Assembly: GCF_014696715.1 (NCBI RefSeq) | Contig: NZ_JACJQO010000006.1 | Span: 62,001 to 126,000 of the forward strand | Source: Pseudanabaena sp. FACHB-2040 | Lineage (GTDB): Bacteria; Cyanobacteriota; Cyanobacteriia; Phormidesmidales; Phormidesmidaceae | DNA: 64,000 bases | Reading direction: 5' to 3' | Part shown: piece by piece, positions 1 through 64,000 of the stretch | How positions within the stretch are numbered: position 1 is the first letter of the stretch | Layout: each line of letters opens with the position of its first letter | Made by a program: the position numbers and the translations under genes | The notes under the pieces: generated by a model | The model's input: the letters and a program-made list of their open reading frames with translations, nothing else | Databases searched by the model: none | What the model was told of the DNA's origin: nothing

Positions 1-123
1 TTTAGGGAAGCACTATTCTACGCTGCACTAGCCTGGTTTAGAATTAGCGATCGCACCTCCCCAAGCCCCATAGCAATATTTAAAGCGCAGGTAGCTCGCT
101 ATAGTGTAGACAGGGTAGAAATC

Positions 124-1341
124 CTAAGCCCGACATAAGTCAGCACTCAAGCGGCTTTCACAGGCGGATAGTTCCGAGGCCGTCAAGTCTTCTGCATCAA
201 CATCGCGGCGCAACACTCTACCGTTGTGGCCTGTAATCTGCCGGGGCAGCTGCTCCAGCTCAATCAGCTGAAGCGTTTGCATGTCGTAGGTGGTGTAGGT
301 CGTCAGATCGGGGGAGGCAAAGCTGATATCCATCACGGTCAAGGCTTTTTGGGGCGGCAGTTGACTGTCAATAAATGGACGTGGCCCAGAGCCTAAAATG
401 CCTGTGTGTAAAAGCTGTAGCTGACCTTTGTGAGCAGGGTAGTAGGCGTGCTGGTGACCACTGATGTAGGTGTGAACCTGATGTCGCTCCAACATTTCCT
501 GCAGTGAGTCGGCATTGGCTAGAACTTCACCCGGCTTGTCGCGCCCCACAGCAATACCGTAGAGGGGCAAGTGTCCTAGCAAAATCTTGAGTTTGGCCGA
601 CTGGGCTGCGGGGCTCTCTAGCGCCTGCTCAACCCAATCGAGTTTGTCTTGAGGTAGCAAGTGAGATGAACCATCCCAAGCCAGAAAGAAAAGGTCGTCT
701 AACTTGAAGGTGTAATAGAACGGAAACTCGTAGCGATCGACGAACTCAACGCCAGGATCATGGCCTGGATCGATCCAGTAGTCCGTCGCCACCTGCCGCT
801 CGCGCTCAAACAAAAAACTGCCCGACGCACTCTGAGCGCTTGATGCATCATGATTGCCAACGGTAAATCCAAAGGGCAGCTTTGCTTGCCGCAAAGGGGC
901 TGTAACGTGTTCGTCAAAAGCTGCCCACATAGCCTTGAGCTGATCTTCAGAGAGGGTTGGGTTTTGTCCAGCCACCATGTCGCCGCTGCATACCACGAGA
1001 TCGGGCTGCCAGAAGGGCAGCAGCGTCATGGCTTTATCCACTTCAGGATCGTAATCGGTCGAGCCGTAGGCACTGTTTAAGTCGCTGATGACGACTAGGC
1101 GCACGTCACCTCGGGGCGGGTTGTAGAGGCCGTTTGGCTCTGCACTGGCAACGATAGCCTCTGTTGCAGGGGGCAGCGGCATTTCTTTGGGGACGGGAAC
1201 TGCTGCCTGGGAAGTGTCCACGGTGGGGGAACTAGTGACTGGAGGCGTTTGCTCAGAGAGGCAAGCCTGGAGCGCCACGACCAGAAAAAACCCTACCAAG
1301 ATGCCGAGGAAAATTCGCAATAGCGATCGCCAAAACCGCAT
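124..1341 (-). CDS. Calcineurin-like metallophosphoesterase, predicted lipoprotein
   Basis: Predicted secreted or membrane-anchored phosphoesterase of 405 residues. The N-terminus is a hydrophobic signal ending in a lipobox (LQAC, Cys27), then a Ser/Thr/Pro-rich linker to about residue 75. The calcineurin-type metal motifs follow in order: SDLN near residue 87, GDM near 120, GNHD near 161, GHLPLYG near 257 and GHQHAYYP near 296. These residues bind two metal ions in the family. The substrate cannot be read from sequence. It resembles the second phosphoesterase in this window at 24200-25309 along its whole catalytic domain (shared SYGSTDY/AYGSTDY, GNHDASS and HAYYPA segments), so the two are paralogues. 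It lies 241 bases downstream of gvpJ beyond two hairpins, so co-transcription with the gas vesicle genes is unlikely. Confidence 0.85.
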   Translation of the reverse strand: MRFWRSLLRIFLGILVGFFLVVALQACLSEQTPPVTSSPTVDTSQAAVPVPKEMPLPPATEAIVASAEPNGLYNPPRGDVRLVVISDLNSAYGSTDYDPEVDKAMTLLPFWQPDLVVCSGDMVAGQNPTLSEDQLKAMWAAFDEHVTAPLRQAKLPFGFTVGNHDASSAQSASGSFLFERERQVATDYWIDPGHDPGVEFVDRYEFPFYYTFKLDDLFFLAWDGSSHLLPQDKLDWVEQALESPAAQSAKLKILLGHLPLYGIAVGRDKPGEVLANADSLQEMLERHQVHTYISGHQHAYYPAHKGQLQLLHTGILGSGPRPFIDSQLPPQKALTVMDISFASPDLTTYTTYDMQTLQLIELEQLPRQITGHNGRVLRRDVDAEDLTASELSACESRLSADLCRA

Positions 1342-1501
1342 AAGTAATCGTGCTCAGCGTGAACTATGGGCAACTGAACCCCCTATAAATAACGCACAAA
1401 AAAGAGATACTTACAACCCGCTACCCAACTCACCTATAGCTATGCCCTGCAAGAGGTGAAGTTGCCGCTACAGAAATAGCGGTAGGTGAGTGCGATCGCA
1501 A

Positions 1502-1538
1502 CGAGAGACCAAGTTTCTTCAAGAAACCCGGTCTCTCG
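1502..1538. repeat. Palindromic intergenic repeat (hairpin), possible gvpJ terminator
   Basis: Inverted repeat: CGAGAGACC at 1502-1510 pairs with GGTCTCTCG at 1530-1538. Inside, after a 2x2 mismatch, GTTTCTT pairs with AAGAAAC around a single C. It resembles the palindromes built on AAGAAACCCGG/GGTTTCTT that are scattered between genes in many filamentous cyanobacteria (recalled, not searched). A smaller hairpin, CCGCTA/TAGCGG at 1465-1482, lies beside it. It sits 45 bases past the gvpJ stop. The T-rich tract is on the plus-strand side, so it is not a classical terminator for gvpJ. Confidence 0.6.
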
Positions 1539-1582
1539 CTGTATCTCTTTTTGCACCATCGCTCGAAAATTAAGCTGATAGC

Positions 1583-1924
1583 TTACTCCTGAGCAGCCTT
1601 TAGGGCTCTCAGTTCAGCTTCTAAAGTTTCCAGACGACTCTGGAGCTGCTGATTGGTTGCCAGCAGTTCCTGATTGCGGCTACTCAAGTAGGGATCGTTT
1701 TCCCACCAGTTGATGCCGATTTCACGGGCTTTGTCCACCGACGAGATCAGCAGACGAATGCGGATACTCAGCAGTTCGGTAGACCCAACCGAAATCGAGA
1801 TATCTCCGGCGATGACCACACCTTTGTCTAGCACCCGTTCTAAGACGTCTGCAAGGGACGAACCCTGGGTAGAGGTTGTGATAGCGCGGTTGGGTTGGGG
1901 GCGAGAGAGAGGAGTTGCAGTCAT
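1583..1924 (-). CDS. gvpJ: Gas vesicle protein GvpJ
   Basis: Minor gas vesicle shell-type protein of 113 residues. Residues about 23-80 carry the GvpA-family fold signature ([20 protein letters not shown], then [17 protein letters not shown]) and the [12 protein letters not shown] segment typical of cyanobacterial GvpJ. A C-terminal coiled coil follows from about residue 83. In characterised systems GvpJ is a GvpA paralogue needed for vesicle nucleation. The start ATG overlaps the gvpN stop as ATGA, so the two are translationally coupled. It is the last gas vesicle gene here; gvpK, gvpF/L, gvpG, gvpV and gvpW do not follow, although they do in Anabaena-type clusters. Confidence 0.93.
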
Positions 1925-3246
1925 GCCTGATGCTCTAGCTCAGAATAGGGGCGGTAGACCGAGGGTTGGCTGACCTGCTCATGCTTCATCAGCAGGCCCT
2001 GGTCCAGCATAGATTTCAAAGCATTGACCACTTGAAAGCGGTTCAACTGTAGGGACTCCTCAATGTCGGATAGCTTAGCTTCGCCCTGTTCCAGAATGAA
2101 GCTATGGATGCGAGCTTCATGAGGATTTTCCTCAGCTGGAATGGAGCCATCCTCAGCTTTGGTTGCCAGGGAGGTTTCTTGAGCCAAGGAGGTTTCTTGA
2201 GGTAGAGAGGCTTCTTGAGGAATGAGTTCAGTCTGCAGAATGGACTGCTCAACCCATTCGGTGGACGCTTGCTCTGATTTTGGTTGCTCCCCGTGCAGAC
2301 GGGCGGTACTAGGTTCGCTTTGCAGTTTTTCAGCTACCAGAATTTCCGTTTCCGCTTCCTGTGCTCCAACTAGAGAGTTGAAGACCTCCCAGAGGTGACG
2401 GGTGGCATCGGGCAGAGCTTCTTTAGATCGAGAAAGCAGCACGTCACTGCACACATCACGAAACTCTGGGTCTTCGGCCAGGGTGGGGATCTGGTGCTGC
2501 TGGCAAATCGTGGCGATCATAAGGCTGGGCCGCAGGCTAGAAACCATATCGGGGGCCATGTTAGCGTGGAAGTTTCGCACAACTCTAACCACAGTTAGGG
2601 CCGAGGCGGCCTCTAGTCCCACCTTTTGCACTAAAATTTGCTGCTGAGTTAGCTCGTCTGGTTCTGGCATATCAATGGTGATTAGCCGGTCTAGCAAAGC
2701 ATCCTGGGTACCGTGAACGCCGCAGTATTCTTCTGGGTTTGAGGTGAAAATTCCCCGGAAATGGGGGCTCACCCGAATATACTCAGAGCGATTGTTGTTG
2801 GGCGGCAGCACCAGCAACTTCTCTTCCAGGGCCGAGAGCAGGACGTTGTTAACCTCAGGACGAGAGCGGTTAAATTCGTCGTAGACCAGAGTAAACCCCT
2901 CGCGACAGGCCAGCGTCAGACGAGAATCAACCCAGTTCTGGCGCAGTTCGTCCTCGACTTTAACAACGCTGTGAATGTAGTTGTCTACGACTTTTTTGCG
3001 GGTATAGCCCGTCTGATTACCAATCAAGTCTGAGGTCTTAAATTCATCGTCTCCAAAGAGAAGCATGATGGGTCGACCGAGCAGATCAGCTAGGTGTAGG
3101 CCCAGCGTGGTTTTTCCGGTGCCTGCCGGACCTTTCAGGTGAATAGAGTAACCCGACTGAAGGTAGCGCAAGGCGCGGCGGGCAATTCGCTCGGTTGTGG
3201 GCGTGCTAACAAAGTGGCGGGGGCGGGCTTGGAGCACAGTGTTCAC
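1921..3246 (-). CDS. gvpN: Gas vesicle AAA+ ATPase GvpN with C-terminal winged-helix-like extension
   Basis: MoxR-type AAA+ ATPase of gas vesicle assembly, 441 residues. The core (about 1-300) has Walker [10 protein letters not shown] near residue 40, Walker B LVYDEFNR near 122 and a sensor segment FTSNPEEY near 170. After it comes an acidic linker (about 300-373) with imperfect repeats of QE(A/T)SL. The last domain (374-441) is a predicted winged helix: helix IHSFILEQ, then [21 protein letters not shown]. The same domain ends GvpC, encoded just upstream. Family GvpN proteins are often about 300-400 residues, so this is at the long end. The ATG overlaps the gvpC stop by four bases, and the gvpN stop overlaps gvpJ in the same way. 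Confidence 0.92.
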
Positions 3247-4298
3247 AGGACAGCTTCCTCTTGGACGTGATAAATCCGGTCTTCCTGAACAATTAGTTCT
3301 TTCTGAATCAGCGATCGCAATGCATCAACTGCCTGAAAGCGACTAATTCCCAGCTCTGATTCAATCTCGGTCAACCGCGCTCCATGACTTTTGTGGAGGT
3401 AGTTGTAGATCAACTCTTCAACGTGATCGCTTTTAGGCTCAGCGACTTCTGGTGCCGGTGCGGGCAAGGGGACAGCGACAGCCATCGGCGTAGGTAGGAT
3501 GGGTGGAACTGCCGGAACCACAGGCTGAGTCGTTAGGGCCGCAGTGGGGAGTGCTACCACCTCTCGGTGACGGTGAGCCTGGGCTTGAGCCTGAGGCTGT
3601 GATTGGACTACCGCAGGCTGGAGTAAGGGAGTACCTGTGACGCTTTGGCCCCAAACTTGAGCTGTTAGCTCAGCTCGAAAGTTGCGTAGGCCCTGACGAA
3701 AATCCGCTAGATCGTGGAATAAAGCTTCTACTTCTTCTGCCAAAGCCTGGCGCTGCTGCTGCCGTTGTTCTTGGCGTGGGGCTGCAGCAGCGTGACGGGC
3801 AATCGTGAGGGCGTTCAGGGCTGCCGCCACTTCTGTTTTCAGTTCAGTGACGTAAGCTTCTAGCTCAGGAAGGAGTTGCGATCGCAGCATTGCCTGCGCC
3901 TGCCGATGCCCTGCTCGTAGGCTCGCTGTTTCCTGGCGCAGGTTGGCTACTCGGCGCTGCAGACGTTGTAAATCTTGGGCAATCTCCAGGCGCAGGTCAC
4001 TCACAACGGCCTCGAGTTCCTGCTGATCGGCGGCCAATTTTTGTCTTAGGACCTGGGCCTGAGTTAATCGATGCTGCCGGGCCTGAGCCAACCAAAGAGC
4101 GGTCTCATCCTGCAAGTTTATATGCAGCTGGTTCAGGGCCTGGCGTAGCTGGGCAGCGTTAGCAAAGCGTTCCTGCTGCCAACCGTCGAGAGCAGCATAG
4201 ACCTGCTGCCGCCGTTGAGCAACGATTTCCTGGCGTAGTTGCCTTGCTGCCTGCCACTGATCATTAAATGCAGCCACAGGAATGCTCTCCTTGTGCAA
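3243..4298 (-). CDS. gvpC: Gas vesicle protein GvpC with C-terminal winged-helix-like domain
   Basis: Likely outer-surface strengthening protein of the gas vesicle, 351 residues. Residues 1 to about 215 are almost continuous helix, rich in Gln, Arg, Ala and Leu, with degenerate repeats about 30-36 residues apart (LRQEI, LRQAL, LRQKL, LRQET), comparable to the 33-residue repeats of cyanobacterial GvpC. A Pro/Ala/Val-rich linker follows (about 220-288), then a compact domain at 290-351 ([29 protein letters not shown]) that matches the C-terminus of GvpN. Known cyanobacterial GvpC proteins are usually under 200 residues, so the linker and last domain are additions. It follows gvpA by about 220 bases, the standard gene order. 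Confidence 0.82.
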
Positions 4299-4520
4299 AG
4301 AACGGGTAGCTAAAGAACGTAAAGATCAATCTCAGAAGTGATTGACTGAGCTAACCAGATCTCTCCCGCCTGTTTTAGAATAGGGACAGCCTTGAAGTAC
4401 AGGCAGGAGCCGGATCAGGTTAGACATCACCCTTAGAGATAGAGCGTTAGGAAGCTGTGGTCGAGGCAGGATTCCTAATGCCATAGTCTGTCAGGAAGTA
4501 ATTTAGATGATGCAGTCGGC

Positions 4521-4739
4521 CTAAACGGCAGGAACAGCAGCCTGAGCGGTCAGACCAACGGCTTCTGCGTACTTCAGGTAGGTTTCTACCGAAGCGATTA
4601 CGACTCGGGCTTCCACAGCTAGCAGTTCGATACCGACTAGGGAGACGCGGACCCAAGCATCAATTACGATGCCCTTGTCCAGAATGCGGTCAACTACTTC
4701 TGCCAAGCTGGAAGATGAGTTTACTTTTTCAACAGCCAT
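4521..4739 (-). CDS. gvpA: Gas vesicle structural protein GvpA
   Basis: Main rib protein of the gas vesicle wall, 72 residues and near the canonical 70-71. The sequence starts [15 protein letters not shown] and contains [20 protein letters not shown] and [17 protein letters not shown], almost identical to other cyanobacterial GvpA. An in-frame upstream start would add eight unrelated residues; the ATG at 4739 is chosen because the family starts MAVEK. Only one gvpA copy is present, whereas many cyanobacteria carry several in tandem. The 221-base gap to gvpC presumably allows gvpA to be expressed far above gvpC. Confidence 0.97.
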
Positions 4740-5174
4740 AGTCTTTAAACCCCAAAACGTCAAGAGTTAACTTATGTAGTCGGGAAAATTCCCGGTGAGA
4801 GTCTCCAATGCCGATAGATGTAAGACCTATCGAAATGGTTGGTGTGCAAAGGTTTTATGGATGCACACTTGGTAGTTTGCCCAGATTCGGTGAGCGATCG
4901 CAGCGGGAACTAAAAAAGTTACCTCTAGGTCTAGCAGCAGGTTTTCACCAAAACTGGGGATCCAGAGCAGAAAATACGAATGAGCTGTCTTGGGTACTCT
5001 CTGCCACTGTTTGACGTAGAAAAGCACCGTCAGAAGCGCTAATACGCAATTCCTTACTGAGCCAAACTTAAAGTTCCCGGTTGAGTCTTAGAGATTCACA
5101 TTCCGGTAGAGACTGCAATACTTGTTAAAAATCCCTTAAGGTAATTTATAGAAGCCCCCTCTCGCCCTGCTTTG
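4740..5174. promoter_or_regulatory. gvpA upstream region with two small palindromes
   Basis: Gap of 435 bases between the divergent gvpA and TPR genes; it must hold the gvp operon promoter. Two inverted repeats lie close to gvpA: CGGGAA-AA-TTCCCG at 4781-4794 (42-55 bases before the ATG) and CGATAG/CTATCG at 4812-4832 with a 9-base loop. They could be operators or 5' leader hairpins. I could not identify a convincing -10/-35 pair. Open frames in this gap have no family resemblance. Confidence 0.4.
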
Positions 5175-5645
5175 ATGGAAAACACTCCGATCTCCGATTT
5201 GCTTGATGCTTTAAAGCATCCTGATGAAGCGATTCGGCAAGAGGCCACCGATGAGCTCTGGCGTCTCTGGTTTCAGCAGAAGGGCATCTACGCCACCCAA
5301 CAGCTGATGAAAAGCCAGACGCTACTCGAAACAGGTCAGTTTGAGGCAGCAGCAGACTTGCTCTCTGGCATCATTCAGGGGCAGCCCGATTTTGCCGAAG
5401 CCTGGAACCGGCGAGCAGTGCTGTATTTTACCCAGAAGCGTTATTGGGATGCGATCGCAGACTGTGAGCAGGTGATCAAGCTCATTCCCTATCACTTCGG
5501 GGCACTCCACGGACTGGGCCTCTGCCATGCAGCGCTGGGAAATTATGGAGCTGCTATCCAAGCCTTTCGCAAAGCTCTAGAGGTACAGCCGTTTTCTCTC
5601 ATTAATCAGCGGTTAATTTTGGAGTGTACGGCGAAGCTGAGCTAG
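5175..5645 (+). CDS. Tetratricopeptide repeat protein
   Basis: Small cytoplasmic TPR protein of 156 residues. At least two and a half TPR units are visible from about residue 38: the segment with GQFEAAADLL, then FAEAWNRRAVLYFTQKRYWD, then FGALHGLGLCHAALGNYGAA. Such repeats form a helical scaffold for protein binding; the partner is unknown. An N-terminal helix (about 1-35) precedes them. The ATG at 5175 is preferred over a TTG three bases earlier. It lies 120 bases before ispG in the same direction, with no obvious functional link. Confidence 0.85.
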   Translation: MENTPISDLLDALKHPDEAIRQEATDELWRLWFQQKGIYATQQLMKSQTLLETGQFEAAADLLSGIIQGQPDFAEAWNRRAVLYFTQKRYWDAIADCEQVIKLIPYHFGALHGLGLCHAALGNYGAAIQAFRKALEVQPFSLINQRLILECTAKLS

Positions 5646-5765
5646 AGAGGCAATGTCGTCTCTACCGCATCTAAATCGCCCCGATCTGTGGCAACCTGAG
5701 TATTGAACTGTGAAACGTCATTGAAATTAGGACGGCACAGCAACTTTAAAGATTGAGTAGATCCT

Positions 5766-6995
5766 ATGCAGACGCTACCATCTCCCCCGACCTCGTCCTC
5801 TGCGATCGCATCCAACCCTGGGTTTGACACCACTATCCATCGACGCAAGACCCGACCTGTCAAGGTGGGCGACGTCATCATCGGTGGAGGTTACCCGGTA
5901 GTTGTCCAGTCGATGATTAATGAAGACACCCTGGACATTGACGGGTCTGTAGCCGCCATTCAGCGACTGCACGAGATCGGCTGCGAAATTGTCCGGGTCA
6001 CTGTGCCTAGCATGGCCCATGCCAAAGCCCTAGCTGACATCCGCAAAAAGCTAGAAGCCACCTACCGACCTGTGCCCTTAGTGGCAGACGTTCACCATAA
6101 CGGCATGAAAATTGCCCTAGAAGTGGCTAAGCACGTTGACAAAGTGCGGATCAACCCCGGCCTCTATGTCTTTGAAAAGCCCCAGGCAGAGCGCACCGGC
6201 TATACCCAGCAAGAGTTTGAAGATATCGGTCAGAAAATCCGGGAAACTCTAGAGCCCCTAGTGATTTCTCTGCGAGACCAGGGCAAAGCCATGCGTATTG
6301 GGGTCAACCACGGCTCCTTGGCAGAACGCATGCTCTTTACTTACGGCGATACGCCAGAAGGCATGGTGGAATCGGCCTTAGAGTTTATCCGTATTTGCGA
6401 GTCTTTGGACTTCCGGAATTTAGTTATCTCCCTCAAGGCTTCGCGGGTGCCGGTCATGGTCGCCGCTTACCGGCTAATGGCCCAACGCATGGACGAACTG
6501 GGCATGGACTATCCCCTACACCTAGGCGTCACTGAGGCAGGCGACGGCGAGTATGGCCGGATCAAGTCCACAGCAGGGATCGCCCCTTTGCTAGCCGACG
6601 GCATCGGTGACACTATCCGGGTTTCTTTGACCGAAGCCCCTGAAAAAGAAATTCCGGTGTGCTACAGCATCCTGCAAGCTCTAGGGCTGCGTAAGACGAT
6701 GGTGGAGTACGTGGCCTGCCCGTCCTGTGGACGCACGCTGTTCAACCTGGAAGACGTGCTGCACGAGGTGCGAGAGGCCACTAAGCACCTCACGGGGTTG
6801 GACATCGCTGTCATGGGCTGTATTGTCAATGGCCCTGGGGAAATGGCAGATGCAGACTATGGGTACGTGGGTAAAACCCCTGGCTATATCTCCCTCTATC
6901 GGGGCCGGGAAGAGATTAAGAAAGTGCCTGAGGACCAGGGAGTCGCAGAGCTGATTAACCTAATCAAGGCCGATGATCGCTGGGTTGATCCTTAG
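5766..6995 (+). CDS. ispG: 4-hydroxy-3-methylbut-2-en-1-yl diphosphate synthase (IspG/GcpE)
   Basis: Penultimate enzyme of the MEP isoprenoid pathway; it converts MEcPP to HMBPP using a [4Fe-4S] cluster and, in cyanobacteria, ferredoxin electrons. The 409-residue protein shows the TIM-barrel start ([18 protein letters not shown]), [26 protein letters not shown] and INPG, and ends with the cluster ligands in CPSCGR and [10 protein letters not shown]. Length matches the short bacterial form with no plant-type insert. Residues 1-25 are a variable leader. A weak nested hairpin overlaps the stop codon (CTTAGCG 6991-6997 with CGCTAAG 7018-7024). Confidence 0.97.
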
Positions 6996-7158
6996 CGCAG
7001 ATGCCCGCAGGCAAGCACGCTAAGCTCTGACAACAATTAACAAGTATGAAGATTCCAGGGACTTCCTATCAGTAGAGGGGGTCTCGGTATCTTCTACCAC
7101 TCTCCCCAGAGAGGCTTGTGCTAGATTGAGCGTAATTGGCCCGATCACAAGATTTTCT

Positions 7159-8466
7159 ATGGCGATTCCAAAGCGCGGACTAGTCCTGGGGGCGACAGCG
7201 GTAGCAGTAGCTGCAACCATTGTCACAGGGGCAGGCATTCATCTTTCCCAAAGCAAGGCCTTCTTTCAAGAGAGCCCGAAAGAGCTGGTTGATGAAGTCT
7301 GGCAACTCATTGACCGTAACTATGTCGATGCCACCTTCAATCAGGTGGATTGGGAGTCTGTTCGAACTGACTATTTAGGACGTTCCTACTCCAACCAGGA
7401 AGAAGCCTACGTGGCTGTCCGGGAGATGCTGGAGAAGCTAAACGATCCCTACACCCGGTTCATGGATCCCCAAGAATTCCGCAATATGCAGATCGATACC
7501 TCGGGCGAACTGACCGGGGTCGGGATTCAAATTTCTCAGGAGGAAGAGACTGAGGAGATCGTAGTAGTCTCTCCCATCGAAGACACGCCTGCCTTTGAAG
7601 CGGGTATCCGCCCGAAGGACGTGATCTTAGAGATTGACGGGGAATCTACTACAGGGATGGACCTGAATGCAGCGGTCAACCGGATTCGAGGCACAGAAGG
7701 ATCGCAGGTGCAGCTCAAGATCCGTCGAGGCAGCGAGGAAATCGAGTATGAGCTGACCCGAGCCCGGATTGAGATTCATCCAGTTCGCTATAGCTACCAG
7801 GAGGGGCCAGAAGGGCCAATTGGCTATATTCGGTTGACTCAGTTCAGCGCCAATGCGGCAGCGGAAATGCGCGAAGCCATTCAGGCCCTAGAGGGGCGGG
7901 ATGTTACTGGATATGTCCTTGATCTGCGATCCAATCCAGGAGGGTTACTGTACTCCAGCATTGACATCGCCCGCATGTGGATTGACTCTGGAACGATTGT
8001 GTCCACCGTGAATCGACAGGGTGTAACCGACGAGGAAGCTGCCAACAGTCGGGCTTTGACTAACAAACCCCTAGTGGTTCTAGTCGATGGCGGTTCTGCT
8101 AGCGCCAGCGAAATCCTCTCTGGAGCCCTGCAGGACAACGATCGGGCTACGCTAGTGGGCACTCGCACCTTTGGTAAGGGCTTGGTGCAGTCGGTTCGCA
8201 GTCTAGCTGATGGCTCCGGCGTTGCTGTGACGGTTGCCAAGTATCTGACCCCGAGTGGCCGAGATATCAACAAGCACGGCATTGATCCAGATGTGCAGGT
8301 TGACCTAAGCGACACCGATCGAGAGGCTCTAGCGGACAACCGCGATCTCATCGGCACTCCTGAAGATCCTCAATACGCACGAGGTCTAGAGGTGCTGACA
8401 GATGCCATTCGGGCAGCCCGAGGTACGAATGTAGGAACAACCTCAATCCCGACTCCCACCAACTAA
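7159..8466 (+). CDS. Carboxyl-terminal processing protease (S41, CtpA/CtpB type)
   Basis: Periplasmic or lumenal serine protease of 435 residues. An N-terminal hydrophobic segment (about residues 5-30) acts as signal or anchor. A PDZ domain follows around residues 100-185 (GVGIQISQ, GIRPKDVILEIDGEST). The S41 catalytic domain has the nucleophile in GGSASASEIL and the general-base lysine in TFGKGLVQ, the expected Ser/Lys dyad. In cyanobacteria CtpA matures the photosystem II D1 protein; this copy could be that enzyme or a CtpB/C relative, and sequence alone does not decide. ATG at 7159 is preferred over a TTG 33 bases upstream. A strong terminator follows. Confidence 0.93.
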   Translation: MAIPKRGLVLGATAVAVAATIVTGAGIHLSQSKAFFQESPKELVDEVWQLIDRNYVDATFNQVDWESVRTDYLGRSYSNQEEAYVAVREMLEKLNDPYTRFMDPQEFRNMQIDTSGELTGVGIQISQEEETEEIVVVSPIEDTPAFEAGIRPKDVILEIDGESTTGMDLNAAVNRIRGTEGSQVQLKIRRGSEEIEYELTRARIEIHPVRYSYQEGPEGPIGYIRLTQFSANAAAEMREAIQALEGRDVTGYVLDLRSNPGGLLYSSIDIARMWIDSGTIVSTVNRQGVTDEEAANSRALTNKPLVVLVDGGSASASEILSGALQDNDRATLVGTRTFGKGLVQSVRSLADGSGVAVTVAKYLTPSGRDINKHGIDPDVQVDLSDTDREALADNRDLIGTPEDPQYARGLEVLTDAIRAARGTNVGTTSIPTPTN

Positions 8467-8501
8467 AGGATCTAGCCAAAGGTTCGAGCTACCCGTAGCA
8501 G

Positions 8502-8548
8502 AGGAGTGTTGCGATGGTCCAAGTGGCTATTGCAACACTCCTTCTTTA
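8502..8548 (+). terminator. Intrinsic terminator of the CtpA-type protease gene
   Basis: AGGAGTGTTGC at 8502-8512 pairs perfectly with GCAACACTCCT at 8532-8542. With wobble pairs the stem can extend to 18 base pairs around the loop 8520-8524. A T-rich tract (TCTTTAT) follows. It begins 35 bases after the protease stop. Confidence 0.8.
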
Positions 8549-8606
8549 TCTAAAGAAAGCGCCTTACTCCAGCACAGAACAGCTTGATTCTGTCATTAAG
8601 ATGAGG

Positions 8607-8795
8607 CTATACGGGTTTGCACTTGCCCGAGCGAATCAGGCCTACCCGCCGAGCGACGGCTTCTGCCTCAGAAACGAAGGGACCCCACTGCTTAGCAGCT
8701 GTAGGGTCTGACTGGGGGATCTGGTCCGCTGTCATGATGGAACAGTGCCCAGCCTCAGTTTGCACGATGTACCAAGCTTTTGCAGTCTCGCTCAT
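8607..8795 (-). CDS. Small conserved cyanobacterial protein
   Basis: A 62-residue protein containing WYIVQTEAGHCSIM, then WGPFVSEAEAVARRVGLIRS and GKCKP near the C-terminus. I recognise this pattern from small proteins found across cyanobacteria, often labelled DDE transposase family protein, although nothing in the sequence is a transposase. Function unknown. The ATG at 8795 is preferred to an upstream TTG at 8807. It faces the terminator of the protease gene. An open frame on the other strand (8514-8711) starts inside that terminator and is not believable. Confidence 0.7.
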   Translation of the reverse strand: MSETAKAWYIVQTEAGHCSIMTADQIPQSDPTAAKQWGPFVSEAEAVARRVGLIRSGKCKPV

Positions 8796-8872
8796 AGGGA
8801 TTCTCAAAATAGTAGGCCGGTAATAGAGAACAAAGGGCTCAAACTAATCACGCCCTGCCCCCTTATTTCATC

Positions 8873-9433
8873 CTAGTAGCAGTACCGTCCGTTGCTGTCA
8901 GGGGTAGGTTGCTCTCGTCCATCCCGCAGGGCTCCAATCAGCGTAGAAACGATTACACAGCGCTTTGCCCTGCCGCCATTTCTACTCATTAAAGTAACTC
9001 GACCCAACCGGGCGCTCACATCTCCCTGATAACCAAACTGGGTATAGTAAACGTCTTGCTTTTTCAGCAGGGTTGTATTGCTGATATCGAAGGTGACTGA
9101 CTTCTCCAGCGGCTTCCAGACTTTGACTTGAGCCGGATCAATAGCTTGATCATGCTTAGCCCATTCCAGATGGTCTCCATTCTCCCGAATGCTGAACTGC
9201 CCCTCGCGCTTCTTCTGAATAGCCTCGCTCTGGACATGTCGCATGGCCTGATGAATTTCACGCTGGGCCGCCGTCAAGCAGTAGGCATCGTACCAGGCGA
9301 GGTAGACCGGTAAGGCAATGGCAGCCAGGATAGCTAATATTGACAGGCCAGCTAGACTCTCTAGCAGCGTAAATCCAGACTGCCCAGACCAATTGAGGGC
9401 TGGCTTTGGCCAGTCCGATGAGGTGTATTTCAT
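8873..9433 (-). CDS. Type IV pilin-like protein (GspH/FimT-type pseudopilin)
   Basis: Secreted pilin-like protein of 186 residues. After a basic, hydrophilic leader of 20 residues comes the prepilin peptidase site QSG|FTLLES (cut after Gly20) and the hydrophobic helix LAGLSILAILAAIALPVYLAW. This matches the N-methylation motif of type IV pilins and type II secretion pseudopilins. The C-terminal region has two Cys near the end (KRCVIV and GRYCY) that could form a disulphide. The size fits minor pilins of the FimT/GspH group. No other pilus gene is adjacent, so it is an orphan. Natural competence or motility roles are possible but not shown. Confidence 0.85.
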   Translation of the reverse strand: MKYTSSDWPKPALNWSGQSGFTLLESLAGLSILAILAAIALPVYLAWYDAYCLTAAQREIHQAMRHVQSEAIQKKREGQFSIRENGDHLEWAKHDQAIDPAQVKVWKPLEKSVTFDISNTTLLKKQDVYYTQFGYQGDVSARLGRVTLMSRNGGRAKRCVIVSTLIGALRDGREQPTPDSNGRYCY

Positions 9434-10854
<1,421 letters not shown>

Positions 10855-10904
10855 TCACTCTGTTTAATTTGATTCAGAGTATTTGACCACAAAATTGGGC
10901 ATCT

Positions 10905-11753
10905 ATGACATCACTGACATTAGTTAAACAGTTTGCCTGCTTTGGGGGTCTGGTGGCTTACTACAGCCATTCCTCTCGCGAATGCGGGTGCCCCATGCAG
11001 TTTGCCGTGTTTGTACCGCCGCAGGCTCAAGAGGGGCCGGTGCCAGTGCTCTACTACCTGTCAGGGCTGACCTGCACTGAGGACAACTTTACGGCTAAAG
11101 CCGGGGCTCAGCGGTATGCTGCTGAGCATGGGCTGATGTTGGTTGCCCCCGACACTAGCCCCCGAGGGCTAGGTATTCCGGGGGAGGAGGATGACTGGGA
11201 CTTTGGCACTGGGGCCGGATTTTATGTGGATGCAACCCAGAAACCCTGGAGCCAGCACTACCGGATGTACAGCTACGTAGTGCAGGAGTTGCCTGAGCTA
11301 ATTGCCGCAAACTTCCGAATTCAGCCCGATCGCCAGGGCATTTTCGGTCATTCCATGGGCGGTCATGGAGCCTTAGTGTGTGGCTTGCGGAACCCGGATG
11401 TCTTTAAGACGATCTCTGCCTTTGCCCCAATATGTGCGCCGATGCAGAGCCCTTGGGGGATAAAGGCATTTAGCCGTTATCTAGGGGCAGATCTGACGGC
11501 TTGGCGACAGTACGATGCCAGCGAACTGGTAAAGCACCACGCTGACTCGAACCGCCTGATTTTGATCGACCAGGGTGAGGCTGACTCATTTCTCGATAAC
11601 CAGCTGATGCCCCAGGTGCTTGAGCTGGCCTGCCAGGAGGCCAAGCAACCGCTGACTCTGCGGCTTCAAGAAGGCTACGATCACAGCTACTTTTTCATTT
11701 CTACCTTTATGGCTGACCATATCCGCCACCATGCGCTAGGGTTATGCCAGTAA
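10905..11753 (+). CDS. fghA: S-formylglutathione hydrolase
   Basis: Serine esterase that hydrolyses S-formylglutathione to formate and glutathione, the step after frmA. The 282-residue protein is the usual length for the esterase-D family. The nucleophile is in [10 protein letters not shown] near residue 151. [11 protein letters not shown] near residue 60 and DTSPRG near 86 are family signatures, and the likely Asp and His are in GEADSFL and GYDHSYFFI. Cytoplasmic. Transcribed with frmA; a short membrane protein gene follows after 37 bases. Confidence 0.96.
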
Positions 11754-11790
11754 AATGGCTGTGGTTCCCTGAAATGGGGCTTAAGTAGGT

Positions 11791-12144
11791 ATGAAGCTCT
11801 GGTTGGTATGCTTTTTTCTTCTGTTCTTTGTCGCAGAGGGGCTGCAGTGGATTGGGCAGATACCCTGGGCAGGTGGGGTAGAGTTGCCTTGGCCTACCAC
11901 TATTGTGGGAGGGCTGGTGCTTGCGATCGCATCCAACACCCAATTAGGTCAATTAGGAAAACCCCAGCCCCCGTCCCCAATACAAGAAGCAGAGACAAAA
12001 CCATTGCCCGCTCCAGCTTCCCCTGCAGAAGCTGCTTCTGCGATCCCCAATCAGCCCCTTACAAACTCGCCACAGTCGATTTCATTTGAAATTCAAAAAC
12101 CAAAAAGCCAAGCATCTTCGGCCCATCCTCCGCAGCAAAGGTAA
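11791..12144 (+). CDS. Small membrane-anchored hypothetical protein
   Basis: Unrecognised protein of 117 residues. It begins with a hydrophobic helix (LWLVCFFLLFFVAEGLQWIG), has a second hydrophobic stretch at about 31-48 (PWPTTIVGGLVLAIASN), and ends in a disordered Pro/Ser/Gln-rich tail. The arrangement suggests a two-helix inner-membrane protein with a soluble tail. It lies 37 bases after fghA in the same direction and may be read with that operon, but nothing ties it to formaldehyde metabolism. An ATG at 11791 follows an AAGTAGGT Shine-Dalgarno-like stretch. Confidence 0.6.
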   Translation: MKLWLVCFFLLFFVAEGLQWIGQIPWAGGVELPWPTTIVGGLVLAIASNTQLGQLGKPQPPSPIQEAETKPLPAPASPAEAASAIPNQPLTNSPQSISFEIQKPKSQASSAHPPQQR

Positions 12145-12175
12145 GCAGATCCCCCATCGGAGGTTGTCTAGATCC

Positions 12176-12766
12176 CTACTTACCCATCTGACGCTTGAGA
12201 TTGTCCAGCTCTTCCTGGGTTTCCCACCGCTGAAAAGTTTCCTCTAGAGGGTCAAGGGGCTGGGTAAAAGTTTTGTAAGGGCTTTGGTTCCACCCAGTTT
12301 CCCAACTGGAGGTAGAACTCTGAGGGGTAGTGCGCTGAGCAGCTTGCTCGGCTTGAGCTTGGGCAATTTTAGTTTTGAGCTCGCGGCGGCGGTCGTGGAT
12401 ACGGCGCTGGAGTTCACGGGCTTGCTCAGCACGCTCTTTGACGCCTTTCATCTGACCCCAGAGATGATTGCCCTGCCGCAAAAGAGCTGCTTCCCGCTCT
12501 TCGGCCGCCTGCACAAGTTCCAGGCGGTTAGAGGCCCTAGCCTTCTCAATCCGGGCATGCCACCGCTGAATGTCCTGCGCGGTCGACAAAATACCGTCCT
12601 CCAGCTGCTTTTCTCGGCGTTTGAGATCCCCAAGCAGGTTGATGGCGTCTTCCTCCTGGCCCCGTAGCTGATCCTCTAAGGCCATCAGCTCCAGCTGGGG
12701 ATTTGCCCGCAAAAATTCATCTAGCCGAGTTTCTAAGAACCGGCTGAGATCTTCAAATAAACCCAT
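12176..12766 (-). CDS. TIGR04376 family coiled-coil protein
   Basis: Cyanobacterial protein of unknown function, 196 residues. The start MGLFEDLSRFLETRLDEFL, LEDQLRGQEEDAI and the central DIQRWHARIEKA and EREAALLRQGNHLWGQM segments match the family I know as TIGR04376. Nearly all of residues 1-150 are predicted coiled coil; the last 45 are Ser/Thr/Pro-rich and likely disordered. No catalytic motif or membrane segment. It lies 52 bases downstream of the PilP-like gene and in the same direction, so the two may form an operon. Confidence 0.8.
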   Translation of the reverse strand: MGLFEDLSRFLETRLDEFLRANPQLELMALEDQLRGQEEDAINLLGDLKRREKQLEDGILSTAQDIQRWHARIEKARASNRLELVQAAEEREAALLRQGNHLWGQMKGVKERAEQARELQRRIHDRRRELKTKIAQAQAEQAAQRTTPQSSTSSWETGWNQSPYKTFTQPLDPLEETFQRWETQEELDNLKRQMGK

Positions 12767-12818
12767 ATCGGCTGCTCCCCTGAGCTAACGCTACCTGCAT
12801 CCAGTGTAGTCGGATGCA

Positions 12819-13799
12819 CTAAAATTTTTGGCCGATAAAGACGGAGCGAACCTCTCCATTACGACGGATAACGGCCTCTTCGTTGGAGACTGAGACTAGA
12901 CTCCAACCGCTGCTGCCAACCCGTTCTCCGATATAAATCCGTTGGGGCACCCCGCTGACCTCAAACAGGGCTGCTGAGCGAGAGCCCAGCTCTAGTACGC
13001 CCACTAGCGTGTGCACAGCAGCGACTCCGGCAGCTACATTAGCAGGCTGGCCCGCTGCTGGAGCCGTTGGAGCAGTCGGAGCTGCTGCCGTTGGAGGCAC
13101 CGTCGCCGGAGCGGTGGCCGACTGATAGGGAATGTAGACCCGCTCAATGACGTTGACTGGGCCTTGGGCCCCTGAAATCGCAGGTGCACCTACAGGGGCG
13201 GGGGGGACTACCATCGACGAACCTGGCAAAACCGCTACGGTAGGCATATCTACACTCGCCGAGCTACCGCTGGAGCCGCTCCGGTTAGCAATGACTTCTA
13301 GAGAGCGCTGGAGATAGTTGAGAAATTCTGGGTTGGACTGCACTGGCTGGGCTACAGCGGAGCTGGCCCCTGCAGCAACTGGAGTAGCCTGACTCAGGCG
13401 CTGCTGGTTAATTGCCCACAACACGCCTAGACCGACCGCTGAGCAAAGTGCCCCCAACAGCAGCACGTACTCGAGAGAAGGCTTGAGCCAGCGCCGTTTT
13501 ACGGGATGAGGTGGTGGTGGTGTAGTGACGACTGCAGTAGAGCCTTCTAAAGTCTGCAAGGCGACTTCGGGGCTATCTTGCACAGAGAGCACATTGTCGG
13601 TGCTGTCTGTCATTACTGTAACTAACTGCCCTGAGCCCACGGGAGCAACCTCTTCGCTGCCATCTAATAACCTGTCTACATCTTCAAACAGGTTATCCAT
13701 CAGATGCTCGGCATAGGAATCTACCAAAGTTGCCGCATCTAGTTCAGAAGTTTCATTGGCAGACAGAGTGAGGGTATCGACCTCGGAGGATTGACTCAT
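12819..13799 (-). CDS. Single-pass membrane protein with PilP/GspC-like C-terminal domain
   Basis: Protein of 326 residues, not firmly assigned. Residues 1-105 are acidic and hydrophilic (cytoplasmic). A transmembrane helix follows at about 110-130 (YVLLLGALCSAVGLGVLWAI), then a long Ala/Pro/Val-rich stretch, and finally a compact beta domain at about 265-326 (LVGVLELGSRSAALFEVSG, YIGERVGSSGWSLVSVSNEEAVIRR, SVFIGQKF). That last region resembles the HR domain of PilP and GspC, inner-membrane parts of type IV pilus and type II secretion machines. The resemblance is my reading of the pattern and could be convergent. The ATG overlaps no neighbour; a 413-base gap lies upstream. Confidence 0.65.
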   Translation of the reverse strand: MSQSSEVDTLTLSANETSELDAATLVDSYAEHLMDNLFEDVDRLLDGSEEVAPVGSGQLVTVMTDSTDNVLSVQDSPEVALQTLEGSTAVVTTPPPPHPVKRRWLKPSLEYVLLLGALCSAVGLGVLWAINQQRLSQATPVAAGASSAVAQPVQSNPEFLNYLQRSLEVIANRSGSSGSSASVDMPTVAVLPGSSMVVPPAPVGAPAISGAQGPVNVIERVYIPYQSATAPATVPPTAAAPTAPTAPAAGQPANVAAGVAAVHTLVGVLELGSRSAALFEVSGVPQRIYIGERVGSSGWSLVSVSNEEAVIRRNGEVRSVFIGQKF

Positions 13800-14212
13800 G
13801 GAACACGTCCCGAAACGTTAACAAACACGTCCGCTAGATTGCCTAGACGTTAGCAAAATATTGATAGAACCGCACAGGCGACAAGGGATTGTTAAGTAAA
13901 TTATCAATTTCTCGTAGCACCTGCAAATAAAATTTGCTCAAAAGAGCATTTCTATTTTTCGCAGAGAGCGGATCTGCAGAAACTTAAATGGAAAATGGAA
14001 GAGTAGACTCTTCTTAATTATCCAGCCAGCAGAATCTCGGTTATCCATCCTTGGCTATTTGTACTTCAACTGCTGCAAAATGGCGAGTATTTTGTGACTG
14101 CTTTCGCGTTTTTTGGGTAGACGATGGTCTTTTCTGAGGCTCTAGCTCAGAATCAGGGTGAAATGATTCAATCAGGAATAGCGTTTGGGGCGATCGAACA
14201 TACAGGTGAGCT
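13800..14212. promoter_or_regulatory. Divergent intergenic region, AT-rich, with short palindromes
   Basis: 413 bases between two divergent genes. Visible structure: TGCTC-AAAA-GAGCA at 13935-13948 followed by a T-rich tract, the palindrome GAAGAGT-AG-ACTCTTC at 13998-14013, and TTCTGAG/CTCAGAA at 14132-14152 with a 7-base loop. I see no small gene or RNA with a known consensus. Confidence 0.35.
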
Positions 14213-15202
14213 GTGGTTAAGTTCAGTCAAAATCGAGTGATGCGATCTGCCTGGGTCAAGCTCCTAGGCCACACGATTCTGAAATGGCAGCGGGATGACT
14301 GTCTAGAAATGGGGGCGGCTTTGGCCTACTACTCACTGTTTTCCCTGTTTCCAATTATTTTGGTGATTTTGAGCGTAGTGGGGTTTGTGATTGGCCCCAA
14401 TACAATGGCGTATAACCAGATCGTGCGGTTTGCTCAGGAGGCGCTGCCATCCGATGCCTTTCGAGTCGTGCAGGACGCGCTGCTGCAGCTGCACACGGGT
14501 AGCACCAGCGCTAGCATCATTGGTTTTGGCATTTTGCTATTTACCGCTAGCGGCTTTTTTGGGGCGCTGAGCCGTGCCTTTGACAAGATCTGGCACGTCA
14601 AACCCCGGGCTGAGGACGGCGGCGGGGTCACTGCGATCGCGCTTAATTTTCTCTGGAAGCGGATTTTTGCCTTCCTAATGGTGATTGGCTCCGCTGGGCT
14701 GATTTTGGTTTCCCTGCTGTCCAACATCGCCATTGATGCCTTGATGCGGATTTTGGGGGAGTTTAGTGAACGGGTCGATCTGGTCACCATCAATCAGGTG
14801 AATCTGTTGCCTTGGTTTCAGGCGGGCATTTCCTTCCTGTCGCTGGCCCTAGTGGTTATGGTGCTGTTCAACGTGCTGCCTTCTACCCGCGTAGCCTGGG
14901 GAGATGTCTGGCTGGGAGGTCTGCTAACGGCCCTGCTATGGGTCTTGCTGCAGCAGCTCATCAGTAACAGCGTGATTAGCCTTGGCAGTCGCTTTCGCTC
15001 CTATGGCGTGGTCGGTGGGGTCATGGTGCTGATGCTGTGGATCTACCTTACCAGCCAGATTTTTTTCCTGGGCGGGGAGTTTACCTACGTCTATGCCCAC
15101 ATGTTTGGCAGCCGCAAACAGGGCAAGCTAGGGCCGCGTAAACCCCTAGAGACTGCCCCAAAAAACCTTCAGAAAAACCCGAAGGCAAAACCTGAGGCTT
15201 AG
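14213..15202 (+). CDS. YihY/BrkB-family inner membrane protein
   Basis: Polytopic membrane protein of 329 residues with about six hydrophobic helices. The family signature is clear: DDCLEMGAALAYYSLFSLFP near residue 30, TASGFFGALSRAFDKIWHV near 110, and LLQQLISN with GVVGGVMVLMLWIYLTSQIF near the C-terminus. Older annotations call the family ribonuclease BN, which is wrong for YihY proteins; their function is not established. The GTG at 14213 sits only two bases from a purine stretch AGGTGAG; the ATG at 14237 is a good alternative start. It converges on the hybrid kinase gene. Confidence 0.88.
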   Translation: MVKFSQNRVMRSAWVKLLGHTILKWQRDDCLEMGAALAYYSLFSLFPIILVILSVVGFVIGPNTMAYNQIVRFAQEALPSDAFRVVQDALLQLHTGSTSASIIGFGILLFTASGFFGALSRAFDKIWHVKPRAEDGGGVTAIALNFLWKRIFAFLMVIGSAGLILVSLLSNIAIDALMRILGEFSERVDLVTINQVNLLPWFQAGISFLSLALVVMVLFNVLPSTRVAWGDVWLGGLLTALLWVLLQQLISNSVISLGSRFRSYGVVGGVMVLMLWIYLTSQIFFLGGEFTYVYAHMFGSRKQGKLGPRKPLETAPKNLQKNPKAKPEA

Positions 15203-15217
15203 CTGCCGCTAGCTGAA

Positions 15218-18200
15218 CTACCCTCGCTGCACCCGGACAGCATATCGCTGCAGCACCTCCAGCACACCGTCGCGCCGGATTGGCTTACTGAGGTAGTCAT
15301 CCATGCCTGCGGTCAGACAGCGCTCCCGATCGCCAGCCATTGCATGGGCCGTCATGGCAATAATGTAGGGTTGGGGCAGGGCAGTCTGCCGAATGCGCCG
15401 GGTCGCCTCTAGTCCGTCCATCTCTGGCATCTGCACGTCCATAAAGACCACATCGTAAGGCTGGCGGCACACCGAATCTAGCGCTTCTATACCATTGCTG
15501 GCCAGGCTGATACTGGCATATCCCAGGCGCTGCAACATATGCTGAGCTACCCGCTGATTGACCGGCACATCATCGACCACCAAAATCCGCAAGGGGTGGG
15601 GCTGAAGCGGCAGAATGTTTGCCGGTAGTTGAGCGGTGGCACGGCTGACAACGGCAACTGGCTGGTGGGGCTGACTGTCAGCCTCGGCCCAAACTTCAGC
15701 CTGAATGGTGAAGTAAAAGGTAGACCCGTGTCCCACGTCGCTCTCTACCCAAATGCGGCCTCCCATCATTTCACAGAGGCGCTTGCTAATAACCAGCCCC
15801 AGACCGGTACCGCCAAAGCGCCGGGTGGTGGAGGTATCAGCCTGACTAAAGGGCTGAAATAGGTGGTTTAACTTATCTGGAGGAATGCCAATACCGGTAT
15901 CGCGAACTGCAAACAGAAGTTCATAGAGAGCGCAGTCGCGCCCCGCCGCTGGCAGCTGATCGCTGCTGACGCTGACTACGACATCCCCTTGGGCAGTAAA
16001 TTTCAGGGCATTGCCCACCAGGTTAACCAGCACCTGCCGCAGGCGGTTAACGTCTCCCTGCAAATGAATTGGCGTATCGGGCGCAATGGAGTAAGCCAGA
16101 CTGAGGCTTTTGCGGGCAATCTGGGGGGTCAACAAATCCAATGTGTCCTCAATGCAGGCTCTCAGGTTGTAGCGAGAGATCTCTAGTGCCAGCTTGTTTG
16201 ACTCAATCTTTGAGAAGTCCAGAATGTCGTTGATGATGGTGAGCAAAGACTCGCTGCTGCTGCGGACAGTCTCGACATACTCTAGCTGACGTGGGCTCAG
16301 GTCGGTCTCCCGCAGTAGGTCGGTCATGCCGATGACGGCATTCATAGGGGTGCGAATTTCGTGGCTCATAATCGCTAAGAACTCGCTCTTTGCCTGGCTA
16401 GCTTTGTCGGCCCCCTCCTTGGCCTGCTGCAGTTCCAGAGACTGCTGCTGCAGCCGGAAGAACAGCTCAGCCTGCTGAATGGCGACTGCTAGCTGGGCGC
16501 TAATTTGCACTAAGATGCCTGTCTCTGTGTCTATCCAGGCGCGGGGATTGCTGTTTTGGTAGGCAGCCAGCAGCCCCCAAAGCTGATCTCCCTGCACGAT
16601 GGGGGCAATCACATAGGCTTTGGCCTGCAGCTGCTCTAGCCATTCGACACGGCGGGGATGTAAGCTGGCTCCGTAGATGTTGTCAACCTGTAAGGGACGC
16701 ATGCCGGTGCCTAGCAGGTCGATTGAAACTGCCTGCAGCAGGAGACTTGCGATCGCAACTTGCGCGGGTGCTACCGGCTCAACGACTGGGTGAGCTTCCA
16801 GCGTGCCTAACGGTTTACGGGGCAGCAGCGCCAGCCACCCCTCGCCAACTGATTCAGCCACGACCTGACCAGTGTCGTCGGGATGGAACCGATAGATGAG
16901 GCTGCGATCGCACCCCAGTACCCGCCGCAGCTCATCCACCGTAGCCTCAAAAATAGTCGCCAGATCGAGGGTCTGGCGCATCCGCTCAACCATGCGGGCC
17001 ACGGTCTGCTCGCGCTCCAGACTTTGCCGGAGCTGGCTCTCTGAGCGCTTGCGCTCGGTAATGTCCTGCACTGTGCCAAAGAGGCGCACTGTCTTACCGG
17101 TAACCGCATCCTGCACGGCCTGCCCTTTGCCCAAAACGTAGCGCCACGTCCCATCGGGATGTACGATTCGGCACTCCAGCTCGTAGGTGCCCCCAAACTG
17201 AATCAGCCGTTGCACCTCAGCTTCAAGCCAAGGTCGATCCTCGGGCAATGTATGCTGCAGCGTTTGCTGATAGTCAAGCGCGGGTTGACTCGGATCGAGG
17301 CCGTAGATGTGAAACACTTCCTCAGACCAGACCACCTCACCCGACTCCGGGTCAAACGACCAGTTGCCCAATTGAGCAATGCGTTGAGCCACTGCCAGAG
17401 CATGCTGGCTTTCCCTCAGGGCGATTTCAGCGCGCTTACGTTCGGTAATGTCGCGGACGATGCAAAGAACCTCATCGGGGCCACTAACTGTCACCCGAAC
17501 CTCTTCGTACTGTTGTCTGCCGTTGATCTCAGATTCCTGCTCAAATACCTGCGTCTCACCGGTTTTCAAGGCCTGTTTGATATAGTGCTGCTGCCGTTCT
17601 ACTATTGAGGGCGGCAGAAACTCGGCTTGGGAGCGCCCTATCGGATCAAAACCTTCAGGCAGCAAATCAATAACTTGATTAGTGCGAACATAGCCTAGGT
17701 AAGTACCATCTGCCCGCAGCCGATACATCAGGTCAGGGATGGCATTGAGAATGGCTGCCTTTTCTGCCTCACTTTGACGCAGGGCGGCTTCGGCTTGTTT
17801 ACGGCTGATCTCGCTGCGTTTGCGGGCGCTAACGTCGCGCACGATAATCAAAGCGCGATTTTCGCCGCAGGAGGTGATCCGCACCTCTTCGTACCAAAGT
17901 TCCTGATCAACCTGAAAGGTTTGTTCAAAGACTTGAGTTTGCCCAGTTACAATGGCCCTCTCAATCCCTTGGGCATGATTGACTGCTATCTCCGTAGGCA
18001 GCACCTCAAAGATACTTTTACCGATAGTATCGACCGATGTCGGCACCAAATCAGCAAAGCCCTGAGAGACGAACCGATAGATGAAGCGTCCATCTCGGCT
18101 GACCAGCGCCATTAGATCAGGGATGGCATTGAGAATGGCCTGGTTGTGCTCCTGGCTATCTTTTAGTGCCTGTTCGGCCCGTTTGCGATCGCTAATATCC

Positions 18201-19540
18201 TGCACTTGGCTGACAAAGTACAGTGGCTGACCCTGCTCATCGCGCAGCAATGAAACGTTGAGAATGCCCCAAACCATCTGCCCGTTTTGGTGGAGGTAGC
18301 GCTTTTCTAGCCGGACAAAAGATTGCTCACCCCGTAGCAGCAGCTGAATCTGCTCTGCTTCTTGATCGAGATCCTCCAGGCAAGTAATTTCTGAGACTCG
18401 CCGCCCTGGCAATGCCGCCTGCGCGTAACCCACCATGTCAGATAGCGCGTGGTTAACCTGAAGCAGATAGCCATTCAAGTCAACAATCGCCATGCCGACA
18501 GCAGAATCTTCAAACACCCGACGAAACCGTTCCTCGCTCTCCTGCAGAGAAATTTCGGCCTGTTTGCGATCGCTAATCTCTCGGCTAATGCCCAGCACAT
18601 AAGTCTGATCGCCTAGCTCGATCAGGTCACAAGACAGCAAAGACGTAATCACGGTGCCGTCAAAGCCGCGCCAGTGAAATTCAAAGTTCCGCACCCAGCC
18701 CTGGGCCTGAAGCTGAGCCGCAATAGCTTCGACCTCGGCAAGATTGGCAGACAGATTGAGAGATTGGGCCGTCTGCCCTACCACCGCTTCACGGGGGTAG
18801 CCTGTGATCCGCAGGAAGCTGTCGTTGACCTCGACAAAACAGCCGTCGAGCGTCGAAATCGAAATTGGATCGGGGCTGCTGCGAAAAATGTGGGCAAATC
18901 GACCTTCAGAGGACTGCAGCGCTGCCTGAGCCATCAGGTGCAGATCGTCCACGGGCAAAGCCAGTGACAGCGTTTTTCCTAAATCATCGGCAGCGATAGC
19001 CTGGGAGCCGCGGCTCAGGCGTTTGAGCCAAAGCCTAAAGGACTGCGCCAGCGCCAGCCCTAGTAGTGCCGCTAGGCCCCCCGCCACCGCACTTACCCCC
19101 GGTACCCAGCGCCCATTGCGCAAAATAGCCCCCATCATCTCGCTGGGAGAAGCCGCTGTAACAATCTGCCTATCCCGACCCTTCACAGCCGGGTAAAGGC
19201 CCAGCACTAGCCAATAGGTTTTCTTCCCCGGCTTAAATAGCAGCCCGATCTTAGGCGGTAAGGTTGAAGCAGATAGGGGCTGTAGGGAAGACCTCTGCTG
19301 CCTTCTCTCCGCTACCTGATCGGCTGTAGCATCCCATAAACCAAGACTGGCTTCACTTTGGGCAGAGGTTGACTGCGTTAGTTGGCCGATCAGTTCTGCT
19401 GCTTGTTGACTACTGCAGTAGGACAGGTCGCCAACCGTTCCTACTGTTCCCAGAGACGGCAGAACAACCGTTAAGGTCAGCAGCCACCTTAACGGAATTT
19501 TCTGAACACAAACAACCCAGGACAAGAGAAAAGTCAACAA
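15218..19540 (-). CDS. Hybrid sensor histidine kinase (five PAS, GAF, HisKA, HATPase, REC)
   Basis: Membrane-bound hybrid kinase of 1440 residues. Order: TM helix near 15-35; a short outside domain; TM helix near 147-168; PAS domains starting near 210, 335, 460, 590 and 715; GAF near 845-1000; HisKA with [14 protein letters not shown] (His1060); HATPase with [11 protein letters not shown] near 1240; REC with [13 protein letters not shown] (Asp1368). The third and fourth PAS domains are close repeats (both [10 protein letters not shown]). The GAF domain is of the phytochrome-related type but has no Cys where bilin would attach ([11 protein letters not shown]), so it is probably not a photoreceptor. 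No separate response regulator is adjacent; the C-terminal receiver likely passes the signal on. Confidence 0.92.
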
Positions 19541-19859
19541 CGGAAATGTCCAGTCTATCTGGAGTTACAAATCATACTATCGGCACTGAAGCTGGGCCGA
19601 TAAAGCCAAATTGCGCAATTTTTTGACAAGGTTAAACTCTTTGCTCATTTCTCCAAGTGGGGTAGAACTAGCAGGTGAGGAAGCAGACTTTTGACCTTAG
19701 TCCTGGGGCAACAAGCCAGAGTTAGATAAACTTAGCCGCTGCCCTTGGACAAAGCCTTCAAACAGACCTCAGGGAGTTGCGAAATATTGCCGTCTCCCAT
19801 CAGCAACCACATCCTCCCTTACCGTTAAAGCCTGAGCAGCAGGATCGAGGAGGCCACGT
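19541..19859. promoter_or_regulatory. Divergent intergenic region between hybrid kinase and pap
   Basis: 319 bases holding the promoters of both flanking genes. TATCGGC/GCCGATA (19578-19602, 11-base loop) and the palindrome AAATTGCGCAATTT (19608-19621) stand next to a TTGACA (19623-19628) that could be a -35 element reading toward pap, but no good -10 follows. Near its end is the strong Shine-Dalgarno of the next gene. Confidence 0.35.
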
Positions 19860-21329
19860 TTGTTTGAAGCGGTTGAACTGGGTCAGAAACTCTCTAAAGA
19901 CAACTATAAACAAGTTGTTCCACAGTTGCGGGTTGATTTAGTCAATGCCCAGTACGAACTGCGGCAGGCTAACTTCCCGGTCATCATCCTGATTCTTGGA
20001 GATGACCGCCACGCCTGCAACGCGGTTCTCAACAGCTTGATGGAGTGGATGGATGCCCGCTACATCGAAGCTTTCTACTTTGGCAGGCCCAGTCAGGAAG
20101 AGCAGCAGCGGCCCCGTTTTTGGCGCTATTGGTACGTTCTGCCGCCTCAGGGAAAGATCGGCGTTTTCATGGGGGCTTGGGCCGCTAGCGCTCTGGCTGA
20201 ACGGGTTCGAGAAGAGATTGATAATGCTGAGTTTGAGCAGCGCTGCCAGCACATTTGCCGCTTTGAGCAGGCGCTAGCCGACGACGGCGCGCTGATCCTT
20301 AAATTTTGGCTGCACCTACCCAAAGCCATTCATGAACAGCGTCGCAAGAAAAACTCCCGCAACGGGTGGACAGACGATCGCACCTGGGCCGTTTATGAAA
20401 GTTATGACGACGCCATTCGGGTAGGCGAGCAGCTAGTGCGGCTGACCAGCACAGCAATGGCTCCCTGGATTTTGGTGGATAGCAGCAATTCTCGCTACCG
20501 AATTGTCACGGTCGCCCAGGCAATTCTCAGCGCTCTGGCAGCGCGATCGCAAAATGGCCCCGCCCAGGAACGGCCCGTCGCCTTACCCGCCACCGTCACC
20601 CTGCCCAACTACCAGCAAACAGTACTGAGCACCGTGGATCTGAGCGCCAGCATTGTCTGGGAAGACTATCGGCCCCAGCTCGATCAGTACCAGGCAAAAC
20701 TCCATAAACTTACCCGTAAAGCCTTTCAAGCAGGACTCTCTACCGTCTTGGTATTCGAGGGCTGGGACGCAGCAGGCAAAGGCGGCGTGATCCGGCGCTT
20801 GACTCAGGCCATGGACGCCGAAGTCTACAAAGTCATTCCCATTGGAGCCCCCACCGACGAGGAAAAGGCCCACCACTACCTCTGGCGCTTCTGGCGGCAC
20901 CTGCACCGTGCCGGTAAAGTGCTAATCTTCGATCGCAGCTGGTACGGTCGGGTGCTGGTAGAACGAGTAGAAAACTTCGCCAGCGAACCCGAATGGCAGC
21001 GATCCTACAGCGAAATTAACGACTTCGAAGAACAGCTCACCGGCCACGGCATTATTTTGCTTAAGTTTTGGCTGCACATCGATGCCGACGAACAGTTGCG
21101 CCGCTTTCAGCAGCGAGAAAATACCCCCTACAAAAAATACAAAATCACCGAAGAAGACTATCGCAACCGAGAAAGGTGGCACGACTACGAAGTCGCTGTT
21201 TCTGACATGGTCACCAACACCAGTACCGAATTTGCCCGCTGGCAACTCATTCCCGCCACCGACAAGCGCTACGCTCGCGTGCAAGTCATTCAAACCCTCT
21301 GCCAAGCCCTAAAGCAGCATTTAACCTAG
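19860..21329 (+). CDS. pap: Polyphosphate:AMP phosphotransferase (two-domain PPK2)
   Basis: Predicted class II PPK2 enzyme of 489 residues that makes ADP from AMP and polyphosphate. Two PPK2 domains are fused. The C-terminal one (about 265-489) is intact: Walker A GWDAAGKGG near residue 301, FDRSWYGRVLVERV near 360 and the lid region KYKITEEDYRNRERW. The N-terminal one (about 1-240) keeps the fold (AFYFGRPSQEEQQRPRFWRY, LILKFWLHL) but where Walker A should be it reads LGDDRHACNAV, so it should not bind phosphate. That asymmetry is known for Pap enzymes. The start is a TTG, chosen because GAGGAGG lies six bases before it and no ATG fits. Confidence 0.92.
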   Translation: MFEAVELGQKLSKDNYKQVVPQLRVDLVNAQYELRQANFPVIILILGDDRHACNAVLNSLMEWMDARYIEAFYFGRPSQEEQQRPRFWRYWYVLPPQGKIGVFMGAWAASALAERVREEIDNAEFEQRCQHICRFEQALADDGALILKFWLHLPKAIHEQRRKKNSRNGWTDDRTWAVYESYDDAIRVGEQLVRLTSTAMAPWILVDSSNSRYRIVTVAQAILSALAARSQNGPAQERPVALPATVTLPNYQQTVLSTVDLSASIVWEDYRPQLDQYQAKLHKLTRKAFQAGLSTVLVFEGWDAAGKGGVIRRLTQAMDAEVYKVIPIGAPTDEEKAHHYLWRFWRHLHRAGKVLIFDRSWYGRVLVERVENFASEPEWQRSYSEINDFEEQLTGHGIILLKFWLHIDADEQLRRFQQRENTPYKKYKITEEDYRNRERWHDYEVAVSDMVTNTSTEFARWQLIPATDKRYARVQVIQTLCQALKQHLT

Positions 21330-21380
21330 CCCGCCCCTGCTTGAGCAAAAACCTCCTCTTGCCCTTCTACCCCCTACCGT

Positions 21381-22136
21381 TCACCCAAACCGATACCCGA
21401 ACCCCCGCAAAGTAATCACATATTGAGGCCGCCCCGGGTCAGGCTCGATCTTCTCCCGCAGCCAGCGGATATGAACATCGACGGTTTTGCGATCGCCCAC
21501 AAAGTTAGATCCCCAGACCTCCTGGATCAGTTCCTCGCGCGACCAGACCCGGTTGGGGTGAGTCAAAAATAGCTCTAAAATCCGAAATTCCTTGGGTGAA
21601 AGGTTAATCTCTTGCCCCCGCACCACTACCCGAAATTCGTTCAGATAAAGCGTAATCTCCCCATAGGCCAAAACTGAGGCCGTTTGCACCTGCTTTGCCC
21701 AGTGATGACGGCGCAAGAGAGCCCGACAGCGCGCCACCAGTTCCCTGATGCCAAAGGGCTTGGCTAGGTAGTCGTCGGCCCCCACTTCCAGCCCCACCAC
21801 TCGATCTGTTTCACTAGCCTTGGCGCTCAAAATCAAAATCGGCAGATCCAGGTTCTGGTGCCGCATGAAGCGACAGAGATCTAGCCCCCCTACTCCTGGC
21901 AGCATCAGGTCGAGGATGGCTAAATCAATTGGCGGTACAGTTGGCAAGTTGCGATCGGTAGGACACAACAAATCCATTGCCTGAGAGCCACTACTGGCCG
22001 TCACAACCTGATAGCCTTCATCGATCAACGCCAAAGCCACCGTTTCTCGGATCAGATCCTCGTCGTCTACCACGAGAATGCAGTCTCCCTTGACAGTAAA
22101 AGCAGCCGGCTTGAGTCCCTTTTCCTGAAATCGCAT
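21381..22136 (-). CDS. OmpR-family response regulator transcription factor
   Basis: Two-domain DNA-binding regulator of 251 residues. The receiver domain begins near residue 18 (CILVVDDEDLIRETV), with the phospho-acceptor in LAILDLMLPGVGG (Asp76) and the KPFGIREL lysine. The C-terminal winged helix (about 150-251) has LSPKEFRILELFLTHPNRVWS and VDVHIRWLREKIEPDP, standard for OmpR/PhoB. ATG at 22136 is preferred to an upstream TTG at 22151. About 200 bases upstream, in the same direction, ends a kinase-like protein that lacks the phospho-histidine, so its true partner is unknown. It converges with pap. Confidence 0.93.
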   Translation of the reverse strand: MRFQEKGLKPAAFTVKGDCILVVDDEDLIRETVALALIDEGYQVVTASSGSQAMDLLCPTDRNLPTVPPIDLAILDLMLPGVGGLDLCRFMRHQNLDLPILILSAKASETDRVVGLEVGADDYLAKPFGIRELVARCRALLRRHHWAKQVQTASVLAYGEITLYLNEFRVVVRGQEINLSPKEFRILELFLTHPNRVWSREELIQEVWGSNFVGDRKTVDVHIRWLREKIEPDPGRPQYVITLRGFGYRFG

Positions 22137-22342
22137 GGCATGACCTGACAACGGCAGCAGATTGAATCAGGAGGGACATTGCCTCCTGCGCTAGCTTACC
22201 TGTCAGCCCTAAACTCACCTTTTCTAGCAGGGATGGCAGAGCACCAGAATGTATGATCTGAGCCACAGATTAAGAGAAGAGCAGCTCAAGGTTAAGCTTT
22301 TGCAAAGACTATCCTATTCCCTGCAACCGTAGCGCCTGCAGA

Positions 22343-23839
22343 TCAGCTGCTAAACTCCACCAGCCTTGAAGCTGAAACCAAAGAAGGAAGACTGACCACA
22401 AACCGATGCCCAGACTCAGCGGTGCCCTGCACAGCAATTGTCCCGCCATGAAGCTCCGTCAAGTGGCGGCTCAATAAAAGGCCCAACAGCTCCCGAGAAT
22501 ATTGAGGCAAATCGGTGCCCTGATCAGGCAGCTCAGCGTCTATAAAAAACGCTTCTTCTCCTCTATTAGCTAGATAGTTCAAAGTCTCCAACCCAGTCAG
22601 CGGATTGTGAGATTGACCTAAAAAAAGATTGCCCAAGTTTACCAGAGGCTGAGGCAGTCCCTCTCCCAACCAAGGATTAGACAGCCAAACCGCCAGATTC
22701 AGCCGCTCTCCCCGACGAGAGGCATGTAGTCTAACAATGCTGCTCTCCCCCGACATCTGAATCACGCTAAACATCAGGTGATAGAGCAGTTGCTTGACCT
22801 TGCTCTTATCCAACGCCCACACCCTAGGACCTGGTTCAATAGTCAAACTGAGCCGCTGCTGCCGCTTCTCAGTAATTTGCTCCAGGGTTTTTAGCACCTG
22901 TTGGCCCAGCATCTCAATATCAACCGAGGTGGGCACTAGCTGCTGGTAGTTCTCATCAAAGGCTCCCAGCTCTACAATTTCATCGACCAGGGCCATCAGC
23001 CTCTGACTGCTGCTGCAAACTATTTGAGTGTACTCTCGCTGCTTATCGGTGAGAGGGCCATAGATCTCTCGGCTCAACATGCTGGCCATGCCAACAACAG
23101 AGGTCAGGGGACTGCGTAGTTCCTGAGCTAGTTGAGTGATCAGGTTAAGCCGCACCGAGTCAATCAAAACGCGGAGACCCGGTTCGCCAGGGTTTGATGG
23201 GCTGGGGGCAGGTGGTTGGGAATTGGCCACCACCGGCAACTGGGTTTGCCAATAGGTGCGTTCATACTCACTAATTGCCCAGCGAGCTGTTAGCTCTAGA
23301 AAAGCAATGTCTTTTTGGGTAAAAGCGTGGGGCTGGCAATCCATGACCGCCAAAATTCCAATACAGCACCCTTGAGAGGTGACTAAAGGAACTCCAGCAT
23401 AGGCCCGCACACCATAGTTTTGCACCAGCTGATAGTCGGTAAAGGCCACATGCTCTGCCGCGTTGGGCAGCACGCAGGGCTGTTCGCTGTCCAACACGTT
23501 GACACCGAAAGACTCCGCTAGGCTTAGCTGGCGGGATTTGGCCAGAGGATTCATCATGCCTAGCTGGGAGAGCCCTACCGCCGCCTTAAACAGTTCTGCA
23601 GATTCGGTAGCAACACTCAAGGTACAAATCGACAGGTTGAGAAAGCGAGCTGCCATCTGGGCTGCTTCTTCAAATACTGGAATGTTGCCTGGCTCAAGCA
23701 AGCCTAATGTCTTAAGCGCCTGCAGTCGAAGGGTAATGCGTTCGGCTGGGGCAGCCCCTTCTAAATGACAATAGAGGCGAATTTCAGAATATTTATCAGC
23801 GGCATCAAGAGAGGTGCTGTAAGAAGATAAAGGATCCAT
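22343..23839 (-). CDS. GAF-domain histidine-kinase-like protein lacking the phospho-acceptor His
   Basis: Soluble 498-residue protein with GAF domain and kinase-like C-terminus. The GAF domain covers about residues 55-195 (SICTLSV, AYAGVPLVTSQGCCIGILAVMD). The dimerisation helix reads LAQELRSPLTSVVGMASML, where kinases have HELR/TPL; the residue at the His position is Gln239 (codon CAG). The ATP-binding part is also weak: no clear N-box or GxGLGL, only LSRHLTELHGGTIAVQG near the end. It therefore looks like a pseudo-kinase, perhaps a sensor that acts by binding. ATG at 23839 is preferred to GTG at 23860. It lies upstream of an OmpR-type regulator, same strand. Confidence 0.82.
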   Translation of the reverse strand: MDPLSSYSTSLDAADKYSEIRLYCHLEGAAPAERITLRLQALKTLGLLEPGNIPVFEEAAQMAARFLNLSICTLSVATESAELFKAAVGLSQLGMMNPLAKSRQLSLAESFGVNVLDSEQPCVLPNAAEHVAFTDYQLVQNYGVRAYAGVPLVTSQGCCIGILAVMDCQPHAFTQKDIAFLELTARWAISEYERTYWQTQLPVVANSQPPAPSPSNPGEPGLRVLIDSVRLNLITQLAQELRSPLTSVVGMASMLSREIYGPLTDKQREYTQIVCSSSQRLMALVDEIVELGAFDENYQQLVPTSVDIEMLGQQVLKTLEQITEKRQQRLSLTIEPGPRVWALDKSKVKQLLYHLMFSVIQMSGESSIVRLHASRRGERLNLAVWLSNPWLGEGLPQPLVNLGNLFLGQSHNPLTGLETLNYLANRGEEAFFIDAELPDQGTDLPQYSRELLGLLLSRHLTELHGGTIAVQGTAESGHRFVVSLPSLVSASRLVEFSS

Positions 23840-24199
23840 TACTTTGGCCGAACGTCCCACTCGTATAGGTTTAGAATTCCCGCCTACATTTTGATATCAA
23901 CGAAGCTCAGCAAAAAAATATGAAGAATGGGGCCGTTTAGGCAGGAAGTTCTAGTTAGAAATACGGAAGTCAAAGATACTGCAACGAGCCCACTGAATCA
24001 ACCGTTTGAGCCAAAAGTTAGTCCTCTGTAACGACAGGAATCGCTATTTCTCTAGAAATGCGCCTTGAAAAGCCCTTTTTGGGACAATACTAATTTTACA
24101 AACGATCTAGAACATTGATCCCAGATTTTGGAGCCTATTAATAACAGCTATAGGTAACAGCTATAGGTAGGTCAATAACGATATGAAAGCTTGTTTAGC
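23840..24199. other. Intergenic region with a short tandem repeat
   Basis: 360 bases between the pseudo-kinase start and the end of the Tat-exported phosphoesterase, all reading on the minus strand. It must contain the promoter of the pseudo-kinase. At 24142-24167 the 13-mer TAACAGCTATAGG occurs twice in direct tandem. I see no coding or RNA gene. Confidence 0.4.
24142..24167. repeat. Tandem 13-bp direct repeat
   Basis: TAACAGCTATAGG occurs twice head to tail (24142-24154 and 24155-24167) just downstream of the Tat phosphoesterase stop. Origin unknown; may be replication slippage. Confidence 0.8.
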
Positions 24200-25309
24200 C
24201 TAGCGCAGGCTGGGAACATAGAGCTGACGTTTTTCAGCTTCTGTTAGATCGTTCCAGGACAAATCTGAGCGAATTAGACGACCATTGGGTCCCACAATCT
24301 GGCGAGGCAGCCTAGACAGATCGATTGGGGCCAGCGTACCCATGTTGTAGGTCGTGTAAACAGTGTGGGGAGGCTGGTTAGGCTCAAAAAAGAGGTCTAG
24401 CAGCGTGAGGGTCTGGATCGCAGCATCAGTTCGACCTAACCAAGTGCGGGGGCCACTGCCCAAAGCCCCGCAGTTGAGAAACTCCAGCTGACCTGCTCTA
24501 GCTGGGTAGTAGGCGTGGTGATGACCGCAGACATAGAGCTGTACTCGGTGCCGCTCCATCAGCGTCTGTAGAGCTGGAGCATTGGCTAAAATCTCTCCGG
24601 CCCGGTCCCGTCCTTGGGAAACGGCATATAGAGGCAGGTGGCCCAGGACAACTCGCAGGGCAGCCGTTTGAGCGGTAGGGCTAGCGAGAGCTTGGTCTGC
24701 CCAGGTCTGTTGCGCAGCAGGAATGGTGGCTGAAGACGCATCCCAAACCAGATAAAAAATATTGCGGTGCAGAAAGCTGTAGTAGAAGGGAAAGTCAGCC
24801 GCGTCGACCATCTCTAAACCCAAAGCAGCACGGCGGGGACCCCAATAAGCTTCTGCCTGCTGCCGATCAGCAGCAAATACATACTCGCCTGCCGACTGGA
24901 GGCTAGAGGCATCGTGATTGCCCAGGGTAAAGGCAAAGGGCAACCCCTGACTTTGCAATGGGGAGAAAATCTGGCGATCGAACCCCTGCCACATTGCCTG
25001 AATTTGCCCAACGCTGAGGGAGCGGCTCTGGCCCGCGATCATGTCTCCAGCGCAGAGCACCAGGTCAGGCTGCCACTGGGAGGCTAGCCGGATGCCGGTT
25101 ACCACTTCAGAACGGTAGTCTGTGGAGCCATAACTGCTATTGATATCGCTGAAGACGAGCAGCCGCACATCCCCGCGAGGGGGCGCGAATAGACCAGAGG
25201 GAGCAGGATGAGTGCTGTCGCGACGGGCCTGGCCGGGCAGGCTAGCTGCGCCTAGAAGCAGGCCCAAGGTAGTGCCGCCTAGGAGAAACTGCCGCCGTTT
25301 AAGCCCCAT
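24200..25309 (-). CDS. Calcineurin-like metallophosphoesterase, predicted Tat substrate
   Basis: Exported phosphoesterase of 369 residues and paralogue of the protein at 124-1341. The N-terminus has a twin-arginine signal (KRRQFLLGG, Arg5-Arg6) followed by a hydrophobic stretch ending near PGQA, so it is probably folded with its metals before export. The metal motifs are SDIN near residue 55, GDM near 88, GNHDASS near 129, GHLPLYA near 223 and GHHHAYYPA near 262. It is the third gene of a tight minus-strand run after DUF4168 and obgE, only 30 bases from obgE. Substrate not readable from sequence. Confidence 0.87.
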   Translation of the reverse strand: MGLKRRQFLLGGTTLGLLLGAASLPGQARRDSTHPAPSGLFAPPRGDVRLLVFSDINSSYGSTDYRSEVVTGIRLASQWQPDLVLCAGDMIAGQSRSLSVGQIQAMWQGFDRQIFSPLQSQGLPFAFTLGNHDASSLQSAGEYVFAADRQQAEAYWGPRRAALGLEMVDAADFPFYYSFLHRNIFYLVWDASSATIPAAQQTWADQALASPTAQTAALRVVLGHLPLYAVSQGRDRAGEILANAPALQTLMERHRVQLYVCGHHHAYYPARAGQLEFLNCGALGSGPRTWLGRTDAAIQTLTLLDLFFEPNQPPHTVYTTYNMGTLAPIDLSRLPRQIVGPNGRLIRSDLSWNDLTEAEKRQLYVPSLR

Positions 25310-25339
25310 AACTCTTCTACTGTTTCTTTCTACTGGTTT

Positions 25340-26365
25340 CTATTCAATCCCTGGTTCTACAGGTTCGTCAGCGGGCTGCTGCTCTAAGGTGGACCAGACC
25401 TGATGCATAAGAGCCTCAAGCCCAACTCCGGCAACTGCTGAGATCTTATGAACAGGCTGCTGACTGGCTGACTGGAGTTGGGCTGCGATCGCATCTACCT
25501 CCTCATCTAGCAGCGCATCGGTCTTATTTAACGCCAAGATTTGAGGTCGCTCCGGTAAGCCTCGGCCATAAGCATGCAGCTCTTGCTGAATCGTCTCGTA
25601 ATGGGCTAGGGGATCGGCCGCTGTCACATCCACAAGGTGGAGCAGCAGGCGAGTACGCTCAATGTGTCGCAGGAAGTCGTGGCCCAGTCCCAACCCCTCA
25701 TGAGCGCCCTCAATCAGTCCTGGAATATCAGCAAAAACGGTGCCATCGCCCGTGGGCTTGCGCACCACGCCCAGGTTGGGTATCAAGGTGGTGAAGGGAT
25801 AGTCAGCAATTTTAGGTCGAGCGGCAGATAGAGCTGAGATCAGCGTAGATTTTCCGGCGTTGGGTAGGCCAATGATGCCCACCTCAGCCAGCAGCTTCAG
25901 CTCCAGACGGATATCTCGAACTTCTCCCGGCAGACCTGGCAACGCCCTTTCAGGGGCTCGGTTGCGGTTGCTAAGAAAGTGGGCATTGCCCAGTCCGCCC
26001 TTGCCACCCTTAGCGACACACAGCGACTGCTGAGGCTCAATCAGATCGCCTAGCAGTTCATCGGTTGCCACGTCATAGACTGCCGTACCGCAGGGCACCT
26101 CTATGTAAAGATCCTCTCCAGAGGCTCCAGTGCGGTTGCTAGGTCCACCACGCTGACCGTTCTTGGCCTTGAACTGACGAGCGTAGCGAAAATCAAGGAG
26201 GGTTTGCAGATTTTCTACGGCCATCAGATAAACTGATCCACCCCGACCCCCATTGCCCCCAGCCGGTCCTCCAGCTGGAACATACTTTTCTCGCCGGAAG
26301 GCAACCAGTCCGTCGCCTCCGTCTCCGGCCTGAATCCCGATTTCTGCCTGGTCAATAAATTGCAT
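25340..26365 (-). CDS. obgE: GTPase ObgE/CgtA
   Basis: Essential ribosome-associated GTPase, 341 residues, involved in 50S assembly and stress control. The glycine-rich Obg domain (about 1-158) is evident: [32 protein letters not shown] and [22 protein letters not shown]. The G domain follows with G1 GLPNAGKST near residue 166, G3 [20 protein letters not shown] near 213 and G4 NKTD near 283. The C-terminal extension found in many bacteria is very short here, as usual in cyanobacteria. It starts 9 bases after the DUF4168 gene and precedes the Tat phosphoesterase by 30 bases. Confidence 0.97.
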
Positions 26366-26374
26366 TAAATTGCA

Positions 26375-26923
26375 TTACCGTCTGGATTGCTGCTGCTGCA
26401 GCTGTACTAAAACAGTTCGAATGCGCTCGGCCAGCCCTGGATCGCTCTGGTGAGCTTCCGTAATGAGATTAAAGCGGCGAACGGTCAGCCCATTGCTTTC
26501 GACAATGGTGCGGGCTTGATTACAGTAGTTCACGACGATCCCTCGCACTTCACTGCGGACCGGACGGGGCAGCTGATTTAAGTTGCGAGTGTTAGGGCAG
26601 GTCATATCAACCTGAGAAATGTCAAAGTTAACCCCCGACAGCAGGGACCTGATCTGGTTGAGAGCATCATTGCGAGGGCCATCCATCTGCAGAATGGAGT
26701 TAGCATAGCCTGTAACTTCTTCTGCCGAGAGCTCTATTCCCTGGGCCGAAGCCTGGGAGATAGCCACAGTAGGAACTGAGCCAGCAGACCGGATCACTAC
26801 ACCTGAACCATTGGCTAAAAGAGCCACCATGCCTGCCAATATCAGCTGACCAAAGCGTCCTTTGAGGCGATGAGACAAATGCGGACAGTGACGCTTGAAA
26901 ATGACCATACTAAAAATGACCAT
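26375..26923 (-). CDS. DUF4168-type secreted protein
   Basis: Predicted periplasmic protein of 182 residues. A basic start and a hydrophobic stretch (LILAGMVALLANGSGVVI) form a signal or anchor, with possible cleavage at ISQASAQ near residue 60. The helical remainder (ELSAEEVTGYANSILQMD, GLTVRRFNLITEAHQSDPGL, RIRTVLVQLQQQ) fits the DUF4168 pattern. Two Cys (TCPNTR, NYCNQ) may pair. The start is doubled: a 15-base repeat containing ATGGTCATTTT gives MVIFSMVIF, so the true start is either 26923 or 26908. First gene of the run that continues with obgE. Confidence 0.75.
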   Translation of the reverse strand: MVIFSMVIFKRHCPHLSHRLKGRFGQLILAGMVALLANGSGVVIRSAGSVPTVAISQASAQGIELSAEEVTGYANSILQMDGPRNDALNQIRSLLSGVNFDISQVDMTCPNTRNLNQLPRPVRSEVRGIVVNYCNQARTIVESNGLTVRRFNLITEAHQSDPGLAERIRTVLVQLQQQQSRR

Positions 26924-27034
26924 ACTAAATTATGTTCAGTGATACTCGTCTAAACAGTTACGTGTAATATCCTGGATTTATTCTAGGCGGGGTTAGTTCC
27001 TTAAAATAGGGGGAACTTATTGTTATCAGCCGTT

Positions 27035-28015
27035 TTACTGAAAGAGTTGGCCAATTTGAATGACTGTTGTCTGTAAAGCTGACTGCTCTTCTCCTCCCTG
27101 CTTAAGGCCAAACTCTAACTCTAGCAGCAGGGGCAGCACCTGCTGCAGCCGCCGTAGAGAGACTCCTCTAACCTCCTTTTGGAGGAAAAAAATTCGTTTA
27201 GGATTGCCAATTTCTGCTGCTTTGGCAATGGTCTGCTCATTGCGTTCCCCTGATTCTTGCATCAGCTTGACCCACAGCCACAGCCGAAACTGACTCACGA
27301 GCGCCGCAACGATCCGCAGAGCCGGTTCATTGCGGCTCAGCAGATCGACGACCAGGCCCAAGGCTTCCTCAGTTTTGCCGTCGCGTAGAGCGGTCGCTAG
27401 CTTCAGGCTGCTCTGGGTGCTCACGGTCACTAAGTCGTTGACCACCGAGGGCGGCAGGGGGCGATCTGGCGCATTCCAATAGAGCGCCAGTTTAGCTAGT
27501 TCGTTGTAGATCTGACGAGTGTTGTTGCCCAAGGATTCTGCCAGCAGGTCGGCTGTTTCGGGAGCCAGCTTGAGACCCAACTCCTTGGCTATATCCTGCA
27601 CCTGCCGCACCAGCTGATCGCTTTTCCACGGTGGAATAGTGGCAAACTCTCGAATTTCGCCGTGCTTTTGCAGCAGTTTAGTGAATTTAGAGCGGCCATC
27701 GGGCTTGCTGCCGCTAGTTAACAGCAGCACAGTGGTCTCAGGGATTTGAGGCAGGGTGCGCTCTAGCTCTTGCAGCAGATTGTCTGGGCAGCGCTGACCT
27801 AGGGGGGTTTCCTGTAACCAAACTAGCCGCTGACCTAAGCCCAGGGGAGCTGTCATCGCTTGATTGAGCGCCTGAAAAATGCCATCGGGCTGTTCGCCAG
27901 AAATGCGGTCATAGTTGAAGCTAGCCCAGTCAGCCTCTAGTGTGCGATCGCGCAGGACTGCAACCGCCTGATTAAGCCGAAACTCGTCGTCGCCCCAGTA
28001 GTAGTAGATACCCAT
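27035..28015 (-). CDS. holA: DNA polymerase III subunit delta
   Basis: Clamp-loader delta subunit, 326 residues. The start MGIYYYWGDDEFRLNQAV, FNYDRISGEQPDGIFQALNQ, LGQRLVWLQ and VLLLTSGSKPDGRSKFTKLL fit the cyanobacterial delta subunit, which opens the beta sliding clamp at primed DNA. The collar domain (about 210-326) carries LRIVAALVSQFRLWLWVKLM. No functional Walker A is expected in delta, and none is seen. It lies 56 bases from the divergent cobH, so their promoters must overlap or be compact. Confidence 0.93.
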   Translation of the reverse strand: MGIYYYWGDDEFRLNQAVAVLRDRTLEADWASFNYDRISGEQPDGIFQALNQAMTAPLGLGQRLVWLQETPLGQRCPDNLLQELERTLPQIPETTVLLLTSGSKPDGRSKFTKLLQKHGEIREFATIPPWKSDQLVRQVQDIAKELGLKLAPETADLLAESLGNNTRQIYNELAKLALYWNAPDRPLPPSVVNDLVTVSTQSSLKLATALRDGKTEEALGLVVDLLSRNEPALRIVAALVSQFRLWLWVKLMQESGERNEQTIAKAAEIGNPKRIFFLQKEVRGVSLRRLQQVLPLLLELEFGLKQGGEEQSALQTTVIQIGQLFQ

Positions 28016-28071
28016 CCGCCTAAAATCTTAGAGTTACCTTAAACTGTCTATCCGAGCATTTAGGAACTCCC

Positions 28072-28686
28072 ATGCCTTCTCTGGCCCAGCATCCTATTTT
28101 AGAGCAGAGTTTTGCCGTGATTGACCGGGAAATGGGCGCTCACTCTCTGAGCGCCGATGCCTATGCGGTAGTGCGGCGGGTGATCCACAGTACAGCTGAT
28201 TTTGAGTTTAAGCAGCTAGTACGATTTAGCGAGGGGGCCATTGAGCAGGGTATTGAGGCGCTGCAGCAGGGATGTCCGTTAATTGTAGACGTGGGCATGG
28301 TGCGACAGGGCATCCAGGGCATGGTGCAGCGCACTTTGAGAAATCCTATTTTGACAGCGGTAGAGGCGGCAGAGGCGGCAGAACCAGGGCGAACGCTGAC
28401 CGAAACGGGTATGTTGCGGTGCTGGCAGCAGGCTCCGGCAGGCATTTTTGTGGTGGGAAATGCACCGACAGCGCTGCTGGGATTGTGCGATCGCATCGTC
28501 TCTAGCGATCAAAAACCGGCACTGGTGATCGGGGCTCCGGTCGGGTTCATCGCCGTGGAAGAGTCTAAGGCACAGCTAGCAGCTCTGCCGATACCTCAGA
28601 TCCGGGTGGAGGGCCGCAAAGGGGGATCTGGCGTGGCAGCTGCCATTGTCAATGCCCTGCTGGTCCTGGCCTGGGAGCGGCTGTGA
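28072..28686 (+). CDS. cobH: Precorrin-8X methylmutase
   Basis: Corrin-ring enzyme (CobH/CbiC), 204 residues, that moves a methyl group from C-11 to C-12 to give hydrogenobyrinate or the cobalt form. Seen: VVRRVIHSTADFEF with the conserved His, VDVGMVRQGI, VGNAPTALLGL, and GAPVGFIAVEESK near the C-terminus. The length is standard. Its stop overlaps the start of the next corrin gene by four bases, so the two are translationally coupled. Only these two cobalamin genes occur here; the rest of the pathway is elsewhere. Confidence 0.96.
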   Translation: MPSLAQHPILEQSFAVIDREMGAHSLSADAYAVVRRVIHSTADFEFKQLVRFSEGAIEQGIEALQQGCPLIVDVGMVRQGIQGMVQRTLRNPILTAVEAAEAAEPGRTLTETGMLRCWQQAPAGIFVVGNAPTALLGLCDRIVSSDQKPALVIGAPVGFIAVEESKAQLAALPIPQIRVEGRKGGSGVAAAIVNALLVLAWERL

Positions 28687-29969
28687 CCAGGATGGCCAGA
28701 ACAGATATACAGGTGATTGGAATTGGTCTAGACGGGGCGGCAGGACTGTCAGCAGCGACCCTAGCCCTGATCGAGCAGGCGGATCTACTGGTGGGCAGCG
28801 CTCGACATGTGGCCTATTTTCCGGGTTTTGCGGGAGAGATTTGGCCCATTTCAAGTTTTCAGACGGCTCTAGATCAGCTCAAGCAACGTATAGCCAGCGG
28901 CGATTCTGCTGCCATTGTGGTATTGACTTCGGGAGACCCGCTGTTTTTTGGTTTGGGCAGACTGCTGTTGGCAGAACTGCCGCCCGAGCAAATTACCTTC
29001 CATCCCCATGTCAGCTCTATGCAGCTGGCGTTTAGCCGCCTCAAACTGCCCTGGCAAAACGCCACTTTGGTCAGCGCCCACGGCCGCTCTGCCGATACCT
29101 TAAGGACCGCGCTGCGACGGGGAGATGAGCTCATTGCAGTGCTCACGGACGGCAACCACACGCCAAATGCGCTGGCCAGTCTGCTGCAAGCGCTAGATTT
29201 ACCCCTCTCGTACCGGCTCTGGGTCTGCGAGAATCTGGGCGGGGCCGATGAGCAGATTCAGCAGTTGACGCCCCAGGCAGCGGCAGCAAAGACCTTCGCG
29301 CCGCTGAACGTCGTGATTTTTCAGCGGCAGACTACTGCTCTAGAGGCCGATCCATCTGCCCTGCCCTTGCTGGGCTTACCTGATTCAGCCCTGGCCAGCT
29401 TTGCCGATCGACCGGGATTGATGACAAAACGGGAGGTGCGCCTGCTGGTGCTGGGAGAACTGGGGCTGCAGGCGGGGCAGGTGATCTGGGATATCGGGGC
29501 AGGTACGGGATCAGTCAGCGTGGAAATGGCCCGCCTACTGCCCGACGCCAAAGTTTTTGCGATTGAGAAAACAGCAATCGGCATTTCGCTGATCGAGCAA
29601 AACCGGCAGCGCTTTGGGCTGCAGAATCTAGTGGCAGTTCAGGGTTCTGCCCCGGCAGCAACGCAAGATTTGCCCGCACCCGACCGGGTCTTTGTAGGCG
29701 GCAGTGGCGGGCAGCTTCAGCCCATCTTAGACTGCTGCCAGCAGCAGCTACAGCCGGGGGGCCGAATCGTGCTGGCCCTAGCTACCCTGGAGCACTTGAA
29801 CCAGGTAATGCAGTGGCTACAGAAGACTAGCGCAGCCGTATCTGAACCGGCCTCTGCCTGGCAGGCTCGCTATCTTCAGGCTCAGCTTTCCCGGTCAGTT
29901 GACATTGCGGCGCTCACCCGCTGGCAACCCTTGAACCCGGTGACGCTGGTAACGCTGACTCGGCTCTAG
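28683..29969 (+). CDS. cobL: Precorrin-6Y C5,15-methyltransferase (CbiE-CbiT fusion, CobL)
   Basis: Bifunctional enzyme of 428 residues that methylates C-5 and C-15 of the corrin ring and decarboxylates the C-12 acetate. The N-terminal CbiE half (about 1-215) has VIGIGLDGAAGLSA and VLTSGDPLFFGLG; the CbiT half (about 240-428) has the SAM motif IWDIGAGTGSVSVEMARLLP and DRVFVGGSGG. The start is GTG at 28683, overlapping the cobH stop as GTGA; an ATG nine bases later is also possible. Its 3' end overlaps the convergent CPBP protease gene by four bases. Confidence 0.95.
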   Translation: MTRMARTDIQVIGIGLDGAAGLSAATLALIEQADLLVGSARHVAYFPGFAGEIWPISSFQTALDQLKQRIASGDSAAIVVLTSGDPLFFGLGRLLLAELPPEQITFHPHVSSMQLAFSRLKLPWQNATLVSAHGRSADTLRTALRRGDELIAVLTDGNHTPNALASLLQALDLPLSYRLWVCENLGGADEQIQQLTPQAAAAKTFAPLNVVIFQRQTTALEADPSALPLLGLPDSALASFADRPGLMTKREVRLLVLGELGLQAGQVIWDIGAGTGSVSVEMARLLPDAKVFAIEKTAIGISLIEQNRQRFGLQNLVAVQGSAPAATQDLPAPDRVFVGGSGGQLQPILDCCQQQLQPGGRIVLALATLEHLNQVMQWLQKTSAAVSEPASAWQARYLQAQLSRSVDIAALTRWQPLNPVTLVTLTRL

Positions 29970-30775
29970 CCTCCTACAGAACCAAAGCTCCACAGGAGGG
30001 CGGCTGTGACCAGCAATAGAGCAATATCGAGCAGGCCCGTCAGCGGCTGATCGGATCGTCCGGCTAGCCAGCGGGGACTGGCCGGAGCCGGGGCAACCAG
30101 TTTGAGCGTATCCACTAGGGCCAGCGTGAAGATCCAGCCTGCATGCAGCCCGGTCGGTAAACCTAACTGTCCACCATCGACCCAGCGGGCCAGAATGAGA
30201 ACGGCCCCCATTAGCCACAGTCCTGGCTGTTGAGGCAGACCAGCAGGGCCATCCCAGACTAGGTGAAGCACGGCAAAGAGAGCACTTGCGATCGCAACCA
30301 CAGCTACCCAGCCGTAGGCCACTGCCAACTGGCTCACCACAAAGCCCCGAAAAACAGCCTCCTCAATCCCACTAATAACCAGGGCTAGCACTGCAATCGG
30401 CAGCCCCAGCTTGAGCAGGGTTAAGAAGAGAGAGAAATTTTCTTTAGCCGTATCCCCCTCCGCAGCAGCAGCCTCGTGGGGCGCTATTCCCTGCCAATCG
30501 ACCCAGCCAAGAATTCGCTTGAGGCCCAGCAAAAGACCAATTCCGCCAAGCCCCAAGCCAAACCCCAAGGCAGTTTGAGTTAGGAAATGTGTGTTCCAAA
30601 CCAAACCATAGGCAGCTAGTGAAGCGGGGTCACCGTAGCGCACAGAGAGCCAAAGCAGCAGCGGCACCAAAGCATAAAGGGACAGCAGCAAAGGAATTTT
30701 CTGCTCCGATGCTACTGGCAACCGCAGTTTCCAGTTCAGCAGACGCACTAGGCCCACTGCAATGGGTAGCCACAA
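29966..30775 (-). CDS. CPBP-family intramembrane metalloprotease
   Basis: Multi-spanning membrane protein of 269 residues. The CPBP (ABI/CAAX) catalytic motifs are present: EEAVFRGFV near residue 135, FAVLHLVW near 165 and the later GLHAGWIFTLAL near 216, which supply the metal-binding Glu and His residues. Relatives process prenylated proteins or confer self-immunity to bacteriocins; here no peptide gene is close, so a housekeeping role is more likely. The start is a TTG at 30775. The hydrophobic frame stays open 75 bases further upstream without any start codon and includes a run of nine A, so the true N-terminus is uncertain. Confidence 0.85.
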   Translation of the reverse strand: MWLPIAVGLVRLLNWKLRLPVASEQKIPLLLSLYALVPLLLWLSVRYGDPASLAAYGLVWNTHFLTQTALGFGLGLGGIGLLLGLKRILGWVDWQGIAPHEAAAAEGDTAKENFSLFLTLLKLGLPIAVLALVISGIEEAVFRGFVVSQLAVAYGWVAVVAIASALFAVLHLVWDGPAGLPQQPGLWLMGAVLILARWVDGGQLGLPTGLHAGWIFTLALVDTLKLVAPAPASPRWLAGRSDQPLTGLLDIALLLVTAALLWSFGSVGG

Positions 30776-30956
30776 GAGAACCCAGACTAAAAAAAAAGAA
30801 CCACCCTTAGCAGAGGCGAGAGCGCCAGAGGAGTGGTTGTCGCTGATTCAATACCGAAATAGTTCACGGGCAACACCGATTCGGTTTATCCAAGGCAGTT
30901 GATTTTAGAACAGCCTACAGAGCGATTAACCCTTGCTACCAATTAGCAAGGAGGCT

Positions 30957-31346
30957 CTACTCTTCGCCATCCTCTTCTTGATCACCACTCAGCTTAACCA
31001 GCTGAATATGCTTGTAGCCCAGCTTGATCTCAAACTCATCTCCTGGCTTCAAACCCATTTCCTGGGTATAGGTTGCGCCAATGACAATCTGCCCATTCTT
31101 ATGAACGCTCACACGATAGGTCGGCTCCCGACCACGGCCATCCTTACCGCTGTCTGGGCTCAGGCTGATGCCACGGGCAGACAGCAAAGCATCATAGAAA
31201 TCGGTTAAGTTAACGCGAGCCTGACCATCTTTTGTGACGTTGTAATAGCCGCATTCTTTAGCAGTTTCACGCTTTGTCAGATGGGCTAGGTCTTTAACCT
31301 TCTGCAGTAGAGCCTTACCAGTAAGGGGGGTCACTTTTTCTGCCAT
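30957..31346 (-). CDS. cyAbrB-type transcriptional regulator
   Basis: Cyanobacterial AbrB-like DNA-binding protein of 129 residues. The sequence MAEKVTPLTGKALLQKVKDL, ECGYYNVTKDGQARVNLTDF, and then the AbrB-like swapped-hairpin region (YRVSVHKNGQIVIGATYTQE, GLKPGDEFEIKLGYKHIQL) matches the cyAbrB family, in which the AbrB domain is C-terminal. These regulators control nitrogen, hydrogenase and carbon genes in model cyanobacteria. Two homologues are usual per genome; I cannot tell which this is. An upstream in-frame start exists at 31391, but the family starts near MAEKV. A large gap lies upstream. Confidence 0.93.
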   Translation of the reverse strand: MAEKVTPLTGKALLQKVKDLAHLTKRETAKECGYYNVTKDGQARVNLTDFYDALLSARGISLSPDSGKDGRGREPTYRVSVHKNGQIVIGATYTQEMGLKPGDEFEIKLGYKHIQLVKLSGDQEEDGEE

Positions 31347-31650
31347 TTCGGGGGGAAATCCTCTAAACACACTGCCGATAAGGGTTAGCAATTCTGCTAA
31401 ATCTACTTGTCAAATACAGCTCTGACTATCAGACCGCTAGCAGCGGCTAATAAGAACTAACAATCACACGAGATTCAACAGCACTTGAATTTGCACAACT
31501 AATTATAGTCATGTTGTGAATTTCTGTCACCAAAAAAATCTCATGACTTCAAAGATCGGTTAGTGCATAAATAATCAATGGTTTACCTTCTAAAAAATTA
31601 GAAAGTGTAATTTGTATTTTGGCAGTAAACGGGTAGAGGTGAATCATATC

Positions 31651-31776
31651 ATGACGCAATTTCCCACTGTCAATCTAAAGCGGCTTCTAGTTGAACATGC
31701 GGGGAAACTCTTCAAATCCACCTCGCCTTATTTGGGGCCAACTCCAGAACTGGGGATCCAATTAGTCAAGTGTTGA
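31651..31776 (+). CDS. Possible small ORF (41 aa)
   Basis: ATG-started frame of 41 codons ending in TGA, with a Shine-Dalgarno-like GAGGTGA ending eight bases before the ATG. The product starts MTQFPTVNLKRLL and is basic, without a transmembrane segment. I recognise no family. Good ribosome-site spacing is the only support; chance is a fair alternative. Confidence 0.25.
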   Translation: MTQFPTVNLKRLLVEHAGKLFKSTSPYLGPTPELGIQLVKC

Positions 31777-32013
31777 ACCCAGAAGTATTTAGGTTCAAAA
31801 GTTCTCAGTTGGGTAGGAGGCGCTGGTCACAAACTCCTCCCAAGCGAGAAAAGCACTGCAGATATTCTTTGCTAACGTAGGAAAAACGGCCCTTTTAACA
31901 ATACTCAAGCCCTACCCAAGATGAACCCTTAGGACGGCTAACAGCAGCCTATTTTAGGCACAGCCAGTCTATTTAGGCTGACCCCTTCTGGTCGGACATG
32001 GGCAATTGCCCAA

Positions 32014-32040
32014 ACAAAGAGCGGTTGAACCGCTCTTTGT
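32014..32040 (-). terminator. Terminator-like hairpin downstream of acs
   Basis: ACAAAGAGCGGTT (32014-32026) and its exact reverse complement (32028-32040) around one base. Read on the minus strand it begins 22 bases after the acs stop, and TTTGTTTGGG overlaps and follows the stem. Confidence 0.65.
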
Positions 32041-32062
32041 AAGTCTTTAGATGCGAATGGCT

Positions 32063-34033
32063 CTAGGCCCCTTCTCGGAGCTTTTCCAACACGCTTTGGT
32101 CTTCCATCGTGGAGGCATCCCCTGCAACCTCTTCACCACTGGCCAAGTTGCGGAGGAAGCGGCGAATGATTTTGCCAGAGCGGGTTTTGGGCAGGGCATC
32201 GGCAAAGCGGATTTCGCCGGGACGTGCGATCGCACCAATCTCCTTCACCACGTGCCGCTTCAGCTCCTCTTTCAGCTCATCGCTGGGTTTGCAGTTGCCC
32301 TCCAGAGTGACAAAGGCAAACACGTCCTCGCCCTTGAGATCATCCTTGCGGCCCACTACGGCAGCTTCGGCCACAGCAGGGTGAGACACCAGGGCTGACT
32401 CAATTTCCATCGTGCCTAGACGGTGCCCAGACACGTTGATCACATCGTCCACCCGGCCCATCACCCAAAAATAGCCATCCTCATCCCGCCGAGCTCCGTC
32501 GCCAGCAAAGTAGACATACTGCCCATCCTTCGGCGGAATGTGCTCCCAGTAAGTGCGGCGGTAGCGCTCATCGTTGCCGTATACGGTTCGCATCATGCTG
32601 GGCCAGGGATGTTTCACCACCAAATAGCCGCCCTCGTTGTCGGCCACCGGGTTGCCCTCTAAATCCACCACATCCGCCAAAATGCCGGGAAAAGGCCGCG
32701 TGGCCGAGCCTGGCTTGGTGGAAATGGCCCCCGGCAGCGGCGTGATCATAAAGCCGCCGGTCTCGGTTTGCCACCAGGTATCCACGATGGGGCAGCGGCC
32801 GCCGCCGATCACCCGGTGATACCACATCCAGGCTTCCGGGTTAATGGGCTCACCGACTGTGCCCAGCAGCCGCAGCGAAGACAAGTCGCGGGCATTGGGC
32901 AGTTCCTCACCCATTTTGATGAAAGCTCGAATTGCGGTGGGAGCTGTGTAGAAGATGTTAACGCCGTATTTCTGCACCACATCCCAGAAGCAGCCGGGGT
33001 TAGAGGGCCGAGGAACGCCCTCGTACATGAGGCTAGTTGCCCCGTTAGACAGTGGCCCGTAGACAATATAGCTATGACCGGTAATCCAGCCTACGTCGGC
33101 AGTACACCAGTAGACATCGGTGTCTTTAATGTCAAAAGTCCACTGAAAAGTGATGTGGGTATAGAGATTGTAGCCCCCGGTAGTGTGAACGACCCCCTTA
33201 GGCTTGCCCGTGGTGCCGCTGGTATAGAGGATAAACAGCATGTCCTCGGAGTCCATCTCTTCAGCAGGGCAGTCAGCTGAGGCTTCGGCCTGCCGCTCGT
33301 GCCACCAATGATCTCGGCCCGGCTCCATCAAAACGTCTTCTTTAGTGCGCTGCACCACCAGCACGTTTTCCACGCTGGGCACGCCGTTGTTTGCCAGCGC
33401 CTGATCCACGGCAGGCTTGAGCGGCACCACCTTGTCTTTACGGAAGCCACCATCAGCTGTAATCACGACCTTGGCTTCAGCATCTAGCAGGCGGTCCTTG
33501 AGGGCTTCGGCACTAAAGCCGCCAAAGATCACCGTATGGGGGGCACCGATTCGGGCACACGCCAGCATGGCAATGGCGGCTTCAGGCACCATCGGCATAT
33601 AAATACCAACGCGATCGCCTTTTTTCACCCCCAAGTTCTTGAGCACGTTGGCGATTTGGCAAACTTCTCGGTGCAGCTGAGCATAGGTGAGGGTGCGAGA
33701 CTCCCCCGATTCTCCTTCCCAAATCAGAGCCGCTTTGTTGCGCCGCCAGGTAGTTAGGTGACGATCAAGGCAGTTGTAGGAGATATTGGTCTTGCCGCCA
33801 ACAAACCATTTGGCAAAGGGCGGCTGCCAGTCCAGCACCGTATCCCATTTCTTAAACCAGTGCAGCTCTTTTTCGGCCAGTTCAGCCCAAAAAGCTGCCG
33901 GGTCGGCAGCCGCTTGCTGATAGAGCGCCTCGTAGTCTTCTGAGCTCTTAAACCGAGATTGCTGAGCGAATTCTGGGGACGGAGCAAACAGCCGTTTCTC
34001 GTTCAGAATAGATTCAATGTTGGGTTCAGCCAT
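32063..34033 (-). CDS. acs: Acetyl-CoA synthetase (AMP-forming)
   Basis: Makes acetyl-CoA from acetate, ATP and CoA via acetyl-AMP; 656 residues, the usual length. Adenylate-forming motifs are intact: [20 protein letters not shown] near residue 270, [19 protein letters not shown] near 420, the acetate-pocket Trp within that segment, [20 protein letters not shown] near 510, and the C-terminal [11 protein letters not shown] with the lysine that protein acetyltransferases often modify. Single-gene unit with its own terminator. In cyanobacteria it supports acetate assimilation and recycling. Confidence 0.97.
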
Positions 34034-34256
34034 AGCTTTGGGTCAAACACAGGGTGCGAAAAGACTTTTGTAGTGAGAGCTACTTCCTTTGAAACCATAC
34101 TTTTTTTTGGAGCCGCTTTGAGCACGAAATCTGCTTCTCTTAATGTTTGTAGCTGCCCAGAAATTCTCCCAATCAGTCTCAAAAAATGGCACCTTAGGGT
34201 AGGTCAAGCAGCAATGCGGCCCTTTAGCGAGTGTTCTCCCACATCGGTTTTTAATC

Positions 34257-35861
34257 ATGCCACCCCAGGCTTCTTTTCGCTCCCTTAAATCGGGTACGTA
34301 TTGGCTGGCCGTGGCAACTATAGCCGTAGGCTACCTGTTACTCGTCAAGCTAAGTTTCAAAATTCCTGGAATGGGCATGAATACGGGCACAGGACATATC
34401 GTGCCGCTGCCCATTTGGCCGCCTGCTGGCTACCTTCAAGGGCTGGTGCTCATTCTGGGAGCACGGTTCTGGCCTGGCTTTGCTTTGGGAGACATGCTGG
34501 TCACTTTAGCCACAGAGGAAAAGTCTTTCTGGTTGGAGGGCCTCTTTTCCGCTCTGAACAACACCCTCCAGCCGCTGTTGGGGCTGTGGCTGCTACAGCG
34601 CAGTCGCTTTGATTGGGCTCTAGAAGGGTTGAGTGCAGTAGGAGCTTTTGTGGCTCTCGGCGCAGTGGTACCCGCGATCTTCAGCGCGACCTTTGGGGTT
34701 ATTTACTGCTGCATGTTTGCCGATATGTCCTGGATGGACTTTGGCACAGCCTGGTTTAGATGGTGGATTAGCAACGTTACAGGGGTGCTCTTTCTAGTGC
34801 CGCTGATGCTGACTTGGCGGCGGGGCATCCGTCGATTCAAGGCGTTTTATTTTCTTCCGTTTATCCTGCTTTGGCTGGCGCTGCTGCTGCTGCTGAGCTG
34901 GTTTATTCTAAGCTCTTCAATCCGCATGGAGATTGCTCCTTATCCTCTGGAGTACCTGCTGTTTCCCTTAGTGATCTGGGGCGCTCTAAGATTAGGGCCA
35001 GCTGGCGCAGCGATCGCAACTGCCGTGGTGATCAGCATCGCGACTTGGGGCATTACTCAAAATCGGGGACCTTTTATCGCGGGGGCTGTTAATGCCAATC
35101 AGGCAGTCCTAGCGCTGCAGGCATATATCTGTGTCTTGGCCTTTACCGGGCTGACTTTGGCAGCGGTGGTGGCTGAACGGGAAAAGGCCCGAGCAGACCT
35201 CTTAGAAGAAAAGGAAAAATCTGAGCTGCTACTGCTCAACATCTTGCCCCATCCGATTGCCACTCGCTTAAAGAACGATCAAGCCACCATTGCCGACCAC
35301 TTTGCTGAGGTGACTGTCTTATTTGCCGACATTGTGGACTTTTCCCGGCTCTCGGCTGAACTCACCCCCCAAGAGCTAGTAGCGCTGCTGAATGATGTGT
35401 TTTCCCGATTTGATGAGCTAGCCGATCGGCATCAGCTAGAAAAGATCAAGACCATTGGCGATGCCTACATGGCAGTCGGCGGCTTGCCAGACTACCGGGC
35501 TGACCATGCATCTGCGATCGCAGACTTTGCTCTCGACCTACAAATTACCGTAGCTGAATTTAGCCGTCGTACCCAGCACCCCTTTCAGCTTCGAATCGGC
35601 ATTAATACAGGGCCAGTGGTGGCAGGCGTAATTGGCACCAAAAAATTCATCTACGACCTCTGGGGTGATACGGTCAACACTGCCAGCCGCATGGAGTCTT
35701 TTGGCCTTGCTGAGCACATTCAAGTGACGGAGACGACCTACCAGGTGCTCAAGGAAAACTATGATTTTGAAGCCCGAGGAGAGATCTCTATCAAGGGTAA
35801 AGGCAGCCTACACACCTACTTGCTCAAGGGAAAGCGGCGCATCCCGATTGAGAGCAAATAG
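34257..35861 (+). CDS. MASE1-domain class III adenylate/guanylate cyclase
   Basis: Membrane-bound nucleotide cyclase of 534 residues. The N-terminal about 300 residues form eight or so hydrophobic helices with the MASE1 signature (LPIWPPAGYLQGLVLILGARFWPGFALGD cannot be given in full; core WPPAG near residue 59). A short coiled stretch (KARADLLEEKEKSELLL) leads to the cyclase domain (about 345-534): metal-binding VLFADIVDFSRLS, KTIGDAYMAVGG, and GPVVAGVIGTKKFIYDLWGD followed by VNTASRMES. The Lys and Asp positions suggest adenylate cyclase, making cAMP. The ligand sensed by MASE1 is unknown. Confidence 0.92.
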   Translation: MPPQASFRSLKSGTYWLAVATIAVGYLLLVKLSFKIPGMGMNTGTGHIVPLPIWPPAGYLQGLVLILGARFWPGFALGDMLVTLATEEKSFWLEGLFSALNNTLQPLLGLWLLQRSRFDWALEGLSAVGAFVALGAVVPAIFSATFGVIYCCMFADMSWMDFGTAWFRWWISNVTGVLFLVPLMLTWRRGIRRFKAFYFLPFILLWLALLLLLSWFILSSSIRMEIAPYPLEYLLFPLVIWGALRLGPAGAAIATAVVISIATWGITQNRGPFIAGAVNANQAVLALQAYICVLAFTGLTLAAVVAEREKARADLLEEKEKSELLLLNILPHPIATRLKNDQATIADHFAEVTVLFADIVDFSRLSAELTPQELVALLNDVFSRFDELADRHQLEKIKTIGDAYMAVGGLPDYRADHASAIADFALDLQITVAEFSRRTQHPFQLRIGINTGPVVAGVIGTKKFIYDLWGDTVNTASRMESFGLAEHIQVTETTYQVLKENYDFEARGEISIKGKGSLHTYLLKGKRRIPIESK

Positions 35862-35911
35862 AGTACTATGCTCTTTAGTGCATATAGACTAATTCCCTAT
35901 CCTCGGTCAAA

Positions 35912-36460
35912 ATGGCCCTCGCTCATGCAATTCTCGTGTCTCTGCTTGACTGTCCCTGTAGTGGCTACGACTTAGCTAAGCGCTTTGATCGCTCTGTGGG
36001 CTTTTTTTGGGATGCCAGCCACCAGCAAATTTACCGGGAATTAGCCAAACTGGAGGCCGAGGGCTATCTAGTGGCAGAAAAGATTGACCAGGAAGGTCGC
36101 CCCAACAAAAAAGTCTACGAAGTGACTCCCTATGGCAGACAGCTCCTGCAGGAGTGGATTGCCCAACCCGCCGAGATCAGTCCAGTGAAAGACGATCTAC
36201 TGGTCAAGCTGTTTGGCGGTCATTTGGTGCCCAAAGAAATTATTTTAAAGGAGCTAGAGCAGCACCGCCAGCAGCACCTAGCGCGGCTGGCTGAGTATCA
36301 CTCTATTCAGGCGACCTTTCAAGAACAGCCCGTACGCCTGCCGTTAGAGGCCGAGTACCAGTATCTGACGCTGCTCAACGGTTTGAAATACGAAGAGAGC
36401 TGGCTGGCCTGGTGCGAAGAAGCGATCGCACGGCTCACCCGCTCTCGACCCGCCAGTTAA
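35912..36460 (+). CDS. PadR-family transcriptional regulator
   Basis: Winged-helix repressor of 182 residues. The PadR DNA-binding region spans about 1-85: AILVSLLDCPCSGYDLAKRF, HQQIYRELAKLEAEGYLVAE and KKVYEVTPYGRQLLQEWI. A C-terminal helical dimerisation domain (Vir_act_alpha type, about 95-175) follows. It lies only 50 bases after the cyclase stop and could be read with it, but no phenolic acid or efflux gene is near enough to suggest a target. Confidence 0.92.
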   Translation: MALAHAILVSLLDCPCSGYDLAKRFDRSVGFFWDASHQQIYRELAKLEAEGYLVAEKIDQEGRPNKKVYEVTPYGRQLLQEWIAQPAEISPVKDDLLVKLFGGHLVPKEIILKELEQHRQQHLARLAEYHSIQATFQEQPVRLPLEAEYQYLTLLNGLKYEESWLAWCEEAIARLTRSRPAS

Positions 36461-36623
36461 CTTTGGTTGCATTTGGCCTTTTGGGGCTAGTTTACGGCCC
36501 ACTTTGGCAACACTAACCTTGAGCTAGCCATCTCTAGAAAGCAAGCCCTATTACCCTAGTGGGCTCCTTCGCCCCCGGCAACGCTCCTAAAGTCACACTG
36601 CGCTAAATCGGGCGTTCTCAAGT

Positions 36624-37421
36624 ATGTTCATGTTTGGCATTATTCTGCTGACGGTTGGGGTCGTTTTGTATTTCGTCAAGCGCAGGCAGCAAAACCGGGC
36701 GATGAGCCTCAAGAGTGCCCGCAAAGTATCTGCTGCTGAGCTGCAGTCTACAGCTCGGGCCGTTGCCGACGAGATCGGCGGCGGCGATTGGCGCGACTAC
36801 GTTAAGCTTTGGGGCGAAATTTCGGTAGAGAAGCCCCTGCTGTCTGACCTGAAACAGCAGCCCTGTGTCTACTACGAATTCACGGTGCAGCGAGAATATG
36901 AAGAAACCGTGCGCCAAAAAAATGCCGATGGCGAAATGGAAACTCGCACCCAGCGAGGCACAGAAGTTCTCAGCAGCCACAGCCAGTCTATTCCCTTCTA
37001 CCTGCACGACGGTTCTGGCAAAGTCTGGGTGGAACCGGAAGAGGCAGATATTGAAACTGTGGAAGTGGTCAATGAGTTTCAGCCCGGAGAACCCGGTGGT
37101 GGCCTGCTCTCCTATGGTCGGTTCAAGCGCACCCTGAGTGTAGGCTTTGGCACCAGCGACCGCCGCACTCTGGGCTATCGCTATCGGGAGTCGGTTTTGC
37201 CCGTAGGCCGCTCAGTCTTGGTAGTCGGATCGGCAGGTGATCAGCGAAACGAGATTGCGATCGCAAAACCCCTAACCGCTACCCAGCATTTCATCATCTC
37301 TCTCAAACCAGACGAAGCCCTCACTCAAGCTGCCGAGCGCAACAGCAAATGGGCCTCTTGGAGCATGATTGGCTGCCTGTCCAGTGGACTGCTGCTAACC
37401 CTAATCGGCCTGCTAGTCTAG
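36624..37421 (+). CDS. GIDE-domain membrane protein (MUL1/SP1-like, no RING)
   Basis: Predicted two-helix membrane protein of 265 residues. TM helices are at about 1-18 (FMFGIILLTVGVVLYFV) and 246-264 (GCLSSGLLLTLIGLLV). The middle carries the GIDE pattern found in mitochondrial MUL1 and chloroplast SP1: LLSDLKQQPCVYYEFTVQRE, VLSSHSQSIPFYLHDGSG, YRYRESVLPVGRSVLVVGSA and FIISLKPDEAL. The eukaryotic proteins add a RING finger; this one ends in the TM helix instead, so ubiquitin ligase activity is not expected. Function unknown; location in plasma or thylakoid membrane not decidable. Confidence 0.83.
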   Translation: MFMFGIILLTVGVVLYFVKRRQQNRAMSLKSARKVSAAELQSTARAVADEIGGGDWRDYVKLWGEISVEKPLLSDLKQQPCVYYEFTVQREYEETVRQKNADGEMETRTQRGTEVLSSHSQSIPFYLHDGSGKVWVEPEEADIETVEVVNEFQPGEPGGGLLSYGRFKRTLSVGFGTSDRRTLGYRYRESVLPVGRSVLVVGSAGDQRNEIAIAKPLTATQHFIISLKPDEALTQAAERNSKWASWSMIGCLSSGLLLTLIGLLV

Positions 37422-37493
37422 CCCCTCAAAAGGCAGGACACAAACATCACCCTTACATTCCCCCTTGCTCCCACCCCACCAGCGACCCAACCT

Positions 37494-37895
37494 ATGTCCA
37501 CTGCCGTAGAAACGCAATCCTCCAACAAACCTGGCCCAAATAAGATTTTGGATGAGATCTTGGGCGTTGCCGTCTTCGACATTAATGGTCTACCCCGAGA
37601 GTATTTTGTAACGCCAGATAACCAAAGCACCAGCTGGGTACAAATTGTCTTTCAGGCATTGGGGCTAAAATCTCTGCTGATGTCCTCTCTCAAGCTAGAC
37701 AGCTTTCAGCACATCTCCATTCACCTAGACGAGCAAACAGCCGTGGTGATACGGACTAAGAGTGCCTATGTCGCCCTTCTGATCAAAGGTCCGCGCCACT
37801 TCCCCAGTGACACTGCTGCAGATCGCTTTGGTCAATGGGTTCGCCAGTTTGAGCAAAATACCCTGCGGCACCACCCTCGCTTCAAAGCGGCTTAA
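37494..37895 (+). CDS. Roadblock/LC7-like protein
   Basis: Small soluble protein of 133 residues. The pattern NKILDEILGVAVFDINGLPR, then an amphipathic helix WVQIVFQALGLKSLLMSS, then ISIHLDEQTAVVIRTKSAYV and ALLIKG fits the roadblock/LC7 fold. In bacteria such proteins often pair with small Ras-like GTPases, but none is adjacent here. It lies 72 bases after the GIDE gene and 112 bases before the glutamine-synthetase-like gene, all reading forward. The fold call is from pattern only. Confidence 0.6.
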   Translation: MSTAVETQSSNKPGPNKILDEILGVAVFDINGLPREYFVTPDNQSTSWVQIVFQALGLKSLLMSSLKLDSFQHISIHLDEQTAVVIRTKSAYVALLIKGPRHFPSDTAADRFGQWVRQFEQNTLRHHPRFKAA

Positions 37896-37936
37896 GCCAT
37901 TCAGTCGACCCGACTTATTGAAATCCTCCGGGCCGT

Positions 37937-38000
37937 ATCTCTGAATACAGAGATGTTATAACAACCCCGGTTTACTACAGAAAAGTAAACCGGCGAGGGG
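37937..38000 (+). promoter_or_regulatory. Structured leader of the glutamine-synthetase-like gene
   Basis: Two clean stem-loops lie before the start codon. First: ATCTCTG (37937-37943), loop AATA, CAGAGAT (37948-37954). Next comes the palindrome GTTATAAC (37955-37962). Second: CCGGTTTACT (37967-37976), 7-base loop, AGTAAACCGG (37984-37993). The Shine-Dalgarno GAGGGG (37995-38000) follows at once. The known glutamine riboswitch consensus is not recognisable. Confidence 0.5.
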
Positions 38001-38007
38001 ATAAGCT

Positions 38008-39510
38008 GTGACTGGAACTCTTCTTAGAACCGATGCCCTGACTCCTCTAGAAGCCTGTGTACAGCAAGAGGGGCGTGCCGAACTGGTTCAGCAAGTGCGA
38101 GCCAAAATCAATGAGCTGGGCATTCAATACATCTACTACCAGTTCATCTCAGTCACCGGGCGCATTGTGGGCAAAGGAGTGCCCGCCGACCACTGGGAAA
38201 CCATTGCCGAGCGAGGCATTCAGCTAGTCTACGGAGCAACGGCCAATCTTTTCCTCGATCGCCACAGCAACTACATCGGCTATGGCCCCGAAGCGTCTGA
38301 ACTAGTCGCCATTCCCGACCCCGAAACCTTCTGCCAGCTGCCCTGGGACAAGCGCGTGGCGCGGGTCTTCTGCACCTGCTTCCGCAACCGGGAAGAACCC
38401 GAAGCCCCTGGCGGCTACCTCACCTCCGACTGCCGAGGCAACCTAAAGCGCATCCACGCCCAGTTCCAGGCCGACCACAACGGGCTACACCTACGCCACG
38501 GCACCGAACCCGAAATGATGTGGCTCAAAAAAGGCCCCGATGGCAAACCCGCAGGCGGTGTGACCAAGCCCAACTGCTACCACATTGACCAGTTTGAGGA
38601 GCTGCGCCCAGTTTTCCTGCGGGTGATCGACTACTGCAAAGCAATGGGCTTGGACATGATTCAGGGCGACCACGAAGATGCCCCGGGCCAGCTTGAGCTG
38701 AACTTCATGTACGATGATGCCCTCAGAACTGCTGACCGCCTCACCACTTACCGCCAGATTTGCTCTCAGGTGGCCCGCGAGTTCAACCTGATCGCCTGCT
38801 TCATGACCAAGCCCTTTATGGGCCTCTCAGCCAACGGCTGTCACCACAACCTATCGCTTTGGTATGGCGGCGAAGACCAAGTCAGCGACTTTGGCTACGA
38901 GTCTCTGCCGGGGATGAGCGGCAGCTTCAGCTACCGCAAAGGCGGCGACAACACCTTCCTGCCCCTACCCGAAAACCATCCAACGCTGCCGGGGCCAACC
39001 GGCCTCAATGCCATTGGCGGCATTATCGATCACCTAGGGGCGCTAACCGCCATCGGCTGCTCCACCGTCAACTCCTATCGTCGCCTCTGGGATACTGGCC
39101 TGTGGGCTCCTGTATATGCCGACTGGGGCTATCAGAACCGCACCTGTGGCCTGCGGGTCTCGGCCCCTGGGCGGTTTGAATACCGGGCCGTAGACTCAAT
39201 GGTCAACCCCTACCTAATGGCCTCAGCCATTCTCAAAGCTTTTGACGACGGCATTAAGCGCAACCTCGACCCCGGTGAACCCGAAACCCGCAATCTCTAT
39301 GAGGCGATGGAAGCCGGTAAGCAGGTGAAAAAGCTGCCCATGTCCCTAGGAGAGGCCCTAGAACGGCTAGCGCAAGATGACGTCATAAAATCGGCCATGC
39401 CCGGCGATATGTACTCGGTCTACACCTGGTACAAGCGTGACGAGTGGGAAAAGTTTCTCGCCACCTCGACGGATTGGGATGTGGAGATGTATATGGACTG
39501 TTTGCCTTAA
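38008..39510 (+). CDS. Glutamine-synthetase-fold amide ligase
   Basis: ATP-dependent ligase of 500 residues with the glutamine synthetase fold. Visible: DHEDAPGQLELNF near residue 225 (Glu/His metal site), FMTKPFMGLSANGCHHNLSL near 260 (ATP and metal His), NSYRRL near 352, and FEYRAVDSMVNPYLMASAIL near 393. It is neither the classical about 470-residue GlnA nor the about 720-residue cyanobacterial GlnN. It could be a GlnT/GmaS-type enzyme making gamma-glutamyl amides, or a variant glutamine synthetase. The start is GTG at 38008 with GAGGGG seven bases before. A two-component operon follows 88 bases downstream. Confidence 0.8.
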   Translation: MTGTLLRTDALTPLEACVQQEGRAELVQQVRAKINELGIQYIYYQFISVTGRIVGKGVPADHWETIAERGIQLVYGATANLFLDRHSNYIGYGPEASELVAIPDPETFCQLPWDKRVARVFCTCFRNREEPEAPGGYLTSDCRGNLKRIHAQFQADHNGLHLRHGTEPEMMWLKKGPDGKPAGGVTKPNCYHIDQFEELRPVFLRVIDYCKAMGLDMIQGDHEDAPGQLELNFMYDDALRTADRLTTYRQICSQVAREFNLIACFMTKPFMGLSANGCHHNLSLWYGGEDQVSDFGYESLPGMSGSFSYRKGGDNTFLPLPENHPTLPGPTGLNAIGGIIDHLGALTAIGCSTVNSYRRLWDTGLWAPVYADWGYQNRTCGLRVSAPGRFEYRAVDSMVNPYLMASAILKAFDDGIKRNLDPGEPETRNLYEAMEAGKQVKKLPMSLGEALERLAQDDVIKSAMPGDMYSVYTWYKRDEWEKFLATSTDWDVEMYMDCLP

Positions 39511-39598
39511 GCAAAGCTCGCTGCAAGCAAAGATTTACGCTCAATCGGCTAGCCTGGGACAATCAGGGGCACAATACGAATAGTGCTGTCTGAGGGAT

Positions 39599-41797
39599 AT
39601 GACACAGCCAGGATCTCCTTCTATCCTATCTAGGTTGGAGCCAGCCATTGATCGTCGCCCGTTGACAGTTGAGCCGTCGCTGTCGTTGGCTGATGCGATC
39701 GCAATTATGGCCAAGGCTCAGAGTAGCTGCACTGCCCCCAGCCTGAATCTGCCGCTTGAGATTGCCCTGAAAAACCAGGCCCGAGCCAGTGTGGTGTGGG
39801 TGGTTGAAGGGTCGCAGCTAGTGGGTCAGTTTACTGAGCAAGAAGCTTTGGCTGCCATTGCCTCCGGCCGGGATTTGTCCGGGATGGCGCTGGCTGACGG
39901 CATGGGGGAGATTGCCCTGGCGGTCAACCCGGCAGACTTGCCAGACAGTTTTGCCGTTTTGGCCCTGCTGCGTCAGCAGCAGCTGCGTCACCTACCCATG
40001 GTGGACGAGCAGGGGCACTTTTCAGGCATGGCAACAATTGAAACGCTGCGGGCGGCGCTGCAGCTCGACCATTTGCTCAAGGCGCTGCCCTTAGCCGATG
40101 CTATGTTGGCTCCTGGTTTGCAGGCCCCGGCTACGGCTGCGATCGCAGCCGTAGCCCAGCAGATGGTGGCCACCGGGCAGGACAGCGTCATGCTTTGGGG
40201 TGAAGCAGAGGCAAACCCTCAATGGGTCGGACTGCTGCTGGCCCAAGATGTACTTCAGCTCGAAATGCTGGGTCTGGATCTGAACCGAACTCAGGCTCAA
40301 GCAGTGATGCGGCCTACCCTGCCCAACTTTGCGCCCGAAGAAAAGGTGCTGGTTGCCTACTGGCACATGCAGCAGCAGCAGGCACAGCGCTGCCTGGTTA
40401 TGCAGGCAGCAGGAGACCTGGCCGGTCAGGTGACCTTTACCAGTTTTCTAACAACCCTTGATCTGGACTTGCTGCGTGGGGTTGAACTTGAGCTGCAAGA
40501 GTCCATCCAAACCTTTGCCAACCGCCCTAGCCCAAAGGCATCAGATCCACTTTCAGGAGCTACAGCCAGCCCAGACGGCATTGAAGGACTGCGCGAACAG
40601 CTAGAGTCTAGCCAGCTGCTGGCAGCGATGGCTATGCACATCCGAGAGTCGCTGCAGATTAGCGAAATTCTTCAAACGGCAGTCGATGAGGTGCGCCAGT
40701 TCCTACAAACCGAGCGGGTGCTAATTTACCGGTTCAACCCCGACATGAGCGGTACGGTAGTCGTAGAGTCCGTGGCCGATGGCTGGCAGCCCGCCCTCAA
40801 CAGCACAGTACGCGATGCCTGCTTTGGCAAAAACTATGCCCATGCCTACAAGGAGGGCCGCACTCAGGTCGTCGATGACATTTACACCGCCGGATTGACC
40901 CAATGCCACATCGACATTTTGGTGATTTATGATGTCAGGGCTAGTTTGGTCGTGCCGATTTTGCAGGGCGATCATCTGTGGGGTTTGCTGTGCGCCTACC
41001 ACTGCTCTGCGCCTAAGCACTGGCGAACATTTGAGGTGGAGTTGCTGAAACAGCTGGCGACTCACATTGCGATCGCTATTCAGCAGTCTGAACTCTATGA
41101 GCAAATCCAGAGCGAACTGGCCGAACGTAAACGAGCCGAGGAACAGCTCAAATCCTCTTTGCGAGAAAAAGAAGCTCTCATCAAGGAGATCCATCATCGC
41201 GTCAAAAACAACTTGCAGATTATTTCTAGCGTGCTCAGGTTGCAGTCTGACTTCGTGCGCGATAAGAAGGTCATGGCCCTGTTTAACGACAGCCAGAACC
41301 GCATTCGCTCAATGGCCCTAATCCATGAAAAGCTTTACCAGTCCCGCGATCTGCTGCGGATTAGCATGGCTGAGTACGTGCAGGACCTAGCCCACAACCT
41401 GCTATCGTCCTACGTGGCTAGCTCACAGAGAATCCAACTTCAGATTCAAGCAGAGTCTATCTGGTTGAACATAGATACCGCCATTCCCTGTGGTTTAATC
41501 ATCAACGAACTCGTTTCTAACGCGTTAAAACATGCCTTTCCCGATCCCCATCGCTCAGATAATCATGTCTGGGTAACGATGAGGCAGAGAAAGGAGGGGG
41601 ACTTTACCCTTATAGTTAGGGATAACGGCATTGGGTTGCCTACAGGGTTAGACTTCAAAAATACAGAGTCTTTGGGTTTAGAGTTGGTTTGTATTTTTAC
41701 CGAGCAACTAGAAGGCAGTATTGAACTGGCTGACAGCGAGGGAACCCAGTTTGTAGTCACCTTTAATGAGATAGGAGACTTGGCAAGGGATACCTAA
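39599..41797 (+). CDS. Sensor histidine kinase with CBS repeats, bilin-type GAF and HisKA_2
   Basis: Soluble sensor kinase of 732 residues. The first about 310 residues contain up to four CBS-like units ([34 protein letters not shown], then a second degenerate pair), which often bind adenine nucleotides. The GAF domain (about 345-505) has [28 protein letters not shown] and [17 protein letters not shown]; Cys436-His437 is where cyanobacteriochromes attach bilin. The kinase part is HisKA_2 type: [20 protein letters not shown] (His532/533), then a HATPase with [12 protein letters not shown] and DNGIGLP. ATG 39599 has GAGGGAT before it. The partner regulator starts one base after the stop. Confidence 0.9.
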
Positions 41798-41798
41798 T

Positions 41799-42914
41799 AT
41801 GGCTGGAGAAAAAATTCTAGTCGTAGAAGATGAGCGCGTTGTCGCTAGAGACATTGAAAAGCGCCTCAAAAACCTTGGCTATCAAGTCCCTGCCTCTGTC
41901 GCATCAGGTGAAGCAGCACTGATAAAAGTAGCAGAGCTACAGCCCGATTTGGTGCTGATGGATATTCAGCTTAGAGGGGCTCTAGACGGCATCGCAACGG
42001 CCGAGCAAATTCGCGCCGATTTTGATATACCTGTTATCTATCTCACAGCCTTTGCCGACGAGGACACGCTGCAGCGCGCCAAAGCCAGCGAACCCTTTGG
42101 TTACATTGTCAAACCCTTTGACGAAAAAGACCTGCACGTCACGATCGAAGTTGCTTTTCGGCGGCGTCTGGCTGAAGCCGCCATTCGAGTAGCTCTGGAA
42201 AAAGAAAAAGAGCTCAGTGAATTGAAGTCCCGCTTCTGGTCAATGATCATTCACGAGTTCCGCAACCCTTTGACCTCAATTTTGTCCTCAGCTCAACTGC
42301 TAGAACTTCACGGGCACCGCCTATCCGACGACCGCAAGCAGGAGTACCTCGGCCTCATTCAAAATTCGGTTAGGGCAATCAACCAGCTAATGAATGACAC
42401 GCTGACGATTGTTCAGACTGAAAAGAGCGATCTTGAATTTAATCCGGCTTCCCTTGATCTAGAAGCGTTTTGCAGAGATTTAGTCGAAGAAATTCAGTTC
42501 AATGTTCAGTCGAACCACCGCATTATATTTACCCTTCGAGGTAACTGTGATGACTACTGCCTCGACCGAAAACTCCTATGGCATATTTTGACCAACCTGC
42601 TTTCTAATGCCGTCAAATATTCTCCTTTAGGAGGAGAGATTTACCTGAATCTAATTTGTACTGAGCAAGAGGTTGTTTTCCAGGTCAGAGATAAAGGCAT
42701 TGGCATTCCTTCAGAGACTCAGACCCACTTGTTTGAGCCCTTCCACCGGGCTACCAACGTTGGCAACATTCCTGGCACCGGGCTAGGGCTGACGCTGGTA
42801 CGAAAGTGCCTAGACCTACACAGTGGTCATATTGAGGTGGAGAGTGAAGTAGGCCAAGGCTCAACCTTTACTGTGCGGTTTTATTCTGCCTGCGCCATCA
42901 GCCAGCGGCACTGA
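41799..42914 (+). CDS. Response regulator-histidine kinase hybrid (REC-HisKA-HATPase)
   Basis: Protein of 371 residues with a receiver domain in front of a kinase. REC: ILVVEDERVVARDIEKRL, phospho-acceptor in LVLMDIQLRG (Asp55), YIVKPFDEKDL. Kinase: MIIHEFRNPLTSILSSAQLL (His152), NLLSNAVKYSPLGGE, DKGIGIPSE and GTGLGLTLVRKCLDLH. The REC is of the type usually paired with HisKA_2 kinases, so the upstream kinase probably phosphorylates Asp55 and thereby controls this kinase's output. Only one base separates the genes. No DNA-binding regulator is adjacent to receive the final phosphate. Confidence 0.93.
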   Translation: MAGEKILVVEDERVVARDIEKRLKNLGYQVPASVASGEAALIKVAELQPDLVLMDIQLRGALDGIATAEQIRADFDIPVIYLTAFADEDTLQRAKASEPFGYIVKPFDEKDLHVTIEVAFRRRLAEAAIRVALEKEKELSELKSRFWSMIIHEFRNPLTSILSSAQLLELHGHRLSDDRKQEYLGLIQNSVRAINQLMNDTLTIVQTEKSDLEFNPASLDLEAFCRDLVEEIQFNVQSNHRIIFTLRGNCDDYCLDRKLLWHILTNLLSNAVKYSPLGGEIYLNLICTEQEVVFQVRDKGIGIPSETQTHLFEPFHRATNVGNIPGTGLGLTLVRKCLDLHSGHIEVESEVGQGSTFTVRFYSACAISQRH

Positions 42915-42959
42915 AGGGCCTTTCTTGGAATTGAGAGGAGCGAGTTTAGAAGCGCAAGC

Positions 42960-43724
42960 CTAAGGATTGACGACTGGAACCTCTCGGCTGGTGGCTTCAA
43001 ACAGAGGTTTGGATTCAAAGCCCAGCGGACCTGAAACCAAAGACGTGGGAAAGGTTTCAACCTGGTGATTGTATTGAGAGACGGCCTGGTTGTAGCGCAT
43101 TCGCTCGGTGGCAATGCGGTTTTCGGTGCCAGCCAATTCGTCCTGCAGCCCGATATAGAGCTGGCTAGACTGAAACTGGGGAGAAGACAGCACCGTGGTC
43201 TGAAACTGGGTAAGTGCCTGGTTCACCTGTTCGGCAGCGGCAAGTTTTTCGGGTTGGCCGACAGCGTTTTCATACTCCTGGCGGGCTTGGGTTAGCTGGG
43301 TTACGAGAGCCTGTTCCTGCTGAGCAGCGCTGCGGGTAACGTTGACTAGATTGGGAATCAGATCAGCCCGGCGTTGAAACTGGTTCTCTACTTGAGCCCA
43401 GGCGAGGTCAACGGTTTGAGCAGAGGCAGACAGGCTGTTGTAGGTCAGGGCTCCCCAGCCCAGCAGGGCAGCCCCAAGGGCTAACCCGCCTAGGGTCAAG
43501 AATTTCTGGTGCTGCCTGGCCCGCTCTTTAAGCTCGCGGGTCTCTTCCTCGCGGGCCTGCAGCTGATTTAGGGCTTTTTGAATGAATTCTGGGGGAATAC
43601 TGGCATCAGATCCCGCCTGCACTAGCTCTTCAACGGTATAACTCTGATTTTGCCGGGCATAGAGCCGAGCTGCAAGTTCAAAGACTTCTGAAGCCTTGTC
43701 TTCGGGAATACGAAGGTCTGCCAT
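42960..43724 (-). CDS. LemA-family protein with N-terminal extension
   Basis: Membrane-anchored protein of 254 residues. Residues 1-75 form a hydrophilic helical extension not found in short LemA proteins (PEDKASEVFELAARLYA, SIPPEFIQKALNQLQAREEE). A TM helix follows at about 77-97 (FLTLGGLALGAALLGWGALT), then the LemA core: VDLAWAQVENQFQRRADLIP, NLVNVTRSAAQQE and ENRIATERMRYNQAVSQYN. The typical order LemA plus TPM-domain protein is preserved here, though divergently transcribed; the TPM gene starts 109 bases away. LemA proteins are associated with envelope stress and protein quality control; exact role unknown. Confidence 0.92.
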   Translation of the reverse strand: MADLRIPEDKASEVFELAARLYARQNQSYTVEELVQAGSDASIPPEFIQKALNQLQAREEETRELKERARQHQKFLTLGGLALGAALLGWGALTYNSLSASAQTVDLAWAQVENQFQRRADLIPNLVNVTRSAAQQEQALVTQLTQARQEYENAVGQPEKLAAAEQVNQALTQFQTTVLSSPQFQSSQLYIGLQDELAGTENRIATERMRYNQAVSQYNHQVETFPTSLVSGPLGFESKPLFEATSREVPVVNP

Positions 43725-43833
43725 AGTAGACGCGGGTGGGAATAATGATGGCTAAGGATGGAGTGCCCAATCATACTTTTATCAAGGCTGCTTTAAGGGC
43801 TGTCAGGGCTCAGAACGCAGATTCTTATAGTTT

Positions 43834-45237
43834 ATGGGTAAACAATTACTAAGAGCTTTTTGCCTGGTTATCTGTGCTGTTTTTTTAGTACAGCCAGCGT
43901 GGGCCGTCTCAGTGGATCAGGTGCCCAATCCCCGGCAGGTTAATGGCGGTTGGGTGACAGACCTGGCTGATTTGCTCAGTTCTCAGGCTGAAGGCGAGAT
44001 TAATCGAATGATTTCTAACCTACAAGCAACCAACGGCAGCGAAGTAGCGGTGGTCACGCTGGAGTTGGTACCTGCAGATACCACGCCCAAAGCGTTTGCC
44101 ACTGAGCTCTTTAACCAGTGGGGCATTGGGGCGGCTGGGCAGGACAATGGCGTTCTGTTTTTGGTTTCCCTGGGGGACCGCCGCTTTGAGATCGAGACAG
44201 GCTATGGGGCAGAAGCCTACTTGCCCGACGCTCGGGTAGGCCGTATTCGCGATCAGACAATTTTGCCCTATTTTCGCCAGGAGAATTACGAGCAAGGCAT
44301 CTTGGCGGGCACAGAGGAGATTGTCAATACGCTGGCGACTGCCTCCTTTGACCCAGCCTCTGCTGCCCCTGAACCAGTAATACCTTGGGCTATGAATGGT
44401 CTAGCTGCTTTAGTTGGCGGGGGCGGCTCACTGCTGAGCTTTGCGCGGCTAAAGTCACGGGCAAACCGCACTGAATTTGTTGCCCCCGAGGGCTATACGC
44501 GGCTCAACGACCTGCAGTTTGATGGCAGCGTGCTGGGATTGAGTTGGGCCACAGCTTTTATGGTGATGTTTGCGATCGCAGCTCTAGCCGTACCTGTTTT
44601 CACCACCGCTTCAGTGTTCAGCCTATTTTCTCTAGTTCCGGCTGTTTTTATTAGCTTGGTGGGGGCTGTGGTCCTAGGCCCTATCTTGACAGCGGCGGCC
44701 CGAGGGGGAAAGCGGTCAAGTCAGCATCGTCCGTTGTCCTGTGCCGTTTCTCGCAACCCTATGCAGCCGGTGGCGGCTGACGTGTTAGAGCAGCGGCTGA
44801 CCCATCCTGAGCTGGTGGCCCAGTCTTTGGGCAGTGTGCGGTTTGAGGGCTGGATCTGTCCGGTGTGCCATCCCGATGGCCCTCAGCCCCACTCTCCTAA
44901 CTCAGATCGCACGGCTGACCTGCATATCTTTGGCTATGAGCAGCCCAGCCGCTACAGCCTATGCCCTCAGTGCCAGGAAAAGACAGTGTCAAGCCAAACG
45001 CACAAAATCCGCAGAGCAACGACGCATCGAACCGGCCTAGAGCGCACCGATTATGCTTGTCAGGCCTGTGATTATAAGGATTCTAAGGAGCGGGTCCTTC
45101 CCCGGCTGCCGCCGCCTGTAGTCGTTAGCGGTGGGCCTCCCAGCGGCGGTGGCGGCTTTGGCGGTGGCGGCAGCTCAGGCGGAGGTAGCTTCGGCGGCGG
45201 CAGTTCAGGCGGAGGTGGTGCAGGCGGGAGTTGGTAA
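43834..45237 (+). CDS. TPM-domain membrane protein with Cys-rich insert and Gly-rich tail
   Basis: Protein of 467 residues. A signal peptide ends near AWA (about 25). The TPM domain spans about 28-155 (WVTDLADLLSSQAEGEINRM, EVAVVTLE, NGVLFLVSLGDRRFEIETGY, AYLPDARVGRIRD). Hydrophobic helices lie near 190-207 and 235-290. Then comes a Cys-rich stretch with CPVCHPDG near 347, CPQCQEK near 383 and CQACDYKD near 410, likely a metal-binding ribbon, and a tail of Gly/Ser ending in GGAGGSW. TPM relatives include the plant thylakoid protein TLP18.3/Psb32 involved in photosystem II repair. It pairs with divergent LemA. Confidence 0.88.
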   Translation: MGKQLLRAFCLVICAVFLVQPAWAVSVDQVPNPRQVNGGWVTDLADLLSSQAEGEINRMISNLQATNGSEVAVVTLELVPADTTPKAFATELFNQWGIGAAGQDNGVLFLVSLGDRRFEIETGYGAEAYLPDARVGRIRDQTILPYFRQENYEQGILAGTEEIVNTLATASFDPASAAPEPVIPWAMNGLAALVGGGGSLLSFARLKSRANRTEFVAPEGYTRLNDLQFDGSVLGLSWATAFMVMFAIAALAVPVFTTASVFSLFSLVPAVFISLVGAVVLGPILTAAARGGKRSSQHRPLSCAVSRNPMQPVAADVLEQRLTHPELVAQSLGSVRFEGWICPVCHPDGPQPHSPNSDRTADLHIFGYEQPSRYSLCPQCQEKTVSSQTHKIRRATTHRTGLERTDYACQACDYKDSKERVLPRLPPPVVVSGGPPSGGGGFGGGGSSGGGSFGGGSSGGGGAGGSW

Positions 45238-45257
45238 CCTATCCCACTTCTAGTCAT

Positions 45258-45295
45258 GCGACAATCAGCCTTAACCTAAGGCCAGAGACTGTCGC
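45258..45295. terminator. Nested hairpin between convergent TPM and glcE genes
   Basis: Outer arms GCGACA (45258-45263) and TGTCGC (45290-45295); inner arms GCCTTA (45268-45273) and TAAGGC (45277-45282) around ACC. It sits directly at the glcE stop and 20 bases after the TPM stop. No T-run, so its role as a two-way terminator is tentative. Confidence 0.4.
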
Positions 45296-45296
45296 T

Positions 45297-46610
45297 CTAA
45301 ATACCTCCAACAAAGCGTCCTGGGCTGAGCAGCCGTTCTGGGTCAAACTGCTGCTTTAGGCCGCGCATCAGGTCCAGTGCATTGCCAGGATAGCCCCATA
45401 CGTCCACCGCCTGCTTCAGGGCCATCGGTGCTGTCAACACGGTTAGGTAGCCAGCGGCGGCTTCACAATGCGATCGCAACTTCAGCACCCTCTCGGGGAC
45501 AGCAGCCTCCCCCTCCAACCGAATCTGGCCAACCCCACTGCTGGCATGAATGCGGCCTAAACTACCCGCTTCACCTTGAAGCTGCTCCAGCAGGCTGACG
45601 GCAGCTTCGGGCAGAACGCCGACTTTTACAATCACGACCGGGTTTTCGGTCTGTTCGGCAAAGACCTGAGCTCCACTCTGCTGCCAGAACCGAGCATCAG
45701 CCTCGCCGGTCAATACCTGTCCCACCAGATTCTGGGCCTGGCCCAGCGCCAGCAGCCGCTGCACCTGCTCCTCCACCCCCGCCGTAATTGACTGAAACCG
45801 AGCCGCCAGACCAAAGTCCTGCTGACCTAGTGCCGCCATAAGAGCCGGAGAGAGCACATCTAAAGCGACAGGAGTGAGGGCCGAAAGCCGTAGGGTTTGG
45901 CTAAGCTGGTTAACCGCCGTTGCCGAGCCAGAGAAAACGACAGTTTGAGAAGCTTCTTGAACCGGGTAAGTGCGAAAGGTGACCTGAAAAAGAATACCGA
46001 GGGTGCCGTAGGAGCCGGTCATAAGCTTCATCAGATCGTATCCGGCCACATTCTTGACCACGCGCCCACCGGCCTTAGCAATCTGGCCGTCATGGCGAAC
46101 CCAAGAAAGCCCAATCAGCAGATCCCGAATGCCGCCGTAACGCTGTCGCAGAGATCCAGCATCGCCTGTGGCGATCAGTCCGGCCAGGGTGGCTTGCTGG
46201 GGGTAAGCCGGATCAAGAGGAAGCATCTGGTTAGCCGCTGCCAGAGTCTGCTGCAGTTCGGCCAGGGTTAGCCCCGCCTCTGCGGTCACGGTCAAATCTC
46301 CCACCGCATGATCAATGATGCGGTTTAGGCGGCGAGTGCTGACGACCAGATCAATGCTCTCGGCCAGACCGCCCCAGCCCAGCTTGCTGCCGCTACCGCA
46401 AGGCAGCACCCGCCAGCGGTTTTGATAGGCGCAGGCCATCACGTCCGCAAGCTGGGCCTGGGTCGTGGGGCAAACCAGTGCCTGAGGCGGAGCTTGGGAA
46501 CCTAACGCGGCCTGGATGGGAGCCTGTTGTTCCGGCGCTATAGCATCCCAGGGAGTGACATCTGTTCCCAGGGCTTTGAGGGAGGTAATAAGGTCAGACA
46601 TTGAGGGCAA
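45297..46610 (-). CDS. glcE: Glycolate dehydrogenase FAD-binding subunit GlcE
   Basis: FAD-linked subunit of the glycolate dehydrogenase of cyanobacterial photorespiration, 437 residues. The FAD-binding region (PCGSGSKLGWGGLAESIDLV, GDLTVTAEAGLTLAELQQTL, LPLDPAYPQQATLAGLIATG, GGRVVKNVAGYDLMKLMTGS, YGTLGILFQVTFR) is clear. The C-terminus is shorter than in GlcD, as expected for GlcE. glcD and glcF are not in the window. Start could also be the ATG at 46601. Confidence 0.9.
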   Translation of the reverse strand: MPSMSDLITSLKALGTDVTPWDAIAPEQQAPIQAALGSQAPPQALVCPTTQAQLADVMACAYQNRWRVLPCGSGSKLGWGGLAESIDLVVSTRRLNRIIDHAVGDLTVTAEAGLTLAELQQTLAAANQMLPLDPAYPQQATLAGLIATGDAGSLRQRYGGIRDLLIGLSWVRHDGQIAKAGGRVVKNVAGYDLMKLMTGSYGTLGILFQVTFRTYPVQEASQTVVFSGSATAVNQLSQTLRLSALTPVALDVLSPALMAALGQQDFGLAARFQSITAGVEEQVQRLLALGQAQNLVGQVLTGEADARFWQQSGAQVFAEQTENPVVIVKVGVLPEAAVSLLEQLQGEAGSLGRIHASSGVGQIRLEGEAAVPERVLKLRSHCEAAAGYLTVLTAPMALKQAVDVWGYPGNALDLMRGLKQQFDPERLLSPGRFVGGI

Positions 46611-46767
46611 GCGAAGGAGCTAATCTCATTCAATAATTCAATGGCTCTCGGCACAACGTCGAGAGCCACTAAAACTGGGCAGCTAGTTTTAAGCTCAAGC
46701 TAGAAGGTCGGCAGGCAAAGCTTAAAACGCAAGCCGTCAGAAGCTTTACCTAACCCGCCATTTCCTG

Positions 46768-47571
46768 CTAGTCAATGCTAATTGAGGTGGGACCGCTGCC
46801 GCTGGATCGGTTGCTGGCAGGAGTCGCTTCTTGAATTTTGCGGTAGTCAGCATAGAGACGATCGCGCCATTCAAAAAAGGGCCGAAAGGCGGGGTCATCG
46901 ACCAGGCCAGGGACGCCCTTATCGCAGATACCTGGAGGCAAGTCCACGTAGCGACTGGGCGGAAACTTGATATACATGGTCAGACCTGCGACGGCAAAGT
47001 CAGCCAGGGTCGGATAGTCTGACACTAGATAGGGCCTGGTTTGCAGAATCAGGCAGAGAGCTTCTAAGTTCTGCTTGAGGGCATCGGTAGCCGACTTTAC
47101 AGCATCAGCCCCAAAGCCAATGCCGGTGCTCAGCAGGTTGAGCACATCCCCCGGCACCGAACTTACCAAATTGCGAAGCAGGTCGGGGGCGGAGCTAGGC
47201 AGAATCGCGGTGCGAAAGTTAGGGTGCTGGTTAAACGCCCCAATCATGGCCTTACGCGCATTAAGACCAATAGACTCGTCGGCCCACTCCTCCATCAGCA
47301 GGCACAGGCCCTTACCTAGAGGATCGACTGGCAAAATGGGACGCTCGGGATAGTTGCTTTCGAGGTAGTTTGCGATCGCAGTTGAGTCAGCTACCACCGA
47401 ATCGCCGTCTTTCAATACGGGCACTAAGCGCTGGCCTGATAGGCGGAATAGATCGATTTGCCCAACGCCAGGGGTAACTTCAATCTTGCGATAGGGCAGC
47501 TGTTTGTAGTCCAGAATTAGGCGAACTTTTTCGCAGTAATGAGAGGCTTCAAACTGATACAGCTCTAGCAT
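46768..47571 (-). CDS. Glutathione S-transferase family protein
   Basis: Cytoplasmic transferase-like protein of 267 residues. The N-terminal thioredoxin-like domain has MLELYQFEASHYCEKVRLIL (possible active Cys13), LVPVLKDGDSVVADSTAIAN with the cis-Pro and the glutathione-binding Asp-Ser, and NYPERPILP. The C-terminal helical domain (about 85-255) has LVSDYPTLADFAVAGLTMYI. It is longer than common GSTs by an insert of about 30 residues near 115-150. Substrate unknown. The gene starts 19 bases after the DUF4230 gene stop, so the two are likely co-transcribed. Confidence 0.88.
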   Translation of the reverse strand: MLELYQFEASHYCEKVRLILDYKQLPYRKIEVTPGVGQIDLFRLSGQRLVPVLKDGDSVVADSTAIANYLESNYPERPILPVDPLGKGLCLLMEEWADESIGLNARKAMIGAFNQHPNFRTAILPSSAPDLLRNLVSSVPGDVLNLLSTGIGFGADAVKSATDALKQNLEALCLILQTRPYLVSDYPTLADFAVAGLTMYIKFPPSRYVDLPPGICDKGVPGLVDDPAFRPFFEWRDRLYADYRKIQEATPASNRSSGSGPTSISID

Positions 47572-47590
47572 AGAGAGTCCTCAGGCACGC

Positions 47591-48400
47591 CTAGTTAACT
47601 GTATCGCCAATTGCCGAATTAGCACACAGAGCGTCGGCGGTAGGTGGGCTGACTACCTCTACAGCGTTAAAGCCTGCCGTAGAGAGCAGTTGGCGCACGG
47701 TTAGCTCAGCTCGGGTAGTAGCCTCCTGCAAAATATCTTCGGTGCAGGCTGCTTCAACAATCTTGCCCAGAGCCTCTTGCTGGGCCAGTTCCTGCAGCTG
47801 GGGTGCACTATCGGGCCCTAGGCCCAAGAACCCCCGGTCATAATCAAAGACGTTGGAGCGGCTTAGGTCTAGCTTAGTATCCAGAATACGGGCGGGCGGC
47901 AGGGTGATGCGAATGCTGGAGGTAGATTCATCTACAACAACGTTTTCAGCCGTGATTTCGCTCAAGTCAACCCCAGCTCGGACTTCGCCATAGGCCACAT
48001 AAAGCAGTTTGGTCGAGCCAATGACATATCCAGCTAAGGTGCGATCGCTCGCCGTCGGCACCACGGCCTCCATCGCAAAGATAGCCGTTGTAAGCTCACT
48101 AGCGCCTCGAATCTGCTGCACCACAACCGACCGCACATCAACCCTAGGAGCAGGCGGCTCAGTTGGCCCCATCATTAATCGAAGCCCCTCAAAGAAGCGA
48201 TCGCCCGAGCGCCAAATCCCTACACCGGCTAGCAGCCCTAGAATTACTGCACCACCCACCACCATGTTCGACAAGCTGTGAACAACGCTAAACGGTTGGG
48301 GCCGACGGTGGCGAGGCTCGTAGTCGTCTTCTAAATCCAGATTATGCTCATCATTAGGAGGACGCTGCGGGCGTTTCTTGCAGGGAGGTGCGGTGCGCAT
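47591..48400 (-). CDS. DUF4230 membrane-anchored protein
   Basis: Protein of 269 residues. A basic and acidic cytoplasmic part (1-45) precedes one TM helix (about 47-65, VVGGAVILGLLAGVGIW). The outer domain has VVVQQIRGASELTTAIFAME, YVAYGEVRAGVDLSEI, ITLPPARILDTKLDLSRSNV and FDYDRGFLGLGPD, the DUF4230 pattern. Family function is not known. It starts a short unit with the glutathione transferase gene. Confidence 0.87.
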   Translation of the reverse strand: MRTAPPCKKRPQRPPNDEHNLDLEDDYEPRHRRPQPFSVVHSLSNMVVGGAVILGLLAGVGIWRSGDRFFEGLRLMMGPTEPPAPRVDVRSVVVQQIRGASELTTAIFAMEAVVPTASDRTLAGYVIGSTKLLYVAYGEVRAGVDLSEITAENVVVDESTSSIRITLPPARILDTKLDLSRSNVFDYDRGFLGLGPDSAPQLQELAQQEALGKIVEAACTEDILQEATTRAELTVRQLLSTAGFNAVEVVSPPTADALCANSAIGDTVN

Positions 48401-49092
48401 GGCGAGACAGCCTTACCAGACATTCTTTAAGACACTAGCAAATTCAGCCGGATGAAAGGGTGAATTGGGGCCAAATAACCACAAAGTCTACCAAATTGTT
48501 CCCAGGTGGGCTTCGAGCTACCCAGCCAAGCTGGCTCTTGGAGCTGTCCTCAGGCTGCCAATGCAAAGTTCACTAGCACAACATTAGCTGCTGAGAAAGA
48601 CCTTTGACCTTAACCCAAACGATTAACGTCTCTCAAAAACAACGACTGAGTTGAATATAGAAAGCTACTATAACCAGCTTCTAAAACCCTTGCTCAAGCT
48701 GCCCTAAAGTATCTCTGCCACCGCTAGAGCCAGCCCTACGTAATTAGGGAAACCATTCTTTAAGTTGAGATGACTCAGGCTGTTAATAGGAGCAACAGGT
48801 TTCTCCTGCTGCATGGGAGGTAGCAAAGCATGTTTTAGGCCATTTTTAACGCTGTCTTTGCTAAGCTCCAAACGCGACTTAAACCCAAACTCAAATACCT
48901 TAATGACGCAGCTGGCTTAAGTCGCAAAACTTAATACAGCTAGCTTACTCAATTCGGCCCTAGACCGTCAAACTGTTAAATTGGATGCAAAATTAAATCG
49001 CAAAGCATTGGAATGTTTAACAATCTCAACATTGCAATGCTTGTTATTAAGCGACTGCAGTCTGATTGGAAAGTGAATTGAGGTGTGATGTT
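48401..49092. promoter_or_regulatory. Long divergent intergenic region with a hairpin upstream of natF
   Basis: 692 bases upstream of the transporter operon. At 49003-49042 lies an imperfect inverted repeat with 15-base arms: AAGCATTG-g-AATGTT against AACATT-g-CAATGCTT, 10-base loop, a single G/G mismatch. It ends 50 bases before the natF ATG. I looked for an NtcA-type GTA-N8-TAC site and found no convincing one. The first 500 bases show nothing identifiable. Confidence 0.5.
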
Positions 49093-50163
49093 ATGCGTAA
49101 GTGGGGCCTTTTGGCAGCAGCCTTATCGGTGACCTTAGCCGCTTGTGGAAGCGGTACCACCACTACAGGCAGCACTGCCACGACCGACGGAGAGGGCGGC
49201 ACGACAGCTGCTGCTGGCAGCCGTCTAGGTGCCGTTCAGCAGCGTGGTGAGCTGATCTGCGGCGTTGAAGGAACTATTCCTGGATTTAGCTCTGTGGGTT
49301 CCGATGGTGCCTACACCGGGCTAGATGTAGATGTTTGTCGGGCTGTCGCAGCAGCCGTTTTGGGCGATGCCGAGGCAGTTGAGTTCCGTAACCTTGACTC
49401 AACAGAGCGTTTCACCGCACTGCGGGGCGGTGAGGTAGATATGCTGTCTCGAAACACTACGTGGACCTTGAGCCGAGATGCGGCTGGCGGCAACGCGATG
49501 GAATTTGCCCCAACCACCTTCTTCGATGCTCAAGGCATGATGGTACGGGCCGACAGTGGGGTGGAAACCCTGGAGGATATGGAAGGGCAGTCTATCTGTG
49601 TGGAAACCGGCACCACAACTGAACTGAACCTGACTTCTCGAATGAGTGAACTGGGCGTGGCCTATACCGACGTCAAGTTCCAAGACGGCAACGAGACGGC
49701 TCAAGCCTACTTAGAAGGTCGCTGCGACGGGTTTACCTCAGATAAATCTCAGCTCAATGCTCGCCGAACCAAGTTCTCCAACCCCGATGAGCACGTCATT
49801 CTAGATGTGTCGATGTCGAAGGAGCCGCTAGGCCCAGTGACCATGAACAACGACTCTGCCTGGTATGACGTCGTTAAGTGGGTCATTTACGGTTTGGTTC
49901 AGGCCGAAGAGTTTGAAATTACCCAAGCTAATGTGGATCAAATCGCCAGCTCTACCCAAAACCAGGACATCAAGCTGCTGCTGGGCGTTGAAGGCGATCT
50001 GGGCGCTCAGCTAGGCCTAGAGCCAGACTTCATGGTCCAAGCTATCAAAGCTGTGGGCAACTACGGAGAGATTTACGATCGCAACATCGGCGACGACATT
50101 CCCCGGGGCCTAAACCAGCTTTGGAGCGATGGAGGTCTAATGTACTCGCCGCCGTTCCGTTAA
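49093..50163 (+). CDS. natF: Polar amino-acid ABC transporter, substrate-binding lipoprotein
   Basis: Periplasmic binding protein of 356 residues. The signal ends in a lipobox (TLAAC, Cys18), followed by a Thr/Gly/Ser-rich linker. The family-3 binding fold begins near residue 45 (LGAVQQRGELICGVEGTIPG) with GLDVDVCRAVAAAVLG, LRGGEVDMLSRNTTWTLSRD, ICVETGTTTELNL and the end segment YGEIYDRNIGDD. It matches the AapJ/BztA/NatF group for acidic and neutral polar amino acids. ATG at 49093 follows AGGTG; a TTG at 49066 is less likely. A terminator-like hairpin follows, then both permeases and the ATPase. Confidence 0.93.
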   Translation: MRKWGLLAAALSVTLAACGSGTTTTGSTATTDGEGGTTAAAGSRLGAVQQRGELICGVEGTIPGFSSVGSDGAYTGLDVDVCRAVAAAVLGDAEAVEFRNLDSTERFTALRGGEVDMLSRNTTWTLSRDAAGGNAMEFAPTTFFDAQGMMVRADSGVETLEDMEGQSICVETGTTTELNLTSRMSELGVAYTDVKFQDGNETAQAYLEGRCDGFTSDKSQLNARRTKFSNPDEHVILDVSMSKEPLGPVTMNNDSAWYDVVKWVIYGLVQAEEFEITQANVDQIASSTQNQDIKLLLGVEGDLGAQLGLEPDFMVQAIKAVGNYGEIYDRNIGDDIPRGLNQLWSDGGLMYSPPFR

Positions 50164-50184
50164 GTTGTCTATCGCCAAAGGCTG

Positions 50185-50226
50185 GGTCTGCTGAGTTTGC
50201 GGCTAATATCAGCAGACCTTTCTTTT
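50185..50226 (+). terminator. Terminator/attenuator between natF and natG
   Basis: GGTCTGCTGA (50185-50194) pairs perfectly with TCAGCAGACC (50209-50218), then TTTCTTTT. It starts 21 bases after the natF stop. A leaky terminator here would make more binding protein than permease, a common arrangement for such operons. Confidence 0.75.
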
Positions 50227-50316
50227 GATCTTGACTCTTTTCAATTGTTTGCCTGAATTGCCCATAGCCGGCTCTCCAAAGCAGGGTATGGGCCTGACCT
50301 TAACCTTTAAGTCGGC

Positions 50317-51486
50317 ATGACCAGCCCATCCGAAATTCGTGTGCCCCTTTGGCGTGACGATCGATTCTGGAAGATTGTTTTTCAGGTTGTGGTCGCCGCT
50401 GTAGTAATTGGATTGCTAGGCATTTTCATCAGCAATCTCAATCAGAACATGAGGCGTCAAGGGCTTGTGTTCTCATTTTCTTTCTTAAGAAATACTGCTA
50501 GCTTTGGCATTGGCGAAAGCCTTATTCCCTACTCCCCCAACAACAGCTACATTCGTGCCATTTTAGTAGGTGTCATCAACGCACTCCGGGTCATTCTGGT
50601 AGGGTTTGTGCTGACTACGCTGCTAGGGGTTCTAGCGGGTGTCGCCAGCTTCTCAAATAACTGGCTGGTGCGAAAACTAAGCCAGGTATATGTCGAGATT
50701 GTCCGTAACACGCCGCTGCTGCTACAGCTAATTTTTTGGTATTTTCCGGTCTTTTTGAGGCTGCCATCGCCGCAAAACCGGCTGCAGCTACCAGGGCCAA
50801 TTTATGCCAGCAAGACGGGTATCTACCTGCCTTGGCCTGCTCAGGGGCCGATGTTTTGGGTGTGGCTAGCGGTGCTGGTAGGGCTTGCGATCGCAGCCTG
50901 GCTGGTGCTACAGCAGCGCACCCGTGCCATGGTTGAGCGGGCTGCCACCGGCAAGCCTCAGCTCATGGTGCTAATCGGCATTGGGGTGGTCGCACTGCTG
51001 GTTTTGACCATCGCCATGAATTGGCAGATCCCTCAATCTGCGGAAGGCAGCCCCCAAATAACAGGCGGGCTAAGGCTCTCCTTAGAATACGCCACCATTC
51101 TAGTGGGCCTAGTGGTATATACCGGCGCATTTATTGCTGAGATTGTGCGAGGCGGCATTGAGTCAGTGTCTAAGGGGCAGTGGGAGGCCGCTCGTTCGTT
51201 GGGGCTCAAGCCCGGTCAGGCAATGCAGCTAGTGGTCTTTCCCCAGGCCATGCGGGTGATCATTCCGCCCCTCAACAGCCAGTACATGAACCTGGCAAAA
51301 AACTCCAGCCTGGGATTGGTGATTGGCTATCCCGAAATCTTTTCAGTCTCCAGCACGACCTTCAACCAGACCGGGCGGCCAGTGGAAGTGTTCATCCTTT
51401 TGATGGGCATCTACCTGCTGATTAACCTAGTTATTTCGGTCGTTATGAACACCCTGAACCGAAGCGTTCAGTTTAAGGAACGCTAG
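50317..51486 (+). CDS. natG: Polar amino-acid ABC transporter permease (AapQ/BztB type)
   Basis: Inner membrane permease of 389 residues. TM helix near 20-43, then a long periplasmic-side loop typical of this subgroup (NTASFGIGESLIPYSPNNSY), several helices, and the transporter EAA region: VRGGIESVSKGQWEAARSLG followed by LKPGQAMQLVVFPQAMRVII. An additional hydrophobic insert (about 170-235) separates the N- and C-terminal parts, as in AapQ/BztB but not in short HisM-type permeases. Forms a heterodimer with the next gene's product. 153 bases separate it from natF. Confidence 0.92.
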   Translation: MTSPSEIRVPLWRDDRFWKIVFQVVVAAVVIGLLGIFISNLNQNMRRQGLVFSFSFLRNTASFGIGESLIPYSPNNSYIRAILVGVINALRVILVGFVLTTLLGVLAGVASFSNNWLVRKLSQVYVEIVRNTPLLLQLIFWYFPVFLRLPSPQNRLQLPGPIYASKTGIYLPWPAQGPMFWVWLAVLVGLAIAAWLVLQQRTRAMVERAATGKPQLMVLIGIGVVALLVLTIAMNWQIPQSAEGSPQITGGLRLSLEYATILVGLVVYTGAFIAEIVRGGIESVSKGQWEAARSLGLKPGQAMQLVVFPQAMRVIIPPLNSQYMNLAKNSSLGLVIGYPEIFSVSSTTFNQTGRPVEVFILLMGIYLLINLVISVVMNTLNRSVQFKER

Positions 51487-51533
51487 CGACTGTGCTTTTG
51501 TTGTCAACACTGCTGTGCTTGCCCTGCTGACTC

Positions 51534-52742
51534 ATGACTGCTACTTCACCGTCAACCGCCCCACCATTAGGCAACCAATCCACCCCGATCGTCTGGCTGC
51601 AAAAAAACCTGTTCAACAGCTGGTTCAACTCCATTTTGACCCTAGTGCTGGGGGGGATTCTGGCTTGGGCCCTGTTTAATTTAGTCTCCTGGGCATTTAC
51701 TGAAGCCCTGTGGGAGGTGATTCCGGCCAACCTGCCGCTCTATTTTGCCGGACGCTACCCAGCTAGTGAGTACTGGCGGCTCTGGCTTATTCTGGGCCTA
51801 ATTAGCGCATTGGCTGGTCTCAGCTGGGGCGTCTTAGCTCGCAATGTTTCCTTTTTGTTCACTCGAGGATCTTTGATTGTTCTCGGGGTTTTGGCAGTAA
51901 TTGGGGTGCTAACGCCGACGCCGCCTGTCTATCGGCTGCTGATTGTGGGCCTAATCGTGATTTGCGCTGGCACTGCCTGGCTTGGTCGGGAACTGGCGCG
52001 GCGATTGCCCAACATGGCGCAATGGGTTTCCCTAGCCTGGGCACTTTCCTTTTTCGTGGTGCTCTGGCTGCTTGCAGGTGGGCTGGGTCTAGACCAGGTT
52101 TCTGCTAACAACTGGGGCGGTCTGTTGCTGACCCTGATATTGTCGGTGGTCAGCATTGTGCTGTCGTTTCCGCTGGGGGTCATTCTGGCTCTAGGACGGC
52201 AAAGCAGTCTGCCCGTCGTTCGCTGGCTTTCAACGATTTACATTGAGCTGGTTCGAGGCGTGCCGCTGATCGCCATCTTGTTCATGGGGCAGGTCATGAT
52301 TCCGCTGTTTCTGCCGGAAGGGGCTCGCCCAGATCGGGTGCTGCGGGCCATCGTGGGCCTAACGCTGTTTACCGCTGCGTATCTGGCAGAAAGCGTGCGC
52401 GGGGGACTGCAGGCTATTCCCAGAGGCCAGGTAGAAGCTGCCCGTTCCCTAGGGCTGAATGCACCTCTGACGATGGGCTTTATCGTGTTGCCCCAGGCGC
52501 TCAAAATTGCCATTCCAGCGATTGTGGGTCAGTTTATCAGCCTATTTCAAGACACGACTCTGGTGTCGATTGTGGGCCTGCTAGAACTGTTGGGAATTAG
52601 CCGTTCTATTATCTCAAACCCTGAGTTTCTGGGTCGCCACGTCGAGGTTTACCTATTTATCGGAGTGATATATTGGGTTCTCTGCTACGCCATGTCGATC
52701 GGCAGCCGCAAGATTGAAGAGAAGCTGCATACAGGACATTAA
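51534..52742 (+). CDS. natH: Polar amino-acid ABC transporter permease (AapM/BztC type)
   Basis: Second permease of the heterodimer, 402 residues. It starts with a hydrophilic stretch, then about eight hydrophobic helices. The EAA loop is VRGGLQAIPRGQVEAARSLG with LNAPLTMGFIVLPQALKIAI. VELVRGVPLIAILFMGQ (VxxxRGxP) is the usual permease signature. Only 47 bases from natG. The gap to the ATPase gene holds an inverted repeat. Confidence 0.92.
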   Translation: MTATSPSTAPPLGNQSTPIVWLQKNLFNSWFNSILTLVLGGILAWALFNLVSWAFTEALWEVIPANLPLYFAGRYPASEYWRLWLILGLISALAGLSWGVLARNVSFLFTRGSLIVLGVLAVIGVLTPTPPVYRLLIVGLIVICAGTAWLGRELARRLPNMAQWVSLAWALSFFVVLWLLAGGLGLDQVSANNWGGLLLTLILSVVSIVLSFPLGVILALGRQSSLPVVRWLSTIYIELVRGVPLIAILFMGQVMIPLFLPEGARPDRVLRAIVGLTLFTAAYLAESVRGGLQAIPRGQVEAARSLGLNAPLTMGFIVLPQALKIAIPAIVGQFISLFQDTTLVSIVGLLELLGISRSIISNPEFLGRHVEVYLFIGVIYWVLCYAMSIGSRKIEEKLHTGH

Positions 52743-52767
52743 TTGTCTCTCCGTGTAACAGTTGACA

Positions 52768-52800
52768 GACCTACCTTCCAGGAACGCCGTATGGTAGGTC
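52768..52800. repeat. Inverted repeat between natH and the ATPase gene
   Basis: GACCTACC (52768-52775) and GGTAGGTC (52793-52800), 17-base spacer, followed by AAAATATC. It may modulate read-through to the ATPase gene. No T-run, so not a standard terminator. Confidence 0.4.
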
Positions 52801-52866
52801 AAAATATCTATAACTTGAAGAATTCACAGCAGTTTGTAGTTGTTTGTCAGCGCATTAGGTTTAGCA

Positions 52867-53679
52867 ATGGGCGCGACTGAGAGGGAGAAAATAGAGGCAA
52901 TGACCCAGTTTCAAACGGAACCTAGCTCCACCAGAGTTAAAAGCTCTGAGCCGGTAATCGTAGCCACCGATGTGGAGAAGTGGTATGACAACGGCTTTCA
53001 CGTCCTCAAAGGGGTTAGCTTGACGGTGTTTCGGGGCGAAGTGGTCGTTGTGATGGGGCCATCAGGTTCCGGTAAATCCACCTTCATCCGCACCTTCAAC
53101 GCACTTGAAGAGTATCAGAAGGGCAGCATTGAGGTAGACGGCATCAAAATCTCCCACGACCTCAAGAATATTGAGGCGATTCGCCGGGAAGTGGGTATGG
53201 TGTTTCAGCAGTTCAACCTATTTCCCCACCTGAGCGTGCTGCAAAATATCACCCTGTCTCCTATCTGGGTGCGTCGCTGGCCCAAGAAAAAGGCGCAGGA
53301 CGTAGCCATGCAGCTTCTAGAACGGGTCGGCATTTCAGAGCAGGCGCACAAGTATCCGGGGCAGCTCTCAGGCGGTCAGCAGCAGCGAGTTGCGATCGCA
53401 CGTTCCCTAGCCATGCAGCCCAAAGTCATGCTCTTTGATGAGCCCACCTCCGCTCTCGACCCAGAAATGGTGCGCGAGGTCTTAGATGTAATGCGATCGC
53501 TGGCCGACTCGGGCATGACCATGGTCTGCGTCACCCACGAAGTTGGCTTTGCGCGGGAGGTGGCCGACCGAGTAGTGCTGATGGATGGCGGCTACCTGGT
53601 AGAAGAAAATACCCCCAACGAGTTCTTCAGCAATCCTCAAGAAGAGCGCACCCAGCGTTTCCTGTCACAGATTCTCTAG
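52867..53679 (+). CDS. Polar amino-acid ABC transporter ATP-binding protein
   Basis: ATPase of the transporter, 270 residues from the ATG at 52867 (ATG at 52900 is also possible, giving [10 protein letters not shown]). All ABC motifs are present: Walker [10 protein letters not shown] near residue 65, Q-loop FQQFNLFPH, signature [15 protein letters not shown], Walker [15 protein letters not shown] and the switch His in CVTHEVGF. Matches AapP/BztD/GlnQ. In Anabaena the equivalent permeases NatG and NatH share an ATPase (BgtA) encoded elsewhere, as I recall; here the ATPase is in the operon. A strong terminator follows. Confidence 0.94.
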
Positions 53680-53713
53680 TGTCTCCCTCAACTAGCTCGT
53701 ATTTAGCTTCCAG

Positions 53714-53746
53714 TCGTGTGTTGGGCTTCCAGCACACGATTTTTTT
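53714..53746 (+). terminator. Strong intrinsic terminator of the transporter operon
   Basis: TCGTGTGTTGG (53714-53724), loop GCTT, CCAGCACACGA (53729-53739), with a single T-G wobble, then seven T. It lies 35 bases after the ATPase stop. Confidence 0.9.
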
Positions 53747-53774
53747 ATTCGCCTTTTTTATTGGCCTACTAAAC

Positions 53775-53802
53775 GTTAGGGCGTGATTGATCGCGCCCTA
53801 AC
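53775..53802 (-). terminator. Hairpin downstream of the DJ-1/PfpI gene
   Basis: GTTAGGGCG (53775-53783) and CGCCCTAAC (53794-53802), 10-base loop, 30 bases past the DJ-1/PfpI stop on the minus strand. No U-rich tail in that direction, so termination is only suggested. Confidence 0.4.
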
Positions 53803-53831
53803 CCCTGATGTTAAGCCCAGAAATATCAGAC

Positions 53832-54509
53832 CTACTTCAACGCTTGAATGAGTGCTTTGGCTGCTGGCTCTGACGAGGCCGGGTTCTGGCCTGTGACCAG
53901 CCGCCCGTCCACCACCACCTTAGGCTCAAACTTAGCCCCACCAGAAAACTGCCCGCCCAGTTCAACCAACCGCGTCTCCAGCGCAAAGGGCACCACCTGA
54001 TCGAGGTCTACGGCAACCTCTTCCTCATTTGTAAACCCTGTCACCTGCTTGCCCTTGAGAATCGACTGTCCTTGATCGTCTTGGGCTAGCACCAGAGCAG
54101 CAGGCCCGTGGCAAACAGCTCCAATCACCTTGCCCTGCTGGTAAAACGCTTCTACTAAACGAGCATTGCCCTCATCAGTGGCCAAGTCCCACATTGGCCC
54201 ATGCCCGCCCGGAAAGAAAATAGCGTCATATTCCTCTGGTTTCACTGCAGACAGAGCCACCGTTTGGGCCAATAGGGCCTGGGCCTCAGAATCCTGCTCA
54301 AAACGTTGGGTCGCCTCTGTCTGGAACTCAGGTTCTGAGCTTCTGGGATCTACAGGCGGCTGTCCGCCAGCGGGAGAAGCTAGCGTAACGGTTGCTCCCG
54401 CATCAATAAAGGCATAGTAGGGGGCTGCAAATTCCTCCAGCCAGAATCCAGTTTTGTGACCTGTATCTCCCAGTTCAGCATGAGAGGTCAGCACCATCAG
54501 AATGTTCAT
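53832..54509 (-). CDS. DJ-1/PfpI family protein (Hsp31-like)
   Basis: Class I glutamine-amidotransferase-like protein of 225 residues. The nucleophile elbow is GAVCHGPAAL near residue 133, with EFAAPYYAF near the start and the segment DAIFFPGGHGPMWDLA that supplies the family's conserved acidic and His residues. The layout is that of Hsp31/glyoxalase III-like members, which convert methylglyoxal or act as chaperones. Cytoplasmic. Divergent from HpsJ and facing the transporter operon. Confidence 0.9.
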   Translation of the reverse strand: MNILMVLTSHAELGDTGHKTGFWLEEFAAPYYAFIDAGATVTLASPAGGQPPVDPRSSEPEFQTEATQRFEQDSEAQALLAQTVALSAVKPEEYDAIFFPGGHGPMWDLATDEGNARLVEAFYQQGKVIGAVCHGPAALVLAQDDQGQSILKGKQVTGFTNEEEVAVDLDQVVPFALETRLVELGGQFSGGAKFEPKVVVDGRLVTGQNPASSEPAAKALIQALK

Positions 54510-54674
54510 AGGATTTTTGGCCTTGCTATCTGAGGTGATTGTAGCGATCCTGACGCGCGAAAAGCCGCTCCCCTCTCAGAGTCAAAAACACCAAAGACCA
54601 ACTTTATTTCCAGAAGCGTGATGATTTGACCTAACACAGGGCAGAATGAGTAACTGTAACTTACGCCTAACGGT

Positions 54675-55451
54675 ATGACGTCGGAATCAGCAGCCGGTAG
54701 TTTTATGTCCCCCCTTGCTGCCATTGCCCTCAAGCTAGTGGGCATTGTCACCATTGTTTCAGCCCTGCTGGACTATTTGATTTTGCTTATTCCCCCCAAT
54801 CTGACTAACCCGCAGTGGCAGCTAGCCACCACGACTCAGATTGTCGATCGGGGGATTGTGCCCCTAGTGGGCATTGCCCTGCTGCTAACGGGTTTTTGGA
54901 TTGATAACAGCGTAGGCCGGGCTGTGCGAGGTCGCAACCTAGTCACTGATCTGCGCTTTTGGGCCTGTCTTTTGGGCAGCTTCCTAGGTCTGGTCTACCT
55001 GATTCTGGCGATTCTGCACGTCAATAATGTGCGGCTTACCAGTCAACAAGCCCTAAGCCAAGTTGGCAATGAGGCCAATCAAGCTACCACTCAGCTAGAG
55101 CAGCAGCTTTCCACCGAACTCACCCAGCAGCAAACCCAGCTCTCGGCTCTACTGGAAAACGAAACCCTACTGCAGCAGGCCATTCAGTCTGGACAGTTGC
55201 CCCAAGATATCGAGCAGTTTAGGAACAACCCAGAAGCGCTGAATCAGTTTTTGCAGCAGCGGGCAGACGAGGCCCAACAGCGCCTCCAAACCGAAATTGG
55301 CTCACGCCGACAGCAAGCCGAGCAAAGAGTTAGAACCGAAGCCTGGAAGTCAGGTCTGCGCATCTCACTAAGCAGCTTGATTTTGGCCATTGGCTACTCC
55401 GTCATCGGCTGGATTGGCCTACGACGGTTAATGAGCCTAACCCGTTCCTAA
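54675..55451 (+). CDS. HpsJ-family membrane protein
   Basis: Membrane protein of 258 residues with TM helices near 15-40, 60-80, 95-118 and 228-248. Between the third and fourth is a long Gln-rich coiled coil (about 130-220: QALSQVGNEANQATTQLEQQ and RADEAQQRLQTEIGSRRQQA). This matches cyanobacterial HpsJ proteins, named from the hormogonium polysaccharide (hps) locus of Nostoc. No hps glycosyltransferases are adjacent. It converges with the polysaccharide deacetylase gene 16 bases away. Start could be the ATG at 54705. Confidence 0.82.
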   Translation: MTSESAAGSFMSPLAAIALKLVGIVTIVSALLDYLILLIPPNLTNPQWQLATTTQIVDRGIVPLVGIALLLTGFWIDNSVGRAVRGRNLVTDLRFWACLLGSFLGLVYLILAILHVNNVRLTSQQALSQVGNEANQATTQLEQQLSTELTQQQTQLSALLENETLLQQAIQSGQLPQDIEQFRNNPEALNQFLQQRADEAQQRLQTEIGSRRQQAEQRVRTEAWKSGLRISLSSLILAIGYSVIGWIGLRRLMSLTRS

Positions 55452-55467
55452 TACCAGCCCTCTGCCT

Positions 55468-56304
55468 TCAGCCTTTACTTTCCCCGGCCTCATCATCGCC
55501 TTCCCTCCGCTTCAAAATCGAAAGGGCACAGCGATCGTACAGTTCCGATAGCGATACGACTTCATACCCCTGCTCATCTAACAGCCGCAGCAGCACCGAC
55601 AGCACCTGGGCTGTTTGTCGGGATCGCTCTGCTGACCCCCCATGCAGCAGCAAAATTGCCCCCGGAAAGACAAACTGAGACAGATACCAAAAAGTGAAGG
55701 TGGGGTCGTTGGTGGGCCGGAACGTATCAAAGGGAATCATAGAGGCCAGGGCAAAGCGTGACTCATACCCTGGGGTAAGCTGCAGGTGGCTGAGCATGGC
55801 TTGGTTGTAAAGGCCGCGACCGGGCCGATACCACCGTAAAGGCTGCTGAAATCGATCGGTAATGCGATCGTGGGCCTCTCGAAAATGGGCCGTAAAAGCA
55901 TTGGGATAGAGCAGGGCCGCTGTAGTGTCGGCAGTGCCGTGGTTCGCCAATTCGTGACCTTGGGCCAGCGCGTCTTGAAATACTGTACTGCCCGAATTTA
56001 GATGGCTGGAAATGATGAAGAAGGTGGCGCGGGCCGAGTGAAGGGCGCTTTGGTTATGGACTGCGATCGCATCTAAAATTTGCCGGGTAGAGCGATCGTC
56101 AGCATCGCCAGGAGTGGGAACATCGTCAATCGTCAGTGCGACAACCCGTTCCTGAGTCGGCAAGAAAAAAAGCCCATCCGGAAACAAGCGAGAAACTTGC
56201 AGCAGCAAACTTTTTTGAGGCAGAAGCATAGCACCCCGCGAGAAAACCCCTGGCAGCAGACCAGCTATAAAGGCTCGACTAGGATAGGGACGCAAACCCT
56301 GCAC
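55468..56304 (-). CDS. Polysaccharide deacetylase family protein (NodB homology)
   Basis: Predicted deacetylase of 278 residues. The NodB-type core has VVALTIDDVPTPGDAD (catalytic/metal Asp-Asp), QGHELANHGTADT (metal His), WYRPGRGLYNQ and ILLLHGGSAERSRQT. The spacing of the His residues is compressed: ANHGTADTTA instead of NHTxxH, so the second metal His is not obvious and activity should be tested rather than assumed. The start is GTG; an internal ATG at 56229 would remove a weakly hydrophobic leader. Convergent with hpsJ, suggesting a possible link to extracellular polysaccharide. Confidence 0.82.
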   Translation of the reverse strand: MQGLRPYPSRAFIAGLLPGVFSRGAMLLPQKSLLLQVSRLFPDGLFFLPTQERVVALTIDDVPTPGDADDRSTRQILDAIAVHNQSALHSARATFFIISSHLNSGSTVFQDALAQGHELANHGTADTTAALLYPNAFTAHFREAHDRITDRFQQPLRWYRPGRGLYNQAMLSHLQLTPGYESRFALASMIPFDTFRPTNDPTFTFWYLSQFVFPGAILLLHGGSAERSRQTAQVLSVLLRLLDEQGYEVVSLSELYDRCALSILKRREGDDEAGESKG

Positions 56305-56339
56305 TGAAACAATGAGCCTGACTATTAATGCTTACCTAC

Positions 56340-57044
56340 TCAATTATGGCGAGAACGGTGCCGAATAAACCGGAGGGTTTCCTCAAAGACGAAGGGAGGA
56401 ATTTCTGCCTCCTCTGCACAGGAAAACGCTTCGATAATACTTTCATGATCAGGCAGCGTTTCAGGCAGCTGAGTCTGTTTGAGGTGAGACAACACCTCCG
56501 GATCAACCGGCGGCAATTCTTGTCCCGAATTGCAGGCAAAGAAGGTAAACGTCATACTGCCCAAGCGCACACGATCCCCGTCTTGAAGAAATAGGGGGTG
56601 CCGAATCCGCTCGCCATTGACGAAGGTGCCGTTGGTGCTGCCCAAATCAGTTATATAAAATCCATCGTCTCGATACTGAATAGCAGCATGACGGCGAGAC
56701 AGACGTTTATCTCTAACGGATAGGGAAACTTGGCTGGTGTCGCGACCAATGACCCAGATATGCTGCGGCTGTACCAGGATCTGCGACTGCCCCTGCAGCA
56801 GGTTAGTCATTAGAAAAGCCTGACGGTCGAGCACCACACCCTGAATGTAGTTGAAAAGCCCCAACTGCCCCGGAATTTTGGCCCCTGTTTGCTCCAGTGC
56901 CAAAATCTCGTTTAGGAGGTCTCGGTGTCGTTCGTACAGCCTGGAGAACACCTGGAAAAGCTCCAACCGCTTCTGCAGTTCTCGATCTTCAAAGGAGTCT
57001 TTCAAGGACAAAGAATACTCGTAAAGACTGTGGGGATCCAGCAT
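56340..57044 (-). CDS. FHA-domain protein
   Basis: Phosphothreonine-binding protein of 234 residues. N-terminal helical region (about 1-90), then the FHA domain at about 95-170: HIWVIGRDTSQVSL, RLSRRHAAIQYRDDGFYI and DLGSTNGTFVNGERI. The C-terminus (about 175-234) is acidic then basic. No kinase or phosphatase gene is adjacent. ATG 57044 chosen over GTG 57053. It lies 35 bases upstream of the deacetylase gene in the same direction. Confidence 0.92.
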   Translation of the reverse strand: MLDPHSLYEYSLSLKDSFEDRELQKRLELFQVFSRLYERHRDLLNEILALEQTGAKIPGQLGLFNYIQGVVLDRQAFLMTNLLQGQSQILVQPQHIWVIGRDTSQVSLSVRDKRLSRRHAAIQYRDDGFYITDLGSTNGTFVNGERIRHPLFLQDGDRVRLGSMTFTFFACNSGQELPPVDPEVLSHLKQTQLPETLPDHESIIEAFSCAEEAEIPPFVFEETLRFIRHRSRHN

Positions 57045-57222
57045 TATAGCCACTGCACACTTTCGATCATTATTCCAGTATTACGCGATTCCAGAAGGCA
57101 CAAAGGATGCTCTTCACACAAGCTTCGGTAAAGTCTAAAGGAAAGACTTAGTTGAACCTATAGCAAATATCTGTCGTGGGTTCGCGATAGATCATACCTT
57201 GGGTAGAGTATACCCAGGTCAG

Positions 57223-58101
57223 CTAGGCCTCACACAGAAACTTTAGGAGTTCTCGGTTAACAACTTGGGGGGCCTCCTGCTGGATCCAGTGGCCACATTG
57301 AGGAATTTGCCGCAGCTGTAGGGGAGCTGTGACCAGAGTCGCCAAGTTATCTAGCAAGGCCTCACTAAAGAAAGTGTCTTCTTCTCCCCAGAGCACCAGA
57401 GTTGGTATGTCGATTGGCTCGATAGGAGTGCCCCAGCCCTTCATCCAGGTTGGCAGAGACAGCAGCTGGCGGTAGTAGTTAAGGGCAGCTGCGATCGCGC
57501 CCGGCTTGCCCAGCGCAGCCTGGTAGAGTTCTGCGTTTTGAGCGGAAAAAGCGCCCTTACGAACTGCCTGATTTTGAAAAAAGGATCGCACAAATCCCGG
57601 TAAATTCTGCTCAATCATCCATTCTGGAAGTGCCGGCAGCTGCAGCGCCACCAGCCGCCAGCTACGCCGCAGCTGATCTAAGTTGCTGACCAGCAACCTG
57701 CGAAACTGCTGAGGATGGGCCCCATTGAGAATAGCGAGCCGACTGACTGACTCCGGCATTGTCTGAGCCAAGTGCCAAGCAAGCGTGCCTCCCCAAGCAT
57801 GGCCAATAATGTGGGCACGGGAATAGCCAAGCGACATCATCAGCCCCAGAATATCCTGACTGAGCGTGTCCAGGTCGTATCCAGTAGCAGGCTTTTCCGA
57901 GTCGTTGCAGCCCCGCAGGTCGGGCACAACAACCCGAAACTGCCGAGACAGCGCCGGAATTTGAAATCGCCAAGAATACCAAAACTCCAGCACACTGTGC
58001 AGCAAAATCACTAGCTCCCCTTCCCCCTGGGTCACATAGTGCAGCCGGACATGATTGGTTTCAACGTACTGGTGGTGCCACCCAGAAAAAGCCGTTGTCA
58101 T
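57223..58101 (-). CDS. Alpha/beta hydrolase of the epoxide hydrolase group, nucleophile replaced
   Basis: Protein of 292 residues with the epoxide hydrolase/haloalkane dehalogenase layout: LLHSVLEFWYSWRFQIPAL near residue 35, PDLRGCNDSEKP near 62, cap domain about 130-215, acid residue in VLWGEEDTFF and His in CGHWIQQEAP. But the nucleophile elbow reads GHAWGGTLAW; residue 102 is Ala (codon GCT) where family enzymes have Asp. The oxyanion motif HG(F/Y)PE is also altered to HSVLE. So it is either inactive or works by another mechanism. ATG 58101 preferred over GTG 58110. Confidence 0.87.
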   Translation of the reverse strand: MTTAFSGWHHQYVETNHVRLHYVTQGEGELVILLHSVLEFWYSWRFQIPALSRQFRVVVPDLRGCNDSEKPATGYDLDTLSQDILGLMMSLGYSRAHIIGHAWGGTLAWHLAQTMPESVSRLAILNGAHPQQFRRLLVSNLDQLRRSWRLVALQLPALPEWMIEQNLPGFVRSFFQNQAVRKGAFSAQNAELYQAALGKPGAIAAALNYYRQLLSLPTWMKGWGTPIEPIDIPTLVLWGEEDTFFSEALLDNLATLVTAPLQLRQIPQCGHWIQQEAPQVVNRELLKFLCEA

Positions 58102-58461
58102 CGAGCCCACAATCCCTAAGGTCTACCTTCAGGCCCTCTACTCCCAGGTGACCTGCTACCCTGTTTTGTGGCACTACAAGTTCCAAAGTCTAGGTCTTGA
58201 ACGGCAGCATGAAGCTAGAGCACACCGAATCAACCCTTGAAGTTAGCAGACCCAAAGCAATGCCAGAGTGTAATCTAGGATACCCTATCAACCTGGCAAA
58301 AGTGACAGGACTCTGTCCTGCTCTAAAAACTATCTTGTAAAGGCTTTCTATTCTAAAGCTTGGGCCTCTGCAAAACACACCAGTCTGGCCCAAAAACACT
58401 TTTATAGGCTAAAAACTACCAAAGCTTCACTTCCCTGAGCCATCTACCCTGGCAGGATCTG
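58102..58461. other. Intergenic region upstream of the hydrolase gene
   Basis: 360 bases between DUF1815 and the hydrolase, both on the minus strand. The only clear structure is CAGGAC-TCT-GTCCTG at 58306-58320. Open frames in it have no recognisable content. Confidence 0.35.
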
Positions 58462-58806
58462 CTAGACCGGGTGCAGGAGAGACTGCTGAGAGTTGGAAGG
58501 CTTGATCTGATACTTTACTAGATTAGCCAGTTCCTGGAGCTGGTTGATGGCTTCAGCCCCCTCTAGCTTCATCAATTCGCGGTCATCGCGCATCTCAGTC
58601 CAAGTGATCCCGTAGTCAGAAACCAAGAACCGAATCAAATGGTCGTCTCCTAGACTGACCATGAAGGAGGCGCTATTCATTTGGCCGCCACAGGTATAGC
58701 AGGAAGCCAAATAGCCTCTGTTTTCCAAAACAGTTGCCAAAGCCTGAAGGTTCATTACCAGGTCTTGGACAAACTGCCTATGTTGCTCTGCCAATCTGAC
58801 AAACAT
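58462..58806 (-). CDS. DUF1815 protein
   Basis: Conserved cyanobacterial protein of 114 residues, unknown function. MFVRLAEQHRQFVQDLVMNL, GYLASCYTCGGQMNSASFMV, FLVSDYGITWTEMRDDREL and KLEGAEAINQLQELANLVKY agree closely with the DUF1815 family as I remember it. The CYTC pair could bind metal or form a disulphide. ATG 58806 is chosen because the family starts at MF(V/L)RLAEQ; an upstream frame extension is not conserved. 424 bases of non-coding sequence lie upstream. Confidence 0.87.
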   Translation of the reverse strand: MFVRLAEQHRQFVQDLVMNLQALATVLENRGYLASCYTCGGQMNSASFMVSLGDDHLIRFLVSDYGITWTEMRDDRELMKLEGAEAINQLQELANLVKYQIKPSNSQQSLLHPV

Positions 58807-59230
58807 ACCCAATTCTCCTCTACACCACACCCTATTGTAAGGGCAATTATTAACAATCTCTTAAGGTTTTGCAGTGAACAGTATGAAATTCTGCGAAACA
58901 ATGAATGGATCTATCCTAGCGAGCGAATTCAAAAATGAGCAGGCTCGTGAAGGAACGTGAATGCAACCCCTGGTTTCTAGACCTTTCTACAGCCAGCTAA
59001 CTTGGTTTTCCTGACGATTTGGCAAAAAGTGAGGCTAAATGGCTAATCGTCAGGCACAGTCCAACCAAAGACCGGATTTGCCTAACGGTAGTGCGAAGTT
59101 CTAAAAGCTGCAGTAGCCAGTCGAACACTTTTAGCGGTCAGGAACTCAGAATAATCCTTTTTTGGCCTCTTTTGGTTAGGGAAGCCTCACAAGCGAGTAG
59201 CTTAGCTATCGGCAGGACTAATCAGGGTAC
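58807..59230. other. Intergenic region with inverted repeats, possible RNA
   Basis: 424 bases between DUF2839 and DUF1815 (both minus strand). CCTGACGATT at 59010-59019 is repeated inverted at 59045-59054 (25-base spacer). CTAAAAG at 59101-59107 and CTTTTAG at 59128-59134 form a second pair. The run CCTTTTTTGG follows at about 59156. An open frame through here uses a TTG start and no family is recognised. A small RNA is possible but does not match any consensus I know. Confidence 0.35.
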
Positions 59231-59446
59231 TTAGTCGGCCAATTCCCACCAGCCCAATCCTGGGCCAACAAAGCGTAGCGTAATCCAGAAGCCGATGGTT
59301 AGTATGATGGCTATCCAGGTGGCCTGGGTCGTCCAACGCACAAACTGCTCAGATTGCTTCTTAGTAATCGGCAGCATTGGCAGAATCGGCTGATCTTTGC
59401 CGTATTCTTCTCCGAGCTGCTCCTTACGGCGCTTAGCTTCCCCCAT
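59231..59446 (-). CDS. DUF2839 small membrane protein
   Basis: Cyanobacterial protein of 71 residues with MGEAKRRKEQLGEEYGKDQ, LPITKKQSEQFVRWTTQATW and one TM helix (IAIILTIGFWITLRFVGP), ending GLGWWELAD. Fits DUF2839. Function unknown. It follows the DinG-like gene by 73 bases in the same direction. Confidence 0.9.
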   Translation of the reverse strand: MGEAKRRKEQLGEEYGKDQPILPMLPITKKQSEQFVRWTTQATWIAIILTIGFWITLRFVGPGLGWWELAD

Positions 59447-59519
59447 AAGGGTTTTAAATCTCGACGCTACTCCTTCATACTACCTTGTCTGAAGGGGCTT
59501 AACTCTTGCCTGAGGGAGA

Positions 59520-61103
59520 TTACTCGGGATCAAACAACCAGTTTTGGTGTAGGTGGCGAGTACAGACAGCCGGTCCCAGCGCCTCTAAGATCTGATGGCC
59601 ATAGCTGCGGTAGTGGACTCGAGTATCTAGTAGAGCCACGGCTCCCTGAGATTTCCGTACTGAAGCAAGGGCTCTCTGGAGCTCGTTGAGGGCCGTTGGC
59701 AGCAGGTACAGGCGAAACCAGTCTTGTCGTTTGCCCTTGTAGTAAGCAACCCGTCCGGCCACTAGGGGGTTTTCTAGAGACGGAATGGGCAGGGTGGTCA
59801 TAATTAACAGGGAGGGAGCTGGCAGATGGCTCTGCTGGGCCTGCCAGAATGACCAGCCAGTGACCAGAATGCTGTGGGGAGCTAGCTGGGTTCGCTCTAC
59901 CTGCACTCTGGAGCCAAACTCGGCCGCTAAAGTAGCTCCTAGCTGCGCCTTTAGCGGAGAGTCTCCAACCAGGATGACAGTAAAGCCTGAGGTAGGTGCA
60001 TTGAAATAAAGCAGCTGCCGAATCTCTGAGTGCAGTACAGTCTGAAACTGCGGCGTGTTGGGCAGAGGCAGGTGATCGGGCAGGTAAAGCTGAATCAGCT
60101 CATTTTGCCGATCGGGGGAGAACTTGAGACAGGTCATCTCGCCCAATCCTAGGCGTTGTCGGTAGGTGCCTGCTTGGGCATCTTGGTCGAGGGCTGCGCC
60201 CATCAGCACCAGCGACTGCTGCTCCCAGATAGGCTGCAGTAGAGGGGCTAGGTCGATAGGGCTACAATGTAGGCAAAATTGCCCTTGGGAGCGGTTGAGG
60301 GAGAGCCACAGAAGACGCTCTGCGATCGCAAACTGCTGCCAAAACCGCTGCCAATTGACGGGCATGGCTGCCGCTGCCTGTACTGGCTGAGGATGGTGCC
60401 CAACCAGTTCCTGGTACAGCGCCTGCAGCAGCGTCTGTTCTGGATTGTCCAGCAGGTGGCACTGGTAGGGGTTCTCAGGATGCTGAAAAGCAATGTGAGT
60501 GAGCCGCACCCGAGTATCTCGAATAAAAGTCTGCTGATCGGGGTAGGCCAGCGCCAGCGCTTCCCAGTCGGCAGCGCCAATGGCGATGGTTAGCTGCGAT
60601 CGCACCCAGTCTTCCAGGTCATCTACACCATCTAGCAAGGTCGGTATACCCACAGGAAAAGCAGTCTGTGGGCCTAGGCGATCAGCCAGCCAAGCTTCAG
60701 GGGAGGTAATCAGCACCCCAGTAAAGTGGGGATCGGGCCACCGATCTCCTACCTGCACAGATTTGTAGGTAGGCACCCACTCACGTATCCGGGGCAGGTC
60801 GATCATGAGCAGCTGCTGACGGATCAGGTCGGGAACCACTATCACCACAGGCCCTGGCCAAAGCAGCGAAGACATGAGATAGCCTAGGCGGTAGCGCCCG
60901 TGGTAAGCAGCAACACTGCCTGTCTGCAGCAGGGCGCTGCGATCCAGCCGAAGCGCCCGGGCAACTAGACGAGCCAGGGTGAGATGATGCGGCCAGACAG
61001 GTTCGTCCTGCTGTCGCAGAAAGGCTCGCAAGTGCTGGTGAACTTCAGCTTCGATCACGGGTTTGATCCGGGCTTGGGAGGTTGACTTCCCATTTTGACA
61101 CAT
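59520..61103 (-). CDS. DinG-like helicase homologue with degenerate ATPase motifs
   Basis: Protein of 527 residues that follows the XPD/DinG superfamily-2 layout. The C-terminal half is convincing: ILVTGWSFWQAQQ, MTTLPIPSLENPLVAGRVAY, YLLPTALNELQRAL and GAVALLDTRVHYRSYGHQIL all align with DinG. But Walker A is gone: near residue 68 it reads AYHGRYRLGYL in place of GTGTGKSLAYL. The DEAH motif is replaced by DGVDDL near 156, and the motif VI arginines by ALASVRKS. ATP hydrolysis is thus unlikely. I believe similar proteins occur in other cyanobacteria, so it is a conserved pseudo-helicase rather than a decaying gene. Only 27 bases follow the pentapeptide gene. Confidence 0.82.
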   Translation of the reverse strand: MCQNGKSTSQARIKPVIEAEVHQHLRAFLRQQDEPVWPHHLTLARLVARALRLDRSALLQTGSVAAYHGRYRLGYLMSSLLWPGPVVIVVPDLIRQQLLMIDLPRIREWVPTYKSVQVGDRWPDPHFTGVLITSPEAWLADRLGPQTAFPVGIPTLLDGVDDLEDWVRSQLTIAIGAADWEALALAYPDQQTFIRDTRVRLTHIAFQHPENPYQCHLLDNPEQTLLQALYQELVGHHPQPVQAAAAMPVNWQRFWQQFAIAERLLWLSLNRSQGQFCLHCSPIDLAPLLQPIWEQQSLVLMGAALDQDAQAGTYRQRLGLGEMTCLKFSPDRQNELIQLYLPDHLPLPNTPQFQTVLHSEIRQLLYFNAPTSGFTVILVGDSPLKAQLGATLAAEFGSRVQVERTQLAPHSILVTGWSFWQAQQSHLPAPSLLIMTTLPIPSLENPLVAGRVAYYKGKRQDWFRLYLLPTALNELQRALASVRKSQGAVALLDTRVHYRSYGHQILEALGPAVCTRHLHQNWLFDPE

Positions 61104-61130
61104 GCCGCCTTGTCTCTGGGGTAGATCAAA

Positions 61131-62705
61131 TCACTGAATAGCTTGAGAAGTCACGGTTTCAGGCGGCCGACATCCTTTAAAGAAAGTGAGTACGTCAGAG
61201 AGCAACGGCAGTTGAATCGACAGTTCAGGCGCTGCCAGTAAGGGCTCCTCCTGGGAAAGCGAAGGCCGCAGGCCAAACCGAGGATTTTGATAAATGTCTA
61301 GCCGTTGATTACTAGAGTTGATGAGTTCAATTTGGATAGGGGCTTGGAAGAAGGGATCGCCTTCCCCAGCAGCAGGCTGGGCAGCGGCTATCGCTCCTAG
61401 CCGCTGAGCGGTAATGGTTAAGGCTCCACTAATGGGGCTCAACATGGGTCGGCTCAGACTGTCTTCAGGATGGTCTGCCAAATACTGCTGCAGCTGCTTG
61501 AGAACATCTAGAATGCTGTGCTGTGCCGTTTCTCTATCTTGGAAAGGAAAGGCTGCACCGTAAGCCAGCGCAGGCAGCAGCATATCGTGGGCACTGGTAT
61601 AGGTCTGCACAGTCTTGCGACTAGTGACTTCTAAACTAGGAGGCGATTCGAATAGGGGGCTGAGGGTAGAGAGCTGGTAGCCAACAGCCGCCAGAGTTTG
61701 ATGCGCTGCCGTAGACAGAGGGCTATCAATGGTGATCCGCACCTGGGCGGGAGAGCGATTAAAGAATCTGTCCAGCTTCTCCAAAGCCCCAAACTGGATG
61801 GTTCGGCTTTGATCGCCATTGGGGCTAAGGTCGATCCACTCGCAAATGGTTTCGTTTGAGAAAGTCAAGCTGTAGCGCACTGTACCAAACAGCTTAGCCC
61901 CCGTTAGAGTCGCTCCAGACAAATCTGATCCTACCCAGGTAGCCTGCATCAGGTTGGCATGGGTCAAATCTGCGTGCACCAGCACTGTATTTACCAAGTT
62001 GGCACCCTCCAGAGAAGCCCCTGTTAAGTTGGCTCCACTGAGTTTGGCATCGGTGAGGTCGGCATCGCGTAGATTTGCGCCGCTGAGATCCGCCCACCGC
62101 AAATTTGCGCCCTTGAGATTAGCGCCCCGCAAATCGGCCTGGCTCAGGTTTCCCTGGCGCAACTCCACGTCCTTCAAGACTGCGCCATTGAAGTTAGCTC
62201 GGCTGGCATCTACCCCGTTTAGAATGGCCTGAGTGAGGTTGGCTCCCGCCAAAACGCTGCCCCGTAGATCAGCGCGAGTCAGGTTGGCATAGTGAAGATC
62301 GGCCCGGTCTAGATGCGCTTCCCGCAGGTCGGCCTCACTGCAGTTGGCAGACACTAAACGACCCTGGCTTAAAGTAGCTCTGACCATCTCAGCCCGGATC
62401 AACGAGGCCCCGGTTAAATTGGCGCTGGTCAAAATCACTCGAATGAGGTTGGCAACGTTGAGCTTGCTGCCGCTCAAATCAGCGTGGCTTAGGTTGGCCC
62501 CACTCAGGCGAGTAACGTTGAGTTGTGCCCCTTTAAAGTCGCTATGGTTCAAGTTAGCGCTGCTGAGATTAGCCACGTTTAAAGAAGCATCCTGCAGGAT
62601 GATCTCAGAAAGATTGGCCCCAATCAGGCTACATTCATTCAGGTTGGCTCCGGTAAAGTCCCGGATACCCTGAGCATATTTGCCAAGCAGTTCTTGTCCG
62701 TTCAT
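61131..62705 (-). CDS. Pentapeptide-repeat protein with extra C-terminal domain
   Basis: Protein of 524 residues. Residues about 14-275 are continuous pentapeptide repeats of the A(D/N)LxX type (ANLNECSLIGANLSEI, ADLRGANLKGANLRWADL), forming a right-handed beta helix of about 50 units. The last 230 residues are a separate domain: TICEWIDLSPNGD, a segment with RITIDSPLSTAAHQTLAAVG, a helical part with HSILDVLKQLQQYLADHPED, and FFQAPIQIELIN. I do not recognise a function for it. ATG 62705 preferred to TTG 62723. Forms a tight pair with the DinG-like gene. Confidence 0.9.
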   Translation of the reverse strand: MNGQELLGKYAQGIRDFTGANLNECSLIGANLSEIILQDASLNVANLSSANLNHSDFKGAQLNVTRLSGANLSHADLSGSKLNVANLIRVILTSANLTGASLIRAEMVRATLSQGRLVSANCSEADLREAHLDRADLHYANLTRADLRGSVLAGANLTQAILNGVDASRANFNGAVLKDVELRQGNLSQADLRGANLKGANLRWADLSGANLRDADLTDAKLSGANLTGASLEGANLVNTVLVHADLTHANLMQATWVGSDLSGATLTGAKLFGTVRYSLTFSNETICEWIDLSPNGDQSRTIQFGALEKLDRFFNRSPAQVRITIDSPLSTAAHQTLAAVGYQLSTLSPLFESPPSLEVTSRKTVQTYTSAHDMLLPALAYGAAFPFQDRETAQHSILDVLKQLQQYLADHPEDSLSRPMLSPISGALTITAQRLGAIAAAQPAAGEGDPFFQAPIQIELINSSNQRLDIYQNPRFGLRPSLSQEEPLLAAPELSIQLPLLSDVLTFFKGCRPPETVTSQAIQ

Positions 62706-62800
62706 GATGCAGATTCTAGCCAAGGACTCGGCAATAGCTGAAGATGAAGGGATGGGGTTTTGACCATAGCACGAGTCTCCCTGGGGAGGAACAGTCAGCC

Positions 62801-63640
62801 ATGAGGATTGGAATTGTAGGGTTAGGGCTAATTGGGGGATCTCTAGGGATCGATTTTAGCCAGCAGGGCCATCAGGTAGTTGGAATTGGCAGACGCTCTG
62901 AAGTTTGCCAAGCTGCTCTGGAGCGCAAGGTGGTTCACCAAGCTGGTTGCGATTATAGTCTGCTCAGCGGGGTGGATGCCGTTTTCGTTTGCACGCCAAT
63001 TGCTGCGATCGCACCCACAGTAGCTGCGATCGCACCCTACCTAAACCCGCAGACTGTCGTTACCGATGTCGGCTCAGTCAAAGCAGCCATTGTCGATGCT
63101 GCTACCCATCACTGGCCTCGATTTGTCGGCGGGCACCCAATGGCTGGTAAAACAGAAGTCGGGCTAGAAGCCGCTGAGCTAGGTCTCTACGTCGATCGGG
63201 CCTATGTCCTCACTCCACTGACTCAGACCCCTGCTGATGCCGTAGAGACTGTTGCTGGTTTGGTCAAAGATCTCCGGGCCAAACTGTACCAGTGTTCCCC
63301 TGAGATCCATGACCGGGCCGTGGCTTGGATATCGCATTTGCCGGTCATGGTCAGCAGCAGCCTGATTCAGTCTTGTCTAAGTGAGCCTGACGCAGAAGTG
63401 GCTCAGCTGACTCGGGCACTGGCCAGCTCAGGGTTTCGAGATACCAGCCGGGTAGGAGGCGGGCCGCCGGAGCTGGGCCTGATGATGGCCCGCTACAACC
63501 GGAACTCAATTTTGCAGAGCCTGCACGGTTACCGGAACCAGCTAGACCAGGTAATCGCTCTAATCCAGGCTGAGGACTGGGAGGGGGTACAGCAGCACCT
63601 GCGCCAAACGCAGGCAGCCCGGTCTGAGTTTGTCTCGTAG
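62801..63640 (+). CDS. tyrA: Prephenate/arogenate dehydrogenase
   Basis: Tyrosine biosynthesis dehydrogenase of 279 residues. Rossmann motif at the start (MRIGIVGLGLIGGSLGIDF), then RRSEVCQAAL, VFVCTPIAAI, VVTDVGSVKAAIV, FVGGHPMAGKTEVGLEAA, and SHLPVMVSSSLI with the catalytic His, then ASSGFRDTSRVGGGPPELGL. Cyanobacterial homologues usually prefer arogenate and NADP. The residue after the second beta strand is Arg (GIGRRSE), consistent with NADP binding. ATG 62801 follows GGGGAGGA by ten bases; an upstream in-frame start at 62744 is not family-like. Divergent from the pentapeptide gene. Confidence 0.95.
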   Translation: MRIGIVGLGLIGGSLGIDFSQQGHQVVGIGRRSEVCQAALERKVVHQAGCDYSLLSGVDAVFVCTPIAAIAPTVAAIAPYLNPQTVVTDVGSVKAAIVDAATHHWPRFVGGHPMAGKTEVGLEAAELGLYVDRAYVLTPLTQTPADAVETVAGLVKDLRAKLYQCSPEIHDRAVAWISHLPVMVSSSLIQSCLSEPDAEVAQLTRALASSGFRDTSRVGGGPPELGLMMARYNRNSILQSLHGYRNQLDQVIALIQAEDWEGVQQHLRQTQAARSEFVS

Positions 63641-63685
63641 GACTAACGCCAGATCTAACTTTAGGACTGCCTAGCTGAATTTGGG

Positions 63686-64000
63686 CTAGGAGACCGGCTG
63701 AAGCGGCTCTGTCGAAACCACAACGGGCTCTTGATAGAGCAACACCGTAAAAGTGACAGTCGATCCCAAGCCCTCGCCCATGCTGATGAACTGAACAATG
63801 CCCCCCATTGCCTCCACCAGCTTCTGGGAGATCGCCAGACCCAGGCCTGTGCCGCCATACTGACGGGTGCGCTCTCCATCCACCTGGCTGAAGGTCTGAA
63901 ATAGCCGATCCTGTTTCTCCAGAGAAACACCAATGCCTGTATCAGATACGCTGACCTTGACCTGTCCCGGCCAAGTTTTATCCTGGAAGGTCATTTTTTG
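63686..64000 (-). CDS. Histidine kinase, C-terminal end (partial, runs off the window)
   Basis: The last about 105 residues of a sensor kinase whose start lies beyond the window edge. The ATPase domain end is present: VSVSDTGIGVSLEKQDRLFQ (G1 box), TFSQVDGERTRQYGGTGLGL (G2 box), AISQKLVEAMGGIVQFIS, STVTFTV. The last 17 residues (EPVVVSTEPLQPVS) form a tail without receiver domain. Closest type is hybrid-like HisKA kinase. Converges with tyrA, 45 bases apart. Confidence 0.9.
   Translation of the reverse strand, partial: QKMTFQDKTWPGQVKVSVSDTGIGVSLEKQDRLFQTFSQVDGERTRQYGGTGLGLAISQKLVEAMGGIVQFISMGEGLGSTVTFTVLLYQEPVVVSTEPLQPVS

Follow-up and report, generated by a model that had tools for sequence, protein, structure and literature searches.

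A homologous winged-helix domain at the ends of GvpC and GvpN in cyanobacteria, a possible docking module of gas vesicles

Our data confirm that GvpC and GvpN, encoded side by side in the gas vesicle (gvp) cluster of Pseudanabaena sp. FACHB-2040, both end in one homologous domain of ~60 residues, and the predicted fold of this domain is a winged helix. Many GvpC and GvpN proteins carry it, and it is undescribed in the gas-vesicle papers that we searched. The two tails may be a winged-helix pair that goes back to one duplication and has been reused for protein docking, a proposal that we hold to be evenly balanced between right and wrong; if true, the pair suggests how the motor GvpN may reach the vesicle surface.

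Results

Organization of the gvp cluster

The window, that is, the whole stretch of 64,000 nucleotides that was analysed, contains a minus-strand cluster gvpA-gvpC-gvpN-gvpJ at positions 1583-4763 (Table 1). Stop and start codons overlap as GTGA between gvpC and gvpN and as ATGA between gvpN and gvpJ, and therefore the three genes look translationally coupled. The start of gvpC is probably GTG 4277 rather than the listed codon, since an AAGGAG (4287-4292, minus strand) precedes this GTG by 9 nt; GvpC would then have 344 residues instead of the 351 listed. In GvpC, the helical core runs to its end motif (VWG) and is followed by a Pro/Ala-rich linker and the tail. A Nostoc-type GvpC stops directly behind the equivalent end motif (FRQDLFVSIFG); the GvpC of Nostoc sphaeroides is annotated as such. 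In GvpN, the AAA+ core is followed by ~100 residues, including a Glu/Ser/Gln-rich linker, and by the ~60-residue tail.

Table 1. Features of the gvp cluster in the window
Feature	Position	Strand	Description and basis
gvpA	4521..4763	-	Main shell protein, first gene of the cluster; PF00741 61.2 bits, PRK09371 GvpA 136.3 bits
gvpC	3243..4298	-	TTG 4298 is the listed start; between gvpA and gvpN; phmmer kinship to other GvpC
GvpC helical core	3648..4298	-	Ends with the canonical GvpC end motif (VWG)
GvpC Pro/Ala-rich linker	3438..3647	-	Sequence
GvpC winged-helix tail domain (predicted)	about 3264..3437	-	PF01978 TrmB 23.9 bits (cut-off 25.6), hhalign, AlphaFold2, PDB folds
gvpN	1921..3246	-	NCBIfam equivalog TIGR02640, 376.7 bits (E 6e-113; curated cut-off 266.8 bits)
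GvpN AAA+ core	2428..3213	-	TIGR02640 residues 12-273; AAA_5
GvpN Glu/Ser/Gln-rich linker	2122..2379	-	Sequence
GvpN winged-helix tail domain (predicted)	about 1945..2121	-	PF01978 TrmB 31.2 bits (cut-off 25.6), AlphaFold2, PDB folds
gvpJ	1583..1924	-	PF00741 59.4 bits; GvpJ model 60 bits, below cut-off 125

The GvpC of the window matched none of the curated GvpC models, including PF01304 for the 33-residue repeats. Its identity follows from the position between gvpA and gvpN, the kinship with other GvpC proteins and the canonical end motif, and one GvpC of the same architecture (locus L146) does match PF01304 with 21.7 bits (cut-off 21). Further gas vesicle genes of the genome are on other contigs: a gvpF recognized by Pfam lies on contig 10 (L170 8183-9742), with apparent gvpK and gvpG frames next to it, and contig 17 has another gvpF/L (L171 8330-9097).

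Homology of the two tails

A BLASTP alignment of the GvpC tail with the GvpN tail gave 30% identity and 76% positives over 46 residues (E 1e-9, single comparison). Furthermore, a profile made from GvpN tails only, run against all open reading frames of the fetched gvp loci, retrieved the GvpC tail of the window at E 3.5e-24 along with other GvpC tails, and every match was a GvpC, a GvpN or a fragment of either. On this profile the GvpC tail scored 82.8 bits, whereas the best of 5000 shuffled versions of this tail reached 13.4 bits, so that the similarity is well above random. Comparison of 62 GvpC tails with 63 GvpN tails by hhalign yielded a probability of 99.9% (E 1e-33). A first-pass annotation had claimed a common domain at the ends of both proteins, and these comparisons bear it out; the pattern described there, a helix, a matching 20-residue stretch and then strands, is present in both tails, and the linker between core and tail is of low complexity in GvpC as well as in GvpN. 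The best Pfam family of both tails is the TrmB winged helix PF01978, with the GvpN tail of the window over and the GvpC tail just under its cut-off; at E 0.01 or better it is found in 51 of the 62 GvpC and 46 of the 63 GvpN tails.

The tails look like the products of a single ancient duplication within the gvp operon, a possibility that the annotation had raised. There was apparently a single split: a tail tree in which one branch sets all GvpC tails apart is compatible with the data (p-AU 0.77). The unconstrained tree requires six changes between GvpC and GvpN tails, but keeping the GvpC tails together gives a higher likelihood. Mean identity is 54% among GvpC tails, 36% among GvpN tails and 38% between the two; the GvpN tails change fast and the GvpC tails slowly. 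Over 75 genomes the GvpC tail, at 54% mean pairwise identity, has three invariant columns, and its exposed residues are 97-100% conserved. Gene conversion or strong co-variation between the tails was considered and dropped, with a within-genome identity of GvpC and GvpN tails of 0.389 compared to 0.380 after permutation (p 0.015).

Predicted fold

AlphaFold2, run on the alignment of each tail family, gave the same order of elements for both tails (H-H-H-strand-strand), three helices and a two-stranded wing, with a pLDDT of 86 for GvpC and 84 for GvpN. The folds in the PDB closest to both models are winged helices, namely those of Z-alpha, AF2008 (1sfx), AspA, MarR, ArsR and ROK regulators, with top Z scores of 11.4 and 11.6. 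Many structures are tied at this level, and therefore the fold of the models is clearly a winged helix, with the subfamilies not separable among the tied matches. The winged-helix-like character first read from the letters of the two tails thus reappears in both predicted models and in their PDB matches. In any case, a common fold by itself says nothing on function.

Occurrence across genomes

The genome of the window has exactly two copies of the domain, in gvpC and in gvpN; neither this genome nor the full set of open reading frames from the fetched gvp loci contained a further carrier. All matches below E 1e-8 that 146 genomes of the phylum yielded sit in a gvp locus, and four weak matches (E 3e-6 to 4e-5) fall in frames of 143-156 residues of one distant genus. 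A search of plasmids found no close relative of the GvpC tail encoded, and the tail is absent from the plasmid-borne GvpN in five cases from outside the cyanobacteria (Halobacterium, Natrinema, Octadecabacter, Spartinivicinus and Methylosinus). The gas vesicle cluster of Nostoc sphaeroides is located on a 35.8-kb plasmid (L177, NZ_CP031945.1).

The survey covered 127 distinct GvpN genes, almost all from cyanobacteria: 75 come with both copies, 9 with the GvpN copy only, 11 with the GvpC copy only and 25 with neither, and 7 cases are unclear. The presence of one copy is strongly associated with that of the other (Fisher p 1e-5, uncorrected for kinship). However, the idea that the domain always occurs in both proteins or in neither does not hold against the 9 and 11 single cases; it is a tendency, no rule. 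Three assignments are less firm. L162 was counted as GvpN only, its gvpC probably missing because the contig ends; Arthrospira L130 was counted as having both, although a frame change and a stop codon interrupt its GvpC tail; and L087 was counted as GvpC only, its GvpN being broken by a frame change with tail sequence remaining downstream. In L130 (7564-7878, Arthrospira sp. PCC 9108) the frame change and the stop of gvpC fall inside the recognition helix. Basal GvpN lineages have neither copy, and therefore both copies probably arose near the base of the main clade.

Two further arrangements were seen. In a Nostoc-type group (L039 525-1241, L160 14234-14950, L164 14495-15211 and L165 9912-10637) a short gvpC with the domain lies kilobases downstream of gvpN and not between gvpA and gvpN; in L039 it adjoins a gvpA. 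L073 has two near-identical tailless gvpN genes (10166-11152 and 14185-15138) that sit on a long branch beside a group with tails on both proteins.

Closer inspection of Planktothrix rubescens PCC 7821 revealed a gvpC (L148 7700-8020) without linker and winged helix, and its GvpN keeps the tail. The old C-terminal codons (YIPVKKS) are still readable in another frame, and it looks as if an internal, frame-shifting deletion removed linker and domain. The domain is kept in many benthic or mat-forming genera and lost in planktic Planktothrix and Arthrospira, a pattern that may reflect life style, although Nostoc sphaeroides is not easily reconciled with it. The recurrent losses, and the intact vesicles of planktic Planktothrix without a GvpC tail, would be in line with tails that have no binding partner and serve solubility or spacing, or are relics in decay. 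The conservation of the GvpC tail and of its exposed residues over 75 genomes argues against this, and we consider it very improbable.

The face of the recognition helix

As controls, 16 alignable MarR/ArsR domains from the genome of the window and from relatives were used. A helix-3 position that is Ser or Thr in 15 of the 16 controls is Val or Ile in all 75 GvpC tails and hydrophobic in 92% of the GvpN tails. A second helix-3 position, hydrophobic in none of the 16, is hydrophobic in 99% of the GvpC and 84% of the GvpN tails, and the next residue is Asp or Glu in 99% of the GvpC tails. Furthermore, a Glu of helix 2 and the Arg that opens helix 3 are nearly invariant in the tails. The polar recognition-helix positions of DNA-binding winged helices are not found here, and the outer side of this helix resembles a surface for binding proteins, although, with 16 alignable controls, it is possible that the hydrophobic positions mark a slightly turned helix instead.

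It is imaginable that the tails bind DNA or RNA, tethering the vesicle to the nucleoid or regulating the gvp transcript, as their relatives in Pfam and the PDB (TrmB, MarR, AspA, Z-alpha) are mostly DNA-binding winged helices, and as, besides the invariant Arg at the opening of the recognition helix, a Lys or Arg lies near its middle. However, two exposed positions of this helix are hydrophobic and a third is acidic, and therefore nucleic acid binding is less likely; overall we regard it as improbable. The tails of the window have net charges of -5 and -3, and the means of the two tail families (-0.2 and -0.6) lie below the mean of 18 domains of DNA-binding type from this genome (+1.1; p 0.15 and 0.02); this difference is small, and net charge was dropped as proof against DNA binding.

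Linked loss of the two copies

One clade of 23 GvpN, including that of Nostoc sphaeroides (L066), has no GvpC copy. Within it the GvpN copy was lost 6 times on 1.71 branch units (11% of the tree), compared to 5 losses on 13.44 units outside the clade where the GvpC copy is kept (p 6e-4); counting three cases in which the GvpC copy is also missing, there are 8 losses outside the clade (p 3e-3). The test uses a quick tree and rests mainly on this one clade, and an independent-pairs test on the tree had too few informative pairs and hence no power. The 7 surviving GvpN tails of the clade have kept the hydrophobic core and lost the face: the Glu is present in 0% compared to 84% of the other GvpN tails, the V/I position in 0% compared to 84% and the F/V position in 14% compared to 81%. 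Such decay would be expected if the face of GvpN binds the GvpC tail. In the 11 genomes in which the GvpN tail is lost, the GvpC tail keeps its face, and therefore it presumably has a further use, for which self-association is the simplest guess.

Both tails might instead bind one third partner, a Gvp protein of the GvpF/L/K type or some structure of the cell; coat and motor would then share a platform without touching. The loss of such a partner would equally produce linked losses, either copy can persist without the other, and the C-terminus of haloarchaeal GvpC also binds GvpF, H, I and L. However, direct docking is the simpler explanation for the decay of GvpN tails where GvpC has lost its own, and we find a third partner rather unlikely, ranking it next after direct docking.

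Discussion

Homology, predicted fold, restriction to GvpC and GvpN and distribution make up the established part of our explanation. Of the mechanisms considered, docking of GvpN to GvpC has the best support, with about as much chance of being right as wrong, ahead of a third partner and of nucleic acid, which is unlikely. In our model, the GvpC copy, attached by a flexible linker and not part of the shell-binding helices, would bind other GvpC copies and tie neighbouring GvpC rods together, and it would also receive the GvpN copy. Docking of GvpN may recruit its AAA+ ring to a surface coated with GvpC, or it may stop GvpC from joining too early. As the common face we propose the outward side of the recognition helix (E, R, F/V, Q, V, D), which would not contact DNA. 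The weak residue co-variation between the tails speaks against this model. Docking cannot be essential, since 11 genomes have the tail on GvpC only and planktic Planktothrix has intact vesicles with a tailless GvpC.

In cryo-electron tomography of Anabaena vesicles, whose GvpC consists of five repeats and short termini, the junctions between neighbouring GvpC molecules were not resolved (PMC10185304). The tail is a small, concrete candidate for contacts of GvpC with GvpC and of GvpN with the vesicle in many other cyanobacteria, and possibly a recruiting tag for engineered gas vesicles.

Part of the similarity has been described before. According to the accessible text of Pancrace et al. (2017, PMC5259702), benthic Planktothrix has a 40-kDa GvpC (GvpC40) and planktic strains have shorter ones, and gas-vesicle clusters did not differ in abundance or size when one benthic and one planktic strain were compared. 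The same text reports that a stretch of 28 residues in the C-terminus of the benthic GvpC is 64% identical to GvpN; GvpC40 and the GvpC of Geitlerinema PCC 7407 share with our proteins the same C-terminal region and this similarity to GvpN, and the shorter planktic GvpC implies absence of the tail. In contrast to our analysis, the accessible text names no domain type, fold or function and gives no wider survey, and a figure legend speaks of an N-terminal domain homologous to GvpN. The first-pass annotation had held that standard descriptions of GvpC and GvpN lack the domain, which is nearly right: the 28-residue similarity was already reported, and in the accessible text domain and fold were left unnamed (PMC5259702). 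Our literature search returned, in the text accessible to it, no paper that names a winged helix, helix-turn-helix or TrmB in GvpC or GvpN, and the two matches that combine GvpN with a helix-turn-helix deal, by their titles and abstracts, with regulators. Within this literature, the earlier description is a short similarity in one genus.

Among known winged helices, the TrmB type (PF01978; AF2008, 1sfx) is the best Pfam model for both tails and a close fold match; unlike TrmB, the tails have no regulator or sugar-binding part, and they differ in the exposed residues of the recognition helix. Z-alpha domains (5j6x, 4kmf, 1qgp) reach the highest Z scores, with an rmsd of 1.4-1.8 over 61-65 residues, but identity is 13-24% and many MarR and ROK folds lie within 1 Z. 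Where Z-alpha has the Asn, Tyr and Trp that contact Z-DNA, the tails have Val, Arg and Tyr in a manual alignment.

A parallel to the proposed docking comes from Halobacterium, where split-GFP and pulldowns show that the globular domain at the C-terminus of GvpC (residues 329-382) is bound by both GvpN and GvpO (PMC9372576). This domain self-associates, GvpN-bound GvpC appears as a monomer, and the authors suggest competition between GvpC self-contact and GvpN contact (PMC9372576). In our comparison the end of Halobacterium GvpC (L172 2167-3315) passes the Pfam cut-off for Ros/MucR, a DNA-binding zinc-finger family (PF05443). In haloarchaea, GvpN needs no tail of this kind to bind GvpC, which is a counterpoint to docking by the cyanobacterial pair. 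It is tentatively conceivable, at somewhat less than an even chance, that a matched winged-helix pair docks the AAA+ motor GvpN on GvpC in cyanobacteria and was lost in some planktic forms, and that haloarchaea arrived independently at the same arrangement with a Ros/MucR zinc finger on GvpC. The two systems differ in that the GvpC domain of Halobacterium (PMC9372576) is a zinc finger and not a winged helix and its GvpN is tailless; they resemble each other in a small domain of DNA-binding type that follows a linker at the end of GvpC, in Halobacterium binding GvpN and itself, and the presence of two unrelated folds of this type at the same place in GvpC would fit a docking role.

Follow-up and report, generated by a model that had tools for sequence, protein, structure and literature searches.

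The alpha/beta hydrolase analysed here belongs to an epoxide-hydrolase-like group of cyanobacterial orthologues, of which it represents a nucleophile-free branch, or one of several such branches. It is encoded in a 64,000-nt stretch of DNA (the window) from Pseudanabaena sp. FACHB-2040 (contig NZ_JACJQO010000006.1; source genome of 6.3 Mb, labelled G000). Judged from its active-site residues, epoxide hydrolysis through an aspartyl ester is very unlikely for this protein, which probably serves some other purpose now. We tentatively propose, at a little under an even chance, that the protein is a conserved cyanobacterial orthologue of the CH65-EH type that has lost covalent aspartate chemistry and, as a nucleophile-free member maintained by selection, employs its His-Asp pair to act on a ligand that is bound without a covalent link.

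The query protein matches the Abhydrolase_1 profile (PF00561) with an E-value of 2.5e-32 and a score of 112.9 bits, against a gathering cut-off of 25.8, and its best match among the solved structures of the PDB is the epoxide hydrolase CH65-EH (5ng7, E 2.2e-76). An in-frame GTG at position 58110, upstream of the ATG, would lengthen the protein by three residues if used as the start codon. The AlphaFold (AF2) model, built on an alignment (A1) of the query with 33 of 36 loci from a contig scan (L034, L049 and L051 were left out), has a mean pLDDT of 79 and a pTM of 0.84, with low confidence in the cap stretch 142-157 that includes Arg149. The predicted fold is that of an alpha/beta hydrolase, and its best match is CH65-EH, with a Foldseek TM of about 0.90.

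Table 1. Positions in the window of the hydrolase gene, its diagnostic residues and the recurrent neighbouring genes.
Feature	Position	Strand	Evidence and remarks
Epoxide-hydrolase-like alpha/beta hydrolase without nucleophile	57223..58101	minus	292 aa plus stop, ATG start; Abhydrolase_1 and 5ng7 matches
Ala102 codon GCT, nucleophile position (Asp101 of CH65-EH)	57796..57798	minus	Sequence and 5ng7 alignment
HSVLE (residues 35-39) in place of HGFPE, oxyanion-hole loop	57985..57999	minus	Gly36 to Ser, Phe37 to Val, cis-Pro38 to Leu; roles as described in PMC6198070
Arg149 (CGG), position of CH65-EH cap tyrosine Tyr148	57655..57657	minus	5ng7 alignment; model poorly predicted at 142-157
Tyr210, second cap tyrosine, kept	57472..57474	minus	5ng7 alignment and orthologue site comparison
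Asp242, triad acid (LWGEED), kept	57376..57378	minus	Sequence and 5ng7 alignment
His271, triad histidine (QCGHW), kept	57289..57291	minus	Sequence and 5ng7 alignment
FHA-domain protein, next gene downstream	56340..57053	minus	Pfam FHA, 4e-23; 29 of 64 loci
DUF1815 protein, upstream	58462..58830	minus	Pfam, 4.3e-54; 36 of 64 loci
DUF2839 protein	59231..59446	minus	Pfam, 3.3e-31; 29 of 64 loci
Helicase-C-like protein	59520..61103	minus	Pfam Helicase_C_2, 1.3e-5; 23 of 64 loci

CH65-EH is a metagenomic epoxide hydrolase from a hot environment (PDB 5NG7 and 8AGM/N/P/S). As described in PMC6198070, its triad consists of the nucleophile Asp101, Asp241 and His270; the cap residues Tyr148 and Tyr209 hold the epoxide oxygen, and the oxyanion hole is formed by the main-chain nitrogens of Phe34 and Trp102, with a cis-Pro after the Phe. 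By alignment, Asp101, Asp241, His270, Tyr148, Tyr209, Phe34, Trp102 and the cis-Pro correspond in the query to Ala102, Asp242, His271, Arg149, Tyr210, Val37, Trp103 and Leu38, respectively. The query resembles CH65-EH in fold and cap (TM about 0.9, 39-40% identity), acid, histidine, second cap tyrosine and the Trp after the nucleophile elbow, whereas it differs in having Ala for Asp101, Arg for Tyr148 and HSVL for HGFP. Thus, the elbow (GHAWGG, residues 100-105) has no Asp nucleophile, the HGxP oxyanion motif of epoxide hydrolases with its cis-Pro is absent, and the cap-tyrosine pair is incomplete. The earlier note had read the replacements of GHDWGG by GHAWGG and of HGxPE by HSVLE, together with retention of the triad acid and histidine, and all of these readings are borne out by the sequence; the arginine at the Tyr148 position and the serine in place of Gly36 of HGxP are departures beyond those that it listed.

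The loss of the nucleophile extends beyond the window. In a contig scan of GTDB, 36 loci carried a relative of the query, with Asp at the nucleophile position in 32, Gly in three and Ala in one; apart from two non-cyanobacterial loci of merely 30-38% identity, the relatives are cyanobacterial, those with Asp (e.g. Phormidium, Oscillatoria and Chamaesiphon) being 55-64% identical. A match at E 1e-95 or better was found in 145 of 388 whole genomes of a class-wide sample, and in 18 of 63 genomes of the window's order, which contains the window's family only. Together with four genes of that family (G001, G011 and the partial G018 and G047), these make up 149 orthologues that were read individually; the residue counts rest on this reading, and a separate pattern scan covered Ala or Gly only. 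The nucleophile is Asp in 133 orthologues and is replaced in 16, by Gly in 10, Ala in three, Ser in two and Asn in one. Within the window's family, 20 orthologues divide into 13 with Asp, four with Gly from neighbouring genera (G009, G047, G048 and G046, Leptolyngbya sp. PCC 6406) and three with Ala. The three Ala genomes are both members of the window's genus (G000 and G001) and G002, with identities of 68-95% (about 69% between G002 and the query), and Ser36 accompanies Ala102 in each of them; with Asp at this position in 133 of the 149 orthologues, the change is more than a chance event. Outside the family, Gly occurs in two further families, in the one sampled genome of f9 (G070) and in five of six f11 genomes, the sixth of which has no match, Ser in both genomes of one f24 genus and Asn in one f5 genome. 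The earlier note had asked for such a comparison of both motif positions and had held that orthologues with Asp and HGxPE would point to a private mutation or a sequencing error. Most distant orthologues do have that combination, but the nearest ones share both changes with the query.

Each matched genome showed one copy at E 1e-95, among six candidates scored per genome, and the nucleophile loss therefore sits in the orthologue itself. A spare copy left by duplication was considered and rejected: the second relative in the query's own genome bears Asp, is 46% identical and belongs to a separate group, whose 12 tree sequences all have Asp. In the contig scan, the metagenome-assembled genome Geitlerinema sp. 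BBD 1991-9 has two loci, both with Asp. A single in-frame stop (TAG or TGA) lies within the match in four f5/g18 genomes (G066, G090, G103 and G147), where the extracted frames have 289 residues. The Gly orthologue of the metagenome-assembled genome Leptolyngbya sp. RL_3_1 (G047; locus L113, also L049) is split into two frames, likely by an assembly error because the contig coverage is 2.4.

How often was the aspartate lost? FastTree was run on 136 of 138 sequences (12 of them outgroup), the partial G018 and G047 being left out of trees and site counts, and IQ-TREE on 75 rows (71 from group I and four outgroup) without columns 36-38 and 102; the last 23 proteins are counted in the residue tallies and are absent from the trees, the site counts and the tree-length share. 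The two trees agree on the losses. On the IQ-TREE tree, Asp versus non-Asp requires at least four changes, and separate residues require five, and the same residue appears to have been lost separately in lineages other than the query's. The window's family is starred in this tree (99/92) and contains Asp, Ala and Gly members, and the f9/f11 Gly group (98/82, starred) joins the Asp-bearing G102 (98/94, starred). A single clade for all Ala and Gly proteins is 25.7 log units worse, with an AU p of 0.073, which disfavours one origin of all these changes without formally rejecting it. Support for joining the Ala clade of the query to its Gly neighbours is weak (72/37), and the two may represent one loss or two. 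A single A-to-C change, which the earlier note had suggested as the source of the alanine, could have turned GAT into GCT, but a route via Gly is also conceivable, given the glycine of the neighbouring clade. The codons at site 102 vary silently within clades (GCT/GCC; GGA/GGC/GGG; GGT/GGC), and the Ala and Gly residues are therefore long established. The Ser102 codon is AGC, and since a change from Asp (GAT or GAC) to Ser takes two base changes, the Ser lineage probably went through Gly or Asn, as far as the codons indicate.

None of the 25 proteins compared from the window's family and the G102/f9/f11 group has the cis-Pro of HGxP, although 13 of them bear Asp, so that the oxyanion loop changed before or without the loss of Asp in these lineages. 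The Pro may have been lost once or twice: a single origin of this change has an AU p of 0.38, with a common clade at 0.926 in FastTree and two groups in IQ-TREE. Asp-bearing cyanobacterial orthologues, which resemble the query in identity (55-64%) and in neighbouring genes common to many of them, differ in keeping Asp102 and, outside the lineages just named, the Pro of HGFPE, which is present in 94 of 96 Asp-bearing reference proteins and replaced by Ala in two. The Ser and Asn changes arose with this Pro still present.

Genes without the aspartate are under strong purifying selection and are not decaying. NG86 estimates of dN/dS are 0.046 for the Ala-Ala pair G000-G001, 0.022 and 0.049 for Gly-Gly pairs and 0.051 for the Ser-Ser pair, compared with 0.070 for an Asn-Asp pair and 0.017-0.094 for 11 Asp-Asp pairs; five of 21 pairwise values, including that of the Ala pair G000-G002, were lost to saturation. 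With YN00, the four Asp-less pairs range from 0.025 to 0.068 and the Asp-Asp pairs from 0.028 to 0.141. In a branch model (a custom script applied to 24 of the 149 genes over 291 codons and one topology, with Ala, Gly and two Ser genes as the Asp-less set and the Asn gene left out), omega is 0.055 on Asp-less branches versus 0.097 on the others (2dlnL 19.1, p 1.2e-5), with no significant difference between the stems and crowns of the losses (p 0.22). When the Ala clade is set against all remaining branches in this model, no difference emerges (0.066 versus 0.076, p 0.57), which excludes decay and gives no indication of special selection. Decay of the gene, a private mutation or a sequencing error, which would draw on the broken frame of the low-coverage, Gly-bearing RL_3_1 genome and on the Asp and HGxPE of most distant orthologues, has to contend with purifying selection as strong as in Asp-bearing genes, an alanine common to three genomes of which one is just 69% identical to the query, and the 15 Asp-less matches other than that of RL_3_1, in which no in-frame stop is reported. 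On these grounds a pseudogene or a sequencing error is rejected, with a residual probability close to nil.

Apart from the altered motifs, nearly all of the near-invariant core has been kept. Of 82 near-invariant sites (conservation of 97% or more among 96 reference sequences, in a comparison of 124 group I proteins), each loss clade differs at three to five in half or more of its members, chiefly at 36-38 and 102: the Ala clade departs at five (36, 37, 38, 102 and 107), its Gly neighbours at four (38, 75, 102 and 107) and the other Gly clade at three (38, 102 and 274). All 15 Asp-less proteins with data keep His271 and Asp242, along branches with a combined length of 4.1 changes per site. At the first cap tyrosine the Asp-less proteins differ: the query's clade has lost it, as has the Gly clade next to it, but it persists in the second Gly clade and in the proteins with Ser or Asn. 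The Asp-less groups therefore need not share one new function. This tyrosine is also absent in 14 of the 96 Asp-bearing reference orthologues.

Both cap tyrosines vary in proteins that keep the aspartate. Two f26 genomes (G127 and G174; L230 and L241) and ten of its genus g41 (L231-L240) combine the Asp with GHDCGG and with Pro at the first cap tyrosine; these proteins may have an unusual chemistry too, because both the Trp after the nucleophile and the first cap tyrosine are replaced in their sequences. With Asp kept, the second cap tyrosine has given way to His in G086, G100, G112, G113 and G207, and genus g6 and G059 of the window's family have Val or Ala there, which indicates that the cap pair erodes independently of the nucleophile. 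His substitutes for one cap tyrosine in Cif-type enzymes, as described in PMC8244358.

What does the protein do without its nucleophile? The loss of Asp should abolish epoxide hydrolysis, as in the related bacterial enzyme Cfl1, in which, according to PMC8244358, the D123S substitution sharply cuts this activity to almost none and leaves the active site largely unaltered. Chemistry without a nucleophile has a precedent in HOD, a cofactor-independent dioxygenase of the alpha/beta-hydrolase fold in which a His-Asp dyad serves as the base and the nucleophile is dispensable; some HOD relatives naturally carry Ala at the nucleophile position (PMC10548524). By description, HOD and QDO are like the query in their fold, in the His-acid pair and in this natural alanine, and unlike it in having Ser at the elbow, an acid elsewhere in the chain (D126 with the nucleophile S101) and known substrates (PMC10548524). 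Enzymes of the HOD type oxygenate N-heteroaromatic compounds. A His-acid dyad of the HOD type is present and conserved in the query, where its function is a prediction. In the proposed mechanism, a ligand would sit in the pocket between core and cap, where the His271-Asp242 pair would deprotonate it or form hydrogen bonds with it. The vacated nucleophile elbow and the altered oxyanion hole could accommodate O2, water or a portion of the ligand, and the product would arise without an ester intermediate, as in HOD-type dioxygenases.

Alternatively, the protein may be a non-catalytic ligand sensor or scaffold that takes up a small molecule in its pocket, or a partner such as, perhaps, the FHA protein encoded downstream, without any chemistry, a reading that we regard as a serious contender of somewhat lower probability. 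The nucleophile, the oxyanion loop and one cap tyrosine have changed together in the query, and NDRG3 provides a non-enzymatic member of the same fold in which catalytic residues are replaced (PMC7022630). However, none of the three triad residues is left in NDRG3, and the path of the substrate is obstructed (PMC7022630), whereas the query keeps two of the three, His and acid, and so lacks the whole-triad replacement typical of NDRG proteins. The FHA gene lies close downstream at 12 of 13 Ala/Gly loci (all except G070) versus 17 of 51 other loci, a contrast not corrected for kinship; it also stands beside five of seven Asp-bearing loci of the window's family, and so does not track the loss there and was discarded as a sign of nucleophile loss. 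Kinship may explain the association across families, and none is visible within the family. The signalling proteins KAI2 and RsbQ, which use the same fold and which the earlier note had proposed for comparison, both have an intact Ser-His-Asp triad and thus offer no parallel for the loss of a nucleophile. We rank a non-covalent reaction slightly above a non-enzymatic use because the His-Asp dyad is kept; as an argument for chemistry its retention is weak, since selection has preserved 77-79 of the 82 near-invariant sites in any case. The earlier note was correct on the sequence and on an established role, which is under selection and for which Asp-ester hydrolysis is very unlikely; in naming ligand binding as that role, it picked one of two open explanations, and chemistry without a nucleophile agrees no less well with the retained His-Asp pair.

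It is improbable, in our estimate, that hydrolysis goes on by means of another nucleophile or an activated water, with Ser36, Cys65 or, in the Ser lineage, Ser102 as candidates. Position 36 is Gly in all 132 Asp-bearing proteins with data, but five of the 16 proteins without Asp have Ser or Asp there, and these five fall on three different branches. Branches without Asp account for 15% of the FastTree length, so that three of three would fall on them by chance with a probability of about 0.004 (0.153 cubed), although the pattern was noticed post hoc. Cys65 occurs in the Ala and Ser clades, but it is found in two Asp-bearing proteins too, and in two genomes Ser102 would bring back a triad like that of serine hydrolases. 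Nine of the 10 Gly proteins, however, have neither a change at position 36 nor Cys65 (the tenth, G070, has Asp36), and the near absence of epoxide hydrolysis in Cfl1 D123S (PMC8244358) also speaks against this substitution of nucleophiles.

If the aspartate has indeed been shed repeatedly and independently, to Ala, Gly, Ser and Asn, with the His-acid pair kept, the group as a whole may have a job that does not need a nucleophile. The orthologous group may never have been an epoxide hydrolase at all, because the first cap tyrosine is absent in 14 of 96 Asp-bearing references and is Pro in 12 f26 genomes; epoxide hydrolysis by the Asp-bearing members is putative as well. It is a less likely, though wider, reading of the losses that the job of the entire group never needed the nucleophile, so that the proteins would be non-covalent enzymes that have escaped recognition, or would sense a small molecule together with the FHA protein, and the Asp-bearing members would be misnamed epoxide hydrolases. 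By sequence, the Asp-less proteins resemble hydrolases and epoxide hydrolases even though they are barred from that mechanism. Our search of the open-access literature, limited to an open library, found no paper on nucleophile-free orthologues of this type. A locus that loses the same catalytic residue again and again while purifying selection stays strong offers a natural experiment on the conversion of a covalent hydrolase into something else. Orthologues with Asp, Gly, Ala, Ser and Asn are available as a matched set for biochemical comparison, with Asp, Gly and Ala all present in one bacterial family.

The gene neighbourhood is shared by proteins with and without the aspartate. When neighbouring frames were clustered in 64 loci (G050, G010 and G011 entered twice and several loci were cut by contig ends), the recurrent order was the helicase-like gene, DUF2839, DUF1815, the hydrolase, present at all 64, and the FHA gene (Table 1). 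The complete order occurs in the Ala genomes G000 and G001, in G009 with Gly and in G011, G014, G016, G050 and G061 with Asp. At the two Ser loci, the search picked up an FHA match in G155 and none in G172, and DUF1815, DUF2839 and the helicase-like gene were found at neither. The helicase-like protein is conserved in cyanobacteria and matches Helicase_C_2 weakly. A simple pattern search detected no DEAH-type box in 23 helicase-like relatives (the window's protein and those of 22 loci), and a Walker-A-like string, placed right where the frame begins, is confined to G000 and G001; the helicase-like protein may thus be, on its sequence, a second degenerate enzyme of the same neighbourhood. Elsewhere in the window, the plus-strand region 49066-53679, judged by eye from its translations, resembles an ordinary polar amino-acid ABC transporter operon with a binding protein, two permeases and an ATPase.
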